Assembly: GCA_947088865.1 (NCBI GenBank)
Contig: CAMUHY010000004.1
Span: forward strand, 62,001 to 126,000
From: an uncultured Eubacterium sp.
GTDB taxonomy: Bacteria > Bacillota > Clostridia > Lachnospirales > Lachnospiraceae
DNA: 64,000 bases
Direction of reading: 5' to 3'
How positions within the stretch are numbered: position 1 is the first letter of the stretch; every line of letters begins with the position of its first letter. The notes under the pieces are model-generated. The model was not told the DNA's origin. It saw only the letters and a program-made list of their open reading frames with translations, and ran no database searches. The translations under genes were made by a program, and so were the position numbers. Below, in pieces: positions 1-64,000 of the stretch.

Positions 1-718
1 CATATCCCATCATATGATGCTGATATTTTCCCAACTCTTCTTTTTCTTCCTCTCGTTCTTCTTCCATCTCATCAATCATTTCATAAATATCATCATCTAA
101 AATATCATACATGCAGTAATCTTGTGGAACAACAATTTCAAACTTTTCTTTTAACAATTGGATAAACAACTTATCCCATTGATAATTACTCATGTCAAGC
201 GAAGTCTCGTCTATATACAAATCAATTGCTGTCGTTTTTAATATTGGCGTACAATCTTTGTCAACATCATCTGTTGTCTTAATATTTAATGCTCTTATCT
301 GTTCTTCTGTTACGCTTCTGTCAATCGTTTCATGGTAGACAACCTTATACCCTTTGTTGTTTTTTAAATCACATCCTGTATCCGCATCAAAATCAAATCC
401 ATATAAATCATCTACTGCATGGAAAAATTGAAGCATCCCTTTTTGTGGAAGCTCAATTCCATCACTGTTATTAAGACGTTTTAAACCATCCAGATTAATC
501 TGTGCAAGCAACACTAAACTATCACCATTTTCATCTCTTGGATATTCTTTGCTCAAGTCCCAATAAGGAAGCCCTCCAAACTTATCATCAAAAAGACCTG
601 CTTCTCTTTCATGATTAACCACAATATGATACTCATTTTTTGTCGTTCTTTCCTCAATGTCTTTTATAATGCTTAATGCTTGTTCTTTTGTGATATTAAA
701 TTCTTTGTCTTTTTCCAT
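1..718 (-). CDS. DUF1963 (YwqG-like) protein, partial (C-terminus beyond left edge)
   Basis: An open frame on the minus strand runs off the left edge; about 239 residues are visible. The N-terminal half has the pattern of the DUF1963/YwqG family: a short 'GGLPYWD' stretch, then 'LLAQINLDGL', 'LPQKGMLQFF' and 'DDLYGFDF'. The family has no established function, although some members lie near toxin or immunity genes. The visible end is highly acidic, with runs of Asp and Glu. I chose the ATG at 718; an in-frame ATG at 730 sits only one or two bases after the Shine-Dalgarno AGAAAGG and is less likely. It lies downstream of cysE, separated by a REP-like hairpin. The family call is from remembered motifs and is fairly secure; the function is unknown. 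Confidence 0.72.
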   Translation of the reverse strand, partial: MEKDKEFNITKEQALSIIKDIEERTTKNEYHIVVNHEREAGLFDDKFGGLPYWDLSKEYPRDENGDSLVLLAQINLDGLKRLNNSDGIELPQKGMLQFFHAVDDLYGFDFDADTGCDLKNNKGYKVVYHETIDRSVTEEQIRALNIKTTDDVDKDCTPILKTTAIDLYIDETSLDMSNYQWDKLFIQLLKEKFEIVVPQDYCMYDILDDDIYEMIDEMEEEREEEKEELGKYQHHMMGY

Positions 719-765
719 ATAAATGACCATACCTTTCTATTAATCTGTAAATTTAATGAAGACAG

Positions 766-800
766 TTAAGCGGATATTCGCAATCCGCTACGCTACTTGC
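766..800 (-). repeat. REP-like hairpin repeat, copy 1
   Basis: On the plus strand AGCGGAT (769-775) and ATCCGCT (783-789) form a perfect 7-bp stem around the loop ATTCGCA, followed by ACGCTACTTG. Read on the minus strand, a GTAG tetranucleotide lies just before the hairpin, as in bacterial REP elements. It lies between cysE and the DUF1963 gene. Confidence 0.75.
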
Positions 801-827
801 ACATAGGACTAAATTGTTCATTTATTA

Positions 828-1727
828 TCAAGTCTTTCTGCTTTTTAACATTAATTCAGGAATGTAAGCAGATACTTTTGTGTTTGGTGGTATGGATTCT
901 GTTACAAAAGAGTTACCTGCCACCACAGAATTTTGCCCAACTACCGTTTCACCGCCTAAAATGGTAGCATTTGCATAGATAACAACATTATCCTCAATCG
1001 TAGGATGTCTCTTTACCCCCGAAAGCGCCTGCCCTTGACTGAGCGATAATGCGCCAAGCGTAACACCCTGATATAATTTTACATGTTTGCCTATAACGGT
1101 TGTCTCTCCGATAACAATTCCTGTTCCATGGTCTATAAAAAAATACTCTCCAATCGTTGCGCCTGGATTAATATCAATCCCTGTTTTGCCGTGTGCATGT
1201 TCTGTCATAATTCTTGGAATAAAAGGAACTTGTAATTGATAAAGTTCATGTGCAACGCGATATACAAAGATTGCATATATGCCTGGATATGAAAAAATAA
1301 TCTCCTCTCTGCTGTTTGCTGCGGGGTCTCCCTCTAATTCAGCCTCAATATCTTTTAATATAAGCTGTTGAATGGTAGGGATTTGTTCTAGGAAATTTAA
1401 TGTCAATTCCTGCGCCATCTTTTCAATATCTGACTGTTGTTTTTCTAATGTATGATACGATAAAGCCACATAAATTTGCTTATAAAGCTTTTCATATATT
1501 CCTGCAAGCGTATTGCCCGCAAAACTATTTAAAGAGACATAGGCTGTATTTTCCGTGCCAAAATATCCAGGAAATATAATTCTTCTCATCTCATTAAGGA
1601 TATCAATAATCTCTTCTCTTTTTGGAAGATGTTGGTCAACTTCAAATTCAAAAAGCCCCTGTTTTTTATAATTATCACTTAATCTATCTGCAATCTGTGT
1701 AATTTGATTTTTTATATTATATTCCAT
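828..1727 (-). CDS. cysE: Serine O-acetyltransferase
   Basis: This 299-residue protein catalyses acetyl transfer from acetyl-CoA to L-serine, the first step of cysteine synthesis in the cytoplasm. The N-terminal helical half (about 1-140) includes DPAA (134-137). The C-terminal half is a left-handed beta-helix of hexapeptide repeats, with the family motifs H-x-H-G-K-T-G (177-183), IDHGTG around His200, an LGALS stretch (225-229) and KRHPTIEDN from 239. The N-terminal extension is longer than in E. coli CysE and resembles the long EpsC/SrpH-type enzymes of anaerobes. No cysK is adjacent. A consensus promoter lies about 240 bases upstream (1971-1999), leaving a long leader, so control may act on the leader RNA. 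Assignment to the family is secure. Confidence 0.93.
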   Translation of the reverse strand: MEYNIKNQITQIADRLSDNYKKQGLFEFEVDQHLPKREEIIDILNEMRRIIFPGYFGTENTAYVSLNSFAGNTLAGIYEKLYKQIYVALSYHTLEKQQSDIEKMAQELTLNFLEQIPTIQQLILKDIEAELEGDPAANSREEIIFSYPGIYAIFVYRVAHELYQLQVPFIPRIMTEHAHGKTGIDINPGATIGEYFFIDHGTGIVIGETTVIGKHVKLYQGVTLGALSLSQGQALSGVKRHPTIEDNVVIYANATILGGETVVGQNSVVAGNSFVTESIPPNTKVSAYIPELMLKSRKT

Positions 1728-1758
1728 AATAATCTCTCATTCTTACTAAATTTGTGAA

Positions 1759-1781
1759 AAAAACAGCCTATCATTGTTTTT
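1759..1781 (-). terminator. Possible attenuator hairpin in the cysE leader
   Basis: AAAAACA (1759-1765) and TGTTTTT (1775-1781) form a 7-bp, AT-rich stem around a 9-base loop. On the minus strand a run of T follows directly, about 30 bases before the cysE start codon. This has the form of a weak intrinsic terminator inside the leader. The stem is poor in GC, so function is uncertain. Confidence 0.35.
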
Positions 1782-1783
1782 AT

Positions 1784-1819
1784 GAAGCAAATATTCGCAA
1801 TGCTCTTTGTCGCTTGCTT
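1784..1819 (-). repeat. REP-like hairpin repeat, copy 2 (degenerate)
   Basis: The plus-strand sequence AAGCAAATATTCGCAATGCT resembles the REP-like consensus (core ATATTCGCAAT plus a trailing GCTTGC). The stem is largely lost. It lies inside the transcribed leader of cysE. Confidence 0.5.
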
Positions 1820-1970
1820 AAACTATCTTGCTGCCCCGCAACATTTTTCAACAGACAAGCCTAATTTTTTTGATGAGATTAAAACAAACTTGTTCGATGA
1901 AAAAATCCTTTTACATCATCAACATATCTTTTATTATATTTATATAGTACGATATATCACTATTTGTATT

Positions 1971-1999
1971 ATTATATAATGCGAACATTTGTTTGTCAA
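1971..1999 (-). promoter_or_regulatory. Consensus sigma-A promoter of cysE
   Basis: On the minus strand TTGACA (1994-1999) and TATAAT (1971-1976) are both perfect consensus hexamers separated by exactly 17 bases. Transcription would start near 1964, giving a leader of about 237 bases before cysE. This is the best-matching promoter in the window. Confidence 0.8.
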
Positions 2000-2101
2000 T
2001 CTTTATAGACAATTATTACTATTTTTTATCTCTTCATTATTTTATGTACTTAAAAAAAATCGTTACTGATTTTTTTTATAAAAAATAATGCTAAAAGCGT
2101 A

Positions 2102-3292
2102 TTACTGAAATGACACCTTTATACTGCATATTTCAGCATCTGTGCCAACTCTCATAAAAGGTCCATATAATCCTACTCCAGAAGTTACAATATTGTGCAT
2201 ATTTCCTTTTTTAAGATAACCATATGAATTTTCCCATATAAGCTGACATGTAATATTTAGAGGAAACAATTGTCCATCATGTGTATGTCCACATAAATCC
2301 AAATCAACGCCCGCATTGGCAAGCTCTCCAAGCTCACGCGGCTCATGGTCAATAACAATAATCGGTTTAGATTGGTCTAATCCCTCTACCAGCTCATCTG
2401 GTGTCTTTCTAACCTCAATATCTCGTCCCGGTCTTTTTGCATCAGGTCTTCCATATAAATAAAAGCTATTATCAATAAGAACATACTCGTCTCTAAGAAG
2501 TTTGATATTTGCTCTTTCTAAAAATTCATCCATACGAATATCGCTTTGTCTTTTTTCGCGTTTATCAAATCGAAACGTAAATCCACCTATAATTTTTTCT
2601 GCTATATCATGATTCCCATAACAAGCATACACGCCATATTTACTGTTAATACTGCTTAAAATATTAATTAATTCCTCTGGATTATCAAGACTGTCGTAAT
2701 CATTGTCAAAAATATCTCCCGCAATAACCACAAGGTCTGGATTGGTTGCATTTATTTTTTCTACCATCTGCTTTATCTGTCTTTGTCGTATGTTATACCC
2801 CATATGCAAGTCTGCAACCAAAACAATATTCATTGATTTTATATTGCCTGCTTTTTTGTCAACGGAAACGTCATAATTTGTCGTATATATCACTCCTGCA
2901 TGGATTACGCCATATGTACTGCATGATATAATAAACACCAGACATAAAACGCCTGCAAGTATATGTATTTTTCTTGTCCTAAGCTTACTTCTTTTTGTCA
3001 CTATCACAACAAATCTCGATAAATCTGCAACAATAAGCGCTATGGTCGTATAAAGTCCAACACCATACCAGTAATTACCTATACTAACCATAGCTGCTTT
3101 TATATCGGAACCTTTCGGAAGAAAAAATCCAACAATCATTGCGCTTGCAAAAAATAAATATATTATAAGAATGGGCGCTCGAATATACCACTTTTTTGTT
3201 TTTACATGAATATTTTTTAGCCAAATAAATAATCGAAATAAAAAATATACATTTAACAGGACATATACTGGTGATAAAATGATTGCAAGCAT
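2102..3292 (-). CDS. Membrane-anchored metallophosphoesterase (YkuE/YaeI-like)
   Basis: This 396-residue protein has four or five predicted membrane segments in the first 145 residues and then a calcineurin-like phosphoesterase domain. The metal-binding motifs appear in order: VADLHMG, GDIFDND, GNHD, IDHEP and CGHTHDGQ. Such proteins hydrolyse phosphomono- or diesters; YkuE-like members act at the outer face of the membrane, possibly on lipid or UDP-sugar substrates. The start at 3292 follows a strong AGGGAGG site and overlaps the end of the upstream gene by 40 bases, which suggests translational coupling in a three-gene operon with the flippase-like and DUF975/CmpB genes. The domain is certain; the substrate is unknown. 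Confidence 0.85.
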   Translation of the reverse strand: MLAIILSPVYVLLNVYFLFRLFIWLKNIHVKTKKWYIRAPILIIYLFFASAMIVGFFLPKGSDIKAAMVSIGNYWYGVGLYTTIALIVADLSRFVVIVTKRSKLRTRKIHILAGVLCLVFIISCSTYGVIHAGVIYTTNYDVSVDKKAGNIKSMNIVLVADLHMGYNIRQRQIKQMVEKINATNPDLVVIAGDIFDNDYDSLDNPEELINILSSINSKYGVYACYGNHDIAEKIIGGFTFRFDKREKRQSDIRMDEFLERANIKLLRDEYVLIDNSFYLYGRPDAKRPGRDIEVRKTPDELVEGLDQSKPIIVIDHEPRELGELANAGVDLDLCGHTHDGQLFPLNITCQLIWENSYGYLKKGNMHNIVTSGVGLYGPFMRVGTDAEICSIKVSFQ

Positions 3293-5193
3293 GTGATATC
3301 CTCCCTATCTTGATTACAAAATAAATATTCTTCATTTAATGCGTAATCTGTTATTCCCTTACCTTCATTCGGATTATCATTTGAATAAATCTTATCCACC
3401 ATAAATATTATAATCAATGCAACACATAAAGGAACTAAGATTGCCATTGAAATTTTCCTTAATATATTATCCAACATTGGCGCGACAACATATACAAATG
3501 CTATACCGCCTAGTCCAAACACAAGCAGACCTTCCGCGCATATTCTGCCGTTTAAATTTAAAAAATAGCCTGTATAATCCCACCATTTTTTTCCATTATG
3601 AGCAATCTCAAGATACCATGAAGTAAAATATTCCACGATACCACACAATATAATTGCTGTTATAAATTCTAACACTGGATTTTTTCTAAATTTAAATAAT
3701 AACAGTAAAATTAATATGCCCCCAGCACCATATATAGGAAGCCATGGTCCATGAAGCACACCTCTGTTGACAAATCTACCGTCCTCTATCAAATGCAAAA
3801 TCACTTCCCAAATCCAACCAATAAACGAGACAACAAAAAACATAACCACTAATGATACAACCGAATAATGTCTCATATAGCGCAAGTCTCGAATCCACTT
3901 TTTTACCATATTTTCTTTCGATGCATCATATACTTTGCTCATCTTTATAGGATACGTTTTGCCAGACACAACACTATTAACATGTTTTATAGCAATCACT
4001 TGAGACATATACTCTTGATAAATTTCATCTTCTTTTCCATAAAATAATGTAATTCCAAATGTATTATTTAAAAATCCAATGATTCCCTTTTTCTTTTTAT
4101 ATTCAGGCAAAGGCTTATTGACTAACTCGTATTCTTCTTTGTACGTTGCCTTAATTGCTTCTTCATCTGGTATTTCATATAAATATTGGTCATTTAATAA
4201 ATCAATATTTTCAATGCCATTTTCTTTTGCAATATTTCGGATATATACATAATATTCCGCAAAAGTCGCCTCCTTATAAGGATTCAAATAAACAGCTCCA
4301 ACAATTCCATATGATAAAAAATCTAATATTTCCCATAATATAAAAGACCAAGACATAACAAAACATTGCCATTTATGACCGCACATCATCCTTCGTGATA
4401 ATGTTATAGCGGTATTTGGCGATATATCTGGATTTTCTGCTACAATATATGGAACCATAAAATAAGAGTATTTTTTAATAAATGCGCCTACAATTGTAAA
4501 TAGCCACAATATTTCATAAACATCTTTTAACAGCATAGTCATTGCCGCTTTGCACCACTTGCCAGATTTAAAAATATAGGCAAATCTCTGAATAGGCACT
4601 TCCTTATAGATACGTCCCTCCATAAAGATTCGTTTGTATATTATACTAAATATATTAAAAATAAATATCCAGACAGCCATCAAAACAGCAAAACTAAGCA
4701 ATATAAACAATACAATTGCCGCATTGTCTGAACCTGTAATATTTTTAAGCAATAAGACAATTGACACTAAAATTTGCCCGCTGGATATATAATTGACAAT
4801 TGAAGAAAAGACCCCTTGCGACCGCCCTAATATCACATTTTCTTTAATAGCAGCATCCTTATCCACCGTCTGTTGTATTTCCTGCTGTGTTTTATCTTTT
4901 GTCTCATTAATTTTTCCCTGCGCTAATTCACCCCATACAGTTTTAAGCTTAGAATATAGACTAATACCGCCTGATGTTGGCACATCATCAATCACTTCAT
5001 CAACATCTTGATTTGTTTCAGACTGATAATACTGCACCCATAACGATATATCTTCATTTATTGTAAATATATCAATAGCACTTGTATAAGCTATGCCAAG
5101 CACCGCTGACACAATTAACGATACAATATAAATAAGAATATGGTTTTTCACTGCAACTTTCGCTGATTTCTTTAATGTTTTTCTGTTATACAT
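3253..5193 (-). CDS. DUF975-like / CmpB-like putative ABC permease fusion
   Basis: This is a polytopic membrane protein of 646 residues. The N-terminal half begins with a basic 'KKSAKVAVKNH' stretch and a first membrane segment, as in DUF975-family integral membrane proteins. It carries a charged extracellular or linker region (about 45-125) and several further membrane helices. The C-terminal third ('GWIWEVILHLI', 'NRGVLHGPWLPIYG', 'EYFTSWYLE', 'WWDYTGYFLNLNGRICAEGL') matches the family called putative ABC transporter type IV (CmpB). No ATPase is adjacent. The start at 5193 is preceded by GGAG at good distance; an earlier in-frame ATG at 5217 lacks a site. Transport function is only suggested by the family name. 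Confidence 0.75.
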   Translation of the reverse strand: MYNRKTLKKSAKVAVKNHILIYIVSLIVSAVLGIAYTSAIDIFTINEDISLWVQYYQSETNQDVDEVIDDVPTSGGISLYSKLKTVWGELAQGKINETKDKTQQEIQQTVDKDAAIKENVILGRSQGVFSSIVNYISSGQILVSIVLLLKNITGSDNAAIVLFILLSFAVLMAVWIFIFNIFSIIYKRIFMEGRIYKEVPIQRFAYIFKSGKWCKAAMTMLLKDVYEILWLFTIVGAFIKKYSYFMVPYIVAENPDISPNTAITLSRRMMCGHKWQCFVMSWSFILWEILDFLSYGIVGAVYLNPYKEATFAEYYVYIRNIAKENGIENIDLLNDQYLYEIPDEEAIKATYKEEYELVNKPLPEYKKKKGIIGFLNNTFGITLFYGKEDEIYQEYMSQVIAIKHVNSVVSGKTYPIKMSKVYDASKENMVKKWIRDLRYMRHYSVVSLVVMFFVVSFIGWIWEVILHLIEDGRFVNRGVLHGPWLPIYGAGGILILLLLFKFRKNPVLEFITAIILCGIVEYFTSWYLEIAHNGKKWWDYTGYFLNLNGRICAEGLLVFGLGGIAFVYVVAPMLDNILRKISMAILVPLCVALIIIFMVDKIYSNDNPNEGKGITDYALNEEYLFCNQDREDITCLQSFYHQYMSC

Positions 5194-5243
5194 ATTAATT
5201 CTCCATAAGCTGTCCAATTATTTCAGATAAAATAATATAACTA

Positions 5244-6290
5244 TTATTTGTCTAACACGTAATTTTTATTTTTATAATGATTTGAAATTGCTTTTCCTAA
5301 TACTACCAAAATACCTACTAATAATAAAAAGTAAAAGTTTGCAAACCTTGTGACACACATGGATGCTGTAAGATACTTACTTGTAAATACTCCTTCAAAT
5401 ACTCGCTTATACAAAAATTCTGTAATTCCCTGCGCACCTGGAAGAGGAAGCATATCTACGGATATCATAATTGCTATCTGCACCAACATAATATATTGAA
5501 TACTACTGCCTGATAATCCAAAACCTCTATATACAATATAAGTCAGCACAACTAAGAAAAATCGCTGTAAATAACTTACTAAAAACATATAGGTAACTTT
5601 TTTCTTATCCTCTAACAACGATTTTTTCACATCTCTATATCCGTCAAAAAAACCATGAATTGCTTTTGCACTTTTTTCAGAATCCTTTAATATATGTACC
5701 TTTACAAGTCCCCTTAATAGAGCTTGCGCTATTCGTTCTATCAAATCTGGATTTATCATAATGAACAAAAGAAGCACTACCCAAAATACAACAATAATCA
5801 ATCCCAGATAATACCACCCCATATGTCCATAAAAGACTTCATTAATGACATCATTAAAGAAAAGAAGCAATACAACGCCAACTGATGCAAGAACAAATTT
5901 ATTCATTGCTGCAATCACTGTCAATGTAGCGCAACTTTTAGAAAAACTATATCCATCTTTTTTTATATAATATAACTGCATTGGCTGCCCGCCAGAAGCA
6001 GACGGTGTTATCCCACTGTAAAAAAAGCCAATAAACGCATAACCTACGCATTGAAAAAATCCTTTTATCCCATTATGGGAGGCGAACATAAACCATATCA
6101 TAAAACCTTCACAAGAAACATATAAAAATGAAGAAATCAAAGCAGCTATCAACGCTAAAGGGGATAATGACGTCAAAGAATCTAATATTTCATTTAAATC
6201 TTGCCCTTCAAATACCGTAAAAAATGTAAATCCCATTACAAGAACAAATAAAAGAATTTGACTGAGTCGTTTTTTTAACTTATTACTCAT
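5244..6290 (-). CDS. Lysylphosphatidylglycerol synthase TM-like / YbhN-type flippase
   Basis: This 348-residue protein has about eight hydrophobic segments. The motifs 'SGITPSASGGQPMQLYY' and 'LPLPGAQGITEFLY' are typical of the LPG_synthase_TM family, which includes the membrane half of MprF and stand-alone YbhN/AglD-like proteins that are thought to flip lipids or lipid-linked sugars. The catalytic lysyl-transferase domain of MprF is absent, so it is not a complete MprF. It is first in the operon with the CmpB-like and phosphoesterase genes. The start follows GAGAAAGG with a 13-base spacer, part of a leader motif shared with several other genes here. Family confident; substrate unknown. Confidence 0.85.
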   Translation of the reverse strand: MSNKLKKRLSQILLFVLVMGFTFFTVFEGQDLNEILDSLTSLSPLALIAALISSFLYVSCEGFMIWFMFASHNGIKGFFQCVGYAFIGFFYSGITPSASGGQPMQLYYIKKDGYSFSKSCATLTVIAAMNKFVLASVGVVLLLFFNDVINEVFYGHMGWYYLGLIIVVFWVVLLLFIMINPDLIERIAQALLRGLVKVHILKDSEKSAKAIHGFFDGYRDVKKSLLEDKKKVTYMFLVSYLQRFFLVVLTYIVYRGFGLSGSSIQYIMLVQIAIMISVDMLPLPGAQGITEFLYKRVFEGVFTSKYLTASMCVTRFANFYFLLLVGILVVLGKAISNHYKNKNYVLDK

Positions 6291-6425
6291 ATTTATGAAT
6301 GACCTTTCTCTTAATCTGTAAAACTTATAAAATCGTAAACATAAAAATTATATCATAATAAAACTATAAAATAAAGAAGGACTGTTGTAAAATCAATTTT
6401 TCATATAATCTATGAATATTTAGTA

Positions 6426-6500
6426 AAATACCATAGCATCCAAAGGACACTATGGTATTTGACCCTCACGGCAGTGCTTGCTCGCAAAAATAAAACTTCT
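6426..6500 (-). terminator. Terminator-like hairpin with GAGGGTC block, copy 1
   Basis: AAATACCATAG (6426-6436) pairs perfectly with CTATGGTATTT (6450-6460), with a further TCC/GGA pairing in the loop. On the minus strand it is preceded by GCCGTGAGGGTC and followed by TTTTA. The same block and hairpin form occur at 41942-42000. It lies downstream of the hemerythrin gene and could end that operon. Confidence 0.6.
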
Positions 6501-6544
6501 ATATTCCATCTTATATTGTTTGATTTTATAACAGTCCGCATATC

Positions 6545-6575
6545 AAACGGATATTCGCAATCCGTTTTGCTGCTT
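6545..6575 (-). repeat. REP-like hairpin repeat, copy 3
   Basis: AACGGAT (6546-6552) and ATCCGTT (6560-6566) form a perfect stem around ATTCGCA, the same loop as copy 1. Relative to copy 1 a G-C pair is replaced by an A-T pair on both arms, a compensatory change that keeps the stem. Confidence 0.75.
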
Positions 6576-6661
6576 CTTTGATAAAGCTAAATTACTCTAA
6601 ATATATCTACATTTTTGATTTTATTGCTAATTTTTATTGCTAATATATACAGCAGCCATTA

Positions 6662-7483
6662 TTATTCCTCAGCAGGTATTTTTTTATCCATCTTTAAAAT
6701 ATGATTTTTAAGCCACTCTAATAAAAAATTAATCAATTCCTCAAGATATTCTTCTTGATTGTCATCGACGGATTCCAAATCCACTCGATTTAATTTTTCA
6801 ATAAACGCTCTATGGGCTAATCGTTGAACTTCAATATCTTTATATCGAATACGCTCCATATACTCTTCTTCATCCGAAAAATGTTTATCTGTATAATCTT
6901 TTAAATCATTTAACACATTGACAATTCTATCAAATTTATCATGGACATATTCCATATGTATAACATCATATACATTCTGAATAATCTGAAAGAGCTGTTT
7001 ATGTTCTTCATCTATAAAATCAATATTGGTTTTATACTCTTGCGTAAATTGGAAAGATTGTTCGTTAGATGAAGTTGAAGAAGTTTGCACTGTTCCCATC
7101 TTTCCAATCATAATGTCGCTTCCAAGTATATGCCGATACAGCCAGTTAGAAAGGAAAATCAATAAATCCTCCAACATTTTTTTACTTTCTTCTTCATCTA
7201 AATTATCTGTATATATATCATTTACTTTTTTTGTAAATGCTTCATGTTCTCTTATTTGTCTAGGCAATTCAGGGTCATTAATCTTCCTCATATATGCTTC
7301 TTCATGCTCAAAATGAACCTCCGCATATTTTTTTAACTCCTTCACTAACCCTCGAATCATAACAATATGCTTATTTGCTGTATTGAGCAAACCATATGCC
7401 TCATTAATCACCTGAAATAAATGCTCATGTTCCCTGTCTATCTCTTCAATCCCAGTAATACAATCCTCTGTAAATTCATACAT
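6662..7483 (-). CDS. Tandem hemerythrin-domain protein
   Basis: This protein of about 273 residues carries two bacteriohemerythrin domains of about 125 residues each. Each has the di-iron ligand pattern: a first His in 'EIDREHEHLF' and 'FIDEEHKQLF', then the H-x3-E motif in 'HFEHEEAYM' and 'HFSDEEEYM', then an H-x-x-F stretch and a final H-x4-D ('HILGSDIM', 'HILKMDKK'). Hemerythrins bind O2 reversibly at a di-iron site and serve as oxygen sensors, stores or scavengers. It starts only 35 bases after the radical SAM/HAD gene and is probably the last gene of that operon. I chose the ATG at 7483; an in-frame ATG at 7495 lies two bases after the AGGAAGG site. Family secure; role in the operon is inference. 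Confidence 0.88.
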   Translation of the reverse strand: MYEFTEDCITGIEEIDREHEHLFQVINEAYGLLNTANKHIVMIRGLVKELKKYAEVHFEHEEAYMRKINDPELPRQIREHEAFTKKVNDIYTDNLDEEESKKMLEDLLIFLSNWLYRHILGSDIMIGKMGTVQTSSTSSNEQSFQFTQEYKTNIDFIDEEHKQLFQIIQNVYDVIHMEYVHDKFDRIVNVLNDLKDYTDKHFSDEEEYMERIRYKDIEVQRLAHRAFIEKLNRVDLESVDDNQEEYLEELINFLLEWLKNHILKMDKKIPAEE

Positions 7484-7518
7484 ATCAATCACCATGTCCT
7501 TCCTTTACTCTGCAACTT

Positions 7519-8997
7519 TTAGTATCTATGTATTTTAACATAGGCACCACAAACATCTTCCATTGCAATATCTTCTTTATCATTCCCCACAGACAGCACA
7601 TCTTTTGCCGAAATGCCAAGCCATGAACAAATCTCTAAGATACCTGTACCTTTATTTCTATCTTTGGCAACAATCTGCAAACAATGGTTTTCAACAAAAA
7701 AACGACACTCTGATTCTTTAAAAAACGCCCTTATCAAAGCACACTCGTCATCATTCCATGTAAAACGACAATTTTTTATCAATGTTACTTTATAGATTAT
7801 ACCATTTATTTTATAAAATTGGAATCGAGCTTTTACTTTTTTTAAAAATTGTTGTAATTTTAATAAATCATTTACTTTCACTGGATAATAATTTAATTTT
7901 AAACCATTCTCATTATTTAAATATAAATATGCCCCTGAAGCTATAATCCCTCCCTGAAATAAATGAACAGACTCTTTTAAACGTCTTATCACTTCTTCTC
8001 TTGGCATAGATGTTGCAAAAAACAGTGGAAAATCATTTTTTAATGCCATTAAATACTGATAAGTTTCTAAAGATAATCCATTTTTTGAACCTTTATCAAA
8101 AAGAGTGCCGTCTAAATCAAAAAAGATTGCTTTTGGCTTTTTAGGAACCCTAAAAATAGGATAACTACCAAAAAAATTTTTAGAATGAAAATCTGTCCTT
8201 CCACTGTAAGCAAGATAGCAAGAACATCTTTTACTGTGGCATAGTGGATTAAAAATATCTTCTTTTGTGCCTTCATACCAATTAACAGGCTTTATATTAC
8301 TGATATTGCAAGAATGAAGCTGTCCATCCGCCTCAACAAAACAGCGATTTTTGCACATTGATGAGAAAGCTTTTGGATAGTTTAATTCATTGATAAAAAA
8401 AGGGTCTATTTTTATAAATGTATTTAATTCATCAACCGTATACTTTCTTTTTAAACCATCCATTTTATTAATCCATAAATAGATGCTTTTGGGAAGTTTA
8501 TCTCTTAATTGTTTTATTATCTCTATATTTTCAGGTACGCCAACTGCTCCAGCACTTAAATGAACTTTCTTTTCAACAAGTCTGTTGCATTGTCCGACAA
8601 ATGAATCAATATCCGTCATTTCTGGATGAAAAGTTGCCCAAATACAAAGCTTCTCTACTTTTCCTCCTAAATCCATATAAATCTTCAAAAATTTTTCAAC
8701 GGCAAAACTAGCATTTGTCTGAACACCTACTTTATCTATCTTATCAAGACGCGATAAACAAGCTAACCCTTCCCAATACCAATGATGAATGAGGGCTTCA
8801 CCATATGGCGTGACAAAAACAGCGCCTATCGAAAACGCATCCACTCTTTTTTTTACGCTCTCGCAAAATGCTGCCCAACATTCTCTATCCCTCTCAAGCT
8901 CCCTATCGGATATTTTATTTTTTGAAAACGGACAATACGAACAGTGATAATTACAACTTTTCAAACTACCTCTGTAAACAATTGTGTTTTTATCCAT
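7519..8997 (-). CDS. STM4011-like radical SAM protein fused to HAD phosphatase
   Basis: This protein of 492 residues has two parts. The N-terminal part is a radical SAM enzyme with Cys15-x3-Cys19-x2-Cys22 for the SAM-binding 4Fe-4S cluster, followed by a Cys-rich stretch (Cys215, 219, 230, 253, 258, 260) that may bind an auxiliary cluster, as in SPASM-type enzymes. From about residue 288 it is a Cof-type HAD hydrolase: DLDGT (294-298) as motif I, an 'FATSMPREEV' stretch near motif II, and 'KGTGILEICSWLG' with 'VGNDKEDIAMEDV' at the end. The first part matches my memory of the STM4011 family. Its start overlaps the end of the STM4012-like gene by 8 bases (ATGGATAA), a sign of coupling; an earlier start at 9057 is unlikely. 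Product and substrate are unknown. Confidence 0.82.
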   Translation of the reverse strand: MDKNTIVYRGSLKSCNYHCSYCPFSKNKISDRELERDRECWAAFCESVKKRVDAFSIGAVFVTPYGEALIHHWYWEGLACLSRLDKIDKVGVQTNASFAVEKFLKIYMDLGGKVEKLCIWATFHPEMTDIDSFVGQCNRLVEKKVHLSAGAVGVPENIEIIKQLRDKLPKSIYLWINKMDGLKRKYTVDELNTFIKIDPFFINELNYPKAFSSMCKNRCFVEADGQLHSCNISNIKPVNWYEGTKEDIFNPLCHSKRCSCYLAYSGRTDFHSKNFFGSYPIFRVPKKPKAIFFDLDGTLFDKGSKNGLSLETYQYLMALKNDFPLFFATSMPREEVIRRLKESVHLFQGGIIASGAYLYLNNENGLKLNYYPVKVNDLLKLQQFLKKVKARFQFYKINGIIYKVTLIKNCRFTWNDDECALIRAFFKESECRFFVENHCLQIVAKDRNKGTGILEICSWLGISAKDVLSVGNDKEDIAMEDVCGAYVKIHRY

Positions 8998-10297
8998 TGA
9001 CACGCTCCCACTCAAGCATCTTTTCTGCGATTTCCTCTGAGATAAGCTTTGGTCCAATATAATCAGAAAGACTAAGCCCTATTTCAGTAAGACAAATAAA
9101 GTCATTGTTTTCATCAATCCACCCTGCTTTTATCCATTCATTGATAATTGGAAAATCTATTAACAAATCCGATGCAAATGCCTTTTTATAAGCGCTCTTT
9201 GAAATTCCAGGAATTATCATTAAATGTTTAATGACATACCTTCTTTTTAATTCATCATCCGAGAGTAAAATCCCATGATGTACCATCATATGGTCTTTTG
9301 TCTGGATATAACTGTCAAGCTCTTTTAATGCTGCACATCTTGTTATTTTGTAAGGCGTACATGTATGAAGCCTGCCTAAATAGGTTCGTCCTCCACAGCC
9401 TAGCGACAATGTACTTTTAAACCCACATTCTGTAAATGGTCGCTCCCATTGGTCTTGATTGTTTTGTGTTTTCTTTAAAAAACAACGCATAGAGCATTGT
9501 ATATATCCATTTTCTTTTAAATAAGCCGAACCACATTGATATAAACGATATGTATTTTCTGAATCGAAATCATTTTTTTGTGATGATTTTAGAAGTTTTA
9601 CGCCATGTTTAATATACAGCGGATATAGATATATTTCATCTGGAGAAAATGCAATCGCCTGCTTTAAAGAATCAATAAAACTTTCTTCTGTCTGATTAGG
9701 TATGCCATAAATAAAATCAAAATTAACACACTCAAAATTTGCATCGCTCAAAATCGTTGCCGCCTGCAAAGCTTGCTCTTTACAATGATTTCTTTGAAGC
9801 TGCTTCAACTCCGTATCATGGAAACTTTGTATGCCTAAACTAACTCGTGTAACACCCATCTTTTGCAGCAAAGCAATTTTTTCTTGGGTAGTCTGATTTG
9901 GAGCTGTCTCTATAATGATTTTACATTCTTTACTCAATGGCATATATTCTTTTACTGCTTCAAAAATCCTTAATAACTGCTTATCTGTCAATAATAGCGG
10001 CGTTCCACCGCCAATAATAAAATCTTGAAAGACCGTACTTTGTGGTAAAAATTGTTTGTACTGTTTTATTTGACTTATCACTGTTTCAATATAGTTATCT
10101 ATCCTTGTTTCATTTAATCCTGTCACGGAAAATAAATCACAATAGCCACATTTACTTTCACAAAAAGGAAGATGAAGATATAAACTATGCCCTTCACCTT
10201 CCAAATGATAAAAATAATTGTTTAAATTGATATTTTCTAATAAACCATAAGCTGTTTTATGAGGATAACTATACATATATTGTATATATCGATTCAT
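8990..10297 (-). CDS. STM4012-like radical SAM protein (HemW/HemN-like)
   Basis: This 435-residue radical SAM protein has Cys46-x3-Cys50-x2-Cys53 (CESKCGYC) and a GGGTP stretch (96-100). It continues with 'RVSLGIQSFHDTELKQL' and 'NFDFIYGIPNQTEESF', which are typical of the coproporphyrinogen-oxidase-like HemN/HemW branch. The context of four other STM401x-type genes argues that it is the STM4012 family and not the heme chaperone HemW. The start at 10297 is supported by GGAG five bases upstream; a second ATG at 10300 and an upstream frame to 10333 are weaker. The gene lies 78 bases downstream of the sulfatase-like gene. The likely role is modification of an unknown substrate, together with the fused radical SAM/HAD enzyme. 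Confidence 0.85.
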   Translation of the reverse strand: MNRYIQYMYSYPHKTAYGLLENINLNNYFYHLEGEGHSLYLHLPFCESKCGYCDLFSVTGLNETRIDNYIETVISQIKQYKQFLPQSTVFQDFIIGGGTPLLLTDKQLLRIFEAVKEYMPLSKECKIIIETAPNQTTQEKIALLQKMGVTRVSLGIQSFHDTELKQLQRNHCKEQALQAATILSDANFECVNFDFIYGIPNQTEESFIDSLKQAIAFSPDEIYLYPLYIKHGVKLLKSSQKNDFDSENTYRLYQCGSAYLKENGYIQCSMRCFLKKTQNNQDQWERPFTECGFKSTLSLGCGGRTYLGRLHTCTPYKITRCAALKELDSYIQTKDHMMVHHGILLSDDELKRRYVIKHLMIIPGISKSAYKKAFASDLLIDFPIINEWIKAGWIDENNDFICLTEIGLSLSDYIGPKLISEEIAEKMLEWERVNG

Positions 10298-10344
10298 CAT
10301 GTCTCCTGCTCTATAAAAATAAGTTATACACAACTTTCAAAATA

Positions 10345-10358
10345 AATAGTATACTATT
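10345..10358. promoter_or_regulatory. 14-bp perfect palindrome between STM4013-like and STM4012-like genes
   Basis: AATAGTATACTATT reads the same on both strands. It lies in the only sizeable gap (78 bases) inside the five-gene set, so it may be an operator or a weak processing hairpin. No promoter hexamers are convincing around it. Confidence 0.35.
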
Positions 10359-10375
10359 ATTTTATATAATAAATT

Positions 10376-11236
10376 TTACTCTATAAAAAAATGCTTATAT
10401 GGAACTGTATTAACAACTGGATGATTAACTGCATGGAATATATAGCCATCTTCACCATAGCATGTGCCATGGTCTGAAAAACATACAACAAATGTTTTTC
10501 CTCGCTTCTCCTTCCAACAATCAAACAATCGTCCCAATTGAGTATCAACATACCTCAATGCAGCTTTATGACTCTCAATACTGTCATTTTTATTATTATC
10601 CAAATAAAAATAATTTGGATAGTGAATTGCACATACATTGAGATATAAAAAGATTTTTCTGTCATCCGTATTTTGTTCGAGTTTCTTTATAATAAAATCC
10701 ACTTGATTATTGACACTTTCCTTTACAGAACATGAAAACGAAGGATTCCAATAACTCTTTTCAAAAAAACTTGGAAAAACATTACCTATATCGGAACGTT
10801 TATCAAAAAATGTTACTCCGCCGACACACCATGTATCGTAGCCGTCATTATGAAGTCCTTGAACAAGATTGCTTGAAGAAAAACCATACGCACCCTTTGG
10901 TGCATTTTTTCCCATACCGCTGTTTTTCGGAAAAAATAACATTTCCTGCTGTGCAATATTTTTTGCTTCCTCTTTTCCAGGCAGAAAGCCTGCAAAAATA
11001 GCATGATGTGAAGGATATGTAAAATTACCTGGCGCTTGACGTTTTTCCCACAAACCATAACGGTTTAAAACAGGAGTACCGCCATTCTTTTCTTCCTCAA
11101 CAGCAGCATCATACCTTAATGTATCAAGACATACAAACAAAATATCGTTGCTGCCCACCACCTGTGTCATATCAACGGACGTTTCATTTTTTGTCATACT
11201 AGCACGAAATGCTGCAAATGGTACTTCATTCATCAT
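10376..11236 (-). CDS. STM4013/SEN3800-like sulfatase-family hydrolase
   Basis: This 286-residue protein belongs to the alkaline phosphatase/sulfatase superfamily. The N-terminal metal-binding stretch is 'FVCLDTLRYD' (Asp38), and 'NFTYPSHHAIFAG' holds a Thr (73) at the place of the catalytic nucleophile. The C-terminal metal site is SDHGTCYGEDG (254-264) followed by a His near 268. Such enzymes cleave sulfate or phosphate esters or transfer phospho groups. It has no signal peptide, so it should act in the cytoplasm, unlike most sulfatases. Its ATG overlaps the stop of the ATP-grasp gene (ATGA), showing tight coupling. Family STM4013 by memory of motifs and context; substrate unknown. Confidence 0.83.
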   Translation of the reverse strand: MMNEVPFAAFRASMTKNETSVDMTQVVGSNDILFVCLDTLRYDAAVEEEKNGGTPVLNRYGLWEKRQAPGNFTYPSHHAIFAGFLPGKEEAKNIAQQEMLFFPKNSGMGKNAPKGAYGFSSSNLVQGLHNDGYDTWCVGGVTFFDKRSDIGNVFPSFFEKSYWNPSFSCSVKESVNNQVDFIIKKLEQNTDDRKIFLYLNVCAIHYPNYFYLDNNKNDSIESHKAALRYVDTQLGRLFDCWKEKRGKTFVVCFSDHGTCYGEDGYIFHAVNHPVVNTVPYKHFFIE

Positions 11237-12333
11237 ATTTTCTGTCCTTTCCTTATATATCCGTCTACCATTATGTTTTTTATAATTTCAATTTGTTTTC
11301 TATAAATTGTATTGTTGCTATATACATCTTTATGCATCAAATCACCTTGTGAGTTCATCTCAATAATATAAGGCTTCTCACTGTCTTCTTCTAATAAAAC
11401 ATCAAGACCTATACTGTTTAATCTCGGATAACATGCCGCCGCCTTGATACAGACATCACAAAGTTTATCAACCGTAGATTTTTTTAAATTTAATTCATTG
11501 AAAGGGATTGACAAATTATTTAAATGTAAATTAGTAATAGGTCCTTTTGATAATCGCGGCAAAATATAATCAATCCTTCCATCTTGGACAATCACACGCA
11601 AATCAAAAGAATAATTGTTGTCAAAATAATCATTATCCTTACTTTGACAATGAGACTTTCTATGCCATTTTTCTACAATACAATCCAACTTTAAAAGCGT
11701 GTTTAAAAATTCAACTGCCGTATCTTGTTCTAAGCGATGCATTCTTTTTGTATTAATAAGGTTATCTTCCAACAACTGCGCACATGTATATAACACAATC
11801 TTATTTTTTATTGGTTCAAAACGAAGTGCAGACACACCAGCAGCCCCAGAACCTGTAACAGGTTTTACAAAGACTTGTCTCAGCCGATTTTCCCTCATAA
11901 ATGACAGTAGTTCATCACTTTTTGAAAACGTATGAAAAATAGGTTTTGTGACAGGAATACCATTTTGTATTAGCTTTTGTTTGCATTTTCTTTTATCTAA
12001 CAATTCTAAAATATCCATAGGATGATTAAAATATGCGCCAAAAGGCAGTTCTGTCAAAGTAAACAATGCTTTCTTATATTGATTCGTAAGTTTATCTAAA
12101 TCATTTAAGACAGAGCTGTCCCATTTTGGTGCATCAATTTTGATAATACAATGTTTTAAATCATCCCTTTTTCCCAAAAGCAAAAAATTATTCCAATCAC
12201 AAAATTCATAATCAATCCCTGCCTCATAGACCGCTTTTTCAAAGTAAATCTTTCTTTTGTCACCTTCTACACCAAGCAGTAAAATCTTTTTTATTCTGTC
12301 AGCATTGCATTCATCCAGATTTCTCCGTGCCAT
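11233..12333 (-). CDS. STM4014-like ATP-grasp family protein
   Basis: This 366-residue protein has the layout of an ATP-grasp enzyme: an N-terminal Rossmann-like part ('KKILLLGVEGDK'), a central 'DKRKCKQKLIQNGIPVTKP' stretch, the ATP-binding 'VFVKPVTGSGAAGVSA' loop, then 'SFDLRVIVQDG' and a C-terminal metal-binding 'IGLDVLLEEDSEKPYIIEMN'. ATP-grasp enzymes activate a carboxylate with ATP and join it to an amine or thiol, for example adding amino acids to a peptide (RimK-like). It begins inside the end of the LRR gene (43-base overlap) with a perfect AGGAGG ten bases upstream, and its stop overlaps the next ATG. This fits the STM4014 family. The acceptor is unknown; the LRR protein encoded just upstream is a candidate. 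Confidence 0.82.
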   Translation of the reverse strand: MARRNLDECNADRIKKILLLGVEGDKRKIYFEKAVYEAGIDYEFCDWNNFLLLGKRDDLKHCIIKIDAPKWDSSVLNDLDKLTNQYKKALFTLTELPFGAYFNHPMDILELLDKRKCKQKLIQNGIPVTKPIFHTFSKSDELLSFMRENRLRQVFVKPVTGSGAAGVSALRFEPIKNKIVLYTCAQLLEDNLINTKRMHRLEQDTAVEFLNTLLKLDCIVEKWHRKSHCQSKDNDYFDNNYSFDLRVIVQDGRIDYILPRLSKGPITNLHLNNLSIPFNELNLKKSTVDKLCDVCIKAAACYPRLNSIGLDVLLEEDSEKPYIIEMNSQGDLMHKDVYSNNTIYRKQIEIIKNIMVDGYIRKGQKI

Positions 12334-13157
12334 TCTTCGACATCCTCCTGCTCTGACAGGTCTATAACAATTGGCATTTTTTTCAATTTTCCCATCATCT
12401 CATCAGATAAATAATGATAATGTAAATCTACTTTTTTAATATTTGGATATTGTGGAATCTTCTCTAATAAAAGAGCGCCACTCTTATCCGTCAAAGTGCC
12501 ATTAGACAAATCCAATGTATTAATCTGGTTCATATATTTACTTTCAAGAACAACTTGTGCCAATTCATCTTGAATTTCACTGTCTGTAATTCCAAGATAG
12601 GTTAAATTTGGAAAATCCGATTTTGCTAATAAATTTTCAATCGTTTTTGCATCCCCATCAAATCCATAATTCTCAACACCAATATACAATAAAAGCTTCT
12701 TTAAATTAGGCAATTTTGCTTTTTGAATCTCCTCGATAACATTCTTGCCAAGACCACCGCAAATAATGGTCAACGACCTTAAATTTTCATGTTCGATATC
12801 TCCTAATGTCAAATTAGTGCTGCCCTTTATCGTCAATTCTGTCAACTGCGGCATAGCTGCCCAAAACTTGCTGTAATCTCCCTGCTCAATCCAAGACACT
12901 TCACACTCTTCATAAGTCATATCACCGACAAACAACTTTGTAATATGGCTAAATTTATCTGCATTTTCAACAATGCCATTAATAATTTCCTGACAGTCCT
13001 CACCTTCATAACCCCAACAGCCGATAATCAATTCTTCTAAATCAGGAAATTCACTGTCTGTAAGCATATCTTCTATCATCGTATCTGGACCTTTGCCACC
13101 ATCGTCACAATCATCCCAATCATAAACATACTTTTTACTTTTACCCATACTCACCAT
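12291..13157 (-). CDS. STM4015-like leucine-rich-repeat protein
   Basis: This protein of up to 288 residues is made mainly of degenerate leucine-rich repeats: 'ENLRSLTIICGG', 'LPNLKKLLLYIG', 'FPNLTYLGITDS', 'INTLDLSNG' and 'YPNIKKVDLHYH'. The N-terminus is Asp-rich ('DWDDCDDGG') and the C-terminus ends in an acidic, Trp-containing tail. It has no signal peptide. As first gene of the STM4011-STM4015-type operon it is either the scaffold that recruits a partner or the substrate modified by the two radical SAM enzymes and the ATP-grasp ligase; this is inference. The start is peculiar. An AAGGAG site lies 23 bases before ATG 13157, with a perfect hairpin between them. A second in-frame ATG at 13148 has only GGTGAG directly next to it. 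Confidence 0.8.
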   Translation of the reverse strand: MVSMGKSKKYVYDWDDCDDGGKGPDTMIEDMLTDSEFPDLEELIIGCWGYEGEDCQEIINGIVENADKFSHITKLFVGDMTYEECEVSWIEQGDYSKFWAAMPQLTELTIKGSTNLTLGDIEHENLRSLTIICGGLGKNVIEEIQKAKLPNLKKLLLYIGVENYGFDGDAKTIENLLAKSDFPNLTYLGITDSEIQDELAQVVLESKYMNQINTLDLSNGTLTDKSGALLLEKIPQYPNIKKVDLHYHYLSDEMMGKLKKMPIVIDLSEQEDVEEWHGEIWMNAMLTE

Positions 13158-13160
13158 TTA

Positions 13161-13177
13161 GAACTGTTACACAGTTC
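13161..13177 (-). promoter_or_regulatory. Hairpin between Shine-Dalgarno and start codon of the STM4015-like gene
   Basis: GAACTGT and ACAGTTC form a perfect 7-bp stem with a 3-base loop. On the minus strand it sits between AAGGAG (13181-13186) and the ATG at 13157. Without the hairpin the spacing is 23 bases, too long; with the 17 bases folded away only 6 remain, an optimal distance. Confidence 0.6.
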
Positions 13178-13200
13178 TTTCTCCTTTACCATAATAAAAA

Positions 13201-13229
13201 ATTATAGCACATATGTTTTGTTTTAACAA
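13201..13229 (-). promoter_or_regulatory. Promoter of the STM4015-STM4011-like operon
   Basis: On the minus strand TTGTTA (13224-13229) and TATAAT (13201-13206) are separated by 17 bases, and TG precedes the -10 as an extended -10 element. It lies just upstream of the LRR gene and could drive all six minus-strand genes down to the hemerythrin. Confidence 0.65.
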
Positions 13230-13346
13230 TACTTGGAAAATCATATTTTTATTATTTTTAATTATATTCAATGGAAAATTTGGGAAACCTATGTTATATT
13301 ATACAAAACTAGAAATCGTATTATAATTGTAGAAATGAGGATAACC

Positions 13347-14195
13347 ATGATTATTGATTTTCATACCCATACATTTCCTTCGTTTTTGGCAGACAGAGCT
13401 ATTTATACACTTGGTCATAATGGACGAATTAAAAATTATATAAAAGGAACCAATGACAGCCTTATATCCTCTATGAATGAATCGCATGTTGATTACTCTA
13501 TTCTATTACCCGTTGCTACCAAACCGACTCAAACAGAAAACATTAATCAAACTGCCATTGCTATCAATGAATTTTCTGAAGAAACAGGACTGATTTCTTT
13601 TGGCGGAATACACCCTGACAATGAAAATCCTAAAAAAATCATTAAAGACCTTGCCCATAACGGTGTAAAAGGAATTAAGCTGCATCCTATTTTTCAAAGA
13701 ACATATATTGATGATATAAAATATCTTCATATTATAGAATACGCTTGTGAAAATGATATGATTATTTTGATTCATGCAGGATATGATATCACTATACCAT
13801 TGTATAACTATGCCAATATATCACATATCCTAACAATGTTAGATACCCTTCAGCCAAAAAATATGATATTGGCTCATATGGGTGGTTGGGGATGCTCTTC
13901 ACAAGTAGAAGGCACTCTTCTTGGACGGGATGTCTATTTTGACACAGCGCTTTCACTCCTTCGATTAAAGCCTGCTCCAAATACAAAACGCCGCCCAGAA
14001 GAAGCACCTCCATTGTCAAGAGAACGTTTTTTACGATTTGTTAAAAAACATGGGGCTTCCAAAATACTATTTGGTACAGATTGCCCTTGGGATTCTCAAA
14101 AAAATGTTATTCAATTTATAAAAGACAGTGGTCTTTCTGATAAAGATACGTCTGCAATACTTGGTGATAATGCTGCTCGGTTACTAAAATTATAA
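13347..14195 (+). CDS. Amidohydrolase family protein (Amidohydro_2)
   Basis: This 282-residue TIM-barrel metal hydrolase has the H-x-H motif at the N-terminus (His6 and His8 in 'MIIDFHTHTF'), 'GIKLHPIFQ', 'LIHAGYD', 'LAHMGGWG' and the late Asp in 'LFGTDCPWDSQ'. This set of ligands is typical of the amidohydrolase 2 family, which contains decarboxylases and hydrolases. The start at 13347 is preceded by GAGGAT; an upstream in-frame ATG at 13233 has no site. It runs opposite to its neighbours, and its stop is one base from the stop of the convergent acyl-CoA synthetase gene. A distant relative lies at 40987-41733. Substrate unknown. Confidence 0.85.
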   Translation: MIIDFHTHTFPSFLADRAIYTLGHNGRIKNYIKGTNDSLISSMNESHVDYSILLPVATKPTQTENINQTAIAINEFSEETGLISFGGIHPDNENPKKIIKDLAHNGVKGIKLHPIFQRTYIDDIKYLHIIEYACENDMIILIHAGYDITIPLYNYANISHILTMLDTLQPKNMILAHMGGWGCSSQVEGTLLGRDVYFDTALSLLRLKPAPNTKRRPEEAPPLSRERFLRFVKKHGASKILFGTDCPWDSQKNVIQFIKDSGLSDKDTSAILGDNAARLLKL

Positions 14196-14196
14196 T

Positions 14197-15831
14197 TTAT
14201 GCCTTATTTTCTTTTTCTACCAATCGAACAGCGCCATAACGTTCACGCAGTTTTGGCTTCTCAATCTTGCCCGTAGCATTTCTTGGAATCTCAGCAAATA
14301 TAATCTCTTTTGGTCGTTTATATCGAGGAAGTTGGCTGCAAAATTGCTCAATTTCTTCCTGTGTACATGAAACATTGTCCTTAAGCTCTATAACAGCAGC
14401 CGCCTTTTCGCCAAGACGCCTGTCAGGAAGCCCTATAACTGCCACATCTTTTATTTTATCATAACGTCTTAAGAAATCTTCTATCTGCACTGGATATAAA
14501 TTTTCACCGCCGCTGACAATGACATCTTTTTTTCGGTCTACCAAGAAATAAAAACCATCTTCGTCCTGCATAGCCATGTCGCCAGTGTAGAGCCAGCCAT
14601 CTTTAAGCGACTCCTTTGTAGCTTCCTCATTATGGTAATAACAAGTCATAACACCAGGTCCCTTAACACACAGTTCTCCAACTTCGCCCTGCTTGACTTT
14701 ACTGCCGTCTTCGTCAACAATCTTGCAAGACCAGCGATAACCTGGAACACCTATGGCTCCTACCTTATGTATATTTTCCATACCTAGATGTACACAACCT
14801 GGTCCTGTTGATTCCGATAAACCATAATTTGTGTCATAACTATGATTTGGGAAATACTCTTTCCACCTTTTAATAAGCGATGGCGGCACGGGCTGTGCGC
14901 CAATGTGCATAAGACGCCACTGGTTTAGTTCATAATCTGAAATGTTTATTTTCCCGCTCTCTAGGGCATCCAAAATATCTTGCGCCCATGGCACCAACAA
15001 CCATACAATCGTACATTTTTCAGAGGATATAGCAGATAAAATAGTCTCTGGTTTTGTCCCCTTTAAAAGTACTGCTTTACTTCCTGCAACAAGACTCCCC
15101 ATCCAATGAAACTTAGCGCCGGTATGATACAGCGGCGGTATACATAAAAACACATCATCTCTTCCTGTTTTGTGATGTATCTGTTCCATCTGTGCTGCCT
15201 GCGTAAGACTTTGATGTTTATGTAAAATAGCCTTTGGAAAGCCTGTTGTACCTGATGAAAAATAAATAGCGCCATAGTCGTCTTCTGTGATAGCAATATC
15301 TGGCGATTTGCTGGAACAATCGGCAACTAACGCATGATAACTTTCAGCAAAACTTGGACAGCTATCACCAAAATAGATTAAAAGCCTTCCCTTAGAAAGT
15401 TTATCTGCATAGGTTTCCATTCTTCCTATAAATGCAGAACCAAATACAATGACATCCACCTCTGCAAGCTCTGCACAATATAGTATCTCATCGGCATCAT
15501 AGCGGAAATTAAATGGCACTGCTATGGCGCCTGTCTTTAATACGCCAAAATATATAGGCAGCCATTCAAGGCAGTTGTGCATAAGAATAGCAACTTTGTC
15601 TCCTTTTTTAATTCCTCGCCCCAATAACATATTGGCAAAACGGTTTGCTTTTTCATTAAATACACTCCAGCTAATTTGCCTTCGATATGGCTTAAATCGT
15701 TCTGGCTCAATTAAATCAAACTCTTTCCATGTCATTCGACGATTGTCTCTCTCGTCTGGATTTAATTCTACTAAAGCTATCTCATCTGGGTAAAGCTTCG
15801 CATTTCTCTCAAGATATTCTATAACAGGCAT
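14197..15831 (-). CDS. Acyl-CoA synthetase / AMP-binding enzyme
   Basis: This 544-residue protein of the ANL superfamily activates a carboxylic acid with ATP to an acyl-adenylate and then forms the CoA thioester. The AMP-binding P-loop is 'YFSSGTTGFPKAI'. Further motifs are 'YDTNYGLSESTG', 'GWLYTGDMAMQDEDGF' with the hinge region 'DRKKDVIVSGGENLYP', and the C-terminal catalytic Lys in 'PRNATGKIEKPKL'. The length matches fatty- or aryl-acid CoA ligases. It is the last of four closely spaced minus-strand genes (PAS kinase, HD-GYP regulator, GGDEF protein), 33 bases after the GGDEF gene, so it may share their transcript. A 12-bp palindrome lies just before its ribosome binding site AGGAAGGGG. 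Acid substrate unknown. Confidence 0.88.
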   Translation of the reverse strand: MPVIEYLERNAKLYPDEIALVELNPDERDNRRMTWKEFDLIEPERFKPYRRQISWSVFNEKANRFANMLLGRGIKKGDKVAILMHNCLEWLPIYFGVLKTGAIAVPFNFRYDADEILYCAELAEVDVIVFGSAFIGRMETYADKLSKGRLLIYFGDSCPSFAESYHALVADCSSKSPDIAITEDDYGAIYFSSGTTGFPKAILHKHQSLTQAAQMEQIHHKTGRDDVFLCIPPLYHTGAKFHWMGSLVAGSKAVLLKGTKPETILSAISSEKCTIVWLLVPWAQDILDALESGKINISDYELNQWRLMHIGAQPVPPSLIKRWKEYFPNHSYDTNYGLSESTGPGCVHLGMENIHKVGAIGVPGYRWSCKIVDEDGSKVKQGEVGELCVKGPGVMTCYYHNEEATKESLKDGWLYTGDMAMQDEDGFYFLVDRKKDVIVSGGENLYPVQIEDFLRRYDKIKDVAVIGLPDRRLGEKAAAVIELKDNVSCTQEEIEQFCSQLPRYKRPKEIIFAEIPRNATGKIEKPKLRERYGAVRLVEKENKA

Positions 15832-15849
15832 TTTATTCCCCTTCCTAAT

Positions 15850-15861
15850 GTAACATGTTAC
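15850..15861. promoter_or_regulatory. 12-bp palindrome before the acyl-CoA synthetase gene
   Basis: GTAACATGTTAC is a perfect palindrome in the 33-base gap between the GGDEF gene and the acyl-CoA synthetase gene. It could be an operator for a dimeric regulator or a small processing hairpin. Confidence 0.35.
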
Positions 15862-15864
15862 TAT

Positions 15865-17484
15865 TTATTTTTTATAAATCTGTTTTATTTTTTGTTTGTT
15901 TTGATACATCATGGCATCGGCTCGTTTTAACGTCTCTTCCAGTGATTTATCTATATTAGGGTCATATATAGCATAACCTACCGCTACACTGACAGGCACC
16001 ACAAATTCTTGTTCATTCTTTTTTTGTATCGCTTCAACAAAATGATTATATTTATTTTCAATATCTTCCTGTGAAGTATAATCCATAATGGAACAAAACT
16101 CATCGCCGCCTATTCGGTAACACTTTCCATCTGTGCCAAAAACCTCTTTAATAATATCAGAAACCATCGTAATATAACAATCCCCATACTCATGTCCAAA
16201 ATTATCATTACACTTTTTTAAATCGTTTAAATCAAACATAAAAAGGACCGTAGGAACAATTTTATATTCTATCTCCACTTTTATAAACCGCTCGTTAATA
16301 TCTTTATTAAAAGCAGTACGGTTATATAATTTTGTCAACTCATCAGTAAATGCAAGCTTTCGATATAATTCACTCTCTTTTGCCTGCTCTATCACCTTGC
16401 GGGAATTGCGTACAGACTCAATTGCCATAACAATAATATAAAACAGAAAGCCCAAACTTCCATAAGGAGTACTTTTATTATTTACACGGTATTCTAAAAG
16501 TTCTAATATAATTGTCACTAAAATAATCAGTACACAAGAAATATTTAATTTTACCTGTCCTGTCAATTTGTATTTTACTATCTCGTAGATACTTAAAAAA
16601 ACGACAATGATAACAGACAGAGCAATCATAATATGTGTAAACAAAAGCGTTTCACGCAAATCAGCAATATCAAGCAACTGCAATAGTATTCTTAATGCAA
16701 CAACAATACAATTTGCATAACAAATAAAGCTCCATAAAAAGTGACTTTTTGACTGATAAATTTGCTGTAAAAACAACAAAAATGGTATTGGCATAAGCAT
16801 TAACATCATATGGTCCATATATAAAAGTCCAACATGACAAGGAAGGAACATTTCCAGTAATTGAGTTTCACTCATATACCATATGCCAAGCATAATCGCA
16901 AATAAAGTAAAATGAAATAAAGGTTCTTTTTGTTGTACTTTTTTTAATATAAACACCACATAAAAAAATAATATAATTCCAACTAAAAGAATTGCCACAG
17001 CAATAACAAAACGGGGCAAATGTTCTTTGACAATCAAATGTTCCACCGAACTTCGTGTACCAAAATAAAAATTTCCTTTTGGCTTGCTGTCTTTGTAAAC
17101 AGGCGTAACACGAAATACAATTTCTTTTCCCTTATCAGCATGTGTAAATGAAATAAAATTCCAATAATATCCTGGTGTTTTCGACAAATAACCGCCTGTT
17201 GCCGAAAGTGAATAAACTGGGTTATTATCAATTGTTACTTCAATTTGCATATGTGCTGAATCATAACCTATCACTTTATTATCTATATCATCCATAGGTA
17301 AAACTGTTTTATAAATAAAACTTTCACCATCCCTAAACTGCTCCATTTTGTCATTCCATAATTCAGCCATCTGAACTTGTGTTCTATTATAAACATCTGC
17401 CTTAAGAAATGGCAACGCAAAAGAAACGCCAATAAGAGCCAAAATAAAAATTATTATGTAAATTTTTGTGGTTCTTTTTTCCAT
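15865..17484 (-). CDS. Membrane diguanylate cyclase (7TM-type sensor plus GGDEF)
   Basis: This 539-residue protein makes c-di-GMP from two GTP. It has an N-terminal membrane anchor, an extracytoplasmic region of about 130 residues, then seven or so membrane segments (about 155-365), and a C-terminal GGDEF domain. The active-site loop is 'RIGGDEF' (459-463 for GGDEF), and the usual 'LTKLYNR' and 'DLNDLKKCNDNFGHEYGD' stretches are intact, so it should be active. The inhibitory I-site RxxD is not present before the loop (FGTD instead), so product inhibition may be missing. It follows the HD-GYP gene by 39 bases, pairing synthesis and breakdown of c-di-GMP in one transcript. The extracellular ligand is unknown. 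Confidence 0.9.
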   Translation of the reverse strand: MEKRTTKIYIIIFILALIGVSFALPFLKADVYNRTQVQMAELWNDKMEQFRDGESFIYKTVLPMDDIDNKVIGYDSAHMQIEVTIDNNPVYSLSATGGYLSKTPGYYWNFISFTHADKGKEIVFRVTPVYKDSKPKGNFYFGTRSSVEHLIVKEHLPRFVIAVAILLVGIILFFYVVFILKKVQQKEPLFHFTLFAIMLGIWYMSETQLLEMFLPCHVGLLYMDHMMLMLMPIPFLLFLQQIYQSKSHFLWSFICYANCIVVALRILLQLLDIADLRETLLFTHIMIALSVIIVVFLSIYEIVKYKLTGQVKLNISCVLIILVTIILELLEYRVNNKSTPYGSLGFLFYIIVMAIESVRNSRKVIEQAKESELYRKLAFTDELTKLYNRTAFNKDINERFIKVEIEYKIVPTVLFMFDLNDLKKCNDNFGHEYGDCYITMVSDIIKEVFGTDGKCYRIGGDEFCSIMDYTSQEDIENKYNHFVEAIQKKNEQEFVVPVSVAVGYAIYDPNIDKSLEETLKRADAMMYQNKQKIKQIYKK

Positions 17485-17523
17485 CTTTAATGACCATGCC
17501 TTTCCATAGGTAATACTTTTTCT

Positions 17524-18606
17524 TTAGTCTACTTTTGATTCTATCATTAGTTGCTTAAAAACTTTATTAAACACTTCAACAATATGGGGGTCATAAATCG
17601 TCCCACTTCTCTCATTAATTTTTTTAAGACACTCATTAACCAAAGTTTTCTTATCATCGCATGGTTTGCATAACATTAAATCAAAATCATTTACTATTGT
17701 TGTGATTCTTGCTTCTAATGGAATATCATCGCCTTTAAGCTGTTTAGGATACCCTGTTCCATCCCAATTGGCATGATGATACCTAGCTATACGAATAGCC
17801 ATATCTAAAAGATTGCTTTGATTATTTTCTCTATCGATTTCTTCTAAAATTTTAGCGCCTTCTTCTGTATGAATCTTAATCATATCAAGTTGTTCTTCTT
17901 GCGATAAATTTTCATTAAACAACAATGCATCGGATATAAGTATGGTCCCTATATCGTGAAGCCTTGATGCTACTCCAATTGTCTCTATAAAATTATCTGT
18001 AACAAATGTTTCATACTGAGGAATAAGTTGTAAACTTTGAGCTAAAAGACTGCAATTATATCCTACGCGTTCAAGATAACTTGTCTTATGCACATCTCTT
18101 TTTTCTAGTACCTTCGCAAGTGCCAACAATACATTTTCCCGCTCTTTTTCAATATGCTTTTTTTGTTCCGTCATCATTTTATATATCATTCTATTATAAT
18201 CTTCCATTTCCAATTTAGCATAATAATTAGCCAATTGATTATTGACCCTCATAATGACTTCTACTGGTTCAAAGGGTTTTGGAATAAAATCCACTGCACC
18301 CGCATAAAATGCTTGTTCTTTTTCTTCACGAGAATTTGCAACGGTAATAAAAATAAAAGGAATATCCCTTGTTCGCTGATTGCTCTTTAACAGTTTACAA
18401 AATTCCAAACCGTTCATACCAGGCATAGAAAAATCAGACAAAATCAGTTGTGGCATAGTCTCATTCATAATATCCAATGCTTCTTGAACACTTAATGCAC
18501 AAAGAGCCTCATACCCTTCGGACTCAATAATATCCTGCATCAATTCAACATTAATACTGATATCATCAACTATTAATATTTTCGGCTTCTCTCTATTGCT
18601 TTCCAC
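17524..18606 (-). CDS. Response regulator with HD-GYP c-di-GMP phosphodiesterase domain
   Basis: This 360-residue protein has a receiver domain (about 8-125) with the phospho-acceptor Asp58 ('LILSDFSMPGMNG') and the conserved Lys in 'IPKPFEP', a coiled linker, and an HD-GYP domain. The HD pair is at 217-218 ('RLHDIGTI'), and the second signature 'HHANWDGTGYP' ends at 287. HD-GYP enzymes hydrolyse c-di-GMP to pGpG or GMP. The start is a GTG preceded by GGGGAGG. It lies 39 bases downstream of the PAS histidine kinase gene, its probable phosphodonor, and 39 bases upstream of the diguanylate cyclase gene. Domain calls are secure. Confidence 0.9.
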   Translation of the reverse strand: MESNREKPKILIVDDISINVELMQDIIESEGYEALCALSVQEALDIMNETMPQLILSDFSMPGMNGLEFCKLLKSNQRTRDIPFIFITVANSREEKEQAFYAGAVDFIPKPFEPVEVIMRVNNQLANYYAKLEMEDYNRMIYKMMTEQKKHIEKERENVLLALAKVLEKRDVHKTSYLERVGYNCSLLAQSLQLIPQYETFVTDNFIETIGVASRLHDIGTILISDALLFNENLSQEEQLDMIKIHTEEGAKILEEIDRENNQSNLLDMAIRIARYHHANWDGTGYPKQLKGDDIPLEARITTIVNDFDLMLCKPCDDKKTLVNECLKKINERSGTIYDPHIVEVFNKVFKQLMIESKVD

Positions 18607-18645
18607 TTAAATAAATACCTCCCCTCATGATTCTTCCAATACATC

Positions 18646-20085
18646 TTATAAGATGTATTTTGTATCTGACAAGATACGCTTCACATTTTCATAAGCCTCT
18701 ATACTCTTTTCATAATTTTCTTTTCTGATAGCCATCCCTAAGCGCAATACCGCCCTCCTTACATCACTGTCTGCTTTTTCTGTCAAAGCCTTTATCGTCT
18801 CCCCTAAATTTTCAGCTTTTTCCCAAGAACCTAACTCAATAGAAAGAATCAATTTTTCCATTCTTTTCTTTAATTCCGCTTTATTACTAGCTGTACCAAA
18901 TTCAAAAAATTGCTCTTTTATATCACTTTCCGTATTTGTTGTAATATTGTCCCATTTTTTGAAAATCTCACTTAAATCTTTGCTTTCCTCAACCGCTTGA
19001 TTAACGCGAAGTTTAATATTAAAAGAAAAACAACTGCCATTGCCTTTTTCACTCTCTACATGAATGGTACCACCCATCATTTCAACAAGCTGTTTTGTTA
19101 TAGAAAGACCCAGACCCGTTCCGCCAAAACGCCTTGTAATAGAAGCATCTGCTTGTTTAAAACTCTGAAAAAGCTTATCCTGTTCATCTTTTGATATCCC
19201 AATACCAGTATCGCGTACCATAAAAAATAACTCTATCTGGTCGTTTATCTGTGACGTCTTGCTGACATCAATGCTGATACCGCCCATCAATGTAAATTTT
19301 ATAGCGTTAGAAAGCAAATTGTTCAATATCTGGCTGATGCGCAAACTATCGCCAATAACAGATTGAGGAATATTTTTATCTATGTATATACTAATTTGAA
19401 GTTCCTTTTTATTAATCTCTGCCATATGTGTGGCAATCACTTGGTCCATCATATTATAAAAATCAAACTCAGCAACTTCAATACTAAATTTACCAGCTTC
19501 CATCTTAGAAAAGTCTAAAATATTATTAATAATTGCTGACATATTATTACAACAATAAATAATAATTTCTAATGTTCTTCTTTGCTGTTCATCAGTTACA
19601 ACTTCAAGCAATGTTGTCACATGACCTCGAATCCCATTGACAGGCGTTCTTAATTCATGTGTAACGTTTGCTGTAAATTCGTTTCTCAATTGTTTGTTCA
19701 TTTTTTCTTCTTCTTTAAGCTGTATTACACGCATATCCATATTTTTACGCCAAGTAATATCTTCTGCCAAAAGACAATAACACCCATTTATTACAGGAAA
19801 AAAGCGAAGCGATATCGGAAAACAAGTACTATTTTTTCGATATACAATCGTCTCTTTCACATCAATAATCTTTGCAATATCAAAAGAATCAAACGTTCCA
19901 TTATCCTGTCTAAATTCCCGCCAAAAAATCCATGCCATATTACATTCTAAAAATTCTTCTTCACTATATCCTAGTTTTTCTCTAGCTGAACGATTGCTAA
20001 ATAATATATTTCCCTGTTCATTAAAAGTAATTACAATCTCTATGGTTTGCTCTGCTACGATTGAATTTACTTGATTTTTTTCCAT
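18646..20085 (-). CDS. PAS-domain sensor histidine kinase
   Basis: This soluble 479-residue kinase has an N-terminal PAS domain (about 10-115, including 'FSNRSAREKLGYSEEEF'), a HisKA dimerisation domain with the phospho-accepting His near 143 ('FTANVTHELRTPVNGI'), and a HATPase domain with 'NLLSNAIKFT', 'VRDTGIGIS' and 'RFGGTGLGLSI'. The last 100 residues are helical and may be a degenerate Hpt-like or dimerisation segment. There is no membrane helix, so it senses a cytoplasmic signal. It heads an operon with the HD-GYP response regulator and the GGDEF protein. The ATG at 20085 has GAGGAGG ten bases upstream; a TTG at 20094 is too close to that site. Confidence 0.88.
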   Translation of the reverse strand: MEKNQVNSIVAEQTIEIVITFNEQGNILFSNRSAREKLGYSEEEFLECNMAWIFWREFRQDNGTFDSFDIAKIIDVKETIVYRKNSTCFPISLRFFPVINGCYCLLAEDITWRKNMDMRVIQLKEEEKMNKQLRNEFTANVTHELRTPVNGIRGHVTTLLEVVTDEQQRRTLEIIIYCCNNMSAIINNILDFSKMEAGKFSIEVAEFDFYNMMDQVIATHMAEINKKELQISIYIDKNIPQSVIGDSLRISQILNNLLSNAIKFTLMGGISIDVSKTSQINDQIELFFMVRDTGIGISKDEQDKLFQSFKQADASITRRFGGTGLGLSITKQLVEMMGGTIHVESEKGNGSCFSFNIKLRVNQAVEESKDLSEIFKKWDNITTNTESDIKEQFFEFGTASNKAELKKRMEKLILSIELGSWEKAENLGETIKALTEKADSDVRRAVLRLGMAIRKENYEKSIEAYENVKRILSDTKYIL

Positions 20086-20133
20086 CGGATACAAGCCTCC
20101 TCTGCACCTTAAAAATCCACATAGAATATTGTT

Positions 20134-20162
20134 ATTTTAACATATTTAATAATATTATTCAA
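20134..20162 (-). promoter_or_regulatory. Promoter of the PAS-kinase/HD-GYP/GGDEF operon
   Basis: On the minus strand TTGAAT (20157-20162) and TAAAAT (20134-20139) are separated by 17 bases. It lies about 50 bases upstream of the kinase start codon and is the only plausible promoter before this set of four genes. Confidence 0.55.
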
Positions 20163-20194
20163 TCTACTATATGAATGAATCTATCTTATATAAT

Positions 20195-20235
20195 ATAAAA
20201 AGTAAAGGCTCAGCCTTTTAGACTGAACCTTTACT
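20195..20235 (-). terminator. Intrinsic terminator of the BceAB-like operon
   Basis: AGTAAAGGCTCAG (20201-20213) pairs with CTGAACCTTTACT (20223-20235), 13 bp with one wobble, and on the minus strand a T-rich run follows. The hairpin overlaps the last codons and stop of the permease gene. Confidence 0.85.
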
Positions 20236-22266
20236 ATATATGGTATGATGCAATGTTTTAGCGGTAACGGAATATATCAATCCATAAATCACTGCAAATA
20301 TAATTACACTTATCACTGCACAAAGCAAAAAAAGTGAACTGTTTGGCATAAAAAAGACTTGTAACAGACAATTTAATGGCTTGAATGCAACAGCCAAATG
20401 TATAATTGCCACAATCAATGGGAGAAAAAATACTAATAAAATCTGACTTCGTATACTTTTCTGCACCTCTCTATTACTCATTCCAACCTTCTGCATAATA
20501 ATAAAACGATGTCTGTCCTCGTATCCTTCAGATATCTGTTTATAATAAATAACAATAGCTGTCGCAAAGACAAACACTATTCCCAGCATTATCCCAAGAA
20601 ATAAAAAGCCACCAACCATCTGATAAAGGCTTTGATATAATTCCTTCTTTGAGTCGAAATTGAATTTGGTCTCACTAGCTGACGAATTATTTTTAGACAA
20701 ATTTGATATAACATCGAATGCTTCTTTTTTAATCCTTTCTTCAAAATCTGCTTTTTGACTATCTGTACCATTATAATCCAGTACAACAATATTATTTTGT
20801 TCCTCATTGGCAGCTGGTAAATCGGAAAAAGATTGTTGTATTATCTGATTCATAACAGTCTCATCACTCACTACCATAAAATAACATTCAAATATTGTAA
20901 ATGTATTTCTTGTTGATGGTACTTTTTCAAGTGTATATACATTTTCAAATTCCATATTATCCATATAAAAATGTTTAAATTCATTATCTGCACCATCGTT
21001 TATTGGCATACATGCTACTTGATTTTTTTTCAAATTTAGTTTTATGCCCATTAGCCTTTCATATTCTGAAGCAGTCATTATTGTTATACTATTCATTTCT
21101 GTATTGCTTGTATAATTTTTTGATTCCAAGCTTAAAAGATTGCCGTTTTCATATTGGTATACTGTCTCAAAATAATCCTTCGTATCTAAATAAGTCAATT
21201 CAATGTCCAGCTCTTTTGCAACTTTTTTTGCTAATTCTACAAATTCTGCTTGTATCCGCTTTCCTGAATGAGCATCTCCTAAAATATTTCCACTGATTTG
21301 CAAATCGTTTTCCTGTAATGAATTTACACTATCTTCAACACCTGCATACAAAGATACAGTTGTTGAAAGCATAACAAGAACCCCCGTTGCAAGTATACAT
21401 ATAGAAGAAAGACCAACCGCATTTTGTTTCATTCGATATAACAACCCAGATACCGCTGTCATATGATTTGGTTTATAATAATATTTTTTATTTTTCTTTA
21501 AAGACTTCAGCAACGCAATTGTTCCTGCTACAAACAAAAAATAAGTTCCTATTATCACTAAAATGATAGCTATAAAAATAAGTTCTAATGCCTGCAATGG
21601 ACTTTCAATAGTGATTGCAAGATAATAACCGCCGCCTAAAAAAAGAAGTCCTAACACCAATAAAATCCATTTTATTTTGGGTTCTTTTTCACCCATCTGA
21701 TTGCTTAACAAAAGCGTTGATGGTTTTAATCGAATAATCTGCCATTGATTATATATATATGTTATAAAAAAGATAGCCAAAAAAAGCATAATGGTGATAA
21801 ATATACCTTCCCTTGAAATATAAAATCCAAGAATTGTTGGTATTTTTAAAATTTTACATATTAATAAAGTACACAATTTATATAATAATATGCCAACCCC
21901 TATACCGACAACTAATGACGCGATATAACTTATAAAATTCTCAAAAAATAAAATATGCCCTATATCCGTCTTATTCATACCAAGTACATTATATAAACCA
22001 AACTCTCTCTTTCGTTGTTTCATCAAAAAACTATTGGTATATAAAACAATAATAAATGAAAGAATTATAACAACAGCAACGCCCATTTTTATAATCATTA
22101 AAAGCTGACTTGCTACTTTCACTAAATTTTCATCTTGCTGCAATGTTATCATAATATAAAATATAACAATCAATCCTGCTTCTGCTAAAATATGCGGAAG
22201 ATATAATCTTTTATTTTTCTTAATATTTGCCGTTGCCAGTTTAAAATGAAATCGTATGCTATTCAT
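20218..22266 (-). CDS. BceB-like ABC transporter permease (FtsX family)
   Basis: This 682-residue membrane protein has the layout of BceB-type permeases: about ten membrane helices, with a large extracellular domain of roughly 200 residues (about 310-520) between the seventh and eighth. Stretches such as 'KQRKREFGLYNVLGMNK' near the N-terminus and 'HRFIIMQKVGMSNREVQKSI' near the C-terminus are family landmarks of FtsX-like domains. BceAB transporters bind and free targets of peptide antibiotics such as bacitracin, and signal to a partner kinase. The start overlaps the end of the ATPase gene by 8 bases. The matching BceRS-type regulators lie 1.7 kb upstream. The specific peptide is unknown. 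Confidence 0.88.
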   Translation of the reverse strand: MNSIRFHFKLATANIKKNKRLYLPHILAEAGLIVIFYIMITLQQDENLVKVASQLLMIIKMGVAVVIILSFIIVLYTNSFLMKQRKREFGLYNVLGMNKTDIGHILFFENFISYIASLVVGIGVGILLYKLCTLLICKILKIPTILGFYISREGIFITIMLFLAIFFITYIYNQWQIIRLKPSTLLLSNQMGEKEPKIKWILLVLGLLFLGGGYYLAITIESPLQALELIFIAIILVIIGTYFLFVAGTIALLKSLKKNKKYYYKPNHMTAVSGLLYRMKQNAVGLSSICILATGVLVMLSTTVSLYAGVEDSVNSLQENDLQISGNILGDAHSGKRIQAEFVELAKKVAKELDIELTYLDTKDYFETVYQYENGNLLSLESKNYTSNTEMNSITIMTASEYERLMGIKLNLKKNQVACMPINDGADNEFKHFYMDNMEFENVYTLEKVPSTRNTFTIFECYFMVVSDETVMNQIIQQSFSDLPAANEEQNNIVVLDYNGTDSQKADFEERIKKEAFDVISNLSKNNSSASETKFNFDSKKELYQSLYQMVGGFLFLGIMLGIVFVFATAIVIYYKQISEGYEDRHRFIIMQKVGMSNREVQKSIRSQILLVFFLPLIVAIIHLAVAFKPLNCLLQVFFMPNSSLFLLCAVISVIIFAVIYGLIYSVTAKTLHHTIYSKGSV

Positions 22267-23026
22267 AATGCCCCTCCCCTGCTGTAATGCTCGTTAAGGC
22301 ATCGGATATCTTTTGATATAGCATTTCATTGGTCTGCCCACCTTTATATATTTGATGAAAAATCTCACCATCTCTTAAAAACAGTACTCTGCTGGCATGA
22401 CTGGCAGCCCTTACAGAATGTGTCACCATAAATATGGTCTGTCCTTCTTTGTTAATTTCTTTAAATAAACATAAGAGAGCATCACTGGCTTTCGAGTCAA
22501 GCGCTCCTGTTGGTTCGTCTGCTAAAACAAGACTAGGACTTGTAATTAATGCTCTTGCAACAGCAGCTCTTTGTTTTTGTCCGCCAGACACTTCATATGG
22601 ATATTTTTTTATATGCTCATAAATGCCAAGTCGCTTTACTAATGGAATTAATCGTTCCTGCATGGTATTATATTTTTCTCCTGCTAATACCAACGGAAGC
22701 ATAATATTATCCTCCAGTGAAAATGTATCTAAAAGATTAAAATCTTGAAAGACAAACCCCAAATTTTCTCTTCTAAATTCAGCAAGCCTTTTTTCTGGAA
22801 TGGTTGATATATCCTTGCCATCTAATATCACCGTTCCTGAAGTTGGCTTATCAAGCGTTGCCAAAATATTGAGAAGCGTTGTTTTACCACTTCCGCTCTC
22901 ACCCATAATTGCTACATATTCTCCTTTTTCCACTGAAAAATTGACATTGGAAAGAACTTTTACCTGATTCATTCCTAATCTTGAAGAATAAATTTTTTCT
23001 AATGAATTTACTTGTAATATTGTCAT
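22259..23026 (-). CDS. BceA-like ABC transporter ATP-binding protein
   Basis: This 255-residue ATPase of the MacB/LolD/BceA type has Walker A 'GESGSGKTT', Q-loop 'FVFQDFNLLD', signature 'VSGGQKQR', Walker B 'LVLADEP' with 'TGALDS', and the switch His in 'FMVTHS'. It powers the BceB-like permease encoded just downstream, with which it overlaps by 8 bases. The start at 23026 follows a near-perfect AAGGAGGTGA; the longer frame to 23122 would run through a probable operator and has no site. An inverted repeat TGACA-N4-TGTCA upstream suggests control by the adjacent BceR-type regulator. Confidence 0.92.
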   Translation of the reverse strand: MTILQVNSLEKIYSSRLGMNQVKVLSNVNFSVEKGEYVAIMGESGSGKTTLLNILATLDKPTSGTVILDGKDISTIPEKRLAEFRRENLGFVFQDFNLLDTFSLEDNIMLPLVLAGEKYNTMQERLIPLVKRLGIYEHIKKYPYEVSGGQKQRAAVARALITSPSLVLADEPTGALDSKASDALLCLFKEINKEGQTIFMVTHSVRAASHASRVLFLRDGEIFHQIYKGGQTNEMLYQKISDALTSITAGEGHYE

Positions 23027-23083
23027 ATCATTCACCTCCTTGCAAGAGAATAACAAAAAAGCGCTGCTAACAACAATCGAATC

Positions 23084-23121
23084 ATGTGACAATATCATTG
23101 TAGAATGTGACAATTTTGTCA
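23084..23121. promoter_or_regulatory. Probable BceR-type operator
   Basis: TGACAATTTTGTCA (23108-23121) contains the inverted repeat TGACA-N4-TGTCA, which fits the remembered BceR-type pattern TNACA-N4-TGTNA. In addition ATGTGACAAT occurs at 23084-23093 and 23105-23114, a 21-base period that puts both sites on one helix face. It lies between the PIN gene stop and the BceA-like start. Confidence 0.6.
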
Positions 23122-23123
23122 TA

Positions 23124-23543
23124 TTATTTTTTATCTTCTAGTATCTTTAAAAAATCTTCAGGTGATATAGCTTGTACCTCAGAATTTAAAAAATCAAGAA
23201 CATTTCTTGTAATAATATATTTAGCACCTACATTACTTGCACATCGGTCTTGCAAACAATCTTCAAAATCTTTAAAATTTTCCATTTTAATTGCTCTAAC
23301 TACTTCTGCATGACTTGCTCCTATAACTTGCAAGAAACTACATATATCAATTATCCATTTGCGCCGTTTATTCTCTGGCACTTTTCGCAAAATATACCAA
23401 AGATTTGGTATAGAATGAAACGCTATATACCCTGTAATTTCTTTTTGAGCGCATTTTATAATAATCGCAGAAGCAGCTTTATAAAAAGGCTCTCTGGTTA
23501 TGAGATAATCAATAATTACATTTGTATCAATCAATACAACCAT
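23124..23543 (-). CDS. PIN-domain toxin (VapC-like ribonuclease)
   Basis: This 139-residue PIN-domain protein opens with 'VVLIDTNVIIDYL', whose Asp is the first acidic metal ligand. Further acidic residues occur in the middle and in 'ENFKDFEDCLQDRCA', and the family stretch 'KYIITRNVLDF' follows. VapC-type toxins cleave tRNA or rRNA when released from their antitoxin. The start overlaps the antitoxin gene by 17 bases and has AGAGGAA upstream. The pair is inserted between the BceAB-like and BceRS-like genes. Family secure; target unknown. Confidence 0.85.
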   Translation of the reverse strand: MVVLIDTNVIIDYLITREPFYKAASAIIIKCAQKEITGYIAFHSIPNLWYILRKVPENKRRKWIIDICSFLQVIGASHAEVVRAIKMENFKDFEDCLQDRCASNVGAKYIITRNVLDFLNSEVQAISPEDFLKILEDKK

Positions 23544-23790
23544 AACGTTCCTCCTTTGCCTCTTTTAACTCTTTATCTGGGTCAAAATCTTTTGGTAAAT
23601 ATTGCTGAATTTCTGTTCGTGCTTTTTCTAATCTATAAAATGCCTGCATTTTTTCTTTATCTAAATCATCAAAAGTTGGAGAATATGTTTTTTGTGGCAT
23701 AAGCCGTTGAATAATCTCAATTAAAAACATCACGTTATCATCAGACAATTCACTTATCATTTGTATAATCTGTTCTTGTAATATAGACAT
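23527..23790 (-). CDS. Antitoxin-like partner of the PIN toxin
   Basis: This 87-residue acidic, helical protein precedes the PIN-domain gene and overlaps it by 17 bases, as expected for the antitoxin of a type II pair. The N-terminal half resembles a short dimerising helical segment ('QIIQMISELSDDNVMFLIEIIQ'-like pattern) seen in small antitoxins of clostridia. The charged C-terminal tail ('DPDKELKEAKEE') would wrap the toxin. It has GAGGTGG before the ATG. No clear DNA-binding motif was recognised, so the antitoxin call rests mostly on position. Confidence 0.7.
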   Translation of the reverse strand: MSILQEQIIQMISELSDDNVMFLIEIIQRLMPQKTYSPTFDDLDKEKMQAFYRLEKARTEIQQYLPKDFDPDKELKEAKEERYGCID

Positions 23791-23870
23791 AAAACCACCT
23801 CATTAAACTTTATTTAACCTCATCAAGGAAGTCTCCCACTGAAAAGCTACGATAGCAGCTAAAGAGTTTG

Positions 23871-23906
23871 AGCAAGCAGCATAGAGGATTGCGAATATAC
23901 GCTTAA
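23871..23906 (+). repeat. REP-like hairpin repeat, copy 4 (degenerate)
   Basis: GCAAGCAGCATAGAGGATTG followed by CGAATATACGCTTAA matches the minus-strand orientation of the other copies, with several changes in the stem. It lies in the 215-base gap between the sensor kinase and antitoxin genes. Confidence 0.5.
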
Positions 23907-24005
23907 CTTTACACTACTTTTTTTATATTTAGCTTTAAATAGATTATAATGTTATTTTAAATTTGTCACAATAAAATATTATTTTAAATGAACCATTAAA
24001 AATTT

Positions 24006-25001
24006 TCATTCCACTTCTAACGGCGTTTTATGCAAATCAATATACACGCTTGTTCCTTTTCCAAGTTCAGACTCTACCCACATTCTGCAAGAAAGCTTAT
24101 TTGCCGCCTTTTTACTTAAATATAGTCCTAAACCTGTTGATTTTTTATGAAGCCTTCCATTATACCCTGTATACCCTTTTTCAAATATTCTTGGCAAATC
24201 TTCGGATGATATTCCTATTCCAGTATCTCTTATTATAAGGATGTCCTCATCATTTAAAAGTATAGTGACAGAACCTTTATTTGTATATTTAATTGCATTG
24301 GAAAGTACTTGTTCTACAATAAAAGACAACCATTTTTCATCGGTAAGTACTTGTCTATTTATCGGTTTATATTCAAGAGATAAACGTTTATGTACAAATT
24401 CACCTGCATATTTATGTATACTTTCCTTTAAAATCCAATCAATGTTGTACTTTTTAAGAACAAAATCTGTACTTTCACTATCAAGCCGTATGTAACAAAG
24501 TACCATTTCAACATATTGTTCAATATGAAATAAATCCGTAAGAAGCGCCCGATTGCTGTCTGTATCTTCTAGTTGCAGTTTCATTCGCATTGCTGCAATC
24601 GGCGTTTTTATCTGGTGTACCCATGTGCTGTAATAATCCATCATATCCAATCTGGAGGCTTCTGCTTTTGCACGTTGATTTTTATAATTTACAAGAATGG
24701 TCTGAATAATTGCATTATAATCTTCTTCTATTATATTGGTATTTATAGGAAGTTTCTCATTTACTAGAAGTGGATACAAGATTGCTTTATCTGCACATTC
24801 CAAAAGATTTTTATGCTTTTTTATGAAACCGTTAAAATGTAATATTATTAATATCGCTGTAACAAAAAAACATAAAACAGCTGCATACAAAACGGCTTCT
24901 GTATTGCTATTATAAAGAAATAAAACACTCCCAAATATTGTTATAAATATTATAAACAATAATCCCATAAATTTATATTGCTTTATATATTGTATAAACA
25001 T
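24006..25001 (-). CDS. BceS-like intramembrane-sensing histidine kinase
   Basis: This 331-residue kinase has two N-terminal membrane helices (about 13-28 and 35-55) with almost no extracellular loop, the hallmark of intramembrane-sensing kinases that read their signal from a BceAB transporter. The phospho-accepting His is in 'STWVHQIKTPIAAMRMKL', and the ATPase domain has 'VLSNAIKYT', 'IRDTGIGIS' and 'KSTGLGLYLSKKAA'. It follows the OmpR-type regulator gene and has AGGAG before the ATG. It belongs with the BceAB-like transporter although a toxin-antitoxin pair now separates them. Confidence 0.9.
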   Translation of the reverse strand: MFIQYIKQYKFMGLLFIIFITIFGSVLFLYNSNTEAVLYAAVLCFFVTAILIILHFNGFIKKHKNLLECADKAILYPLLVNEKLPINTNIIEEDYNAIIQTILVNYKNQRAKAEASRLDMMDYYSTWVHQIKTPIAAMRMKLQLEDTDSNRALLTDLFHIEQYVEMVLCYIRLDSESTDFVLKKYNIDWILKESIHKYAGEFVHKRLSLEYKPINRQVLTDEKWLSFIVEQVLSNAIKYTNKGSVTILLNDEDILIIRDTGIGISSEDLPRIFEKGYTGYNGRLHKKSTGLGLYLSKKAANKLSCRMWVESELGKGTSVYIDLHKTPLEVE

Positions 25002-25142
25002 TTTTATTTCTCCTAGTTAAATAAATATTTATAATCTACGTTAATGCTAGCCTAAACTACCTAGCTTATCGCTGCACAAATCCCTCTTATATATTGAAGT
25101 GGAGGACTTCTCTTATTCTTATTTATAAATTAATTTGCTTTT

Positions 25143-25814
25143 TTATTCTATAATATATCCGCTTCCAACTTTTGTAGTGATAAAATCCTTTAAGCCAATT
25201 TCCTCTAATTTTTTCCGAAGTCTGCCCACATTCACCGTCAGCGTATTTTCTTCAATATAAGAATCCATCTGCCACAATCTTGTCATTAATGTATCACGGC
25301 TTACAATTTTTCCTTTATTTTCCATCAATGTCTGTAATATCTTAAATTCATTTTTTGTCAATTCCATATGATGGTCTTTATAGGTCAAACTAGAATCATT
25401 TAAGTTTAAAATAGCCCCTTTATTTTCTAATACTGGAACTTGCCCTGCCATATCATAAGTACGTCTTAACACGGCTTGAATCTTTGCTATCATTACATTT
25501 AAGTCCACAGGTTTTGGTATAAAATCATCACCGCCCATATTCATTGCCATAATAATATTCATATTATCCGAAGCAGATGAAATAAACACAATGGGTACTT
25601 TAGAAATTTTCCTAATTTCATCACACCAATGATATCCATTGTAAAAAGGCAGCATAATATCCAACAGCACCATATGGGGGTCAAATGCAATAAACTCTTG
25701 TAGAATATTTTGAAAATTCTCAATTAATTGAACTTGATTTCCCCATGATTCTATCTGCATTTTCATCAATTCTGCAATGGAATGGTCATCTTCCACTATT
25801 AATATTTTATACAT
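25143..25814 (-). CDS. BceR-like OmpR-family response regulator
   Basis: This regulator of about 223 residues has a receiver domain starting 'MYKILIVEDDHSI', with the phospho-acceptor Asp in 'MVLLDIMLPFYNGY' and the Lys in 'IPKPVDL', and a C-terminal winged-helix domain ('LTKNEFKILQTLMENKGKIV', ending 'TKVGSGYII'). It should bind the inverted repeat upstream of the BceA-like gene. I chose the ATG at 25814 because the in-frame ATG at 25826 lies only one base after the AGAAAGG site. It precedes its kinase gene by about 140 bases. Confidence 0.9.
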   Translation of the reverse strand: MYKILIVEDDHSIAELMKMQIESWGNQVQLIENFQNILQEFIAFDPHMVLLDIMLPFYNGYHWCDEIRKISKVPIVFISSASDNMNIIMAMNMGGDDFIPKPVDLNVMIAKIQAVLRRTYDMAGQVPVLENKGAILNLNDSSLTYKDHHMELTKNEFKILQTLMENKGKIVSRDTLMTRLWQMDSYIEENTLTVNVGRLRKKLEEIGLKDFITTKVGSGYIIE

Positions 25815-25886
25815 TTTAATATCCATGCCTTTCTATAAATTTATCCATTTCATAAACATTCTGTAATAAATATTTTGCATAAAAAA

Positions 25887-25999
25887 ATCCTATTACTGAT
25901 TATAACAAAGAACAATTCATTTTGCGAGTTGTTCTTGTAGGCTGCCATATTTTATAAGCAAGCCTAATATAATAAGTAATAGGATAATTCATAATCAGT
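25887..25999 (-). ncRNA. Structured three-way-junction element with T run (candidate RNA or terminator)
   Basis: Perfect arms ATCCTATTACT (25887-25897) and AGTAATAGGAT (25975-25985) enclose two smaller hairpins: AAGAACAA/TTGTTCTT (25908-25915/25929-25936) and TAGGCT/AGCCTA (25938-25943/25961-25966). On the minus strand seven T follow the outer stem. A second pairing, ACTGATTAT (25895-25903) with ATAATCAGT (25991-25999), is mutually exclusive with the outer stem. It lies between the zinc-ribbon genes and the response regulator. Confidence 0.5.
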
Positions 26000-26023
26000 C
26001 AAAAAAACAACGGATAATGTATG

Positions 26024-26638
26024 TTATTCCTTATCTGCAATATTTATATTTTCATAATTTATACTAATAATTTCCGATGATATACAGACTAATTCTATCA
26101 CAGATTCACTTGTTGTCCACGTGTATCCATAACTGCTTATTTCCTTATGAGTTCCATATTTACCATCGTATATTTTAACAAGTTTATCGGAAACTGTATT
26201 TAACGAACAATCTTCTTCGTCAAAAGATACAAGTATTGATACTTTATTAAAACCATCTTTATAATAATAAATTTCTGCCGCCTGCACATTTTTAATACCT
26301 TCATAATCAGAAACAGCATTTAACAGACAATTTTTACTTGAATTATCAACACAATCTTCGCCAATTCTTTTCTGTAATTCTTCTTTTGAAGTTCCCCATG
26401 CCAATCCATTGTAGAAACCCTTTTTTTCCTCCTGTCTTTTTATTATTTTAACAATTCCAACTATTAAAATTATTATAGTAAGAATAACAATAATTGGTAT
26501 AACATTTAACAATACTTTTTTTCTTGTATTCATCTTTTTATTTTTTATTGAGTCTTCTATTGGACATCCGCAATGAGGACACATATCTGCTTTATCACTT
26601 ATTCTTGAATTACAATCTGCACATTTTAACATTGTCAT
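26024..26638 (-). CDS. Zinc-ribbon single-pass membrane protein
   Basis: This protein of about 204 residues has an N-terminal zinc ribbon with two CxxC knuckles ('CADC' and 'CPHCGCP'), one membrane helix (about 45-65), and a C-terminal domain of about 135 residues that should lie outside the cell. Zinc-ribbon membrane proteins of this form are common in clostridia and have no settled function. The C-terminal domain was not recognised; it is rich in charged residues and contains three Cys. The ATG at 26638 has GGAG seven bases upstream. It is 17 bases downstream of a second zinc-ribbon gene, so the two are probably made together. Confidence 0.72.
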   Translation of the reverse strand: MTMLKCADCNSRISDKADMCPHCGCPIEDSIKNKKMNTRKKVLLNVIPIIVILTIIILIVGIVKIIKRQEEKKGFYNGLAWGTSKEELQKRIGEDCVDNSSKNCLLNAVSDYEGIKNVQAAEIYYYKDGFNKVSILVSFDEEDCSLNTVSDKLVKIYDGKYGTHKEISSYGYTWTTSESVIELVCISSEIISINYENINIADKE

Positions 26639-26655
26639 ATTCATTCTCCATCATT

Positions 26656-27474
26656 TTATCTTTTTTCTGGTATTTTATTTTTTAAAGTATTATATTTTGT
26701 CATAAAATCTGCCTCTAATGAATTATAAGAAGAAGTGTATGTTGTCAATGAACCAGTAGGGTCCGTAGCTAGGCTAGCAAATGAATTATATTTTTCATTT
26801 AATTCAACAACTGCATCATAACAATCTTTTAATTCGCTTGGCGGATTTTGTAATTTTTTCATAAGAGCATTTATAGATTCTTTATCTTTTTCAATATTAT
26901 CTATCTTTTTTTGGAAAGAACTATCCGCAAAAAGATTACCTAATGATGTATTAAAATCATTAAAGCTATATGTTGTTTTTGTATATTTATCTGTTGTAGG
27001 ACTGCTCTCTTTCATTATTGAATTAGACCACACATCATGAATCAAACCAGCAGCATCTTCACATACAGAGGCGCTTCTAAGCATCTTTGACACAACAGTA
27101 TTTACATTATCTATATATTCATTATAGCTTTCTATGGCTTTTTTTTGATTATTTGCCTTAACAATAAAGAATGTTGACAGTGCTGCTATTATTAAAACTA
27201 GTGCTGCTATTCCTCCAAGTATTATCCATTTTTTTGCATTTTTACTAGCTTTTGCCGTTTGAACTTCTTTTTGTGTAAGTTCTTCCTTTTTATCTTGTGC
27301 AGGACAACCGCAATTAGGACACATGTTTACATCATCTCCTAAAATTGCCCCACATTCAGAGCATTTCTTTTCAATTTTAACCGTTTCTTCTTTTAATATA
27401 TAACCACAATTAATACATTTTGTAGCTTTATCTGAGATTTCTTTTTTGCATCCAGGACAACTTACTAATGCCAT
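26656..27474 (-). CDS. Double zinc-ribbon single-pass membrane protein
   Basis: This 272-residue protein starts with two zinc ribbons: CPGC...CINC (6-23) and CSEC...CPNCGCP (38-57). A Lys/Gln-rich linker and one membrane helix (about 84-107) follow, then a helical extracellular domain of about 165 residues. The helical part has heptad-like spacing and may form a coiled bundle. The start has GGAGGT upstream. The partner gene downstream has the same plan, which suggests paired membrane sensors or scaffolds; function unknown. A TATAAT-like sequence lies on the minus strand at about 27550, but no good -35. Confidence 0.72.
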   Translation of the reverse strand: MALVSCPGCKKEISDKATKCINCGYILKEETVKIEKKCSECGAILGDDVNMCPNCGCPAQDKKEELTQKEVQTAKASKNAKKWIILGGIAALVLIIAALSTFFIVKANNQKKAIESYNEYIDNVNTVVSKMLRSASVCEDAAGLIHDVWSNSIMKESSPTTDKYTKTTYSFNDFNTSLGNLFADSSFQKKIDNIEKDKESINALMKKLQNPPSELKDCYDAVVELNEKYNSFASLATDPTGSLTTYTSSYNSLEADFMTKYNTLKNKIPEKR

Positions 27475-27833
27475 ATCTCATACCTCCATTCATTTGTAAT
27501 AAATTTTTACAATTCTATTTATAAATGGGTATCATTTTGACCTATTATTATAGAAAAGTACACGAATAAAACCATTAATGATACGTTCATCTAATGGCTT
27601 AATATAGAATAAATATATTAAATATTCACTTAAAGAAAAAAAGAAAAATTGCATTTAATTCCCAAAAAGGAATCAACTATATTTTAAAAGACTTAATTGT
27701 AGATATATATGTCAATAAAAATGGCACAATACTAGTTTCTTAAAAAAAATAATTTAATGTGAGAAAAAACTGTTATATTTTACCTAATAGAACTATACAT
27801 AAAAAAAGACCATCACAAAATAGAAATTTCATA

Positions 27834-27875
27834 CCCAATATAGCAATTATTTAAATAAACAATCACTATATTGGG
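27834..27875. terminator. Inverted repeat downstream of pflB
   Basis: CCCAATATAG and CTATATTGGG are perfect 10-bp arms separated by 22 bases. It is the only strong hairpin downstream of pflB and may act as its terminator or stabiliser; there is no T run on either side. Confidence 0.45.
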
Positions 27876-27934
27876 CATTGAAAACTCTTTTGCAATAGTC
27901 TTTTAAATTTTTATAAATCTATTATTATATTATC

Positions 27935-27967
27935 AAGCAAATATTTATAATCCGCTTTATTGCTTAT
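27935..27967 (-). repeat. REP-like hairpin repeat, copy 5 (degenerate)
   Basis: AAGCAAATATTTATAATCCG followed by CTTTATTGCTTA keeps the outline of the REP-like consensus with several changes. It lies about 50 bases downstream of pflB. Confidence 0.4.
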
Positions 27968-28014
27968 TTATACCCTTATTGTCACTTGATAATATTAAAA
28001 GATATAATTTATAA

Positions 28015-30267
28015 TTACATTCTATCATGGAATGTTCTGCTGATTACGTCCATTTGCTGCTCTCTTGTAAGGTCGATAAACTTAACCGCATATCCTGATA
28101 CACGAATTGTAAAGTTTGCATATTCTGGCTTTTCTGGATGTTCCATAGCATCGAGAAGCTTATCTTTTCCAAATACATTCACATTTAAGTGATGTGCGCC
28201 CTGGTCAAAATAACCATCCAACACATTAACCAGATTTTTCACTCTCTCCTCATCATTATGTCCCAACGCTTCTGGGTTCATTGTCTGTGTATTAGAAATA
28301 CCATCTAATGCCCACTCATATGGAAGTTTTGTAAGAGAATTAAGCGATGCCAAAAGTCCATTTTGTTCTGCACCATAACTTGGGTTTGCACCTGGTGCAA
28401 GAGGTGTGCCGGCTTTACGTCCATCTGGCATAGTGCCTGTAAACTTACCATAAACCACATTGGAAGTAATTGTAAGAATTGATGTTGTAGGCTCTGAATT
28501 TCTGTATGTGTGTCTTTTCTTAATTTTGCTTAAGAATGTTCCAAGTAACCATACAGCAATATCGTCTGCTCTGTCATCATCATTACCATATCTTGGGAAA
28601 TCGCCTTCTGTCTCAAAATCAACAGCAATTCCATCCTCATCACGAATGACTTTAACCTTTGCATATTTAATAGCTGACAAGGAATCGACAACATGTGAAA
28701 ATCCAGCAATACCCGTTGCAAATGTTCTCTTAACATTAGTATCAATAAGAGCCATTTCCGCAGCTTCATAGTAATATTTATCGTGCATATAATGAATCAA
28801 ATTTAATGTGTTGACATAAAGGTTTGCCAACCATCCCATCATATCCTCAAACTTTACAATCACTTCATCATAATCAAGATATTCTGATGTGATTGCCTTA
28901 TATCGAGGTCCTACCTGTGTTCTTGACTTTACATCAATACCGCCGTTAATAGCATATAAAAGACACTTTGCAAGATTGGCTCTTGCTCCGAAAAACTGCA
29001 TCTCTTTACCGGTCTGTGTAGCTGATACACAACAGCAGATTGAATAATCATCACCCCATGTTACCTTCATAACATCATCATTTTCATACTGAATAGATGA
29101 TGTATCCACTGAAATCTTAGCCGCATACTTTTTAAAGTTTTCTGGCAGTCTTGATGAATAAAGCACTGTAAGATTTGGTTCTGGTGAAGGTCCCATATTC
29201 TCCAACGTATGAAGAAAACGATAATCATTTTTTGTTACCATTGAACGTCCGTCAATACCTGTACCTGCAACTTCAAGTGTAGCCCATGTTGGGTCTCCTG
29301 AAAACAGCTCATTATAAGATGCAATTCTTGCAAACTTAACCATTCTGCACTTCATAACAAAATGGTCGATTAACTCTTGAGCTTCTTCCTCTGTAATTTT
29401 ACCTGCTTCTAAATCTCTTTCAATATAGATATCAAGAAATGTTGAAACACGACCAACAGACATTGCTGCTCCATTTTGTGTCTTAATAGCTGCAAGATAA
29501 CCAAAGTATAACCATTGTACAGCTTCCTTTGCAGTTGTCGCTGGCTTAGAAATATCATAGCCATATATTTCTGCCATTTTTTTCATACCCTGCAATGCTC
29601 TGATTTGTTCTGCAATCTCTTCTTTTAAGCGGATAACATCATCTGTCATTGTATTGATACCACAGTTTGCTTTATCTTCTTCTTTTTTCTCAATAAGAAA
29701 ATCAATACCATAAAGGGCAACTCTTCTATAATCGCCTACAATTCGACCACGACCATAAGTATCTGGCAAACCTGTAATAATATGGCTCTTACGAGCTGCT
29801 CTCATCTCTGGTGTATAGGCATCAAACACACCCTGATTATGTGTTTTATGGTAATCTGTAAATATTTTATGCAGTTCTGGACTTGGTGTATAGCCATAAT
29901 TTTCGCATGACTGCTCTGCCATCTTAATACCACCATAAGGCATAAATGCTCTTTTAAGCGGTTTATCTGTCTGTATACCAACTACTTGCTCCAAATCTTT
30001 CATTGATTCATCTATATATCCAGGTCCATAGGCTGTAAGTCCTGATACAACTTCTGTTTCCATATCAAGAACGCCGCCTTTTTCTCTTTCTTGCTTTTGA
30101 AGCTCTTGAAGTTTTCCCCAAAGTTTATTGGTAGCTTCCGTAGGTCCTGCTAAGAAACTTTCATCGCCGTCAAAAGGTGTATAATTCTTTTGAATAAAAT
30201 CTCTAACATTAATTTCTTGCTTCCACAGTCTACCTTTAAATCCATTCCACTGTTCAAAGTTCACCAT
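28015..30267 (-). CDS. pflB: Formate C-acetyltransferase (pyruvate formate-lyase)
   Basis: This 750-residue glycyl radical enzyme converts pyruvate and CoA to acetyl-CoA and formate in anaerobic fermentation. The active-site cysteines lie in '[12 protein letters not shown]' (Cys411-413), and the C-terminal radical loop is 'RVSGYAVKF' with the radical-bearing Gly at 725. The length is normal for PFL. The activating enzyme gene pflA, usually directly downstream, is not here: the next minus-strand gene is a zinc-ribbon protein after 540 bases. It may lie elsewhere. The start has AAGGAGG twelve bases upstream. A promoter with an overlapping inverted repeat lies at 30333-30366. Confidence 0.95.
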
Positions 30268-30741
30268 AACTACTTATTGCCTCCTTAAAAATTTTGCAAA
30301 TATATTTATAATGTCTATCTGCATACAGCAAATTGTATATTGTACACTGTATACAAATAACTTCAAAATTTTAAGTGATGTTTTTACTGTTAAATGAATG
30401 GTATCATTTGACAATTTTATAACAATCACTTGCAAGATGATAATATCATTATAAAAAAAGAAAAGCAATAGTTTTTAATCAGGTTTTTAATTTAATACAA
30501 TGGCTTCCTTTTCCATATACAATAAGCGTCATAAAAATTGAAAAAATGTAAGATAAATATTAGAAATATAATATGGACTATTTTGCTTAAAAATGGTACA
30601 ATATTGCAAGTTTACAATAACTTTTTCTCAACTTTTACGTAAGTTATAATAAGATACCCAATCAAATTATTTTCCTATTCAATTATTTTTATTAACCTAA
30701 TGTATTTACTACAAAAAATTATACAAATAAGGAGGACAGTT
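30268..30741. other. Divergent intergenic region between pflB and the glycosidase-like gene
   Basis: These 474 bases hold the pflB promoter and inverted repeat (30333-30366) and an AT-rich stretch upstream of the plus-strand gene. A TATAAT at 30645-30650 may be the -10 of that gene, but its -35 is poor. No small gene was found. Confidence 0.55.
30333..30366 (-). promoter_or_regulatory. pflB promoter with overlapping inverted repeat
   Basis: On the minus strand TTGAAG (30361-30366) and TACAAT (30339-30344) are 16 bases apart. TTGTATA (30333-30339) and TATACAA (30350-30356) form an inverted repeat covering the -10, so a bound repressor would block transcription. It does not match the Rex operator TTGTTAA-N4-TTAACAA. 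Confidence 0.5.
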
Positions 30742-31782
30742 TTGACAAAAAAAATTCTTTTAAGAACACTTATTATCTTGGGAAATACCGTGTTACTAAT
30801 TGTTCTTGCTCTGTACTGTATTATGTGGATTTGTGTTAATGGTCCATCTTCTCGCGCAAAAGAGTTATTTGTAATGTCCGTAAGAGAAACCAGCGCCGTT
30901 AAATTTCTTGCTAATATCTATTGCAGTGCTGATGAAATTAATGAAATCGAACAAAAGAAGAACATTGATGTTACTGATTTTGTGGATACTTCACTTATCA
31001 ATATTGATGGTGAAGATGAAACAAATGCTGATGAGAACCAAAATAATGACGATACGGAAAATAATGAGGATACGAATGAAAATATTATCATTCAAGAAGA
31101 TGGTATTATTGTGGAGAAAGTTCATGGTTCTACTTTTAAAGGCTATATGATGTCTGTCAAAGACCCTTCAAGGGTTATGGTTGGTACTTCCTCTAGTTCA
31201 TATTCTCCCAATGTAGCAGGTCGCAAAATTTCAGAAATGATAGAATCCTATGGTGCTGTTGCCGCTACAAATGCAGGAGGATTTGATGACCCTAACGGCA
31301 TTGGAAACGGCGGTATCCCTATTGGTATTGTTATGTCCGAAGGGGAATTAAAATATGGCAGTCGCAATCAAAAATACAATATTATAGGAATGAATAATGA
31401 AAATGTTTTAATTGTTGGCAATATGACAGGACAACAAGCCATTGACAGCGGTATACGAGATGCTGTTTCATTTGGTCCCATTCTTGTCATTAATGGACAA
31501 GCTACGGAAGCTTCCCAAAGCGGCGGATTAAATCCCCGTACAGCTATTGGGCAAAAAGCAGATGGTACTATACTATTGCTTGTTATTGACGGCAGACAAA
31601 GTTCAAGTTTTGGCGCTTCCTATGAAGATATTGCCGATGTTATGCTGCATTTTGGCGCTGTCAATGCAGCTAATCTTGATGGAGGAAGTTCTAGTATGAT
31701 GTTTTATAAAGGCGAGCTGTTAAATTCCTGTGCTTCTCTCTCAGGTCCAAGAAATATGCCAACCTGCATCCTTGTTAAGTAA
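30742..31782 (+). CDS. Membrane-anchored phosphodiester glycosidase family protein (NAGPA domain)
   Basis: This 346-residue protein has one N-terminal membrane helix, an Asp/Asn/Glu-rich linker (about 90-125) and a C-terminal phosphodiester glycosidase domain. That domain has the landmarks 'AATNAGGFDDP', 'NPRTAIGQKADGTILLLVIDGRQ' and 'NAANLDGGSSSMMFYKGE', which are typical of the family related to the mammalian uncovering enzyme; bacterial members act on cell-surface glycopolymers. It should face the outside of the cell. The start is the TTG at 30742, preceded by AAGGAGG at ideal spacing; an ATG at 30700 has no site. A membrane-anchored protein gene follows on the same strand. Confidence 0.85.
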   Translation: MTKKILLRTLIILGNTVLLIVLALYCIMWICVNGPSSRAKELFVMSVRETSAVKFLANIYCSADEINEIEQKKNIDVTDFVDTSLINIDGEDETNADENQNNDDTENNEDTNENIIIQEDGIIVEKVHGSTFKGYMMSVKDPSRVMVGTSSSSYSPNVAGRKISEMIESYGAVAATNAGGFDDPNGIGNGGIPIGIVMSEGELKYGSRNQKYNIIGMNNENVLIVGNMTGQQAIDSGIRDAVSFGPILVINGQATEASQSGGLNPRTAIGQKADGTILLLVIDGRQSSSFGASYEDIADVMLHFGAVNAANLDGGSSSMMFYKGELLNSCASLSGPRNMPTCILVK

Positions 31783-31897
31783 TATATACCATAGGTTATA
31801 GCTATGCAATAACTTAAATATATTGTAAAATTGTGAGTTTTACCCCGATATATAAATACACTTATTTATATTTGGGAATAAATTTGGAGGATTATCA

Positions 31898-32707
31898 ATG
31901 AAATTTAAGTATGGAATTATTTTATATAATTGTGTCTTACTTTTAATCATATTTGTTATTTGTGTATTAGAATGGAATTCATTATCACAATATCAGATAA
32001 CCTATGAAGCAAAAAAACAAGAAGAACAACAAAGCCGAGAAGAAGCACAAAAAAAACGTGAAGAGGAAGCATCTATTGCTGAAGCACATCGAAAAAAAGA
32101 CAAAACCATTATTGCTGATGGTTTTATGAAAATATATATTAATGATGAAATAATTACTCCTTCTTTAAACTCAACAAAAAACGATACGGTATGTGATGAT
32201 TTAACGGAATTGACAGGTATTGAAGCAAATAAATCTACGTATACAATATCCATTGCCAATGCAGATACACTTGTAGTTAAAGATGCGCTAGACAATCCAT
32301 TGACGCCTGTTGATGATAACAATTATGTATCTGCCGCATATCAATATAATGAAACATTGGCAAAAGAAGCGCTAAATAAATTTGAATACTATTTATATTT
32401 TTTTAATGGTATGGCAAATTTACAGGATATGAAAAAAGTAACCCGACCAGAAAGTAAAGCATATCAAGCTCTAGTAAAATCAACAGAGATGCTTCACTGG
32501 TCAAAAAAATCAACCAATCTTACTTTTGATGAAGAAAATGTCACTAATATGCGACAATATGATGATAACCATTTTATATGTGACATTCAATTTAAAATGA
32601 CAAAAACATTAAAAAATGGATATACAGAGCAAGAAGATGTCCATTATCGCATACTTTTTGAAAAAATAGACGATAATTGGTTTATATATTCCTACTCTAC
32701 AATATAA
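31898..32707 (+). CDS. Membrane-anchored protein with coiled-coil stalk, unknown function
   Basis: This 269-residue protein has one N-terminal membrane helix (about 7-24), then a strongly charged Lys/Glu/Gln coiled-coil stalk (about 35-70), and an extracellular domain of about 200 residues that I do not recognise. The C-terminal part ('HYRILFEKIDDNWFIYSYSTI') looks like the end of a small alpha-beta NTF2-like or lumazine-like fold, but this is only an impression. It has TTGGAGG before the ATG and lies 115 bases after the glycosidase gene on the same strand, so the two may be expressed together. A strong terminator begins at its stop codon. Confidence 0.6.
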   Translation: MKFKYGIILYNCVLLLIIFVICVLEWNSLSQYQITYEAKKQEEQQSREEAQKKREEEASIAEAHRKKDKTIIADGFMKIYINDEIITPSLNSTKNDTVCDDLTELTGIEANKSTYTISIANADTLVVKDALDNPLTPVDDNNYVSAAYQYNETLAKEALNKFEYYLYFFNGMANLQDMKKVTRPESKAYQALVKSTEMLHWSKKSTNLTFDEENVTNMRQYDDNHFICDIQFKMTKTLKNGYTEQEDVHYRILFEKIDDNWFIYSYSTI

Positions 32708-32739
32708 CCTCATAACTGCAATAGCAGCTATGAGGTTAT
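32704..32739. terminator. Bidirectional terminator hairpin
   Basis: ATAACCTCATA (32704-32714) and TATGAGGTTAT (32729-32739) are perfect 11-bp arms, with an inner CTGC/GCAG stem. It overlaps the stop of the plus-strand gene and lies about 40 bases from the stop of the convergent aldo/keto reductase gene, so it may serve both. No long T run follows. Confidence 0.65.
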
Positions 32740-32746
32740 AAGTAAT

Positions 32747-32774
32747 CAGCAAAACGGATTGCAACTATACTTTT
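32747..32774 (+). repeat. REP-like remnant
   Basis: CAGCAAAACGGATTGCAACT keeps part of the REP-like consensus in the minus orientation (ACGGATTGC), but the second arm is gone. A similar TTGCAACTATACT occurs at 63534-63546. Both may be decayed copies. Confidence 0.3.
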
Positions 32775-32777
32775 CAC

Positions 32778-33893
32778 TCAATTCATTTTTGGAGCTTTTT
32801 CAAATGGTTTTATCTTTTTTAATTCCTGTGAAATTTCTATATGCTGAGGACAATTTTTTTCACATGCACGACATTCAATGCACGCTGATGCCTGCCCTTT
32901 TTCATATACTGCCCTATTATAATACATATTAGAAAAATTGCCATTAATTTTATAATTGTTATAAACGCCAAACAGTCCAGGAATGGCAATATTTTTAGGG
33001 CATACTTCCATGCAGTATCCACAGGATGTGCATGGAATTTCACAAGAAGCATTAATAATATCTACTACCTTTGACAACATCTTTTTCTCGTCCGCACTTA
33101 ATGGTTTGATATCATTCATAAGCGTTGTATTTTCTATTATCTGCTCCATATCGTTCATACCGCTTAACACCATAAACACATTATCTAAAGAAGCCGCAAA
33201 ACGGAGCGCATACGATGCAGGAGAAGCCTCTGGGTTAAAATCATATAATAACTTCATAGCTTCCTTTGGCAAATTGGCTAATGTACCACCTTTTACCGGT
33301 TCCATCACAACGATTTTCTTTCCATGTTTGACTGCGGTTTCATAACATTTTCTTGACTGAATCACATCATTTTCCCAATCTAAATAATTAATCTGCAATT
33401 GCACAAAATCCACTTCTGGATGCTGGGTTAAAATCATATCTAACGTTTTAGCATCATCATGGAAGGAAAATCCAAAATTTTTTATTAAGCCTTCTTCTTT
33501 TTTCTTTAAGGCAAATTCAAAACCGCCAAATTTTGAAGTCTTTGCATATCGGTCACGCCCCATATTATGCATCAAATAATAATCAAAATATCCAACGCCT
33601 GTTTTTTCTAACTGCTGTGAAAAATACATTGGATATTCCTCTGCTGATTTTACTAGTATTGTTGGCATCTTATCGGCAAAGATATACGATTCCCTTTTAT
33701 GTCTGTCTGCCAGCGCCTTTTTACATGCATCTTCAGACATTTTGTCATGGTATGGATATGCCGTATCAAAATATGTAAACCCGGACTCTAAAAAATAATC
33801 AACCATCTGATTAAACAGTTCCTGATTAATTGATGTTTTATCTTCAAAATTGTAAAGAGGAAGCCTCATTGTACCAAAACCTAACTTTTTCAT
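32778..33893 (-). CDS. Aldo/keto reductase with C-terminal ferredoxin domain
   Basis: This 371-residue oxidoreductase has an aldo/keto reductase barrel ('LGFGTMRLPL' at the start, 'TYFDTAYPYHDKMSE', 'HNMGRDRY', 'VVMEPVKGGTLA') and a C-terminal pair of Cys clusters ('CTSCGYCMEVCPKNI' and 'CIECRACEKNCPQHI') that bind 4Fe-4S centres. This form is common in anaerobes and may couple NAD(P)H to ferredoxin in reducing an unknown carbonyl compound. The ATG at 33893 has GGAGG upstream. Its leader is unusual: a 20-codon upstream frame and several hairpins lie within 120 bases before the start (33908-34009). Confidence 0.9.
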   Translation of the reverse strand: MKKLGFGTMRLPLYNFEDKTSINQELFNQMVDYFLESGFTYFDTAYPYHDKMSEDACKKALADRHKRESYIFADKMPTILVKSAEEYPMYFSQQLEKTGVGYFDYYLMHNMGRDRYAKTSKFGGFEFALKKKEEGLIKNFGFSFHDDAKTLDMILTQHPEVDFVQLQINYLDWENDVIQSRKCYETAVKHGKKIVVMEPVKGGTLANLPKEAMKLLYDFNPEASPASYALRFAASLDNVFMVLSGMNDMEQIIENTTLMNDIKPLSADEKKMLSKVVDIINASCEIPCTSCGYCMEVCPKNIAIPGLFGVYNNYKINGNFSNMYYNRAVYEKGQASACIECRACEKNCPQHIEISQELKKIKPFEKAPKMN

Positions 33894-33907
33894 ATTAATC
33901 CTCCATT

Positions 33908-34009
33908 TCTGCGCTGCTTTTTGTGCAAGAATCTTTAGATTCTTTTAGTAACTTTGTGTCAAGCAACGCGCAGACACAAATTGCGGTGTGAAAAATTTAT
34001 TTTTCACAC
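33908..34009 (-). promoter_or_regulatory. Structured leader of the aldo/keto reductase gene
   Basis: Three perfect hairpins stand in a row: 33986-33996/33999-34009 (GTGTGAAAAAT arms), 33953-33960/33973-33980 (TTTGTGTC arms) and 33927-33934/33937-33944 (AAGAATCT arms). In addition GCGCAGA (33968-33974) can pair with TCTGCGC (33908-33914), which lies just before the GGAGG of the reductase gene, in competition with the middle hairpin. The whole looks like an attenuator or translational switch. Confidence 0.55.
33945..34007 (-). CDS. Possible 20-residue leader peptide
   Basis: A small frame starts at GTG 34007, six bases after a perfect GGAGG (34014-34018), and ends at TAA 33945. The peptide begins MKNKFFTPQF and ends in LTQSY. 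It lies wholly within the hairpin-rich leader of the aldo/keto reductase gene, and its GGAGGATTA context duplicates that of the reductase start. Translation of it would disturb the first two hairpins. It could equally be a relic of a duplicated start region. Confidence 0.4.
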   Translation of the reverse strand: MKNKFFTPQFVSARCLTQSY

Positions 34010-34173
34010 TAATCCTCCATTTCAAAACACAATGTAGATTTTGCTGCTACTATGTTTTCATTATTGTAAATAATTATTATAAATAATTTTTGTTATGAAA
34101 TCAATACTGCCATTAATTATAAAAGACTATTGGATAATATATGTATTCCTTAATAAAATTACAAATGTTGCAC

Positions 34174-34202
34174 TTGATTGAAAATATATTTTATTTTATA
34201 AT
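34174..34202 (+). promoter_or_regulatory. Promoter of the TetM-like fusion gene
   Basis: TTGATT (34174-34179) and TATAAT (34197-34202) are separated by 17 bases. Transcription would start near 34209, about 44 bases before the GTG start. Confidence 0.65.
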
Positions 34203-34212
34203 TTTTAATATA

Positions 34213-34240
34213 TGCTGTATCAATTATATTATATACAGCA
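34213..34240 (+). promoter_or_regulatory. 5'-terminal hairpin before the Shine-Dalgarno of the TetM-like gene
   Basis: TGCTGTAT (34213-34220) and ATACAGCA (34233-34240) form a perfect 8-bp stem with a 12-base loop. By the predicted promoter it begins within a few bases of the 5' end of the mRNA, and the GGAGG (34241-34245) follows directly. It could stabilise the message or sense ribosome loading. Confidence 0.5.
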
Positions 34241-34252
34241 GGAGGAATTACT

Positions 34253-36937
34253 GTGGATAATATATGTATAGGTATGTTGGCTCATGTAGATGCTGGTAAA
34301 ACCACACTTGCAGAAGCCATGCTGTATAAAAGCGGAACAATAAGAACATTAGGACGTGTTGACAATAAAAATACATTTCTTGATACAGACTATCAAGAAC
34401 GAGACAGAGGAATTACTATCTTTTCAAAACAAGCGATTATGACAATAAACAATTGTACCTATACGCTTCTTGATACACCAGGTCACGTTGACTTTTCTGC
34501 TGAGATGGAACGGACGCTTCAAGTCCTTGACTATGCAGTTCTTATTATAAGTGCCACAGATGGCATTCAATCACATACGGAAACCCTTTGGAGACTGCTT
34601 GCTCGCTATAAAATTCCTACATTTATATTTGTCAATAAAATGGACCAACCAGCCGCCAATCAGCCAAGAATCCTTGAACAGCTAAAAAATAAGCTGTCAA
34701 GTTCTATTATTGATTTTTCTCAGCCCAATTCTGAATATTGTCAGGAAGAAATTGCTCTGTGTGATGAACAGCTCCTTGATATATTTCTCAACAAAGAAAT
34801 GATTTCCGATAGTTCTATCAAACAACTTATCAAACAGCGCAGACTCTTTCCTTGCTTTTTTGGTTCTGCTCTAAAAATGACTGGTATTGATGATTTTATC
34901 AATTATGTAGCTTTCTACACAGAAAGCAGTTTATATTCTGACGAGTTTGGCGCAAAAATTTTTAAAATATCAAGAGATGCTGCTAAGACAAGACTTACTC
35001 ACCTAAAAGTTACAGGTGGTATTCTTTCTGTCAAAATGCCCATTGGCGACAATGAAAAAATCAATCAAATTCGTATTTATTCCGGCGAAAAGTATACAAC
35101 TGTCAACAAAGCAACACCAGGAATGATTTGTGCAGTTACTGGTCTTGAATCAACTACTACCGGAATGTCCTTAGGAAATGACAAAACTTGTATAACTCCA
35201 ATGTTAGAGCCTGTACTTACTTATAAATTAAATATTTTAGATAATACGGATGTACTTGCAGCACTTCCAAAACTAAAACTTCTTGAAGAAGAACATCCAG
35301 AACTTCATATTGTATGGAATGAATTTTTAAGAGAAATTCAAATTCAACTGATGGGTACTGTTCAAATAGAGGTATTGCAAAATCTTATTAAACAACGCTT
35401 TAATCTCAATGTAGCTTTTGAACATGGAAATATTGTATATAAGGAAACCATATCAAATACAGTGGAAGGTGTAGGACATTTTGAACCTTTACGACATTAT
35501 GCAGAAGTCCATCTAATTCTTGAACCTGGTGAAGAAGGCAGCGGAATTACGTATTCTACGGACTGTCAGGAAAATTTATTAGATAAAAACTGGCAGCGGC
35601 TTATTCTAACTCATATTTCTGAAAAAACACATATAGGCGTATTAAGCGGCTCCCCTCTTACGGACGTAAAAATTACTTTAGTTGCAGGACGCGCGCATCA
35701 GAAACACACAGAAGGCGGCGATTTTAGACAAGCAACTTATCGCGCTATTCGACAAGGATTAATGCAGGCTGATTCCGTATTATTAGAACCTTTTTATAAC
35801 TTTATATTAACCCTTCCAACAGAATGTGTCGGAAGAGCTATGACCGACTTGGAACGAATGAAGGCTATTTTTGAACTCAGTTCACAAAACACATCAAATT
35901 TTGAACTCAGTTCACAAAATAACTATTCTAATACTATAAATAGTAATGAATTTTCTATTATTACGGGGATTGTTCCTGTTTCTGAATTTGGTGAATATCA
36001 AACAGAAGTGATTGCTTACACAAAAGGAGCGGGCAAAGTAAACTGTACAATGGCAGGCTATAAGCCTTGTCATAATACCGACGAAGTGCTTGAACGCATT
36101 GGCTACGATGCCGACAAAGATACTTTAAATCCGTCAGATTCTGTATTTTGCAGTCATGGCGCTGGAGAGATTGTATCATGGAATGAAGTATTTGGGCGTA
36201 TGCATCTTGAAAGTGTCCTTGCTCAACGAACAGGACAAGCTCAAAACAATATCATTTCTGGCAATTCAAAACAAATAAGCCGCACTGTATCCGATGAACC
36301 GATTGGTCTTGATGAAATCGAATCCATCTTAAAACAAACCTATTATGCAAATCAATCGGATTCTTCTAAAAAGAAATGGAAAAAAAAATCGTCTATTCAA
36401 AAATATAATTATAATTCGTCAAATCATGTTTCATCAGAAAATAATGGACAATCAACTTCAAAAACTACTTTTGCAAGTGGAAAGAAACCACATGTTCCCA
36501 AAGAACATTATCTCTTAGTTGACGGATATAATATTATATATGCGTGGGATGAACTAAAAGAGCTGGCACTAGTCAATATGGACAGCGCACGCGGACGACT
36601 TTTGGACATTCTTTGCAATTATCAGGCTATGACAAAATGTACACTGATTGCTGTATTTGATGCTTATAGGGTAAAAGGGCATGATACAGAAATACTCGAT
36701 TATAACAATATTCATGTTGTATATACAAAAGAAGCCGAAACAGCAGACCGATTTATTGAAAAATTTGCTCATCAGCATGGACAAAACCATCATGTGCGTG
36801 TTGCAACATCCGACGGACAAGAACAAATTATTATTATTGGACAAGGCTGTCAGCTTGTATCAGCCAGAGAATTTTTACAAGAAATAACAGATATGGAACA
36901 ATATATTCGAGAAACCTATTTAAATAAACCTCTCTAA
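34253..36937 (+). CDS. TetM/EF-G-like translational GTPase fused to YacP/Rae1-like NYN nuclease domain
   Basis: This 894-residue protein starts with a GTPase of the ribosomal-protection type: G1 'HVDAGKTT' (11-18), G3 'DTPGH' (74-78), G4 'NKMD' (128-131), followed by EF-G-like domains to about residue 690. A Lys/Ser/Asn-rich linker then joins a C-terminal domain of about 143 residues (from 752) that begins 'YLLVDGYNIIYAWDEL' and continues 'LIAVFDAY' and 'RVATSDGQEQ', the pattern of the YacP family of NYN nucleases. YacP of B. subtilis is Rae1, an endonuclease cutting mRNA in the ribosomal A site. The start is GTG with GGAGG upstream. Two 20-base direct repeats encode FELSSQN twice (35869-35919). 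Simple tetracycline resistance is therefore not the only possible role. Confidence 0.88.
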   Translation: MDNICIGMLAHVDAGKTTLAEAMLYKSGTIRTLGRVDNKNTFLDTDYQERDRGITIFSKQAIMTINNCTYTLLDTPGHVDFSAEMERTLQVLDYAVLIISATDGIQSHTETLWRLLARYKIPTFIFVNKMDQPAANQPRILEQLKNKLSSSIIDFSQPNSEYCQEEIALCDEQLLDIFLNKEMISDSSIKQLIKQRRLFPCFFGSALKMTGIDDFINYVAFYTESSLYSDEFGAKIFKISRDAAKTRLTHLKVTGGILSVKMPIGDNEKINQIRIYSGEKYTTVNKATPGMICAVTGLESTTTGMSLGNDKTCITPMLEPVLTYKLNILDNTDVLAALPKLKLLEEEHPELHIVWNEFLREIQIQLMGTVQIEVLQNLIKQRFNLNVAFEHGNIVYKETISNTVEGVGHFEPLRHYAEVHLILEPGEEGSGITYSTDCQENLLDKNWQRLILTHISEKTHIGVLSGSPLTDVKITLVAGRAHQKHTEGGDFRQATYRAIRQGLMQADSVLLEPFYNFILTLPTECVGRAMTDLERMKAIFELSSQNTSNFELSSQNNYSNTINSNEFSIITGIVPVSEFGEYQTEVIAYTKGAGKVNCTMAGYKPCHNTDEVLERIGYDADKDTLNPSDSVFCSHGAGEIVSWNEVFGRMHLESVLAQRTGQAQNNIISGNSKQISRTVSDEPIGLDEIESILKQTYYANQSDSSKKKWKKKSSIQKYNYNSSNHVSSENNGQSTSKTTFASGKKPHVPKEHYLLVDGYNIIYAWDELKELALVNMDSARGRLLDILCNYQAMTKCTLIAVFDAYRVKGHDTEILDYNNIHVVYTKEAETADRFIEKFAHQHGQNHHVRVATSDGQEQIIIIGQGCQLVSAREFLQEITDMEQYIRETYLNKPL
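35869..35919 (+). repeat. In-frame direct repeat in the TetM-like gene
   Basis: The 20-base unit TTTGAACTCAGTTCACAAAA occurs twice with a 30-base period, encoding FELSSQN twice. It lies in the hinge region after the 'DLERMKA' stretch and looks like a recent tandem duplication. Confidence 0.8.
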
Positions 36938-36960
36938 ACATATAATCCGATATCTGTTAG

Positions 36961-36995
36961 TTAAGTGGATATTCGCAATCCGCTACGCTACTTGA
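36961..36995 (-). repeat. REP-like hairpin repeat, copy 6
   Basis: AGTGGAT-ATTCGCA-ATCCGCT is nearly identical to copy 1 and also ends in ACGCTACTTG; one pair of the stem is a G-T wobble. It fills the 73-base gap between two convergent genes and may end transcription on either strand. Confidence 0.75.
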
Positions 36996-37010
36996 TGAGG
37001 TTAAATAACA

Positions 37011-37943
37011 TTATTTTGATTTAACCGCATCACCTGTCAGCCAGCTTTCATCTGGTGACATATTAAATGTTATAGTGCTTCCGTCAGAAGTAGCAACAAT
37101 AGTACCTTGTAAATCCGTTCTAAATACTTTGATTCCTCTCATCCGAAACTCATTCATTGTAGCGGCATGTGGATGTCCATAATCATTCCCCTCACCACAG
37201 CTTATAACCGCATATGCAGGTGATGCCGCATTTAAGAATTTTTCAGAAGATGACGACCTACTGCCATGATGTCCTACCTGATATATATCACAGTCAATGT
37301 CAATGCCATTATCTACAATATCGCTCTCTGCTTCCTCTTCTGCATCGCCTGTAAATAAAAATTTATTATCGCCATGTTTTAATATAATACCGACAGAGCT
37401 GTTATTCGCACTTTTATATGTATCATTTGGCGCAATAATAGTAAATTCAGCTTCTCCTAATGAATAGCGATGTCCAACAATAGGCTCTGTAACCGAATAA
37501 TTTTTTGACTCCATAGCAGCAATCACATCTCTATGTGTTTTTGTCGTTTTCTTATAATCAGGCATAAAAATTTTATCACAGTCAAACTTATATATAATAA
37601 CATCTACGCCACCTTCATGGTCACTATCAGGGTGTGTAGCTATCAAATAATCCAATTTCTTGACATTTTGACTTTCCAGATAATCCTGCACTTCTGTTCC
37701 TTTGTCATTTTCACCAGCATCAATTAACATAGAATGTTCACCGCATTTTATAAGTGTTGCATCCCCTTGACCGATATCAATATAGTGAATTTCTAACTTG
37801 TCGCTTACGCTTTGTATAGAATCATTTTGTGTAGAATCCACATTATCAAAATGAATACCTGTATCATCAACACTGACACTGACATTGCAGCCTGTCAAAA
37901 GAAGCGATAACATGACTAATAACGCAATTAGCTTTTTCTTCAT
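37011..37943 (-). CDS. Lipoprotein with ComEC/Rec2-type metallo-beta-lactamase domain
   Basis: This 310-residue protein has a lipoprotein signal peptide ending in 'LLLTGC' (lipid-modified Cys at about 19) and a metallo-beta-lactamase fold. The metal motif is 'THPDSDHEGG', preceded by 'YIDIGQGDATLI' and followed by 'LFTGDAEEEAE' and 'QVGHHGS', which is the ComEC C-terminal-like branch. In ComEC this domain is thought to degrade one DNA strand during uptake; stand-alone lipoproteins of this kind could be extracellular nucleases or phosphodiesterases. No competence gene is adjacent. Family secure; substrate unknown. Confidence 0.87.
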   Translation of the reverse strand: MKKKLIALLVMLSLLLTGCNVSVSVDDTGIHFDNVDSTQNDSIQSVSDKLEIHYIDIGQGDATLIKCGEHSMLIDAGENDKGTEVQDYLESQNVKKLDYLIATHPDSDHEGGVDVIIYKFDCDKIFMPDYKKTTKTHRDVIAAMESKNYSVTEPIVGHRYSLGEAEFTIIAPNDTYKSANNSSVGIILKHGDNKFLFTGDAEEEAESDIVDNGIDIDCDIYQVGHHGSRSSSSEKFLNAASPAYAVISCGEGNDYGHPHAATMNEFRMRGIKVFRTDLQGTIVATSDGSTITFNMSPDESWLTGDAVKSK

Positions 37944-38119
37944 ACGAAAACCCCTTTCTGTAATTATTTTACATTGAGCAATTATAACGTATCAAAAAAA
38001 AGAACGCAAGTTCCAAGTTTTATTTTATGAAAATAGCTATTCTTAACATGAAATATATTAAGCAAAAATTGCGCTCTTTCTAATGTCTAATATTGCCACA
38101 AATTATTAACCCTTCATCC

Positions 38120-38149
38120 TTTACATCTATCCTATAAAAATGATACAAT
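38120..38149 (+). promoter_or_regulatory. Promoter of the dockerin-protein gene
   Basis: TTTACA (38120-38125) and TACAAT (38144-38149) are separated by 18 bases, and TGA precedes the -10 as an extended -10 element. Transcription would start about 35 bases before the ATG at 38190. Confidence 0.5.
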
Positions 38150-38189
38150 ACTTGAGGTAATCTATTTAAAACTTGTGTTTGGAGGATTT

Positions 38190-38939
38190 ATGAAAAAGAT
38201 AGTAAAACGAATAGTATCTTACATTATAGCTGCCATTACTGTCCTTTATTGTATTACATATACAGCAATTCAAACCGCCAATGCAGCTATGTTTGATATT
38301 ATTATAAGTATTACTGCCGATAAAGAAATGGTAAATGCTGATGATATTCTTACGGTCTGTGTCACTGTAAAACATTTTCAGTCAACTGTATATGATGATA
38401 CCAATCCATTAGTCAGCGGCATCCAAGTTGAGATACCTATTGATACAGATGTCTATGAATTTATTGATTTTGTAAATACTGCTGAAGATAATGATGATAT
38501 TCCTTTGTTTATCAATACCGATTCATCTCAATCTGCCAACTATGATAAACTTACAAACTCTGTCAAATGTGTTGGTTTAAACTCAGATACGCCTTATTTA
38601 ACAGAAAATGCAAAAGATGTTCTTATTATGAAATTTAAATTAAAAGCAAAAACAACTGCCAATGTGAATTTTTCCTTAGGAAAAACAATTTTTGACAATA
38701 TATTTTATCAGAATGGAAAAGAAAATCTCCAATACTCGGTGATTCAATTTGCTTCTGCCAGTAAATATGGTGATGTTAATAATGATGGGACTGTAAATAT
38801 AAGAGATGCTGTAATTCTTAAAAAAGTTTTAGCAGGTATGAATATTGAATATAACTTTTGGAACAGTGATGTAAACAATGATTATCAAATTAATTCCAGT
38901 GATGCGGTTATATTGCTTAAACATTTGGCAGGTATGTAA
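38190..38939 (+). CDS. Secreted protein with cohesin-like domain and type I dockerin
   Basis: This 249-residue protein has a signal peptide (about 1-32, ending 'QTANAA'), a beta-rich domain of about 150 residues like cohesin or carbohydrate-binding folds ('KEMVNADDILTVCVTVKHF', 'LIMKFKLKAKTTANVNFSL'), and a C-terminal dockerin. The dockerin has two Ca-binding F-hand repeats: 'GDVNNDGTVNIRDAVILKK' (from 194) and 'SDVNNDYQINSSDAVILLK' (from 226). Dockerins attach proteins to cohesins of cellulosome-like complexes. Having both a cohesin-like and a dockerin part in a small protein without an enzyme is unusual. The start at 38190 has GGAGG upstream. A terminator follows at 39070. Confidence 0.8.
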   Translation: MKKIVKRIVSYIIAAITVLYCITYTAIQTANAAMFDIIISITADKEMVNADDILTVCVTVKHFQSTVYDDTNPLVSGIQVEIPIDTDVYEFIDFVNTAEDNDDIPLFINTDSSQSANYDKLTNSVKCVGLNSDTPYLTENAKDVLIMKFKLKAKTTANVNFSLGKTIFDNIFYQNGKENLQYSVIQFASASKYGDVNNDGTVNIRDAVILKKVLAGMNIEYNFWNSDVNNDYQINSSDAVILLKHLAGM

Positions 38940-39069
38940 ATATGGAAAAAATAATGCTTCTACAAATTTAATCTTTCTTTTATAATAAATCTTTTACTAG
39001 GATTAAAAACTTATTTCGATTAAAAATAACAAATTTATAGGTATTTTCATTTTTAAGATATATGATGAT

Positions 39070-39098
39070 GGCTGGAAATAGCAATGTCCAGCCTTTTA
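39070..39098 (+). terminator. Terminator of the dockerin-protein gene
   Basis: GGCTGGA (39070-39076) and TCCAGCC (39087-39093) form a 7-bp GC-rich stem followed by TTTT. The convergent peptidase gene ends 15 bases beyond, so the hairpin may also affect that transcript. Confidence 0.75.
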
Positions 39099-39107
39099 AA
39101 ATATATT

Positions 39108-39623
39108 TCACGAATGAAATACCTTCTTTTTTACAAAAGCCACTGCCACACTGATGGGTCTTCTAACAGGTCTTAAGCACAGCCATATAAAAGACACCAC
39201 TCTATAAACGACATTTTCAACAGAAATCGACTTGCCATTTCTTATCATTTCAATTAATTTTCCATGTATTTGCTCTGCCTGCAATGGACCTTCTATATGT
39301 GTCTGATTATCTCCTGCCATATAAAATCCTTCTTTAGTAATTCGCACGATACGATGCAATACTAATATCCCGGAAGCATCCCACCTGCGATATAACACCA
39401 CATCGCCGCGTTTTAGCGTTGCTGTATCTGCTTTTGTAATAACAGCTATATCGCGTCTTGGAACAAATAAGGGATACATACTGTATCCCTCCGGCTTTAT
39501 CATAACATTCCCCTCTTGCAATGCCAAAATAATTTTACTGTTATTATCTAATTTTTTTATACTATCTGCATATTTTACGCTGTTTATTTTTTTTGTATTA
39601 TTGGCATCTTTTTTAATCTGCAT
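39108..39623 (-). CDS. S24/S26-family signal peptidase-like protein
   Basis: This 171-residue protein has the catalytic Ser in 'KPEGYSMYPLF' (Ser48), a hydrophobic 'GDVVLYRR' strand, a His in 'LVLHRIVRI' (His90) and 'MAGDNQTHI' (GDN box). A His at the place of the general-base Lys is typical of the SipW/ER-type signal peptidases. There is no N-terminal membrane helix; a hydrophobic stretch near the C-terminus (about 140-160) may anchor it. Small S26 peptidases of this kind are often found with PqqD-like and nucleotidyltransferase genes, both of which occur in this window (59.4 kb, 42.2 kb). Substrate unknown. Confidence 0.78.
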   Translation of the reverse strand: MQIKKDANNTKKINSVKYADSIKKLDNNSKIILALQEGNVMIKPEGYSMYPLFVPRRDIAVITKADTATLKRGDVVLYRRWDASGILVLHRIVRITKEGFYMAGDNQTHIEGPLQAEQIHGKLIEMIRNGKSISVENVVYRVVSFIWLCLRPVRRPISVAVAFVKKKVFHS

Positions 39624-39663
39624 AAATTCCTCATTCTTGTATTATTATAAATATTTTTTAGCC

Positions 39664-39696
39664 AAGCTGATATTTACAATCTGTTTGGCTGCTTGC
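39664..39696 (-). repeat. REP-like hairpin repeat, copy 7 (degenerate)
   Basis: AAGCTGATATTTACAATCTG followed by TTTGGCTGCTTGC preserves the outline of the REP-like consensus, including the terminal GCTTGC. The stem is imperfect. It lies in the 81-base gap before the peptidase gene. Confidence 0.45.
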
Positions 39697-39704
39697 TTAT
39701 AAAC

Positions 39705-40241
39705 TTATACATCATAATGCGCACGTTCTCCGCCGATATATTTTGCTCTTGTTCTGGCACAAACTAAATGTGCTTCTCCAATTTTAGAAATATTTAATCG
39801 AACAGGAACTGCCACATCTTTTAAATTCATTCCGATTAATGTATCGCCTATATCCATTCCTGCATCCGCCTTTACATGTTCAACAGCTACTGGATTAGAA
39901 AAATACTTATGTGCCATTGTTGCAAAAGAGCCGCCTGCTTTTGGAAAAGGAACAACATTGACAACTTCATATCGGTTCATTTTTGCCGCTTCTCTTTCTA
40001 ATATAATCGCCCTATTAAGATGCTCACAGCACTGTGCCGCTAAATATATACCCTTTTCCTTTGTCGCTTCCCAAATTCCAAGAAACACATCTTCCGCCAA
40101 ATTAGGTTTTGAATCTGAACCAATCTGTTTGCCGGATATTTCACTGGTAGAACAGCCAACTAAAAATAAATCCCCTTCCTGCAAATTTGCTATCTCTATC
40201 AATTGCTTAGCAGCACTATATGCATCTTCTTTTAAATTCAT
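39705..40241 (-). CDS. UPF0340 / DUF436 (TIGR01440) family protein
   Basis: This 178-residue protein matches the conserved TIGR01440/UPF0340 family: 'LVGCSTSEISGKQIGS', 'AAQCCEHLNRAIILEREAA', 'KAGGSFATMAHKYF' and 'DIGDTLIGMNLKDVAVP' are landmark stretches of this family. The fold is thought to be alpha-beta; no biochemical role is established. The start has AAGGAG at good spacing. It is separated from the peptidase gene by a REP-like copy and from the ECF-type gene by about 160 bases. Confidence 0.88.
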   Translation of the reverse strand: MNLKEDAYSAAKQLIEIANLQEGDLFLVGCSTSEISGKQIGSDSKPNLAEDVFLGIWEATKEKGIYLAAQCCEHLNRAIILEREAAKMNRYEVVNVVPFPKAGGSFATMAHKYFSNPVAVEHVKADAGMDIGDTLIGMNLKDVAVPVRLNISKIGEAHLVCARTRAKYIGGERAHYDV

Positions 40242-40401
40242 TGCTTTCTACTCCTTTTCTTTTTGATATATAAACTCCTTTTTGCAAAAGTATGCCCAAA
40301 ATCTCAAAATAAATTTTAATCAATAATCATACATTTCTTAATTTTTTCAAGCAATGCAATAACATGAAGGAATTATTGGTTTTGCTGTAATTACAATTTT
40401 A

Positions 40402-40965
40402 TCATTTCTTTTTAATAACATTTCTTAAAATACCAGACGATTTTATAAACATATATAAAGCACTTCCAAAAACAATGCCGCATATGGTCTGCCCTGTTAT
40501 AATAGGGATTCTAAGCATCGCATATTCCATACCATAAAGAGGAATCTTAATCAGTGTATATAAAGCAATATGCACCACTGCGCCTGCAACAGCCCCTATC
40601 AGCCAATTAAACTTTACTTTTGACAATAACTTATATGCCACTATTCCCATAATCAATGCCCATATGCCTTTAAAAAGCATTGTTGGAAGTACCCATATGG
40701 TATACCCTCCCAACAGGTCTGATAATCCTGCCCCAATTGCGCCTGCCAACACGCCTTTCCTTGTTCCAAACATACATACCGTAAGAATAATCATACAGTC
40801 GCCAAGATGTGTATAGCCAAATGATGTAGGAATTTTAAAAAAATACGTCCCAACAAATACTAGAGCCGCCATCAATCCAGTAATCACAATATCATATATT
40901 TTTACCGAATCTGCTGTATGTGCTTTGTTTACACTTTGTTTTTTATTTGAAATAGTCTTTTCCAT
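40402..40965 (-). CDS. ECF transporter S component
   Basis: This 187-residue membrane protein has five or six hydrophobic segments and the family stretch 'FGYTHLGDCMIILTVCMFGTRKGVLAGAIGAGLSDLLGG'-like layout of substrate-binding (S) components of energy-coupling-factor vitamin transporters. The N-terminal 35 residues are polar. It would work with shared EcfT and EcfA proteins encoded elsewhere; none is adjacent. The start has GAGGTG nine bases upstream. It lies 21 bases downstream of an amidohydrolase gene and is probably co-transcribed with it. The vitamin is not identified, and no riboswitch was seen. Confidence 0.83.
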   Translation of the reverse strand: MEKTISNKKQSVNKAHTADSVKIYDIVITGLMAALVFVGTYFFKIPTSFGYTHLGDCMIILTVCMFGTRKGVLAGAIGAGLSDLLGGYTIWVLPTMLFKGIWALIMGIVAYKLLSKVKFNWLIGAVAGAVVHIALYTLIKIPLYGMEYAMLRIPIITGQTICGIVFGSALYMFIKSSGILRNVIKKK

Positions 40966-40986
40966 ACTTCTTTACACCTCTTTTAT

Positions 40987-41733
40987 TTATATCTCTATAT
41001 TCATAAATTCACAAGCATTTTTATAAAATATTCGATTCATTCCTTCTTCGTCAATGCCACATGCCTGGATTTTTTGTATTTCCACAGACGGTGCATGAAA
41101 TGGCGTATCCAGTCCAAACATAATTTTATTTTGTGCTACATGCTCATAAGCATTGCGAATTTGAACACTCATTGATGTTCCAGAGGTTTCAAGCCATATA
41201 TTGGAATATCTTTTAGCCATTGTCAATGCCGCATCTACATAAATTCCATTTCCATGTCCCATATGAAGCATACATATCTTTAATGTTGGATGTCGTTCTG
41301 CTAAAAGTCCAATCTGCCATGGCAGTGAAAATGGCGCATGACCAGAATGTACAAAAAACGGCTTTCCATAATATGCACAAATTTCAGCCGCTGGGTCAAC
41401 ACAAGGCGCATCTGCCGCATAGCCGTCAAACAAAGATTGTATCTTGCCACCCTCAAAATGTTCATCTCGAATATAGTGTTCTAATTCATCATATGCTTTT
41501 TTTCCTTTAGAACAGTCAATTCGAGCTATTGGTATAATCGCTGTTGGATATTGCCTATAAGCTTGTAAGGTCTCCTCATTATTCGATGAATTTGATGAAC
41601 ATAAAACGGTTTTTACAATATGATACTCTTCCATCTGTTGAATGAGGCTATGCGCATCCATATGAATATGAAACGGCGCACCCCAAGTTCCTACATGCGA
41701 GTGCATATCTATCTTTTTAAACGATGCAAACAT
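40987..41733 (-). CDS. Amidohydrolase family protein
   Basis: This 248-residue TIM-barrel metal hydrolase has H-x-H at the N-terminus (His11, His13 in 'IDMHSHVG'), 'FFVHSGHAPFSLP', 'MLHMGHGNG' and the late Asp in 'IMFGLDTPFHAP'. It is distantly related to the amidohydrolase at 13.3 kb, but shorter. It precedes the ECF S-component gene by 21 bases, so the pair may take up and hydrolyse a vitamin-like compound; this is inference. The start has TGGAGG at ideal spacing. A REP-like copy lies just upstream. Confidence 0.83.
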   Translation of the reverse strand: MFASFKKIDMHSHVGTWGAPFHIHMDAHSLIQQMEEYHIVKTVLCSSNSSNNEETLQAYRQYPTAIIPIARIDCSKGKKAYDELEHYIRDEHFEGGKIQSLFDGYAADAPCVDPAAEICAYYGKPFFVHSGHAPFSLPWQIGLLAERHPTLKICMLHMGHGNGIYVDAALTMAKRYSNIWLETSGTSMSVQIRNAYEHVAQNKIMFGLDTPFHAPSVEIQKIQACGIDEEGMNRIFYKNACEFMNIEI

Positions 41734-41783
41734 TCTTCCTCCATTCCTACATTTGTTTGATAGTTGAGACTTACTTAATAAAA

Positions 41784-41820
41784 GTTAAGTGGATATTCAC
41801 AATCCTCTATTCTACTTGCT
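41784..41820 (-). repeat. REP-like hairpin repeat, copy 8
   Basis: TTAAGTGGATATTCACAATC followed by CTCTATTCTACTTGC is close to copy 6, with changes in the loop and right arm. It lies upstream of the minus-strand amidohydrolase gene. Confidence 0.6.
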
Positions 41821-41941
41821 CATATATCAAACAGATTCATTATTATTATAATATATATCATTGGAGTGCATTATATTTGCAAAGTGGCTATATTAAAATA
41901 TTCAGTTTTGATTTATTTTTTATGGTCAGATTATAAACAAT

Positions 41942-42000
41942 CAAATACCCTATTGCAAGCAACTGGGTATTTGACCCTCGCGGCATTCATTGCTCACGGG
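41942..42000 (-). terminator. Terminator-like hairpin with GAGGGTC block, copy 2
   Basis: CAAATACCC (41942-41950) and GGGTATTTG (41965-41973) enclose an inner TTGC/GCAA stem. On the minus strand the conserved block GCCGCGAGGGTC precedes it and overlaps the stop codon of the small Cys-rich gene. The same block and hairpin form occur at 6426-6500, with a different stem sequence. Confidence 0.65.
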
Positions 42001-42262
42001 AATAAAATTTAGCACACTGATTACATATACACATCTCGTTAACTTCAAGAGGCTTAAAATATTTTCTTATAAAATATCCTGAAACAGCATCCGGATTTGC
42101 AATATGCTTAGGCATATCAGGTTTATATCCTTTTGAATGACAAATTTGACATTCATTTATCCATTTTCTTAATTTGGGATATGATTGTAAATACAATTCT
42201 CCTTCATTTCTTTTCACATTACACTTCCATTCTCTTTCTAATTTGACTTCTTTTACTAGCAT
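41987..42262 (-). CDS. Small Cys-rich protein, unknown
   Basis: This protein of up to 91 residues has two Cys pairs ('CQIC' near residue 38 and 'CICNQC' near 78), consistent with a small zinc-binding fold such as an HNH-like or treble-clef finger, although the catalytic His pair of HNH is not obvious. I do not recognise the family. The ATG at 42262 overlaps the end of the nucleotidyltransferase gene by 44 bases and has no ribosome binding site. A GTG at 42217, directly after that gene's stop and with GGAAG upstream, would give 76 residues and may be the true start. Its stop codon lies within a hairpin repeat. Confidence 0.55.
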   Translation of the reverse strand: MLVKEVKLEREWKCNVKRNEGELYLQSYPKLRKWINECQICHSKGYKPDMPKHIANPDAVSGYFIRKYFKPLEVNEMCICNQCAKFYSREQ

Positions 42263-43427
42263 TTTTTAGTATATGAAAAGTACTTGTATGCCGAACTTTT
42301 TTATTATTGCGCAAAAAGACCAACAATGTACACACCCATAATACTGGCCATAAAACAATATAATGTGACATTTTAGGATAATTGATAATCATTTGGTGAT
42401 GAAATTCTCTTATCAAGCTATTGATTTTAGAATCACGCAAAACGACCATTCTATTCTTATCACTATATCCAAACTCTTCTGCCTCTATAATATCCATTAT
42501 AATAGCATATAAAAGTGTTTTATCTTGTTTTTCATTCATCATAAATGACACTTTTTCCTTTGAAAGACCAAGATATCTTACACAAATACTTGTAATGGCG
42601 CTTACAAAAGTCTCCATATGGAGTTGTTTTATCTGATACATAAATTGTTCTTTTTCTGTATCGTTAATCGCCCTATTCCAGAAAACAACCCAATCGCATA
42701 AAAGTTTCAATCCAAATCCTGCCCTTAGATAATGCTGCAACATATGTACAATCAAACTAAACGCATTATATCCATCTGATGGAATATAAAGGGTATTTCC
42801 TAAAAATGAAACGCGTTCTATATGCTCTTTATATGATTTAACAATATTTTGCAATTGATTATCCATATGCTTATTATCAAAATGTTCTGCAAGCGTTTGA
42901 TGCAATTCAACCGTTATTCCTCTATCATTTACCAATTCAATATGATGGCTGGAATGCTGCTTATCAACATATTTTAATCCCTTACTCAACAATACATAAA
43001 TTGCTTTATCAATTTTATTTTTATCCATAATTAATATATCAATATCACCTGATTTTCTAACTTCTGGAACATCATAATAAATTGCTGTTGCAAATCCTTT
43101 TATAAGAACAGACTCAATTTCTGCATCATTTAATATTTTTTGATATTTACTTGCAAGCCATAATAATCGGTAATTCCTCATTACAACCTTGTTTGCTTCG
43201 TCAAAAATATACTCTTTTTGTGCATGATTACAATTATCAATAAACACTTCATTTTCCGCAATTATTGACAATACATTATGATTTTGCGCTAATTTTATAA
43301 GATTCCACCAATCGCTGTCCGACAGTTGAAGAACGGTTTTTACAAACATATCACCGGCAAGAATTTTATTATTATTGGTTAACTGTGCATTTAACAGTTT
43401 TAACAAAATATATTCATAATTCTTCAT
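42219..43427 (-). CDS. Nucleotidyltransferase family protein (NTP_transf_5-like)
   Basis: This 402-residue protein has the nucleotidyltransferase pattern 'VLIKGFATAIYYDVPEVRKSGDIDILIMDK', whose G-D-I-D-I-L stretch supplies the two metal-binding Asp residues, followed by 'GITVELHQTLAEHF'. This is the layout of uncharacterised nucleotidyltransferases (PF14907). The C-terminal half is helical with a hydrophobic segment near 360-380. Members often occur beside PqqD-like and S26 peptidase genes in clusters for peptide or polysaccharide products; both are present here but not adjacent. It is the second-to-last minus-strand gene of the exopolysaccharide island. Confidence 0.78.
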   Translation of the reverse strand: MKNYEYILLKLLNAQLTNNNKILAGDMFVKTVLQLSDSDWWNLIKLAQNHNVLSIIAENEVFIDNCNHAQKEYIFDEANKVVMRNYRLLWLASKYQKILNDAEIESVLIKGFATAIYYDVPEVRKSGDIDILIMDKNKIDKAIYVLLSKGLKYVDKQHSSHHIELVNDRGITVELHQTLAEHFDNKHMDNQLQNIVKSYKEHIERVSFLGNTLYIPSDGYNAFSLIVHMLQHYLRAGFGLKLLCDWVVFWNRAINDTEKEQFMYQIKQLHMETFVSAITSICVRYLGLSKEKVSFMMNEKQDKTLLYAIIMDIIEAEEFGYSDKNRMVVLRDSKINSLIREFHHQMIINYPKMSHYIVLWPVLWVCTLLVFLRNNKKVRHTSTFHILKNASKRSQIRKRMEV

Positions 43428-43597
43428 ACTAGCTTATATCCCTTTCAATTTCAATAAACAAAATAATTTTACCATTTATTTATTCTTAATTCTATACTAT
43501 AATGGTTATTATTCTATTTTCAAATAACTGTTTGGCTATATATTGCTTTATTAATCTTTACAATTCGTATTTTTATAAAAATGAAAGGTTAAAATTG

Positions 43598-45073
43598 ATG
43601 AAAAAAATAATCCTTGTATTGATTGCATGTATCTCCCTATTAATATGTACTTTTACATTCTTTTGGATTGATAAAAACTACTATACAATTGAATACACTT
43701 CAAATGAATTTAAAGAAACCGCCCAATTTCTTAATAATCCTTATTGCGGCTGGTATCAGATATGCGCCTATATGATAACAGACGATGCATATAACCATTT
43801 TGACGACTTAACTAACCGATATATAAGAACTTGCAACAATACAAGACTTGCATTAATTGAAATCAATCTTAAAAATTTTAATGATAAAGATTTATCCGAT
43901 AATGCACTAAAACAAATAGATAGAATTTTAACAATGTGGAATAATGAAAAACACCAACTTATTCTTCGATTTATGTATGATTGGGATGGCAAGGCTATGG
44001 AAACAGAACCTTATGATATATCCATTATCAAAAAACATATGGAACAAACAGCCCAAATCGTCAATTTGCATACAAATAATGTATATATATTACAGGGTAT
44101 ATTTGTAGGAAATCATGCAGAGATGAACAACTCCAACTATATGAGTACCGATTCCATGACTACATTGGCAAATCATCTTGACAGCTTGATATCAAAAGAT
44201 ATTTTTTTATCAGTGCGAACACCTCAACAGCTAAGAACCATTCTTCAAACAGCTTCGATTCCTGAAAATAATCGCATTGGTCTATACAATGATGGGATAC
44301 TTGGTTCAACCCTTGATTTAGGAACTTATGGCGCTGCTAGTGATACATTTACAGAAGAAAATTATGCCTCAAAAGGCAATCGTACACAAGAATTAGATTA
44401 TCAAAATAAACTATGTAAAAATGTCCCAAATGGAGGAGAAGTTGTTTTAGAGAATCCTTTAAATGATATTAACAATGCCATTGCTGCATTGTCAACAATG
44501 CACGTTTCCTATTTAAACTGCTTGCATGATACAACAGTCATTGACAAATGGAAAACACAGATATATGAAGGAAATGATATGTTTAACGGCGTTACCAGCT
44601 ATGATTATATGACAGCTCATTTAGGCTACCGATATACTTTTGTTGATTCTTCTATAAACTATACGCCATTTAATGATATTTTCACGATAAAACTGGATAT
44701 TAAAAATGTAGGTTTTTCTTCCTCATACCATGATTTTAATGGAATGTTAAACCTTGTAAAAACCAATTCCGATAACACTATGGATACAGAAAAAACTACG
44801 AATACAGAAATAATTTCTTTTTCAAAAGACATTACAACTGCTCTCCACACAAGCGATTGGCAGCCAAATTCTGTTGTAACAATTGATACTTCACTTCCTG
44901 TGCAATCTATTGAAGAAGGAGTTTATGATATTTATATAAAAATATACAATCAAAATAATACAGACCATAATAATCATTCTGAAAAAAACGAAGTTATCCA
45001 GTTTGCCAATGATATACCATTAACTGAAAATGGATATAAAATCGGAACTATCCACATTAAACAAGGAGTATGA
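43598..45073 (+). CDS. DUF4874/DUF4832-like secreted protein
   Basis: This 491-residue protein has an N-terminal membrane helix or uncleaved signal (about 3-24) and then a region with 'NNPYCGWYQICAYMI', a barrel-like stretch ('LILRFMYDWDGKAMETEPYD', 'NNVYILQGIFVGNHAEM'), and a C-terminal beta-sandwich part ('NVGFSSSYHDFNGML'). This layout fits the DUF4874 plus DUF4832 pair, which resembles a glycoside-hydrolase-like barrel with a sandwich domain. A paralogue without a signal lies convergently at 45154-46275. The start at 43598 has GAAAGG upstream. It is the only plus-strand gene in the exopolysaccharide island and may be expressed independently. Confidence 0.75.
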   Translation: MKKIILVLIACISLLICTFTFFWIDKNYYTIEYTSNEFKETAQFLNNPYCGWYQICAYMITDDAYNHFDDLTNRYIRTCNNTRLALIEINLKNFNDKDLSDNALKQIDRILTMWNNEKHQLILRFMYDWDGKAMETEPYDISIIKKHMEQTAQIVNLHTNNVYILQGIFVGNHAEMNNSNYMSTDSMTTLANHLDSLISKDIFLSVRTPQQLRTILQTASIPENNRIGLYNDGILGSTLDLGTYGAASDTFTEENYASKGNRTQELDYQNKLCKNVPNGGEVVLENPLNDINNAIAALSTMHVSYLNCLHDTTVIDKWKTQIYEGNDMFNGVTSYDYMTAHLGYRYTFVDSSINYTPFNDIFTIKLDIKNVGFSSSYHDFNGMLNLVKTNSDNTMDTEKTTNTEIISFSKDITTALHTSDWQPNSVVTIDTSLPVQSIEEGVYDIYIKIYNQNNTDHNNHSEKNEVIQFANDIPLTENGYKIGTIHIKQGV

Positions 45074-45153
45074 GTATAAAGAATATTTATATATAAAAGA
45101 CAAATATTTTCTGCCTTTTTACAACAAATTCAATTGAGCGTTAGATTTATTTC

Positions 45154-46275
45154 CTAATTATATAAAATCATTATATTTAATATTTTATTGCTAGGCAGAA
45201 TGTTTTTTTTAATCAAAATATCTATATTTGTCTCACTCTGTAATCCTTTTAATGTTTCAGACTGAAATACAATCCTGCCATCTTCATTGCTGATAACAAG
45301 ATATGCATCTTGATACAATGCTGCAAATCCTGTATTGGCAATGATTACTCGGATATATTTTCCAATGATATCCTCTTTTATTTTGCGAATTTGAAGAACA
45401 GCTCCCAAATTTTTTGTAATATAATCATATACGCTTATCCCTGTTGACATCTGCTCGCTTTTCCATTTATCAAGGACTTGCAAATCATATTGACTGTTTA
45501 AATACGATATATGTAACTTTTTCAAATAAAGAATGGCTTTCTGTCCATCATTTTCAATATTTGCATTTACTGCTTCACCCCCGACAGGCAAAGTTTCCCC
45601 TATTTTTGCAACATAATTTTTGTCCGCTCCAATATCCGATAAATCAAATGTACCATAATCATCAACCGATGCCATCAGTGCATCATCGTATATGCTAACC
45701 ATTGACATAATCTCGTCAACAGGCAATCGACGCGCACTTAATTCACTGCGTAACTCTCTATGCTGAGAAGGTCTGCGTACAGCCATTCTGACCGTTCCAT
45801 TTGTGGCTGTATAAAGTGCAATAATAACATCTGCTATATTTTCTTTATTAATATAACGGCTTGTATGCATCTCTCCCCAACTGCCCACAAATGTTCCTTG
45901 TGTTGTAAGAATAATATCACTGTTTTTTTCCATTATTGAACCAACTTGCCTAATATGCTCTAATATTATCCTTAAAGAAGAAGGTTCATTGAGAAGCCCC
46001 TGTCCAGTCTCATCATACACAAATCTTAATATGACCTTTTTTTCATATTTCCGAAAAAACTGCATAATATTTTGAAAATTTTTTAGCGCCTTATCTGGAA
46101 TTTCCATCTGATTATATTCACCAATATTAATCCGTGCCAAAACTAAAGATTCCTCTTTTTTTAAACACCATTTCATCTCTTCAAAATCGTACAATTCGGA
46201 CAATTTAAATGGAAAGATACTAAACCAGCCCCTTCCTGTGCCAATTGGATTTTGTATTATATTAAATTTACGCAT
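45154..46275 (-). CDS. DUF4832-like protein without signal peptide
   Basis: This protein of about 373 residues is a paralogue of the plus-strand DUF4832 protein: 'NPIGTGRGWFSIFPF', 'VILRFVYDETGQGLL', 'IILTTQGTFVGSWGEMHTSRY' and 'VRMAVRRPSQHRE' align with the same order of motifs. It has no signal peptide, so it should be cytoplasmic unless exported otherwise. The frame extends to an ATG at 46323, but the GGAG before 46275 and the conserved start of the domain favour 46275. The stretch upstream shares the sequence CAGCGCAGAAA-GGAG with the aldo/keto reductase leader. It is the last gene of the Pel-like operon proper. Confidence 0.72.
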   Translation of the reverse strand: MRKFNIIQNPIGTGRGWFSIFPFKLSELYDFEEMKWCLKKEESLVLARINIGEYNQMEIPDKALKNFQNIMQFFRKYEKKVILRFVYDETGQGLLNEPSSLRIILEHIRQVGSIMEKNSDIILTTQGTFVGSWGEMHTSRYINKENIADVIIALYTATNGTVRMAVRRPSQHRELRSELSARRLPVDEIMSMVSIYDDALMASVDDYGTFDLSDIGADKNYVAKIGETLPVGGEAVNANIENDGQKAILYLKKLHISYLNSQYDLQVLDKWKSEQMSTGISVYDYITKNLGAVLQIRKIKEDIIGKYIRVIIANTGFAALYQDAYLVISNEDGRIVFQSETLKGLQSETNIDILIKKNILPSNKILNIMILYN

Positions 46276-46398
46276 TTTTATAATAATCTCCGTTTCTGCG
46301 CTGTTTTTCACACAAACTTTCATTTTTAATCAGTTAATTTTTTAACAAGTATTATTATGACTTGTATAAACTTAGAAAGATTTTTCTTTTTCCCTATT

Positions 46399-47178
46399 TC
46401 ACCCCCCCTTTTGATTTTTTTCACTGTCTATTTTTTGTGATGTTTGATGTTTTTTCTGCCTTAACACCACACCCACAATACTAAGCATCATATGAAACAT
46501 ATAACCAATAGGCTTTATCAAACCTGAGTGCATACTCATGCCATAGTTTCTTGTGTGCATAACGGCTGGTATCTCTACAACATTATATCCCTTTAAAATC
46601 ATACTTGTAAGCATATTTGCATCTGGATAACGGTCATCAAAATTTCCATATTTAGAATAATCCAGTACTGCCCTCCAGCTTAATCCCTGCAATCCTGATG
46701 TTGGATCCATAATAGTTCTTTTTGTTATCAGTTTAATAATACTGCGAAACATTTTATAAGCCAACTCTTTTAAAAAGGACACTTCAAATGGCGAACTGTC
46801 TGCCAAATACCTAGAACCTAGCACAATATCTGGATATTCCCCATCATATTTTGTTTTTAATGTCTTATATATATTTGTAATATTGCAGACATCATGCTGA
46901 CCGTCCGCATCCATTTGAATCACATATTTATAATGATAACGAATTGCATACTTATACCCTAACTGCAACGCACTGCCATAACCCAGATTGAATACATGCG
47001 TCACAACGGCATGTCTATGAGATTTTGCTATCCAATTGGTATTGTCAAGCGATGCATCATTCATCACTAAGATATCTGCAAATTCAGCAATGTCAGGACT
47101 TTCAAGATTCTTAAGCACCTGTTCAATATTATGTTCTTCATTATATGCCGGAATAATTATCAATACTTCTTTTTGCAT
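46399..47178 (-). CDS. GT2 family glycosyltransferase (polyprenyl-phosphate type)
   Basis: This protein of about 259 residues is a GT-A glycosyltransferase of the DPM1-like branch of family 2: 'VLIIIPAYNEEHNIEQVL', 'DILVMNDASLDNT', the nucleotide-sugar metal motif 'YVIQMDADGQHD' and 'DIVLGSRYL'. Such enzymes transfer a sugar from a nucleotide sugar to polyprenyl phosphate. It has no large membrane domain. The start at 47178 has GGAGG five bases upstream; the ATG at 47190 is part of that site. A run of seven G directly before the stop codon is not likely to matter. It lies 21 bases after the GT4 gene. Confidence 0.88.
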   Translation of the reverse strand: MQKEVLIIIPAYNEEHNIEQVLKNLESPDIAEFADILVMNDASLDNTNWIAKSHRHAVVTHVFNLGYGSALQLGYKYAIRYHYKYVIQMDADGQHDVCNITNIYKTLKTKYDGEYPDIVLGSRYLADSSPFEVSFLKELAYKMFRSIIKLITKRTIMDPTSGLQGLSWRAVLDYSKYGNFDDRYPDANMLTSMILKGYNVVEIPAVMHTRNYGMSMHSGLIKPIGYMFHMMLSIVGVVLRQKKHQTSQKIDSEKNQKGG

Positions 47179-47211
47179 AACGTCCTCCATGCTGTAAATA
47201 TTATAAAACTA

Positions 47212-48435
47212 CTACTGATTTTCTAGCAGCGCCTCAAACATTTCCAATTCTTTGCTATAATCAACTTTCACTTTTAAAGCATTTCTGCCAAATATTTTTG
47301 CTCTCATTGGCTCTTTAATAAGAGATTCTATCGCATCTGCAATATCTTTTGGATTAAAGTTGCACAACAATCCATTTTCCCCGCTTTTTATCTGCTCCCT
47401 GTTACCGCTGCAATCGGAAGCAATAATCGGGCAGCCAAGTATTTGCGCTTCTTGAATGGCTATACTTTTTCCTTCAAATCGAGTCGCATGAACATATATA
47501 TCCGTTGCCACATAATATGGATATGGATTTTCTTTGGCACCTGCCAAAATAAATCGCTGTGATACACCCTCTTTTGCCGCTAAATTGCTAAGTGTACTAC
47601 GTTCTGGTCCATCGCCAAGTATCATCCAGTACACATTATACCCTTTTTTGATTAATATCCTAAGCGCCTTTATGGCAATATCAAACCCCTTTTGTTTTGT
47701 AAGCCTTCCTACTGTCAAAAGAAGTGTTCTGCCATCTTCTTTTACAAAAATCTTATCATTTATTTTTTGTTCAGATTTACTGATTATAGACTTTACATTA
47801 AGCATATTATGAAAAACAGCAGTCTTATCCTTACAATCTGGATAAATATGAAGAAAATGCTCTTTTACCTCATCGGAAACTGTAAATATTTTTGTATATT
47901 CCTTATAACAGTCTCTATCTAATTTTCTAGTATACCCTGCAAGCTCATAATCAATATGTATAAATCCAGCTTTTACTGGCGCATTGACATAATCCCTTAC
48001 ATAGTATGCTGCCGCTCCCTCAAGATAGGCAACTGCTAAATCAAATTTGTTGTTAAAACGCTCGCTTCCATCGGACACTACTTTCCATAACAATTTATCT
48101 AACAATAAGCCTTGTTTGTTTTTTATCATATCAACAGCGTTACTTATAATATATAAAATATTTTTAAATATTGCCCCATGTACAAACATTTTCTTAAGGA
48201 TTCCTCTTATCAACACCTTTTTTCCTTTAGAGGATAACACAGACTCCTTACAGTAATGTTTATTGAGAAGCTTTACATAGGATGGCAATTCTTCTGCCAT
48301 CTCTCCCTGATTTAACACGACATACAAATAAATATCATATTTTTTTGTATCCATATTGTTTAAAAGTGCTATTAAAGCAGTCTCTGCACCTGCTCTTCCC
48401 AACGTATTGATAACAAACAATATCTTTTTTTTCAT
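47212..48435 (-). CDS. GT4 family glycosyltransferase
   Basis: This 407-residue GT-B enzyme opens with 'ILFVINTLGRAGAETALIALL' and has the family 4 core: 'LLTVGRLTKQKGFDIAIKAL', 'WMILGDGPERSTL', 'YYVATDIYVHATRFEGKSIAIQEAQ'-like layout with the E-x7-E pattern, and 'GLLCNFNPKDIADAI'. It should transfer a sugar from a nucleotide donor in the cytoplasm. Its ATG overlaps the stop of the DUF2304 gene (ATGA), showing coupling in the exopolysaccharide operon. It is a second GT4 enzyme beside PelF and may add a branch or a primer sugar. Confidence 0.88.
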   Translation of the reverse strand: MKKKILFVINTLGRAGAETALIALLNNMDTKKYDIYLYVVLNQGEMAEELPSYVKLLNKHYCKESVLSSKGKKVLIRGILKKMFVHGAIFKNILYIISNAVDMIKNKQGLLLDKLLWKVVSDGSERFNNKFDLAVAYLEGAAAYYVRDYVNAPVKAGFIHIDYELAGYTRKLDRDCYKEYTKIFTVSDEVKEHFLHIYPDCKDKTAVFHNMLNVKSIISKSEQKINDKIFVKEDGRTLLLTVGRLTKQKGFDIAIKALRILIKKGYNVYWMILGDGPERSTLSNLAAKEGVSQRFILAGAKENPYPYYVATDIYVHATRFEGKSIAIQEAQILGCPIIASDCSGNREQIKSGENGLLCNFNPKDIADAIESLIKEPMRAKIFGRNALKVKVDYSKELEMFEALLENQ

Positions 48436-48812
48436 ATTTTTGATTTATCCTCACCCGTCATCTTTGAAAGCCTTGCTAAAATCCGCTCATTTTCCTGATT
48501 TAACAAAGAAACATGCATCGCAAGTTCTTGATTTCTTCGCCTTAATCGTGCAATTTCTTTTGTGACAACAAACATAAACCATACAATAATAACAGCAATA
48601 ATCGCAGCTAATATATACCCGCTGTCATTGAATGTCGTAATCCAATCCGAAAACACAGGCACAATTCCTGATAAAATCAAAATAATACCAAAAAATAACC
48701 ACATCCATGTAAATTTTTCTGTTAAATTTTTTCGTATATAGGTCAATAAACAAAGAGTAATAAAAAGAACGCCCACGATAACAACACATAATCGTAAAAT
48801 TTCACCATTCAT
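48432..48812 (-). CDS. DUF2304-like small membrane protein
   Basis: This protein of about 126 residues has three membrane helices (about 4-22, 32-50 and 65-85) and a charged coiled tail ('KEIARLRRRNQELAMHVSLLN'). The stretch 'RKNLTEKFTWMWLFFGIILI' matches DUF2304 proteins, which usually stand next to polyprenyl-phosphate glycosyltransferases of the GT2 family, as here. It may anchor or regulate them. The start at 48812 follows TGAGG; an ATG at 48824 has no site. The stop overlaps the next gene by four bases. Confidence 0.8.
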   Translation of the reverse strand: MNGEILRLCVVIVGVLFITLCLLTYIRKNLTEKFTWMWLFFGIILILSGIVPVFSDWITTFNDSGYILAAIIAVIIVWFMFVVTKEIARLRRRNQELAMHVSLLNQENERILARLSKMTGEDKSKI

Positions 48813-48826
48813 ATGAAACCTCATTT

Positions 48827-50263
48827 CTATTTTTGATATACTTTAGACGTTGGCTTATCTCCAACTACTTGGTCTAGTATTGTACCATTACAAAAAATAT
48901 GATACTCAATATTTTTTTCAAGCCACTTTAATCGAAAATATCCATAAGTCCATGCAATAAAAGAACCTATAACCAATCCTGCACCATACCATATAATATC
49001 AAGCTTCGAGCTGATAATACTAAATATCAGCGTAAATAGTACAAAAAGAAAGGATGTGATAAGCGAACCTGTAATATCATTAAAATAATACAAAAACAAA
49101 AAAGTACTATACATAATATACATAATAAAATATCCTGCCGCCAAACAAGGATATAGCTGAATAACAACACCGCTGTAACCTAATTTTTGCAATACAAGCA
49201 TACATATCAAAAATACAACGGTTGATATAATAAACTGGATTCGCACCATACTCATTATTTGGTCTGCAAGCATTCTAAACATTCTGCTCTTTGTCTTTGT
49301 TATATCCAGCAAACGCCCTCCAATAATCGCCTCAGAATATTGTTTGTATCTTGCATTAAAGCGCATCTCGACCAATGCCACAAAGATTACAGACGCCGAT
49401 ATATTGGTAAACATGGCAATACACGTAGCAAAATCATAACTTTCTGCATATACAAAAGAATGGACTACTACATTTCTAAGCGATGTATTCCAAAAGACAA
49501 AATTGTGTATATAAAGTCCTAAAGTATAGAAAAAATTAGCTAATATTAATCTCCAAAATTTACAGATATATAAAAATACTTCTTTGTATTTGCCGCTGTT
49601 TTTCGTAAAATACTGCCTTAACAAGGCATATCCAAGACAGGCTATAATAAAAAAACCAATAGTTAAGGATAATAACATTGCATAGGTTACTTCTACATGA
49701 AATACTTTAACTAGCAATAATGAAAAAAGTACAGAAATCGTCATTCCAATAATATAAAACAGGGAGACTTTTCCATAATCTTTACAAAGCGACAGATAAA
49801 GCATGGTATAAAACACCAGAGACAAGGACAAAAAACAAGCAATGGAAGTAAGAATATAGCCGATTCCCACTTTGCCGACAAAATGCTCATGTATTGTAAA
49901 TGGAATAAACATAATACAATCTAATATAAGATTTAAGGCAAGACCTAAATAAAACGCTGCCATAATGCTGTCATATTCTTCTTTAAAAATTACATCGGAT
50001 ACATACTTTGACAGCACTGCATTAAGCAATGACGAACCCAACAAAGAAAATATAAATACATACAAAACTGTTGACTGAAATAACTGTTTATTGCTATAAG
50101 AAGCATCGCTATATCCCAATATAGCCTGCATAATCAGTATAACCCCAATAACAACCAACATTGGCGCTATGGTTGATATAACACTGTAACCTGAACCCAC
50201 AATGTAGCTAGTTACAGAGCTTTTCTCGAAAAATTTATTTAATTTTATTCCAATACCTGCCAT
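48827..50263 (-). CDS. pelG: PelG-like exopolysaccharide transporter
   Basis: This 478-residue protein has about twelve membrane helices and begins 'GIKLNKFFEKSSVTSYIVGSGYSV', the characteristic start of PelG, a MATE/MOP-family inner-membrane component of the Pel synthase. Central stretches such as 'FWRLILANFFYTLGLYIHNFVFW' are also family-like. In P. aeruginosa PelG works with PelD, PelE and PelF to polymerise and export the amino-sugar polymer; Gram-positive clusters keep the same four genes. It follows pelF after about 115 bases. GAGG lies upstream of the ATG. Assignment is firm. Confidence 0.92.
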   Translation of the reverse strand: MAGIGIKLNKFFEKSSVTSYIVGSGYSVISTIAPMLVVIGVILIMQAILGYSDASYSNKQLFQSTVLYVFIFSLLGSSLLNAVLSKYVSDVIFKEEYDSIMAAFYLGLALNLILDCIMFIPFTIHEHFVGKVGIGYILTSIACFLSLSLVFYTMLYLSLCKDYGKVSLFYIIGMTISVLFSLLLVKVFHVEVTYAMLLSLTIGFFIIACLGYALLRQYFTKNSGKYKEVFLYICKFWRLILANFFYTLGLYIHNFVFWNTSLRNVVVHSFVYAESYDFATCIAMFTNISASVIFVALVEMRFNARYKQYSEAIIGGRLLDITKTKSRMFRMLADQIMSMVRIQFIISTVVFLICMLVLQKLGYSGVVIQLYPCLAAGYFIMYIMYSTFLFLYYFNDITGSLITSFLFVLFTLIFSIISSKLDIIWYGAGLVIGSFIAWTYGYFRLKWLEKNIEYHIFCNGTILDQVVGDKPTSKVYQK

Positions 50264-50378
50264 TATTATACCTCATTTTCCAACTGTTTATACTTCAGTC
50301 TTATTTTATATATTGAACCTCATTATCCACTTGATAATTTAGTCAATATATACATAAAAATCCTGCATTTAGGCTAAT

Positions 50379-51812
50379 CTACGATGTCTTTTTGCCCATT
50401 CTTTCCAGCTCTTCATAAATATTGCGATAGGTCTGTTTCATTGCCCCAATAGTATATTTATTTTTATACCGATTGTAGCCATTATCACCGTACTGCTTTC
50501 GGATATCTTCATTTTCAGCAAAAAAAAGCATAGCATCTTTTATCTCTTCTACATTCATAATATGTGTTAAAATTCCAGATTGTCCAATGCCATCGTCCTC
50601 ACCATATATTAAACCGTAACAATTCCCTACATCGGTAGCAATAACTGGTTTATGTACAGCATAACTTTCTATAATCGTCAATGGCTGTCCCTCACTGATA
50701 CTTGTCAAAATGGTATAATCCATCTTGCCAATATAATCAATCACATTTATTCTTCCTGTAAAAACAATATCTTTAATATTCATCGTATCCACAAGGTCAA
50801 AACATTCTTTTGCATACTCTTCATCTTCATCTGTCGGTCCCATAATCCACAACTTTAATTTAGGATTATTATTTTTTGCATATCCAAACGCCATAATAAG
50901 CGTTTTTACATCTTTAATAGGAGTCACACGAAGAATTGCCCCAATATTGATAAATGTATCATCTGGACTTTTTGAAGGAACATTGACAAATCGATTAGGG
51001 TCAATGCCATTTGGTGTAATTACAGTCTTTTCTTGTGGACACCCCAATTCAATTTGCAGCTCTCTTGCTCTTGCATACAATGAAGTCACTTTATCTGCCT
51101 TTTCATATGCAAAAAGCGACATTTTGCGAAACTGCTTAATCCATATATCTTTATATATTCCATCTATCCATGAAGCTCGTATGACTTCTTCCTCTCGTTC
51201 TCTTGTGTAAATACCATGTTCTGAAATCAAAAGTTTGCTGTTTGGATAAAGAATCTTTGCCATCGAACCAAGTACGCCTGAATATCCTGTTGCCACACAA
51301 TGATATATGTCTGCCTCTGGTATATCCGACTGCATTGCTAACAAAAGAGGAAGATACATTGAACGCATTGTCCACAAAAAATCCGAAAATACAATTTGAG
51401 AATAACCATTTTGATAATTTGCTACAACACAATTTAAAAAGTCTGGACCCATCAAAAGATTATCAATCGAAACTTTCTTATTTTGAAACAAATGGGTCAA
51501 TGTCTCCCAGTCGGTCTCAACTCCAAGTATAAGAGATTCCAATGCCTTCACATTTTTAGGCGACAATCTTGCATCTTTATAGCTTTTTTTGACTTTATTG
51601 ACCCATTCGCTGTCATTGAGATAAACCTCATAAACTTGTGTCAAATTATCTGGCAATGTATATTTAAATTTTCCGCTTACACTGCGGTCTGATATAATGG
51701 CTAACATGATAAATTCATGTTCCGGAAAAGATGTTATTAAACTGTTAATCCAGCCAGATACTCCGCCTACAACATATGGATAACAGCCTTCGGCTATAAT
51801 ACATATCTTCAT
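50379..51812 (-). CDS. pelF: PelF-like GT4 glycosyltransferase
   Basis: This protein of about 477 residues starts 'MKICIIAEGCYPYVVGGVSGW', the usual N-terminus of PelF. It continues with 'YHCVATGYSGVLGSMAKIL', 'LLISEHGIYTREREEEV', 'VITPNGIDPNRF' and the catalytic 'SISEGQPLTIIESYAVHKPVIATDVGNC' region. PelF uses a UDP-amino sugar to extend the Pel polymer at the inner face of the membrane, bound to PelG/PelD/PelE. I chose the ATG at 51812; a GTG at 51836 is part of the GTGGAAAGG site. The gene lies about 65 bases after the DUF2194-like gene. Assignment is firm. Confidence 0.92.
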   Translation of the reverse strand: MKICIIAEGCYPYVVGGVSGWINSLITSFPEHEFIMLAIISDRSVSGKFKYTLPDNLTQVYEVYLNDSEWVNKVKKSYKDARLSPKNVKALESLILGVETDWETLTHLFQNKKVSIDNLLMGPDFLNCVVANYQNGYSQIVFSDFLWTMRSMYLPLLLAMQSDIPEADIYHCVATGYSGVLGSMAKILYPNSKLLISEHGIYTREREEEVIRASWIDGIYKDIWIKQFRKMSLFAYEKADKVTSLYARARELQIELGCPQEKTVITPNGIDPNRFVNVPSKSPDDTFINIGAILRVTPIKDVKTLIMAFGYAKNNNPKLKLWIMGPTDEDEEYAKECFDLVDTMNIKDIVFTGRINVIDYIGKMDYTILTSISEGQPLTIIESYAVHKPVIATDVGNCYGLIYGEDDGIGQSGILTHIMNVEEIKDAMLFFAENEDIRKQYGDNGYNRYKNKYTIGAMKQTYRNIYEELERMGKKTS

Positions 51813-51876
51813 ATTTATAGTTATATTCCTTTCCACTATTCTTGTTCATTCAATAATTATGTTATTGATAATTATA

Positions 51877-53712
51877 TTATCTATTATAATCTTTCAATTC
51901 TATGGTTACATCATGCTGATTGGTATACACTCTTAAAATATATGACCCATCCTCAATTTTAATATAATCCGCACCGATAACATTGGCAATTTCTTTGTTA
52001 TGTACTCTTAATACAAATCTTGAATCCAACGATTTGCCATTAATTTCAAGATGAATGGTATCTGCTTCCATAGAAGAATCATAGTTTGTTGCCATAAACT
52101 CTCTTACTAGCTTATCCGCTTCAGACACTGTACATTTATTTAAAAAACCATTGCTTTTTGTATATAATGTCAACGCTGTTGATATCTGTTTTATACTTTT
52201 ATCCCACAACTTTTTTTCATCGTCTGGATAATATTCATTAGACATATCTAACTCTATACCTGTATATGCCAATGCTGTATAAAAGCATTTTTGTCTGTAA
52301 TCATTAAAATAGGTATAATGTCTTCCATTAATCAAGCTGTCAAGAACAAGAATATCCTCTGTTCCATAAGCAAACAAAGGAGCATTGCCATCACTTTTTT
52401 GGGCTACAATCGTCCTTAAATTTTTAAATATGGACGAATGATTATCAAGAATTTCTTGAACTTCTGAACGCTTTGACATAATACTTAAAAAATTGTAATT
52501 ATTTAGATAACTATTATATGTATTATAGTCGGCTTCTATCTTATCTTTTACTGAAATATTATCTCTTCTTGTTGTAGTAAGTCCTGCCTCTGCGCTTTTT
52601 TCATTCATCAGGCGGAAAAAATAAAACAACGAACTGATGGATGGCTGTATATCATCGTTATACTGCAATTGCAAAGCGGGCATAAACGTTGCCTTAGAGC
52701 CAACGGCATCAATTAAATTAGATATCTCTGGCCACATCAAATTTGTAAGCATAGATTCCATATTTCTTGAATAAAACTTTTTAATGGTATCATCATTTTC
52801 AAAAGAAAGTAATGGATAAGCATTAATTACAAGGGTTTCCGCATCAACAACGGGATATATTTCATAATCATGTGTTTCATACATAATACAGTCAAGAATA
52901 GCAATTCCAGAAATATCTTCCATCAATCCGCCATTAATACAAAATATATATGCGTTTTCATGCTTCTTACTCCATACAACTGGAGGCTGTTCTTCATTTT
53001 TTAAATATTCATATCTGCTAGGGTCAACAATCGCTGACATATAAGTTTTTGTGCTGTTGGTCGTCTGATACCAAGGAACGTCCAGTTTTAAATCTTGATA
53101 CATCTCTTCCTGCTCTTCATTTTCTGGCAAATACCATGTTTCTCCACCAAACAAAAACCCTTCATATAATTTATATCCTACGGTTTTAATATTTTGAGCA
53201 ACCAAAGATATACCGCAAAAATCTCTCAATTGTGTATTCTTAAGAAAATCATCATAGGAAGGCAAAGTGCAAAACACAACCGTAATGCCCATATCTGCAA
53301 AAGATTGAAGCTTGTCAAGCTGCTTGGAAAAATTAATAAACTTGGCATCAACAAATAAAGCTTGCGGCAAATTACGTTCATTGATGGTCACATCTTCCAA
53401 TGTTGTATACATACATAAATTTCTCTTTGTATATCTGCACCATTCATAGACTGTAATTCCACAATCACTGTCAATATCGCCGACAAAAGAGACATATCTT
53501 GTATCGCCATTGGTTACTTTTCTTTCATCTGTTGCAGGCAAATACGTACCGCTTCTTGTAAATGTTGTCTTTGTATCCGCAGCATATGTATTGATATCAT
53601 AATCATTATATTTTCTTCTTATAATGCCCGAAAATTGAAACATAAACAAAATAAGCAACATTACAATGCTGACTGTAAAGTATACTCTCTTTGTAATATT
53701 TCCCTTATCCAT
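51877..53712 (-). CDS. DUF2194-like membrane-anchored protein of the Pel-type cluster
   Basis: This 611-residue protein has one N-terminal membrane helix (about 9-29), then an extracellular region. The first part has a Rossmann-like pattern ('QALFVDAKFINFSKQLDKL', 'GITVVFCTLPSYDDFL'). The later part contains 'LLSFENDDTIKKFYSRNMESM' and 'GLTTTRRDNISV', faintly like a degenerate polysaccharide deacetylase. I assign it tentatively to DUF2194, a family remembered from Gram-positive Pel clusters, where it takes the position of PelA, the hydrolase/deacetylase. No clear catalytic triad was found. It lies 23 bases after the large membrane protein gene and upstream of pelF. Confidence 0.6.
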   Translation of the reverse strand: MDKGNITKRVYFTVSIVMLLILFMFQFSGIIRRKYNDYDINTYAADTKTTFTRSGTYLPATDERKVTNGDTRYVSFVGDIDSDCGITVYEWCRYTKRNLCMYTTLEDVTINERNLPQALFVDAKFINFSKQLDKLQSFADMGITVVFCTLPSYDDFLKNTQLRDFCGISLVAQNIKTVGYKLYEGFLFGGETWYLPENEEQEEMYQDLKLDVPWYQTTNSTKTYMSAIVDPSRYEYLKNEEQPPVVWSKKHENAYIFCINGGLMEDISGIAILDCIMYETHDYEIYPVVDAETLVINAYPLLSFENDDTIKKFYSRNMESMLTNLMWPEISNLIDAVGSKATFMPALQLQYNDDIQPSISSLFYFFRLMNEKSAEAGLTTTRRDNISVKDKIEADYNTYNSYLNNYNFLSIMSKRSEVQEILDNHSSIFKNLRTIVAQKSDGNAPLFAYGTEDILVLDSLINGRHYTYFNDYRQKCFYTALAYTGIELDMSNEYYPDDEKKLWDKSIKQISTALTLYTKSNGFLNKCTVSEADKLVREFMATNYDSSMEADTIHLEINGKSLDSRFVLRVHNKEIANVIGADYIKIEDGSYILRVYTNQHDVTIELKDYNR

Positions 53713-53735
53713 AGAAGTCCTCCATTCCTACAAGA

Positions 53736-56111
53736 TTATTGATTATATCCATAATCTATCACCAGATTATTTAAATTGGATGGATTTTGAATCAACTTAT
53801 AACAAACAAATTCATTATCTTCATAATAAATTGAAAAATCATTTGGATATAACCGCATATATTCATTTGCCCAGTAATACATTTTAGACATGGTCATCAG
53901 CCTTAATCCAGCCGTATAAATACTAATTCCAGAAGCAGCATCGGGCAGATACTCGCTTGCATACTCTCTTGACACCATACTTCCGCTTTTATCATGTTTT
54001 TTCATATAATCGACAGGCTTTTTTTCTACAAAGAAATAGACATACTTTGTTGGAATATCATATCGACTAGCCCTTTTTTGCTTCTTTAAAAATTCATAAA
54101 TTTCCACATGCCAGCCTCTGTCATCTATCATACGAAATTCATCATTTGCTGATACAACTGTCCATGTCTTATCTTCATGTTCCTTCATAATATTATATAA
54201 ACATTGAATCGCTCCATTTCTCTCAAGCGTCATTCCCTCCGAAATTCTTGCAGGAGGTCTGATACCAAATAGAATAATCAATACAACACATACAATAAAC
54301 CCTCGTTCCAGAGAAAAAATATTATGTACCCGCGAATCTTTTATAATATCATGTATAATTCCTGTCACAATATCTAAAAACATCCCTATAAATGCTGTCA
54401 TGCAATACATCATATAAATTCTGCATCGGTTTTGGTCCATCAAAGCAGGCAAACCAAATATTTTAGATATAAACATAACATGTATCAATAAATTTCCTAT
54501 TACTATCGTGATATAACTTGAGCCATATATATATTGTTTTACTAGTTTTAAAACTATGCCAAACAGTATCATAAACAGACTTCCTGCAAGCATCAGTATC
54601 ACATACATCAGCGCATATTTGTTAACAACATAAGAATCAACGTCTCTAACTAAAGCTTGAAACGCCCTAGAACATAAATCAACTACTTTCTCCCCAAAAC
54701 TTTTCGATGGTTTTGCAGTTTCTGTCCCATTGTTTACGTCAGTGGTACCTGTGTTATTTCCCTGTCCTATATTTTGTTCATTATTTGTATCTTGCTGTAT
54801 ATCATTTGATGATGAATTATTTATATTATTACCCTGCCCTGTTGTATCACTTTTGCTAGCATTAATAACATTTAATCCCCATCCGATAGAACCCTGCATT
54901 TTATTTCCCTGCATAACGGAAACAGCCATAGGAAGAACAGCAATAAGTACCCCTATTATAAATGCCGTCATCAATTTTAACATATATCTAGGTCGGATAA
55001 ATCGGTCAAAAAATGCAACAACAATTGCTATACAAAACAATCCTGCAATAAATGTTCCATAAAAATGGATAGCGATTGTCAATGAAAAGCTTAACGATGC
55101 AAAAAATAAACTTTCTCTGCCATACATATCATAATTATTTCTATATCGAAATTGATATCGTATTTTATTCCAAATCTTTTTTGTATTGTAGTCTACTTTA
55201 TCCCATTTTAAACTTTTTGTATTTTCTTTTTCATAGTAAAAGAATTGAATTAAAAAATAGATGGTTGGCATAATAAATATCATGCCATATTCTTGCGGCA
55301 AATCAGCAATATATCTTGAATAACAGCCAGAGTTTAAATAGTCAACAACAACATATATAATAACTGCCGCATAAGAAGAATATCTTGATTTTGTCAAGCC
55401 CTTAATCACAGCAAACAACGCCAGATGTATATAAAGCACACTTGTCAATGTAAACAATCTCAACAAAATATAAGTATCTATTCCAAAGACTTCATGCAAA
55501 TAGTAAATAATACAATGAAATCCATGCGGATATACGCCTGCTATAAATACTTTATTCTGAGACATTCCATTAATCCAATAATTATGTACCGGCAAATCAG
55601 AAGCGCCATATCCATAATTAACCAGACTGTTTGTTCCATAAAAATAACTAATAATCAATACTAAAAGTGTACCAAATATCAATTCTACATTGTACGTTTT
55701 AATAAATTTCCAAATTTTTTGAGCATATACAATAATTATTTTTTTTAAGGCAGACCATATGATTGTCTTTAAGCTTTTTGCTCCAAGTGTTCCTCTCACA
55801 TGCTTATCAAGAACATTAAATATATTTATAATTCCTGTGCTTATTTTTTTGCGATTGATAATAATATAAAAAATAATCTCCACACCAAAAGAAGCCAATA
55901 TCAATGTTGTTTTATTAGATATTTTCATTAATTGTAATAAAAATACAATATTAATAATATATGTATTACCAACAGTCAAATAAATCATAAAACGGTGGAC
56001 AAATCTTCTGTTTGCAAACCTTTTTCCCAAAATTAGACTGGGTATAACCACTACAATAAATGTATATAAAAACAATATTAAGATTGATTGAAACGCATTG
56101 ATTACTCCCAT
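53736..56111 (-). CDS. Large polytopic membrane protein (GT-C-like), Pel-type cluster
   Basis: This 791-residue protein has about a dozen membrane helices and two soluble parts. The first extracellular loop has the stretch 'GYGASDLPVHNYWINGMSQ', with an Asp after the first helices as in GT-C glycosyltransferases that use lipid-linked sugars. An Asn/Thr/Gln-rich low-complexity insert (about 425-465) lies in a loop, and a C-terminal soluble domain of about 150 residues follows the last helix. A DUF6541-like assignment is possible but unverified. It lies between the PelE-like and DUF2194-like genes, 20 bases after the former. It may add a sugar outside the membrane or replace a polymerase or export role. 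Confidence 0.62.
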   Translation of the reverse strand: MGVINAFQSILILFLYTFIVVVIPSLILGKRFANRRFVHRFMIYLTVGNTYIINIVFLLQLMKISNKTTLILASFGVEIIFYIIINRKKISTGIINIFNVLDKHVRGTLGAKSLKTIIWSALKKIIIVYAQKIWKFIKTYNVELIFGTLLVLIISYFYGTNSLVNYGYGASDLPVHNYWINGMSQNKVFIAGVYPHGFHCIIYYLHEVFGIDTYILLRLFTLTSVLYIHLALFAVIKGLTKSRYSSYAAVIIYVVVDYLNSGCYSRYIADLPQEYGMIFIMPTIYFLIQFFYYEKENTKSLKWDKVDYNTKKIWNKIRYQFRYRNNYDMYGRESLFFASLSFSLTIAIHFYGTFIAGLFCIAIVVAFFDRFIRPRYMLKLMTAFIIGVLIAVLPMAVSVMQGNKMQGSIGWGLNVINASKSDTTGQGNNINNSSSNDIQQDTNNEQNIGQGNNTGTTDVNNGTETAKPSKSFGEKVVDLCSRAFQALVRDVDSYVVNKYALMYVILMLAGSLFMILFGIVLKLVKQYIYGSSYITIVIGNLLIHVMFISKIFGLPALMDQNRCRIYMMYCMTAFIGMFLDIVTGIIHDIIKDSRVHNIFSLERGFIVCVVLIILFGIRPPARISEGMTLERNGAIQCLYNIMKEHEDKTWTVVSANDEFRMIDDRGWHVEIYEFLKKQKRASRYDIPTKYVYFFVEKKPVDYMKKHDKSGSMVSREYASEYLPDAASGISIYTAGLRLMTMSKMYYWANEYMRLYPNDFSIYYEDNEFVCYKLIQNPSNLNNLVIDYGYNQ

Positions 56112-56130
56112 CCGATAAACCTGCCTATTT

Positions 56131-56940
56131 TTAACTAAATGTTCTAAAAAGCTCCAAAGTATCGCTATCGATAGTTACATCAACCTTCTTTAACTCCTCT
56201 AATGTGCTTAAGAACATTTCTCCGTCCCCTATGCCATAATAATATCGAAAGTAACATTTATATGTTATCAGCTCTTCCTTATATCTGCTACGCACTCGAC
56301 CACACCACTTAAATGCTTTGTCGTATTCTGAAATATCAAGCAATAATTCAACAACCCACTCATAATATTCAGGCTGTAACAATTCTTGATATTTTTCTTC
56401 CATAATATTTAAAGTATCATCTACAATTTCTACCAACTGTTTATATTCTGTCGGCGGAAATACATCTTGTTTTACTGTGCTGTAAATGGTCTCTATCAAC
56501 TCACATGCATCTTTTCCAGCTTCCCCATATTCCCTTACAATTTTGTGAAGCTTGTGAACTTTATTGCGAAAGATACCCAACTCATCACCAAGCGCAGAAG
56601 CTGCATAGTGCGATGTCTCCGAGTCTTCACTGTTTAACGCATAAGACAATGAACCCAATGTTTTTTTTGTATCTCTTTTTAAAATATTCATCATAAGCTG
56701 TCTTTGATTGCGATAGTCTGACACCGCCACAGCCTCACGTATTGATACAAAATTGCTCTCCTCATCCGCATTACTTTTTTCTAACTGCTCAATTCGGTCT
56801 TTGCTAAAAACAACATCCGACAAATCCACTTCCTTATGAAAAAACAATTTCTTCATAAGAATACCACAAGCAAAAAACGCCGCTACTACAATTGGACAAC
56901 TCACTAATATTAATAGTACATCAATAATATAAAAAATCAT
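56131..56940 (-). CDS. pelE: PelE-like membrane protein with TPR-type helices
   Basis: This protein of about 269 residues has one or two N-terminal membrane helices (about 4-30) and a cytoplasmic helical part with repeats reminiscent of TPRs ('YYEWVVELLLDISEYDKAFKW', 'YKCYFRYYYGIGDGEMFLSTL'). PelE of P. aeruginosa has two membrane helices and TPRs and bridges PelD and PelF. Its position directly after the PelD fusion supports the call; sequence identity cannot be tested here. The ATG at 56940 has AAGGGG five bases upstream. The gene starts 18 bases after the PelD stop. Confidence 0.65.
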   Translation of the reverse strand: MIFYIIDVLLILVSCPIVVAAFFACGILMKKLFFHKEVDLSDVVFSKDRIEQLEKSNADEESNFVSIREAVAVSDYRNQRQLMMNILKRDTKKTLGSLSYALNSEDSETSHYAASALGDELGIFRNKVHKLHKIVREYGEAGKDACELIETIYSTVKQDVFPPTEYKQLVEIVDDTLNIMEEKYQELLQPEYYEWVVELLLDISEYDKAFKWCGRVRSRYKEELITYKCYFRYYYGIGDGEMFLSTLEELKKVDVTIDSDTLELFRTFS

Positions 56941-56958
56941 CATTACCCCTTCTATATA

Positions 56959-59163
56959 TTATATTCTGGTAATCATTTCATAACGCAGTCCTAAATCTTT
57001 AATTCGTTTTGCCACATATGTTGCATCCGTAGAATTGGTATTAGCAAGCAAAATATATAAATGGCTGTCATTAAGGCTTCCTAAATAGTCTGTTGTTCTA
57101 AGAAGCTTCGCCATTTTTTCTCCTGCTTCATTTAAAGTCATTGTACCATCCACGCTGACTTTAATAATGGAACAGTCCGCCAAATGCTTTTGTCTTGCAG
57201 CTACAAACGCATTGACAAGCGTTCTAAACGCATTTGGTTCAAGTACTCTTGTACCTTCAATATAACGCTCACTCTCAAGCATATTAATATATCTATCTGC
57301 CTTAATAACAGCATTTTGAATAATATAACTGATAACTTTCAAGCGGTTCGATTGTGACAAATTCATTCTCTCAAGCGGCATATCCCACAACATAATGATA
57401 GAATTTAATTCACTGTTTTCTGAAATGGCAACTGCCATCAATGGATAATCCCTCAACAGTTTTCGGTTCATAAATACTCTGCCTTGTTTGAGTTCCTCAT
57501 ACATCTCATCATATTTTGTATATTCTATTGAATTGCCCAACTTTCGCGCATTATCTGAGGTCATAGACATCAATCGTGCAAACGACCTATTTGATACATT
57601 ATAAATAGCCACATCTTTGCATCCCATAAGCTGAGATACCACTTCCGCCGCATGGAAGTAAACTTCTTCCGGCGCGTCGCTGTCTAATGTCGACGTAATT
57701 TCAAAAATCTTGCCTAAACTTTCACTTTGATTGATAACTTGTGTTTCGAGTTCATCCTTTATCTTGACATTAATCGTATTGATATCTTCCACATCTTTCA
57801 ATCGACTACCCAAATAAGCCGATTCATCCGTTTTGTCATCTTTAATTAACTTTATCTTATCCCGCAGATATCCTACGCTCATACCCACAATAATCAATTG
57901 GGCAATCCATACATATGTATTGTAATCAAGCATAATATCAAAACCAGTACGACCATATGCCTGCCGAAACATATATCCCGCCACCGATAATATTGCTGAA
58001 AATGCCGCCTGTTGCTGACCGTAAACTAATGCGGCTAAAATAACAAACAAAAGATAAGGGTCTAGCTTTGCAAAATATGCACTGCCTGTCACACGGTTAT
58101 TAATCATAAAAAATGGTATAAATAACAGCATATTTTCAATAAATGGCAAAATTGCTAAAATAAGTGGTTTAAACTTCTGCCATATTCTTTTAACAAAACT
58201 ATCTGGCTTTACTTCCTCTGCAATAAATCGTTCGGGCTTTTCTTTAAACAGCTTAATCGTCTCATCAACGCAAGCTTTGGGGTTCTTAAAAATACTTACT
58301 TTCAACTGGGTCGAGAGGTCTACCGCTTCAATTGCAAAATCATCCTGCGTAACTCTTGGATTTTCAATCGTCTTGCACGGTTTGTTTAACGCCTCAGATA
58401 CCATCTTGACAACGGCTGACGTTGATATGATTTTATCCGACTGCAATACAAACAATCCTTCTTCCAAATGCGATGCACAAGACACGTTATAAAGCGCCAT
58501 CACCATATCAGCTATATACAAAGGAGAATATCCCATCTGGCGAATTGTTATAGTATTTTTTTTGTAGCCTTCCACCAACATTTTTGCACAATCTCCCATA
58601 ACTTCGGAAGGATTGGCAGGCAATAGACATAGATTGTTGACGCGAAGTGATATAACATCACTCATCGTACTATTTCTAAAATTGCCGCATATATTTTCAC
58701 CTTTTTTAATGGCATACGCTTTAAATAACTGTGAATTTTTTATATAATTGTCATCATCATCTTTTTTCTCATGCGCAAGCTCACGAAACTTTTGCTCTGT
58801 AATATCTTCAATATCATCGGAAGACAGATAAATAAACCGACCATGCCCCAAAACATAAAATGCGTTTAAAAAATTGTACAATCCATTGCCAAACTCTATC
58901 GTCTCACTATATCCATTTTCCCAATGAAAACTGGTATCAAAAGCCCCTGTAAAAATAGTAATATCGGGATTTACACTCTCAAACACTTCCTTTATGTAAG
59001 CATTATCATATGCAAATCCATACGATTCATAAACTCTGCTAAAGCCGCCCTTTTTTTCACTCTTTTCTCTGGAAAGCGTATATACTCTAGCTCCTTCTTT
59101 ACTAAACTTTTGAATAATCTCCATACTAACCGTTCCGGTTCCACCTATAATTAATACTCTCAT
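56959..59163 (-). CDS. pelD: NAD-dependent epimerase/SDR domain fused to PelD-like c-di-GMP receptor
   Basis: This 734-residue protein joins two units. Residues 1-310 form an extended SDR with the nucleotide-binding motif 'GGTGTVS' (7-13) and a Y-x3-K pair in 'AYAIKKGEN', similar to NAD-dependent nucleotide-sugar epimerases. Residues 335-450 hold four membrane helices, 500-620 a GAF-like domain, and 625-734 a degenerate GGDEF domain. In that domain the signature is replaced by 'SLNDSHL', but the I-site R-T-T-D (689-692) is kept, as in PelD, where it binds c-di-GMP to switch on polymer synthesis. It is the second gene of the operon, with TAATG overlap to the PqqD-like gene, and precedes the PelE-like gene. 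Fusion with an epimerase could make the precursor at the synthase. Confidence 0.85.
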   Translation of the reverse strand: MRVLIIGGTGTVSMEIIQKFSKEGARVYTLSREKSEKKGGFSRVYESYGFAYDNAYIKEVFESVNPDITIFTGAFDTSFHWENGYSETIEFGNGLYNFLNAFYVLGHGRFIYLSSDDIEDITEQKFRELAHEKKDDDDNYIKNSQLFKAYAIKKGENICGNFRNSTMSDVISLRVNNLCLLPANPSEVMGDCAKMLVEGYKKNTITIRQMGYSPLYIADMVMALYNVSCASHLEEGLFVLQSDKIISTSAVVKMVSEALNKPCKTIENPRVTQDDFAIEAVDLSTQLKVSIFKNPKACVDETIKLFKEKPERFIAEEVKPDSFVKRIWQKFKPLILAILPFIENMLLFIPFFMINNRVTGSAYFAKLDPYLLFVILAALVYGQQQAAFSAILSVAGYMFRQAYGRTGFDIMLDYNTYVWIAQLIIVGMSVGYLRDKIKLIKDDKTDESAYLGSRLKDVEDINTINVKIKDELETQVINQSESLGKIFEITSTLDSDAPEEVYFHAAEVVSQLMGCKDVAIYNVSNRSFARLMSMTSDNARKLGNSIEYTKYDEMYEELKQGRVFMNRKLLRDYPLMAVAISENSELNSIIMLWDMPLERMNLSQSNRLKVISYIIQNAVIKADRYINMLESERYIEGTRVLEPNAFRTLVNAFVAARQKHLADCSIIKVSVDGTMTLNEAGEKMAKLLRTTDYLGSLNDSHLYILLANTNSTDATYVAKRIKDLGLRYEMITRI

Positions 59164-59429
59164 TATTCCCTCAATCCGCTATTAACCAGCATATTTATAA
59201 ATGACTCTGTATCACTTAAAGCTTCCTCATATGATATGTCGTACTCTCTTACCATATCATTTGCAACATCTTCTTTGGAATATCCGTCTTTTAAAAGCTC
59301 ATACATCTTTGCGCCCGTCTCATTTAGCATAATAGGGCTTTGATATTCTAAAATATCATCACCTGTTCTTACAATCCAATATGAGCTGCCCGCTTTTCTT
59401 ATATAAACGTTTTTATTATCCAGTTTCAT
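59163..59429 (-). CDS. PqqD-like protein
   Basis: This protein of about 88 residues has the PqqD pattern: 'ILEYQSPIMLNETGAKMYELLKDG' followed by 'SKEDVANDMVREYDISYEEALSD' and a final helix. PqqD proteins bind leader peptides and present them to radical SAM or cyclase enzymes in modified-peptide pathways; small PqqD-like proteins are also found beside nucleotidyltransferases and S26 peptidases. Here it is the first gene of the Pel-type operon. Its stop and the PelD-fusion start share one base (TAATG). The ATG at 59429 has AGGAA at good spacing; an ATG at 59435 is too close. No precursor peptide gene was found next to it. Confidence 0.82.
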   Translation of the reverse strand: MKLDNKNVYIRKAGSSYWIVRTGDDILEYQSPIMLNETGAKMYELLKDGYSKEDVANDMVREYDISYEEALSDTESFINMLVNSGLRE

Positions 59430-59451
59430 CACCATTTCCTTATGCCAACAA

Positions 59452-59479
59452 AAGCTCTTGGCCTATCGGCAAAGAGCTT
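59452..59479. terminator. Hairpin in the leader of the Pel-type operon
   Basis: AAGCTCTT (59452-59459) and AAGAGCTT (59472-59479) form a perfect stem with an inner GCC/GGC pair. On the minus strand TTTTGTT follows. It lies between the predicted promoter (59493-59521) and the PqqD-like gene, so it can act both as terminator for the upstream ABC genes and as an attenuator of the Pel-type operon. Confidence 0.7.
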
Positions 59480-59492
59480 ATTTTTTAACAAT

Positions 59493-59521
59493 ATTATATT
59501 ACAAATACCTATTATTGTAAA
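59493..59521 (-). promoter_or_regulatory. Promoter of the Pel-type operon
   Basis: On the minus strand TTTACA (59516-59521) and TATAAT (59493-59498) are exactly 17 bases apart. The -35 lies 8 bases past the stop codon of the ABC exporter gene. Transcription would start near 59486, so the leader of about 57 bases consists mostly of the hairpin at 59452-59479. Confidence 0.7.
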
Positions 59522-59528
59522 GAATTCA

Positions 59529-61358
59529 TTATTTCCATTGTGCATTATATAAATCGGCATAGAACCCTTGTTTTGCTAACAATTCTTCATGATTACCCTG
59601 CTCAATAATATCACCGTCTTTCATAACAAGTATTAAATCGGCATCTTTAATTGTAGATAATCGATGGGCAATAATAAAACTAGTTCTTCCCTTCATCAAA
59701 TTATCCATCGCTTTTTGTATCTGATGCTCTGTACGTGTGTCAACAGAAGACGTTGCCTCATCAAGAATAAGCACTGGATTATTGGCAAGAATTGCCCTTG
59801 CTATCGTCAGTAACTGCTTTTGACCTTGACTTACATTGCTGGCATCTTCATTGAGTTCCATCTGATACCCATTCGGAAGCGTCTCAATAAAATGATTGGC
59901 ATAAGCCGCCTTAGCCGCCTTAATAACCTCCTCATCGGTCGCATCCAACCTGCCATATCGTATATTTTCCATAATGGTGTCTTTATATAGCCATGTATCC
60001 TGAAGAACCATTCCAAATGCATCGCGCAGTTCACGTCTGTTAAAGTCTTTAATATTATGTCCATCTAACAAAATAGCGCCACTATTTACATCATAAAATC
60101 GCATAAGCAATTTTACCATCGTCGTTTTTCCTGCACCTGTTGGTCCTACAATCGCAATTTTTTGTCCTGGTTTTACCTTCGCTGAAAAATCATGAATAAT
60201 AATCTGGTCTTTTTTATAGCCAAACTGAACATTTTTAAATTCCACAGCGCCGCTAATATTATCAACCTTTACAGGATTTGCAGCAATCTGCTCTTCTTCC
60301 TCCTCTGAGAGAAATTCAAAAACACGCTCTGAAGCTGCCGCCATCGACTGCACTTGACTGATTACTTGAGCAATCTGTGTAATTGGCTGTGTGAAATTTT
60401 TAACATATTGAATAAATGCTTGAATATCACCAATTGTAATCGTTCCATTAATTGCCATAAATCCGCCTGCTAATGCAACACTTGCATAACCCAAATTTCC
60501 GACAAACATCATAACAGGATGCATCATACCAGAAAAAAACTGTGATTTCCAAGCCGATTTGTATAAAATATCATTCGTTTCATTAAACTGCTTAATCATA
60601 TCTTCTTCTTTATTAAAAGACTTCACCACTAAATGACCGCCATACGTCTCTTCAATTTGTCCATTAATACGACCAAGATACTCTTGTTGTGTCTTAAAAA
60701 ACTTTTGCGATTTTTTAACAACAAGCGATACCAGAAATGCAGAAATTGGCAAGATAACCAAAGCGATTAATGTCATCCAAAACGATATACTTAACATCAT
60801 TACCAAAACGCCTATCATGGTAGCAAATGATGTAATAATCGTTGTAATACTTTGATTTAATCCTTGTCCTAACGTGTCAACATCATTTGTTATTCTTGAG
60901 AGAACCTCTCCATATGTTCTGCTCTCAAAATATTTCATTGGCATACGGTTAATTTTTTCCGATATTTCCTTACGCAGCTTATAACAAACTTTCTGTGTAA
61001 TTTCAGTCATAATCCAGCCCTGTAAAAAGCTAAATAATACGCTGATAAGATATAACCCTAACACAAAAAGCAATATTTGAGCAATTTTATCAAAATTCAT
61101 CCCGCCAGTGCCGGATATCTTTGCCATCAAACCGTTAGAAAGCTCTGTCGTTGCTTTTCCCAATGTCTTTGGTCCTATAACATTAAAAATTGTCGCTACC
61201 GTTGCAAATATAATAACTGCAAATATGGCAATCTTATATCTTCCAATATATTTAATTAACTTTCCGATAGAACCTTTAAAATCCTTAGCCTTTTCAGGCA
61301 TTCTTCCTGGTCCGCCGCCATGTCTTCTCGAAGGAGTTTTTATTTCTCTACTGCTCAT
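59529..61358 (-). CDS. ABC exporter subunit (ATPase-permease half), canonical site
   Basis: This 609-residue protein has six membrane helices (about 30-330) and a C-terminal ATPase. Walker A is 'GPTGAGKTT', signature 'VSQGQKQL', Walker B 'VLILDEATSSVD' with the catalytic Glu, and the H-loop 'FIIAHRLSTI'. The N-terminal tail is Arg/Gly/Pro-rich. With the preceding 715-residue gene, which has a degenerate Walker B, it forms a heterodimeric exporter of the TM287/288 (BmrCD-like) type. The start overlaps the end of that gene by 11 bases. Substrate unknown; it may export drugs or, by position, a product of the adjacent Pel-type operon. Confidence 0.92.
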   Translation of the reverse strand: MSSREIKTPSRRHGGGPGRMPEKAKDFKGSIGKLIKYIGRYKIAIFAVIIFATVATIFNVIGPKTLGKATTELSNGLMAKISGTGGMNFDKIAQILLFVLGLYLISVLFSFLQGWIMTEITQKVCYKLRKEISEKINRMPMKYFESRTYGEVLSRITNDVDTLGQGLNQSITTIITSFATMIGVLVMMLSISFWMTLIALVILPISAFLVSLVVKKSQKFFKTQQEYLGRINGQIEETYGGHLVVKSFNKEEDMIKQFNETNDILYKSAWKSQFFSGMMHPVMMFVGNLGYASVALAGGFMAINGTITIGDIQAFIQYVKNFTQPITQIAQVISQVQSMAAASERVFEFLSEEEEEQIAANPVKVDNISGAVEFKNVQFGYKKDQIIIHDFSAKVKPGQKIAIVGPTGAGKTTMVKLLMRFYDVNSGAILLDGHNIKDFNRRELRDAFGMVLQDTWLYKDTIMENIRYGRLDATDEEVIKAAKAAYANHFIETLPNGYQMELNEDASNVSQGQKQLLTIARAILANNPVLILDEATSSVDTRTEHQIQKAMDNLMKGRTSFIIAHRLSTIKDADLILVMKDGDIIEQGNHEELLAKQGFYADLYNAQWK

Positions 61359-63495
61359 TATCCTTACCTCCCTCTATATCTAATTCTTTTTCCGACATCT
61401 GTGACCTTGCAATTTGCTGATATACCTCACAATTTTGCATCAATTCACGATGTGTTCCTTTGCCCACAATTTTACCATCATCCATAACAAGAATCTGGTC
61501 TGCATAAATAATAGTACTAACTCTTTGTGCCACAATAATCATCGTGCTTTCTTTCATTTTCTCCGAAAGCGCTTTGCGCAGTGCAGCATCTGTTTTTAAA
61601 TCCAATGCTGAAAAGCTGTCGTCAAATATGTAGACTCTTGGATTCTTTGCAATTGCTCTGGCAATAGCCAATCGCTGTTTTTGTCCTCCTGAAACATTTG
61701 TACCGCCCTGTGCAATATGAGCATCATATTGTTCTTCCTTGCTTTCGATAAAATCGGTTGCCTGTGCTATACTTGCCGCTTCCTGTATATCTTTATCAGA
61801 AGCATCATCTTTTCCAAATCTTAAATTGCTGGCAATCGTACCTGAAAAAAGAATACCCTTTTGAGGAACATATCCTATCTCGCTTCTTAAATCTTTCATT
61901 GAGACATCTCTCACATCACAGCCGTCAATCGTAATAGAACCTTTTGTCACATCATAAAGACGAGGAATTAAATTAACTAATGTTGTTTTTCCACAACCTG
62001 TACTGCCTATAATAGCCGTTGTTTTTCCAGGTTCTGCCACAAAACTGACATCTTCAATTGCATCGGTTTTTGCACCTGGATAACAAAAATGAACATGGTC
62101 AAATACAACAACGCCTTTTTTGTCTTTGATAGACTTTGGATTTATTTTATCTTTGATAGATGACTGCTGGTTTAAAACTTCATCAATTCGGTTGGCAGAT
62201 ACGATGGCTCTTGGCAAAAATATAGACATCATTGTCAACATTAAAAATGACATAACAATCTGCATTGTATATGTTATAAACGCCGTCATTGAACCAACCT
62301 GCATAACACCCTCATCAATTCGATGTGCCGCAACCCATATAATCAATACATTGATACCATACATAATCAAAGTCATAGCAGGCATCATAAAAGTCATTAC
62401 TCGGTTCGTAAAAAGCATAGTTTTTGTAAGATTTTTGTTTGCGTTATCAAAACGTTCCTCTTCCTTTTTCTCACGTCCAAATGCACGGATAACTGATAAA
62501 CCCGTCAATATTTCTCTGGATACAAGGTTTACTGCATCGACAAGCTTTTGCATCTGTTTAAATTTTGGCATCGCTATCATCATCAGCACAAGAACAAGAC
62601 ACATGATAGAAGCCACAGCTACCGCAATCACCCACTCCATTCCAGAATTGGTATTCATTACCTTAATAATTCCACCAATTCCAAGTATAGGCGCATAAGC
62701 AACCATTCTCAAAGAAAGAACCGTTACCATCTGAATTTGCTGAATATCATTTGTCGTTCTTGTTATAAGAGAAGCTGTTGAAAACTTATCCATCTCCGCA
62801 TTAGAAAACGACATAACATTTTTATATACACTGACACGCATATCACGTCCTATACCAGCCGCAACTTTTGAAGCTGCTAAGCCTACAAGAATTGTTGTGA
62901 CAGCGATTAATAATGCCATAACAACCATCTTGCCGCCAGCTATCAGCAAATATCTTGTCTGAATAGAATGGATGTCAAGCCCTGCCAATGTATCCTGCTT
63001 TACCGCATAGGAAACCCCCATAGCATGTACAAAAGAATCTCCCATTGTATCAATCGTCTTTTGTGTATTTTCTCTTACCTGCCCTACAATCTCATCAGGT
63101 ATAGCACCCATCATAGAAAATTGCTGCATCTGTGCTGTGTCTGCTTCTTCCATTTGACCGACAATCAATAAAGGCAACACAAGCAAAGAATCATATTCAT
63201 CTAATTTCTTTTCGCTTTTTTCTTTACATCGATAAATATCATTATCCTGTTGATATAAGGAAATCCATTGTTCTTTTTCTTGTGCAGTCATAAACAATTG
63301 TGCCTTTTCGTATTCCGAAGCTGTAATTGCTTCTGGAATAACATGCTCTACCCCGCTATTTTGGATACCTGTATCAATAATATCCGATGTATACTGCGGA
63401 AGTGCAAGGTCACATACAGCCTGTAATATCAACAATAGCACAATAATAACTATTGTTTTCCAATACGGCTTGAGATTTTTAATTATCCTACCCAT
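61348..63495 (-). CDS. ABC exporter subunit (ATPase-permease half), degenerate site
   Basis: This 715-residue protein has the same plan as its partner but with a large insertion (about 45-175) between the first two membrane helices, probably extracellular. The ATPase has Walker A 'GSTGCGKTT', signature 'VSGGQKQR', and Walker B 'VYIFDDSFSALD', with Asp in place of the catalytic Glu; the H-loop is 'IIVAQRVSTI', with Gln instead of His. Both changes mark the degenerate site of heterodimeric exporters. GGAG precedes the ATG. It is the first of the pair. Confidence 0.92.
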   Translation of the reverse strand: MGRIIKNLKPYWKTIVIIVLLLILQAVCDLALPQYTSDIIDTGIQNSGVEHVIPEAITASEYEKAQLFMTAQEKEQWISLYQQDNDIYRCKEKSEKKLDEYDSLLVLPLLIVGQMEEADTAQMQQFSMMGAIPDEIVGQVRENTQKTIDTMGDSFVHAMGVSYAVKQDTLAGLDIHSIQTRYLLIAGGKMVVMALLIAVTTILVGLAASKVAAGIGRDMRVSVYKNVMSFSNAEMDKFSTASLITRTTNDIQQIQMVTVLSLRMVAYAPILGIGGIIKVMNTNSGMEWVIAVAVASIMCLVLVLMMIAMPKFKQMQKLVDAVNLVSREILTGLSVIRAFGREKKEEERFDNANKNLTKTMLFTNRVMTFMMPAMTLIMYGINVLIIWVAAHRIDEGVMQVGSMTAFITYTMQIVMSFLMLTMMSIFLPRAIVSANRIDEVLNQQSSIKDKINPKSIKDKKGVVVFDHVHFCYPGAKTDAIEDVSFVAEPGKTTAIIGSTGCGKTTLVNLIPRLYDVTKGSITIDGCDVRDVSMKDLRSEIGYVPQKGILFSGTIASNLRFGKDDASDKDIQEAASIAQATDFIESKEEQYDAHIAQGGTNVSGGQKQRLAIARAIAKNPRVYIFDDSFSALDLKTDAALRKALSEKMKESTMIIVAQRVSTIIYADQILVMDDGKIVGKGTHRELMQNCEVYQQIARSQMSEKELDIEGGKDNEQ

Positions 63496-63619
63496 CCTAT
63501 CACTCCATTTCTACTATAAATTACTACCGCTTTGCAACTATACTAAACAATCCTTTGTACTTTTTTCAAGTTGATTTTACAAAGATATACCCCTTTATCA
63601 ATAGTATACTTTATACAGC

Positions 63620-64000
63620 TTATTTTACCTGAAAACGCTTTTTGTAGGCGATAATAAACAAAACAATAGACAGCGCCGCTGCTATATAATCTGTCAATGG
63701 CTGTGTCATAGCTAGATTTTGTGGTGTATTGCTTATTAAACTAATCATTATCAAAATTGGAAAATAAATAATTCCCTGACGGCTTACAGATAAAATTAAT
63801 GATGGTATAGCCGCTCCCATTGATTGAATAGCGTTCATAAAGATAAATAAAATGCCAAGTATTGGACCAGACAATATATAAATTCTTGAAAATGAAAATC
63901 CATATTGAAAGGCTTGTTCATCTTCCAAAAATGCGGTTACTAAAGGCGCTGCTCCAAAATAGCAAATCATCGTCATAATTGCACTTAATATTAATCCAAA
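63620..64000 (-). CDS. MATE family transporter, partial (N-terminus beyond right edge)
   Basis: The C-terminal 126 residues of a membrane protein are visible, starting at the right edge. The pattern 'RIYILSGPILGILFIFMNAIQSMGAAIPSLILSVSRQGIIYFPILI' split over helices is typical of MATE (MOP) efflux proteins. It ends in a Lys-rich tail. The frame is open to position 64000, so the start lies outside. MATE transporters export cationic drugs in exchange for Na+ or H+. About 125 bases separate it from the ABC exporter genes. Confidence 0.85.
   Translation of the reverse strand, partial: FGLILSAIMTMICYFGAAPLVTAFLEDEQAFQYGFSFSRIYILSGPILGILFIFMNAIQSMGAAIPSLILSVSRQGIIYFPILIMISLISNTPQNLAMTQPLTDYIAAALSIVLFIIAYKKRFQVK

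What the first reader, a model, noticed from the sequence alone, without database searches (positions are those of the whole stretch)
6662..13230. A complete STM4011-STM4015-type operon with two radical SAM enzymes in a clostridium
Five genes in the order LRR protein, ATP-grasp, sulfatase-like hydrolase, HemW-like radical SAM, second radical SAM overlap or nearly abut one another and share one promoter (13201-13229). I recognise the set as the uncharacterised STM4011-STM4015 group named after Salmonella. The enzyme mix, with the sulfatase-like enzyme lacking a signal peptide, suggests a cytoplasmic modification pathway in which the LRR protein may be scaffold or substrate. That role is inference.
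Basis: partly seen in the sequence, partly recalled or inferred. Interest (0 to 1): 0.85.

Follow-up and report, generated by a model that had tools for sequence, protein, structure and literature searches.

The report
Operon that modifies a repeat protein's tail
Five neighbouring genes found in scattered bacteria from several phyla look like an enzyme set that chemically modifies the very end of a leucine-rich-repeat protein, which gives a testable role to a group of genes whose function has been unknown.

Summary
The five-gene set is real: all five proteins pass the NCBIfam STM4011-STM4015 cut-offs. The operon is 13157-7519, minus strand. The gene at 6662-7495 is a double hemerythrin, not part of it.
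New: the LRR protein (STM4015) looks like the substrate. Its last residue is Glu in 77 of 79 non-redundant proteins and in 72 of 78 further ORFs, usually R-Y-x-x-[VLI]-[TGSA]-E; the enzymes' last residues vary. Each of 16 genomes has one STM4014 and one STM4013 above cut-off, but 1-5 STM4015 matches over 80 bits; one genome has 11. Seven tail-less paralogs lack the S88-W89 pair and Y164 but keep four LRR leucines. The STM4014 model's best PDB match is ArgX with LysW, a ligase that loads a protein's C-terminal Glu.
Most likely STM4014 activates that Glu and joins an amine, and two radical SAM and two phosphatase-like enzymes finish the group. The chemistry is inferred.

The parts
13201..13229 (-). 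promoter-like site (TTGTTA-17-TATAAT, TG before the second hexamer)
   Evidence: consensus match only, 44 found vs 37.1 (sd 6.8) in shuffles
12291..13157 (-). STM4015: leucine-rich-repeat protein, 288 aa, proposed substrate
   Evidence: NF038076 332 bits / cut-off 275; AlphaFold2 model pTM 0.92; PDB 2ra8 TMq 0.86
12294..12314 (-). codons of the last seven residues MNAMLTE, the C-terminal tail
   Evidence: last residue Glu in 77 of 79 non-redundant homologs
12891..12896 (-). codons of S88-W89, a pair missing from the tail-less paralogs
   Evidence: SW pair in 134 of 148 tail-bearing, 0 of 7 tail-less
12666..12668 (-). codon of Y164, missing from the tail-less paralogs
   Evidence: 141 of 148 vs 0 of 7
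11233..12333 (-). STM4014: ATP-grasp ligase, 366 aa
   Evidence: NF038074 276/175; model pTM 0.88; Foldseek best PDB chain ArgX-LysW 3vpb, E 3.9e-14, TMq 0.57
10376..11236 (-). STM4013: alkaline-phosphatase-superfamily (sulfatase-like) enzyme with Thr at the nucleophile position
   Evidence: NF038075 384/250; PF00884; invariant D38, T73, H77, D255, H256, H268, H272 in 22 sequences
8990..10300 (-). STM4012: HemN/HemW-type radical SAM enzyme
   Evidence: NF006067 478/380; PDB HemN 1olt 4e-58, NocN 9p2u 2e-35
8143..8997 (-). STM4011 radical SAM part with CxxxCxxC and five further conserved Cys
   Evidence: NF038073 294/200; invariant C15, C19, C22, C215, C230, C253, C258, C260 in 21 sequences
7519..8136 (-). 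C-terminal Cof-type HAD phosphatase domain fused to STM4011
   Evidence: PF08282; separate overlapping gene in Salmonella
6662..7495 (-). double bacteriohemerythrin; neighbour, NOT part of the system
   Evidence: DNA matches in seven congeners while STM4015 is in 1 of 22 genomes of the genus; none found in the other loci searched

Best explanation
The operon encodes a post-translational modification system that acts on the C-terminus of its own LRR protein. STM4014, an ATP-grasp ligase, phosphorylates a carboxylate of the C-terminal Glu of STM4015 and joins an amine-bearing group to it. The radical SAM enzymes STM4012 (HemN/NocN type) and STM4011 (auxiliary Fe-S cluster, SkfB-like) then remodel the tail or the attached group. 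STM4013 and, where present, the HAD domain handle a phosphorylated donor or intermediate. The LRR body, through residues that include S88, W89, G134 and Y164, is read by the enzymes or holds the tail. One enzyme set serves several LRR copies of a cell, including copies encoded elsewhere. Shown here: families, gene order, the C-terminal Glu, gene numbers, dispersed copies, joint absence of tail and patch residues, and the LysX/ArgX-like predicted fold of STM4014. Inferred: the ligation, its amine, the order of steps, the roles of the other enzymes and the final group.
For: C-terminal Glu: 112 of 114 unique and 77 of 79 non-redundant proteins; all seven further named copies (Salmonella, Deinococcus, Methylobacterium, Streptomyces), giving 84 of 86; 72 of 78 unique myxobacterial ORFs not used to build the profile. 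Entropy of the last residue 0.18 bit for STM4015 against 2.6-3.84 bits for the four enzymes. Solved homolog 2ra8 matches to ...YPMITE, followed by eight residues. Gene numbers: one STM4014 and one STM4013 above cut-off in each of 16 genomes; STM4015 matches over 80 bits 1-5 per genome, two or more in 8 of 16; 9 STM4015 and 6 STM4014, in the same 6 of 296 Actinomycetota genomes, all over cut-off; 11 STM4015 matches in one myxobacterium, all 11 of these with the tail. In G232 STM4015, STM4014 and STM4013 lie on three contigs of a draft genome. Joint absence: SW pair 0 of 7 tail-less vs 134 of 148, Y164 0 of 7 vs 141 of 148, Leu 126/152/188/215 kept in 7 of 7. STM4014 model: best of 350,542 PDB chains are ArgX-LysW, then PsnB, DcsG, LysX/ArgX, RimK. 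[quoted passage not shown]
Against: No modification has been seen; all evidence is sequence and predicted structure. The fold match of STM4014 is moderate (TMq 0.57) and D-Ala-D-Ala ligases match nearly as well (ranks 11, 14, 15); sequence matches to LysX/RimK are weak (E 0.003-0.007) and the best sequence match is a PPIP5K-type kinase (9e-5). The gene-number argument uses the curated cut-off for the enzymes and a looser one for STM4015: at the curated cut-off only G617, G620 and G628 of the 16 have more than one STM4015 and 6 of 16 have none, and G631 has a second, sub-cut-off STM4013-like match (109 bits). Enzyme numbers were not measured in the genome with 11 copies. The window's tail (MNAMLTE) and Salmonella's (YMNAMYTE) lack the common R-Y; only hydrophobic-small-Glu is shared. 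Tail-less paralogs exist (7 of 155 aligned), and 14 of 148 tail-bearing ones lack the SW pair. Most loci searched have no HAD neighbour by my queries.
Confidence: 0.6

Rival explanations
1. Carrier model: the C-terminal Glu of STM4015 only carries a small molecule, as in LysW/AmCP or pearlin pathways. The enzymes build the product on the tail and it is then released as a free metabolite.
For: STM4014 fold closest to ArgX-LysW; [quoted passage not shown] One locus (L029) has a zinc-carboxypeptidase gene (M14) beside the operon.
Against: In the five annotated records with the operon no peptidase is annotated within the stretch fetched; the flanks of most other loci were not annotated, so this is a small sample. 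A large LRR body and several divergent copies per genome (33-72% identical in pairs) are unexpected for a simple carrier.
Confidence: 0.25
2. Scaffold model: the tail and the conserved LRR face are a docking site that gathers STM4011-4014 around another substrate; STM4015 is not covalently changed.
For: LRR proteins are usually binding modules (recalled); tail and patch are missing together, as expected for one binding surface; the tail is predicted ordered.
Against: A scaffold would not obviously need Glu as the very last residue in 77 of 79, or 11 copies in a genome; an ATP-grasp of the LysX/RimK fold needs a carboxylate partner.
Confidence: 0.15
3. Sulfatase-maturation model: the two radical SAM enzymes activate the sulfatase-like STM4013, as anSME does.
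For: A radical SAM enzyme beside a sulfatase-fold enzyme is typical of anSME pairs (recalled).
Against: The nucleophile position of STM4013 is an invariant Thr in the 22 sequences and the 51, not Cys or Ser; the ATP-grasp and the LRR tail would be unexplained.
Confidence: 0.02

Closest known systems
LysW-LysX/ArgX amino-group carrier protein system
   Same: RimK-type ATP-grasp ligase working on a protein whose last residue is Glu, preceded by a small and a hydrophobic residue (LysW ends EDWGE, PMC10433800 passages; STM4015 ends [VLI][TGSA]E); the STM4014 model's top PDB matches include ArgX and LysX.
   Different: STM4015 is an LRR protein, not a small zinc protein; two radical SAM and phosphatase-type enzymes stand where the Lys/Arg pathway has its own enzymes; often several LRR copies per genome.
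RimK polyglutamylation of ribosomal protein RpsF
   Same: ATP-grasp ligase acting at a protein C-terminus (PMC10092738, passages); RimK chains are among the top Foldseek matches.
   Different: RimK adds plain glutamates; here a multi-enzyme set with two radical SAM enzymes accompanies the ligase.
RiPP pathways with radical SAM or ATP-grasp enzymes (SkfB, NocN, graspetide ligases PsnB and MdnB)
   Same: The only PDB sequence match of STM4011 (SkfB, E 0.001), the second match of STM4012 after HemN (NocN) and a top fold match of STM4014 (PsnB) act in RiPP pathways.
   Different: The substrate would be a folded 280-480 aa LRR (in some cases WGR-LRR) protein, not a short precursor peptide.
STM4011-STM4015 families (NCBIfam NF038073-NF038076, NF006067)
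   Same: All five window proteins pass the cut-offs.
   Different: Here STM4011 is fused to HAD (also in L016, L026, L027); in Salmonella HAD is a separate gene overlapping STM4011 by 16 bp.

Membership tests
STM4011-STM4015 gene set | each of the five proteins above its NCBIfam cut-off | tested here: met
   five of five
STM4011-STM4015 gene set | conserved co-occurrence in other genomes | tested here: met
   all five within 9 kb in 75 of 80 loci; 13 of 13 STM4015 genomes hold STM4014; same 6 of 296 genomes
RimK/LysX-type ATP-grasp ligases | predicted fold closest to LysX/ArgX/RimK | tested here: met
   Foldseek ranks 1, 2, 5-9, 12; D-Ala-D-Ala ligases, PsnB and DcsG close by
RimK/LysX-type ATP-grasp ligases | curated RimK-type family score reached | tested here: not met
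   TIGR00768 17.3 bits vs cut-off 143.4; MptN 21.2 vs 350; CofF 17.5 vs 300; so a separate family that may work like them
Amino-group carrier protein (LysW type) | C-terminal Glu on the carrier | tested here: met
   77 of 79; window ends LTE
Amino-group carrier protein (LysW type) | small Zn-binding carrier with EDWGE end | tested here: not met
   288-aa LRR protein ending MNAMLTE
Amino-group carrier protein (LysW type) | isopeptide-bound substrate on the Glu | not testable with these tools
   needs mass spectrometry
RiPP precursor | short peptide with removable leader and core | tested here: not met
   288-aa protein modelled as a folded LRR; only the tail resembles a core
RiPP precursor | covalent modification of the core | not testable with these tools
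   needs mass spectrometry
fGly sulfatase (STM4013) | Cys or Ser in the nucleophile motif | tested here: not met
   invariant Thr73

The most novel reading that the evidence does not exclude
A cell-wide tail-modification system: one enzyme set installs the same unknown chemical group on the C-termini of a whole family of LRR (in myxobacteria often WGR-LRR) proteins, up to 11 in one genome and encoded on separate contigs. The variable LRR body would choose the partner and the built tail would do the chemistry, making these LRR proteins a new class of enzymatically finished recognition proteins.
Probability: 0.35. Interest if true: 0.9.

Novelty: new variant of a known kind. Interest (0 to 1): 0.74.

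Why it matters
The STM4011-STM4015 set occurs here in named records of Paenibacillus, Streptomyces and other actinomycetes, myxobacteria, a Chloroflexaceae, a cyanobacterium, Deinococcus, Methylobacterium and Salmonella, and a Bacteroides LRR homolog is in the PDB. Its function is not known from anything I found: four of the five NCBIfam models are typed hypoth_equivalog or subfamily, and only two papers of the searched library name any of the loci. Naming the likely substrate, the residue and the first enzyme turns an open question into one mass-spectrometry experiment.

Tried and rejected
Hemerythrin as a sixth component: rejected. DNA matches to it occur in seven congeners (G405, G596, G602, G609, G611, G612, G615, not checked as proteins), although STM4015 is in only 1 of 22 genomes of the genus (13 of the 22 at least 90% complete), and none was found in the other loci searched.

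Sulfatase maturation: rejected (Thr nucleophile). Anti-phage defence: PADLOC gave one match, PDC-M51A to STM4012 at 32.8 bits, and nothing for the other five proteins. Rfam: nothing at the gathering threshold in 5000-15000.

HAD as a universal component: not supported. My first HAD profile was contaminated by full-length fusions, so the HAD rows are discarded. A HAD-only query then found, besides the window, only L026 and L027; L016 was found by Pfam, Salmonella by annotation, and a Deinococcus HAD gene lies about 1.4 kb from STM4011.

Tail in non-LRR proteins: 1 of 11,738 other ORFs, probably chance.

Counts and dropped rows: one search leaves out profile hits under 90 bits and ORFs under 200 aa; those under 60 bits; those under 120 bits, so the sixth exception (second ORF of L218, 73 bits) is not among the seven. 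The residue numbers printed are five too low; one search has the right ones. One divergent STM4015 copy (L108 13226-14662, ends in Asp) was left out of alignment A3 but is counted. The seven named copies added were not filtered for redundancy. STM4015 numbers count matches over 80 bits (G623 5, G630 4, G628 5; weaker LRR matches ignored). The second copy of G621 lacks the tail. G1079's only match lacks the tail too; its enzymes were not searched. STM4012 and STM4011 were not searched for in G232 outside a 19-kb stretch that had neither. STM4012 and STM4013 also have conserved positions near, though not at, their ends.

Papers: ten searches of the PMC library. I saw titles and abstract starts, and passages of PMC4431377, PMC8939145, PMC3844500, PMC10433800, PMC10092738 and PMC9303977; one search listed 12 of 33 hits and 6 of 9. 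Nothing seen describes this function; subscription papers are not covered.


Full report
OBSERVATION. The window holds, on the minus strand, the five genes STM4015-4014-4013-4012-4011 between 13157 and 7519, and each passes the curated NCBIfam cut-off. The STM4012 start is the ATG at 10300 or 10297. STM4011 is fused to a C-terminal Cof-type HAD domain (PF08282). The gene at 6662-7495 is a double bacteriohemerythrin. It is not part of the set: DNA matches to it occur in seven congeners, STM4015 is in 1 of 22 genomes of the genus, and no hemerythrin was found in the other loci searched.

DISTRIBUTION. STM4015 over cut-off: 8 of 398 genomes of the phylum sample, 6 of 200 of the family sample, 1 of 22 of the genus (the window's own genome is counted each time), 6 of 296 Actinomycetota. 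In Myxococcota 66 of 195 genomes have a match at E up to 1e-20, none over the curated cut-off. This patchiness suggests horizontal spread (inference). 75 of these 80 hold all five genes within 9 kb. The 13 same-phylum genomes with STM4015 over cut-off all have STM4014. In the Actinomycetota sample STM4014 is present in exactly the same 6 genomes as STM4015.

THE LRR PROTEIN LOOKS LIKE THE SUBSTRATE. (a) Its extreme C-terminus is conserved: Glu is the last residue in 112 of 114 unique and 77 of 79 non-redundant proteins, and in 84 of 86 when seven named copies are added. The usual tail is R-Y-x-x-[VLI]-[TGSA]-E behind an acidic linker of variable length. The window ends WMNAMLTE and Salmonella YMNAMYTE. 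Last-residue entropy is 0.18 bit against 2.6 to 3.84 bits for STM4011-4014 of the scanned genome-contig loci. (b) Of 78 unique myxobacterial ORFs not used for the profile, 72 end in Glu, among them the 11 matched copies of one genome, on 11 contigs; a twelfth, partial ORF there does not. (c) Gene numbers: each of 16 genomes has exactly one STM4014 and one STM4013 above cut-off, while STM4015 matches over 80 bits number 1 to 5, with two or more in 8 of the 16. At the curated cut-off this holds for 3 of 16 (G617, G620, G628), and 6 of 16 have none. In Actinomycetota, with all matches over cut-off, 3 of 6 genomes have two STM4015 and all 6 have one STM4014. Paralogs within a genome are 33-72% identical in the body. 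(d) Copies away from the enzymes: in G232 STM4015, STM4014 and STM4013 lie on three contigs. Tail-bearing extra copies of G628, G619 and G623 lie on other contigs than STM4014 and STM4013. These are draft genomes. (e) Joint absence: the 7 tail-less sequences among 155 aligned lack the S88-W89 pair (0 of 7 vs 134 of 148; singly S88 3 of 7, W89 1 of 7) and Y164 (0 of 7 vs 141 of 148), with G134 in 1 of 7 vs 135 of 148. They keep leucines 126, 152, 188 and 215 (7 of 7). Non-redundant: SW pair 0 of 6 vs 105 of 118. The tail-less copies are few, divergent and partly related, so the P values there are not independent.

ENZYMES. STM4014: the AlphaFold2 model (pTM 0.88) matches best, of 350,542 PDB chains, ArgX with LysW (3vpb, TMq 0.57), then the graspetide ligase PsnB, DcsG, LysX/ArgX with LysW-gamma-AAA (5k2m), RimK and D-Ala-D-Ala ligases. 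By sequence the PDB hits are a PPIP5K-type kinase (9e-5) and LysX/RimK (0.003-0.007). It is therefore LysX/RimK-like in fold but a separate family. STM4012: HemN (4e-58) and the radical SAM methyltransferase NocN (2e-35). STM4011: the three-Cys radical SAM motif plus five more conserved Cys, the latter region matching SkfB (E 0.001). STM4013: alkaline phosphatase superfamily by weak matches to sulfatases and NPP-type enzymes, with an invariant Thr at the nucleophile position. HAD: fused in the window, L016, L026 and L027; a separate gene overlapping STM4011 by 16 bp in Salmonella. The fusion ties the HAD activity to the pathway (Rosetta-stone inference), though most loci searched have no HAD neighbour by my queries.

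MECHANISM. LysX joins the amino group of aminoadipate to the gamma-carboxyl of the C-terminal Glu of LysW, whose end is EDWGE (PMC10433800, passages). STM4015 ends in the same order: hydrophobic, small, Glu. I therefore propose that STM4014 activates the C-terminal Glu and joins an amine, after which the radical SAM and phosphatase-type enzymes finish the group. Whether the group stays on the protein or is released, as in AmCP or pearlin pathways (PMC9303977, passages), is open. The large, multiplied and in myxobacteria WGR-bearing LRR bodies make me favour that it stays.

AGAINST. No chemistry was observed. The tail is modelled with high confidence (block pLDDT 94 and 90) and may pack against the LRR; I could not read the coordinates. 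Tail-less paralogs exist, and 14 of 148 tail-bearing ones lack the SW pair. R-Y is not universal. D-Ala-D-Ala ligases are close in fold. Enzyme numbers were not measured in the genome with 11 copies, and G631 has a second STM4013-like match below cut-off.

KNOWN OR NEW. The gene set has names but, in what I searched, no function. Two library papers name any of the loci (PMC3844500 read as passages, where STM4013.S is a row in a table of sigma-54 sites; PMC2784778 seen in the listing only). A crystal structure of a homolog exists (2ra8, Bacteroides fragilis, uncharacterised), and no library paper mentions its code or accession. The tail, the gene numbers and the joint absence did not turn up in ten searches of the open library.

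Noticed in passing
L099, L105, L106, L174, L175, L177, L178: A DUF6745 gene (PF20530) with a small (about 98-132 aa) 'GHSH' protein lies near the STM operon in a Chloroflexaceae, actinomycetes, Deinococcus and Methylobacterium; the seven DUF6745 C-termini are also alike (Y-x-P-x-x-[EQ]-[TA]) and could be a second tail substrate. No library paper holds the word DUF6745.
   Followed up: partly
L176:7259-9422 and L179:5834-9253: STM4013-like genes without STM4015 nearby sit beside NUDIX-type genes, with a lasso-peptide B2 protein (L176) or an ORF with a radical SAM-like Cys motif seen by eye (L179): a separate use of the STM4013 fold.
   Followed up: partly
L017:8544-9650, L096, L108, L109: N-terminal WGR domain on STM4015 proteins of myxobacteria and on the dispersed copy of G232.
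   Followed up: partly
L173 (NZ_LN868945.1 15994-29785): A Salmonella Senftenberg record called 'plasmid 3' carries a chromosomal-looking block ompL-STM4015..4011-HAD-typA-glnA.
   Followed up: no
OR845521.1, OR850900.1, AFYI01000005.1: Three records of the phage collection hold an STM4013-type gene; two are tiny (2.2 and 5.9 kb) and may be host DNA.
   Followed up: no
window 6662-7495: Protein of two tandem bacteriohemerythrin domains just downstream of the operon; DNA matches exist in seven congeners.
   Followed up: yes
window 3253-5217: DUF975 and ABC_trans_CmpB domains in one 654-aa protein, next to an LPG-synthase-type membrane gene at 5244-6290.
   Followed up: no
L029:2166-3995: A zinc-carboxypeptidase (M14) gene with an fn3 match beside the operon in one relative of the same family.
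   Followed up: no
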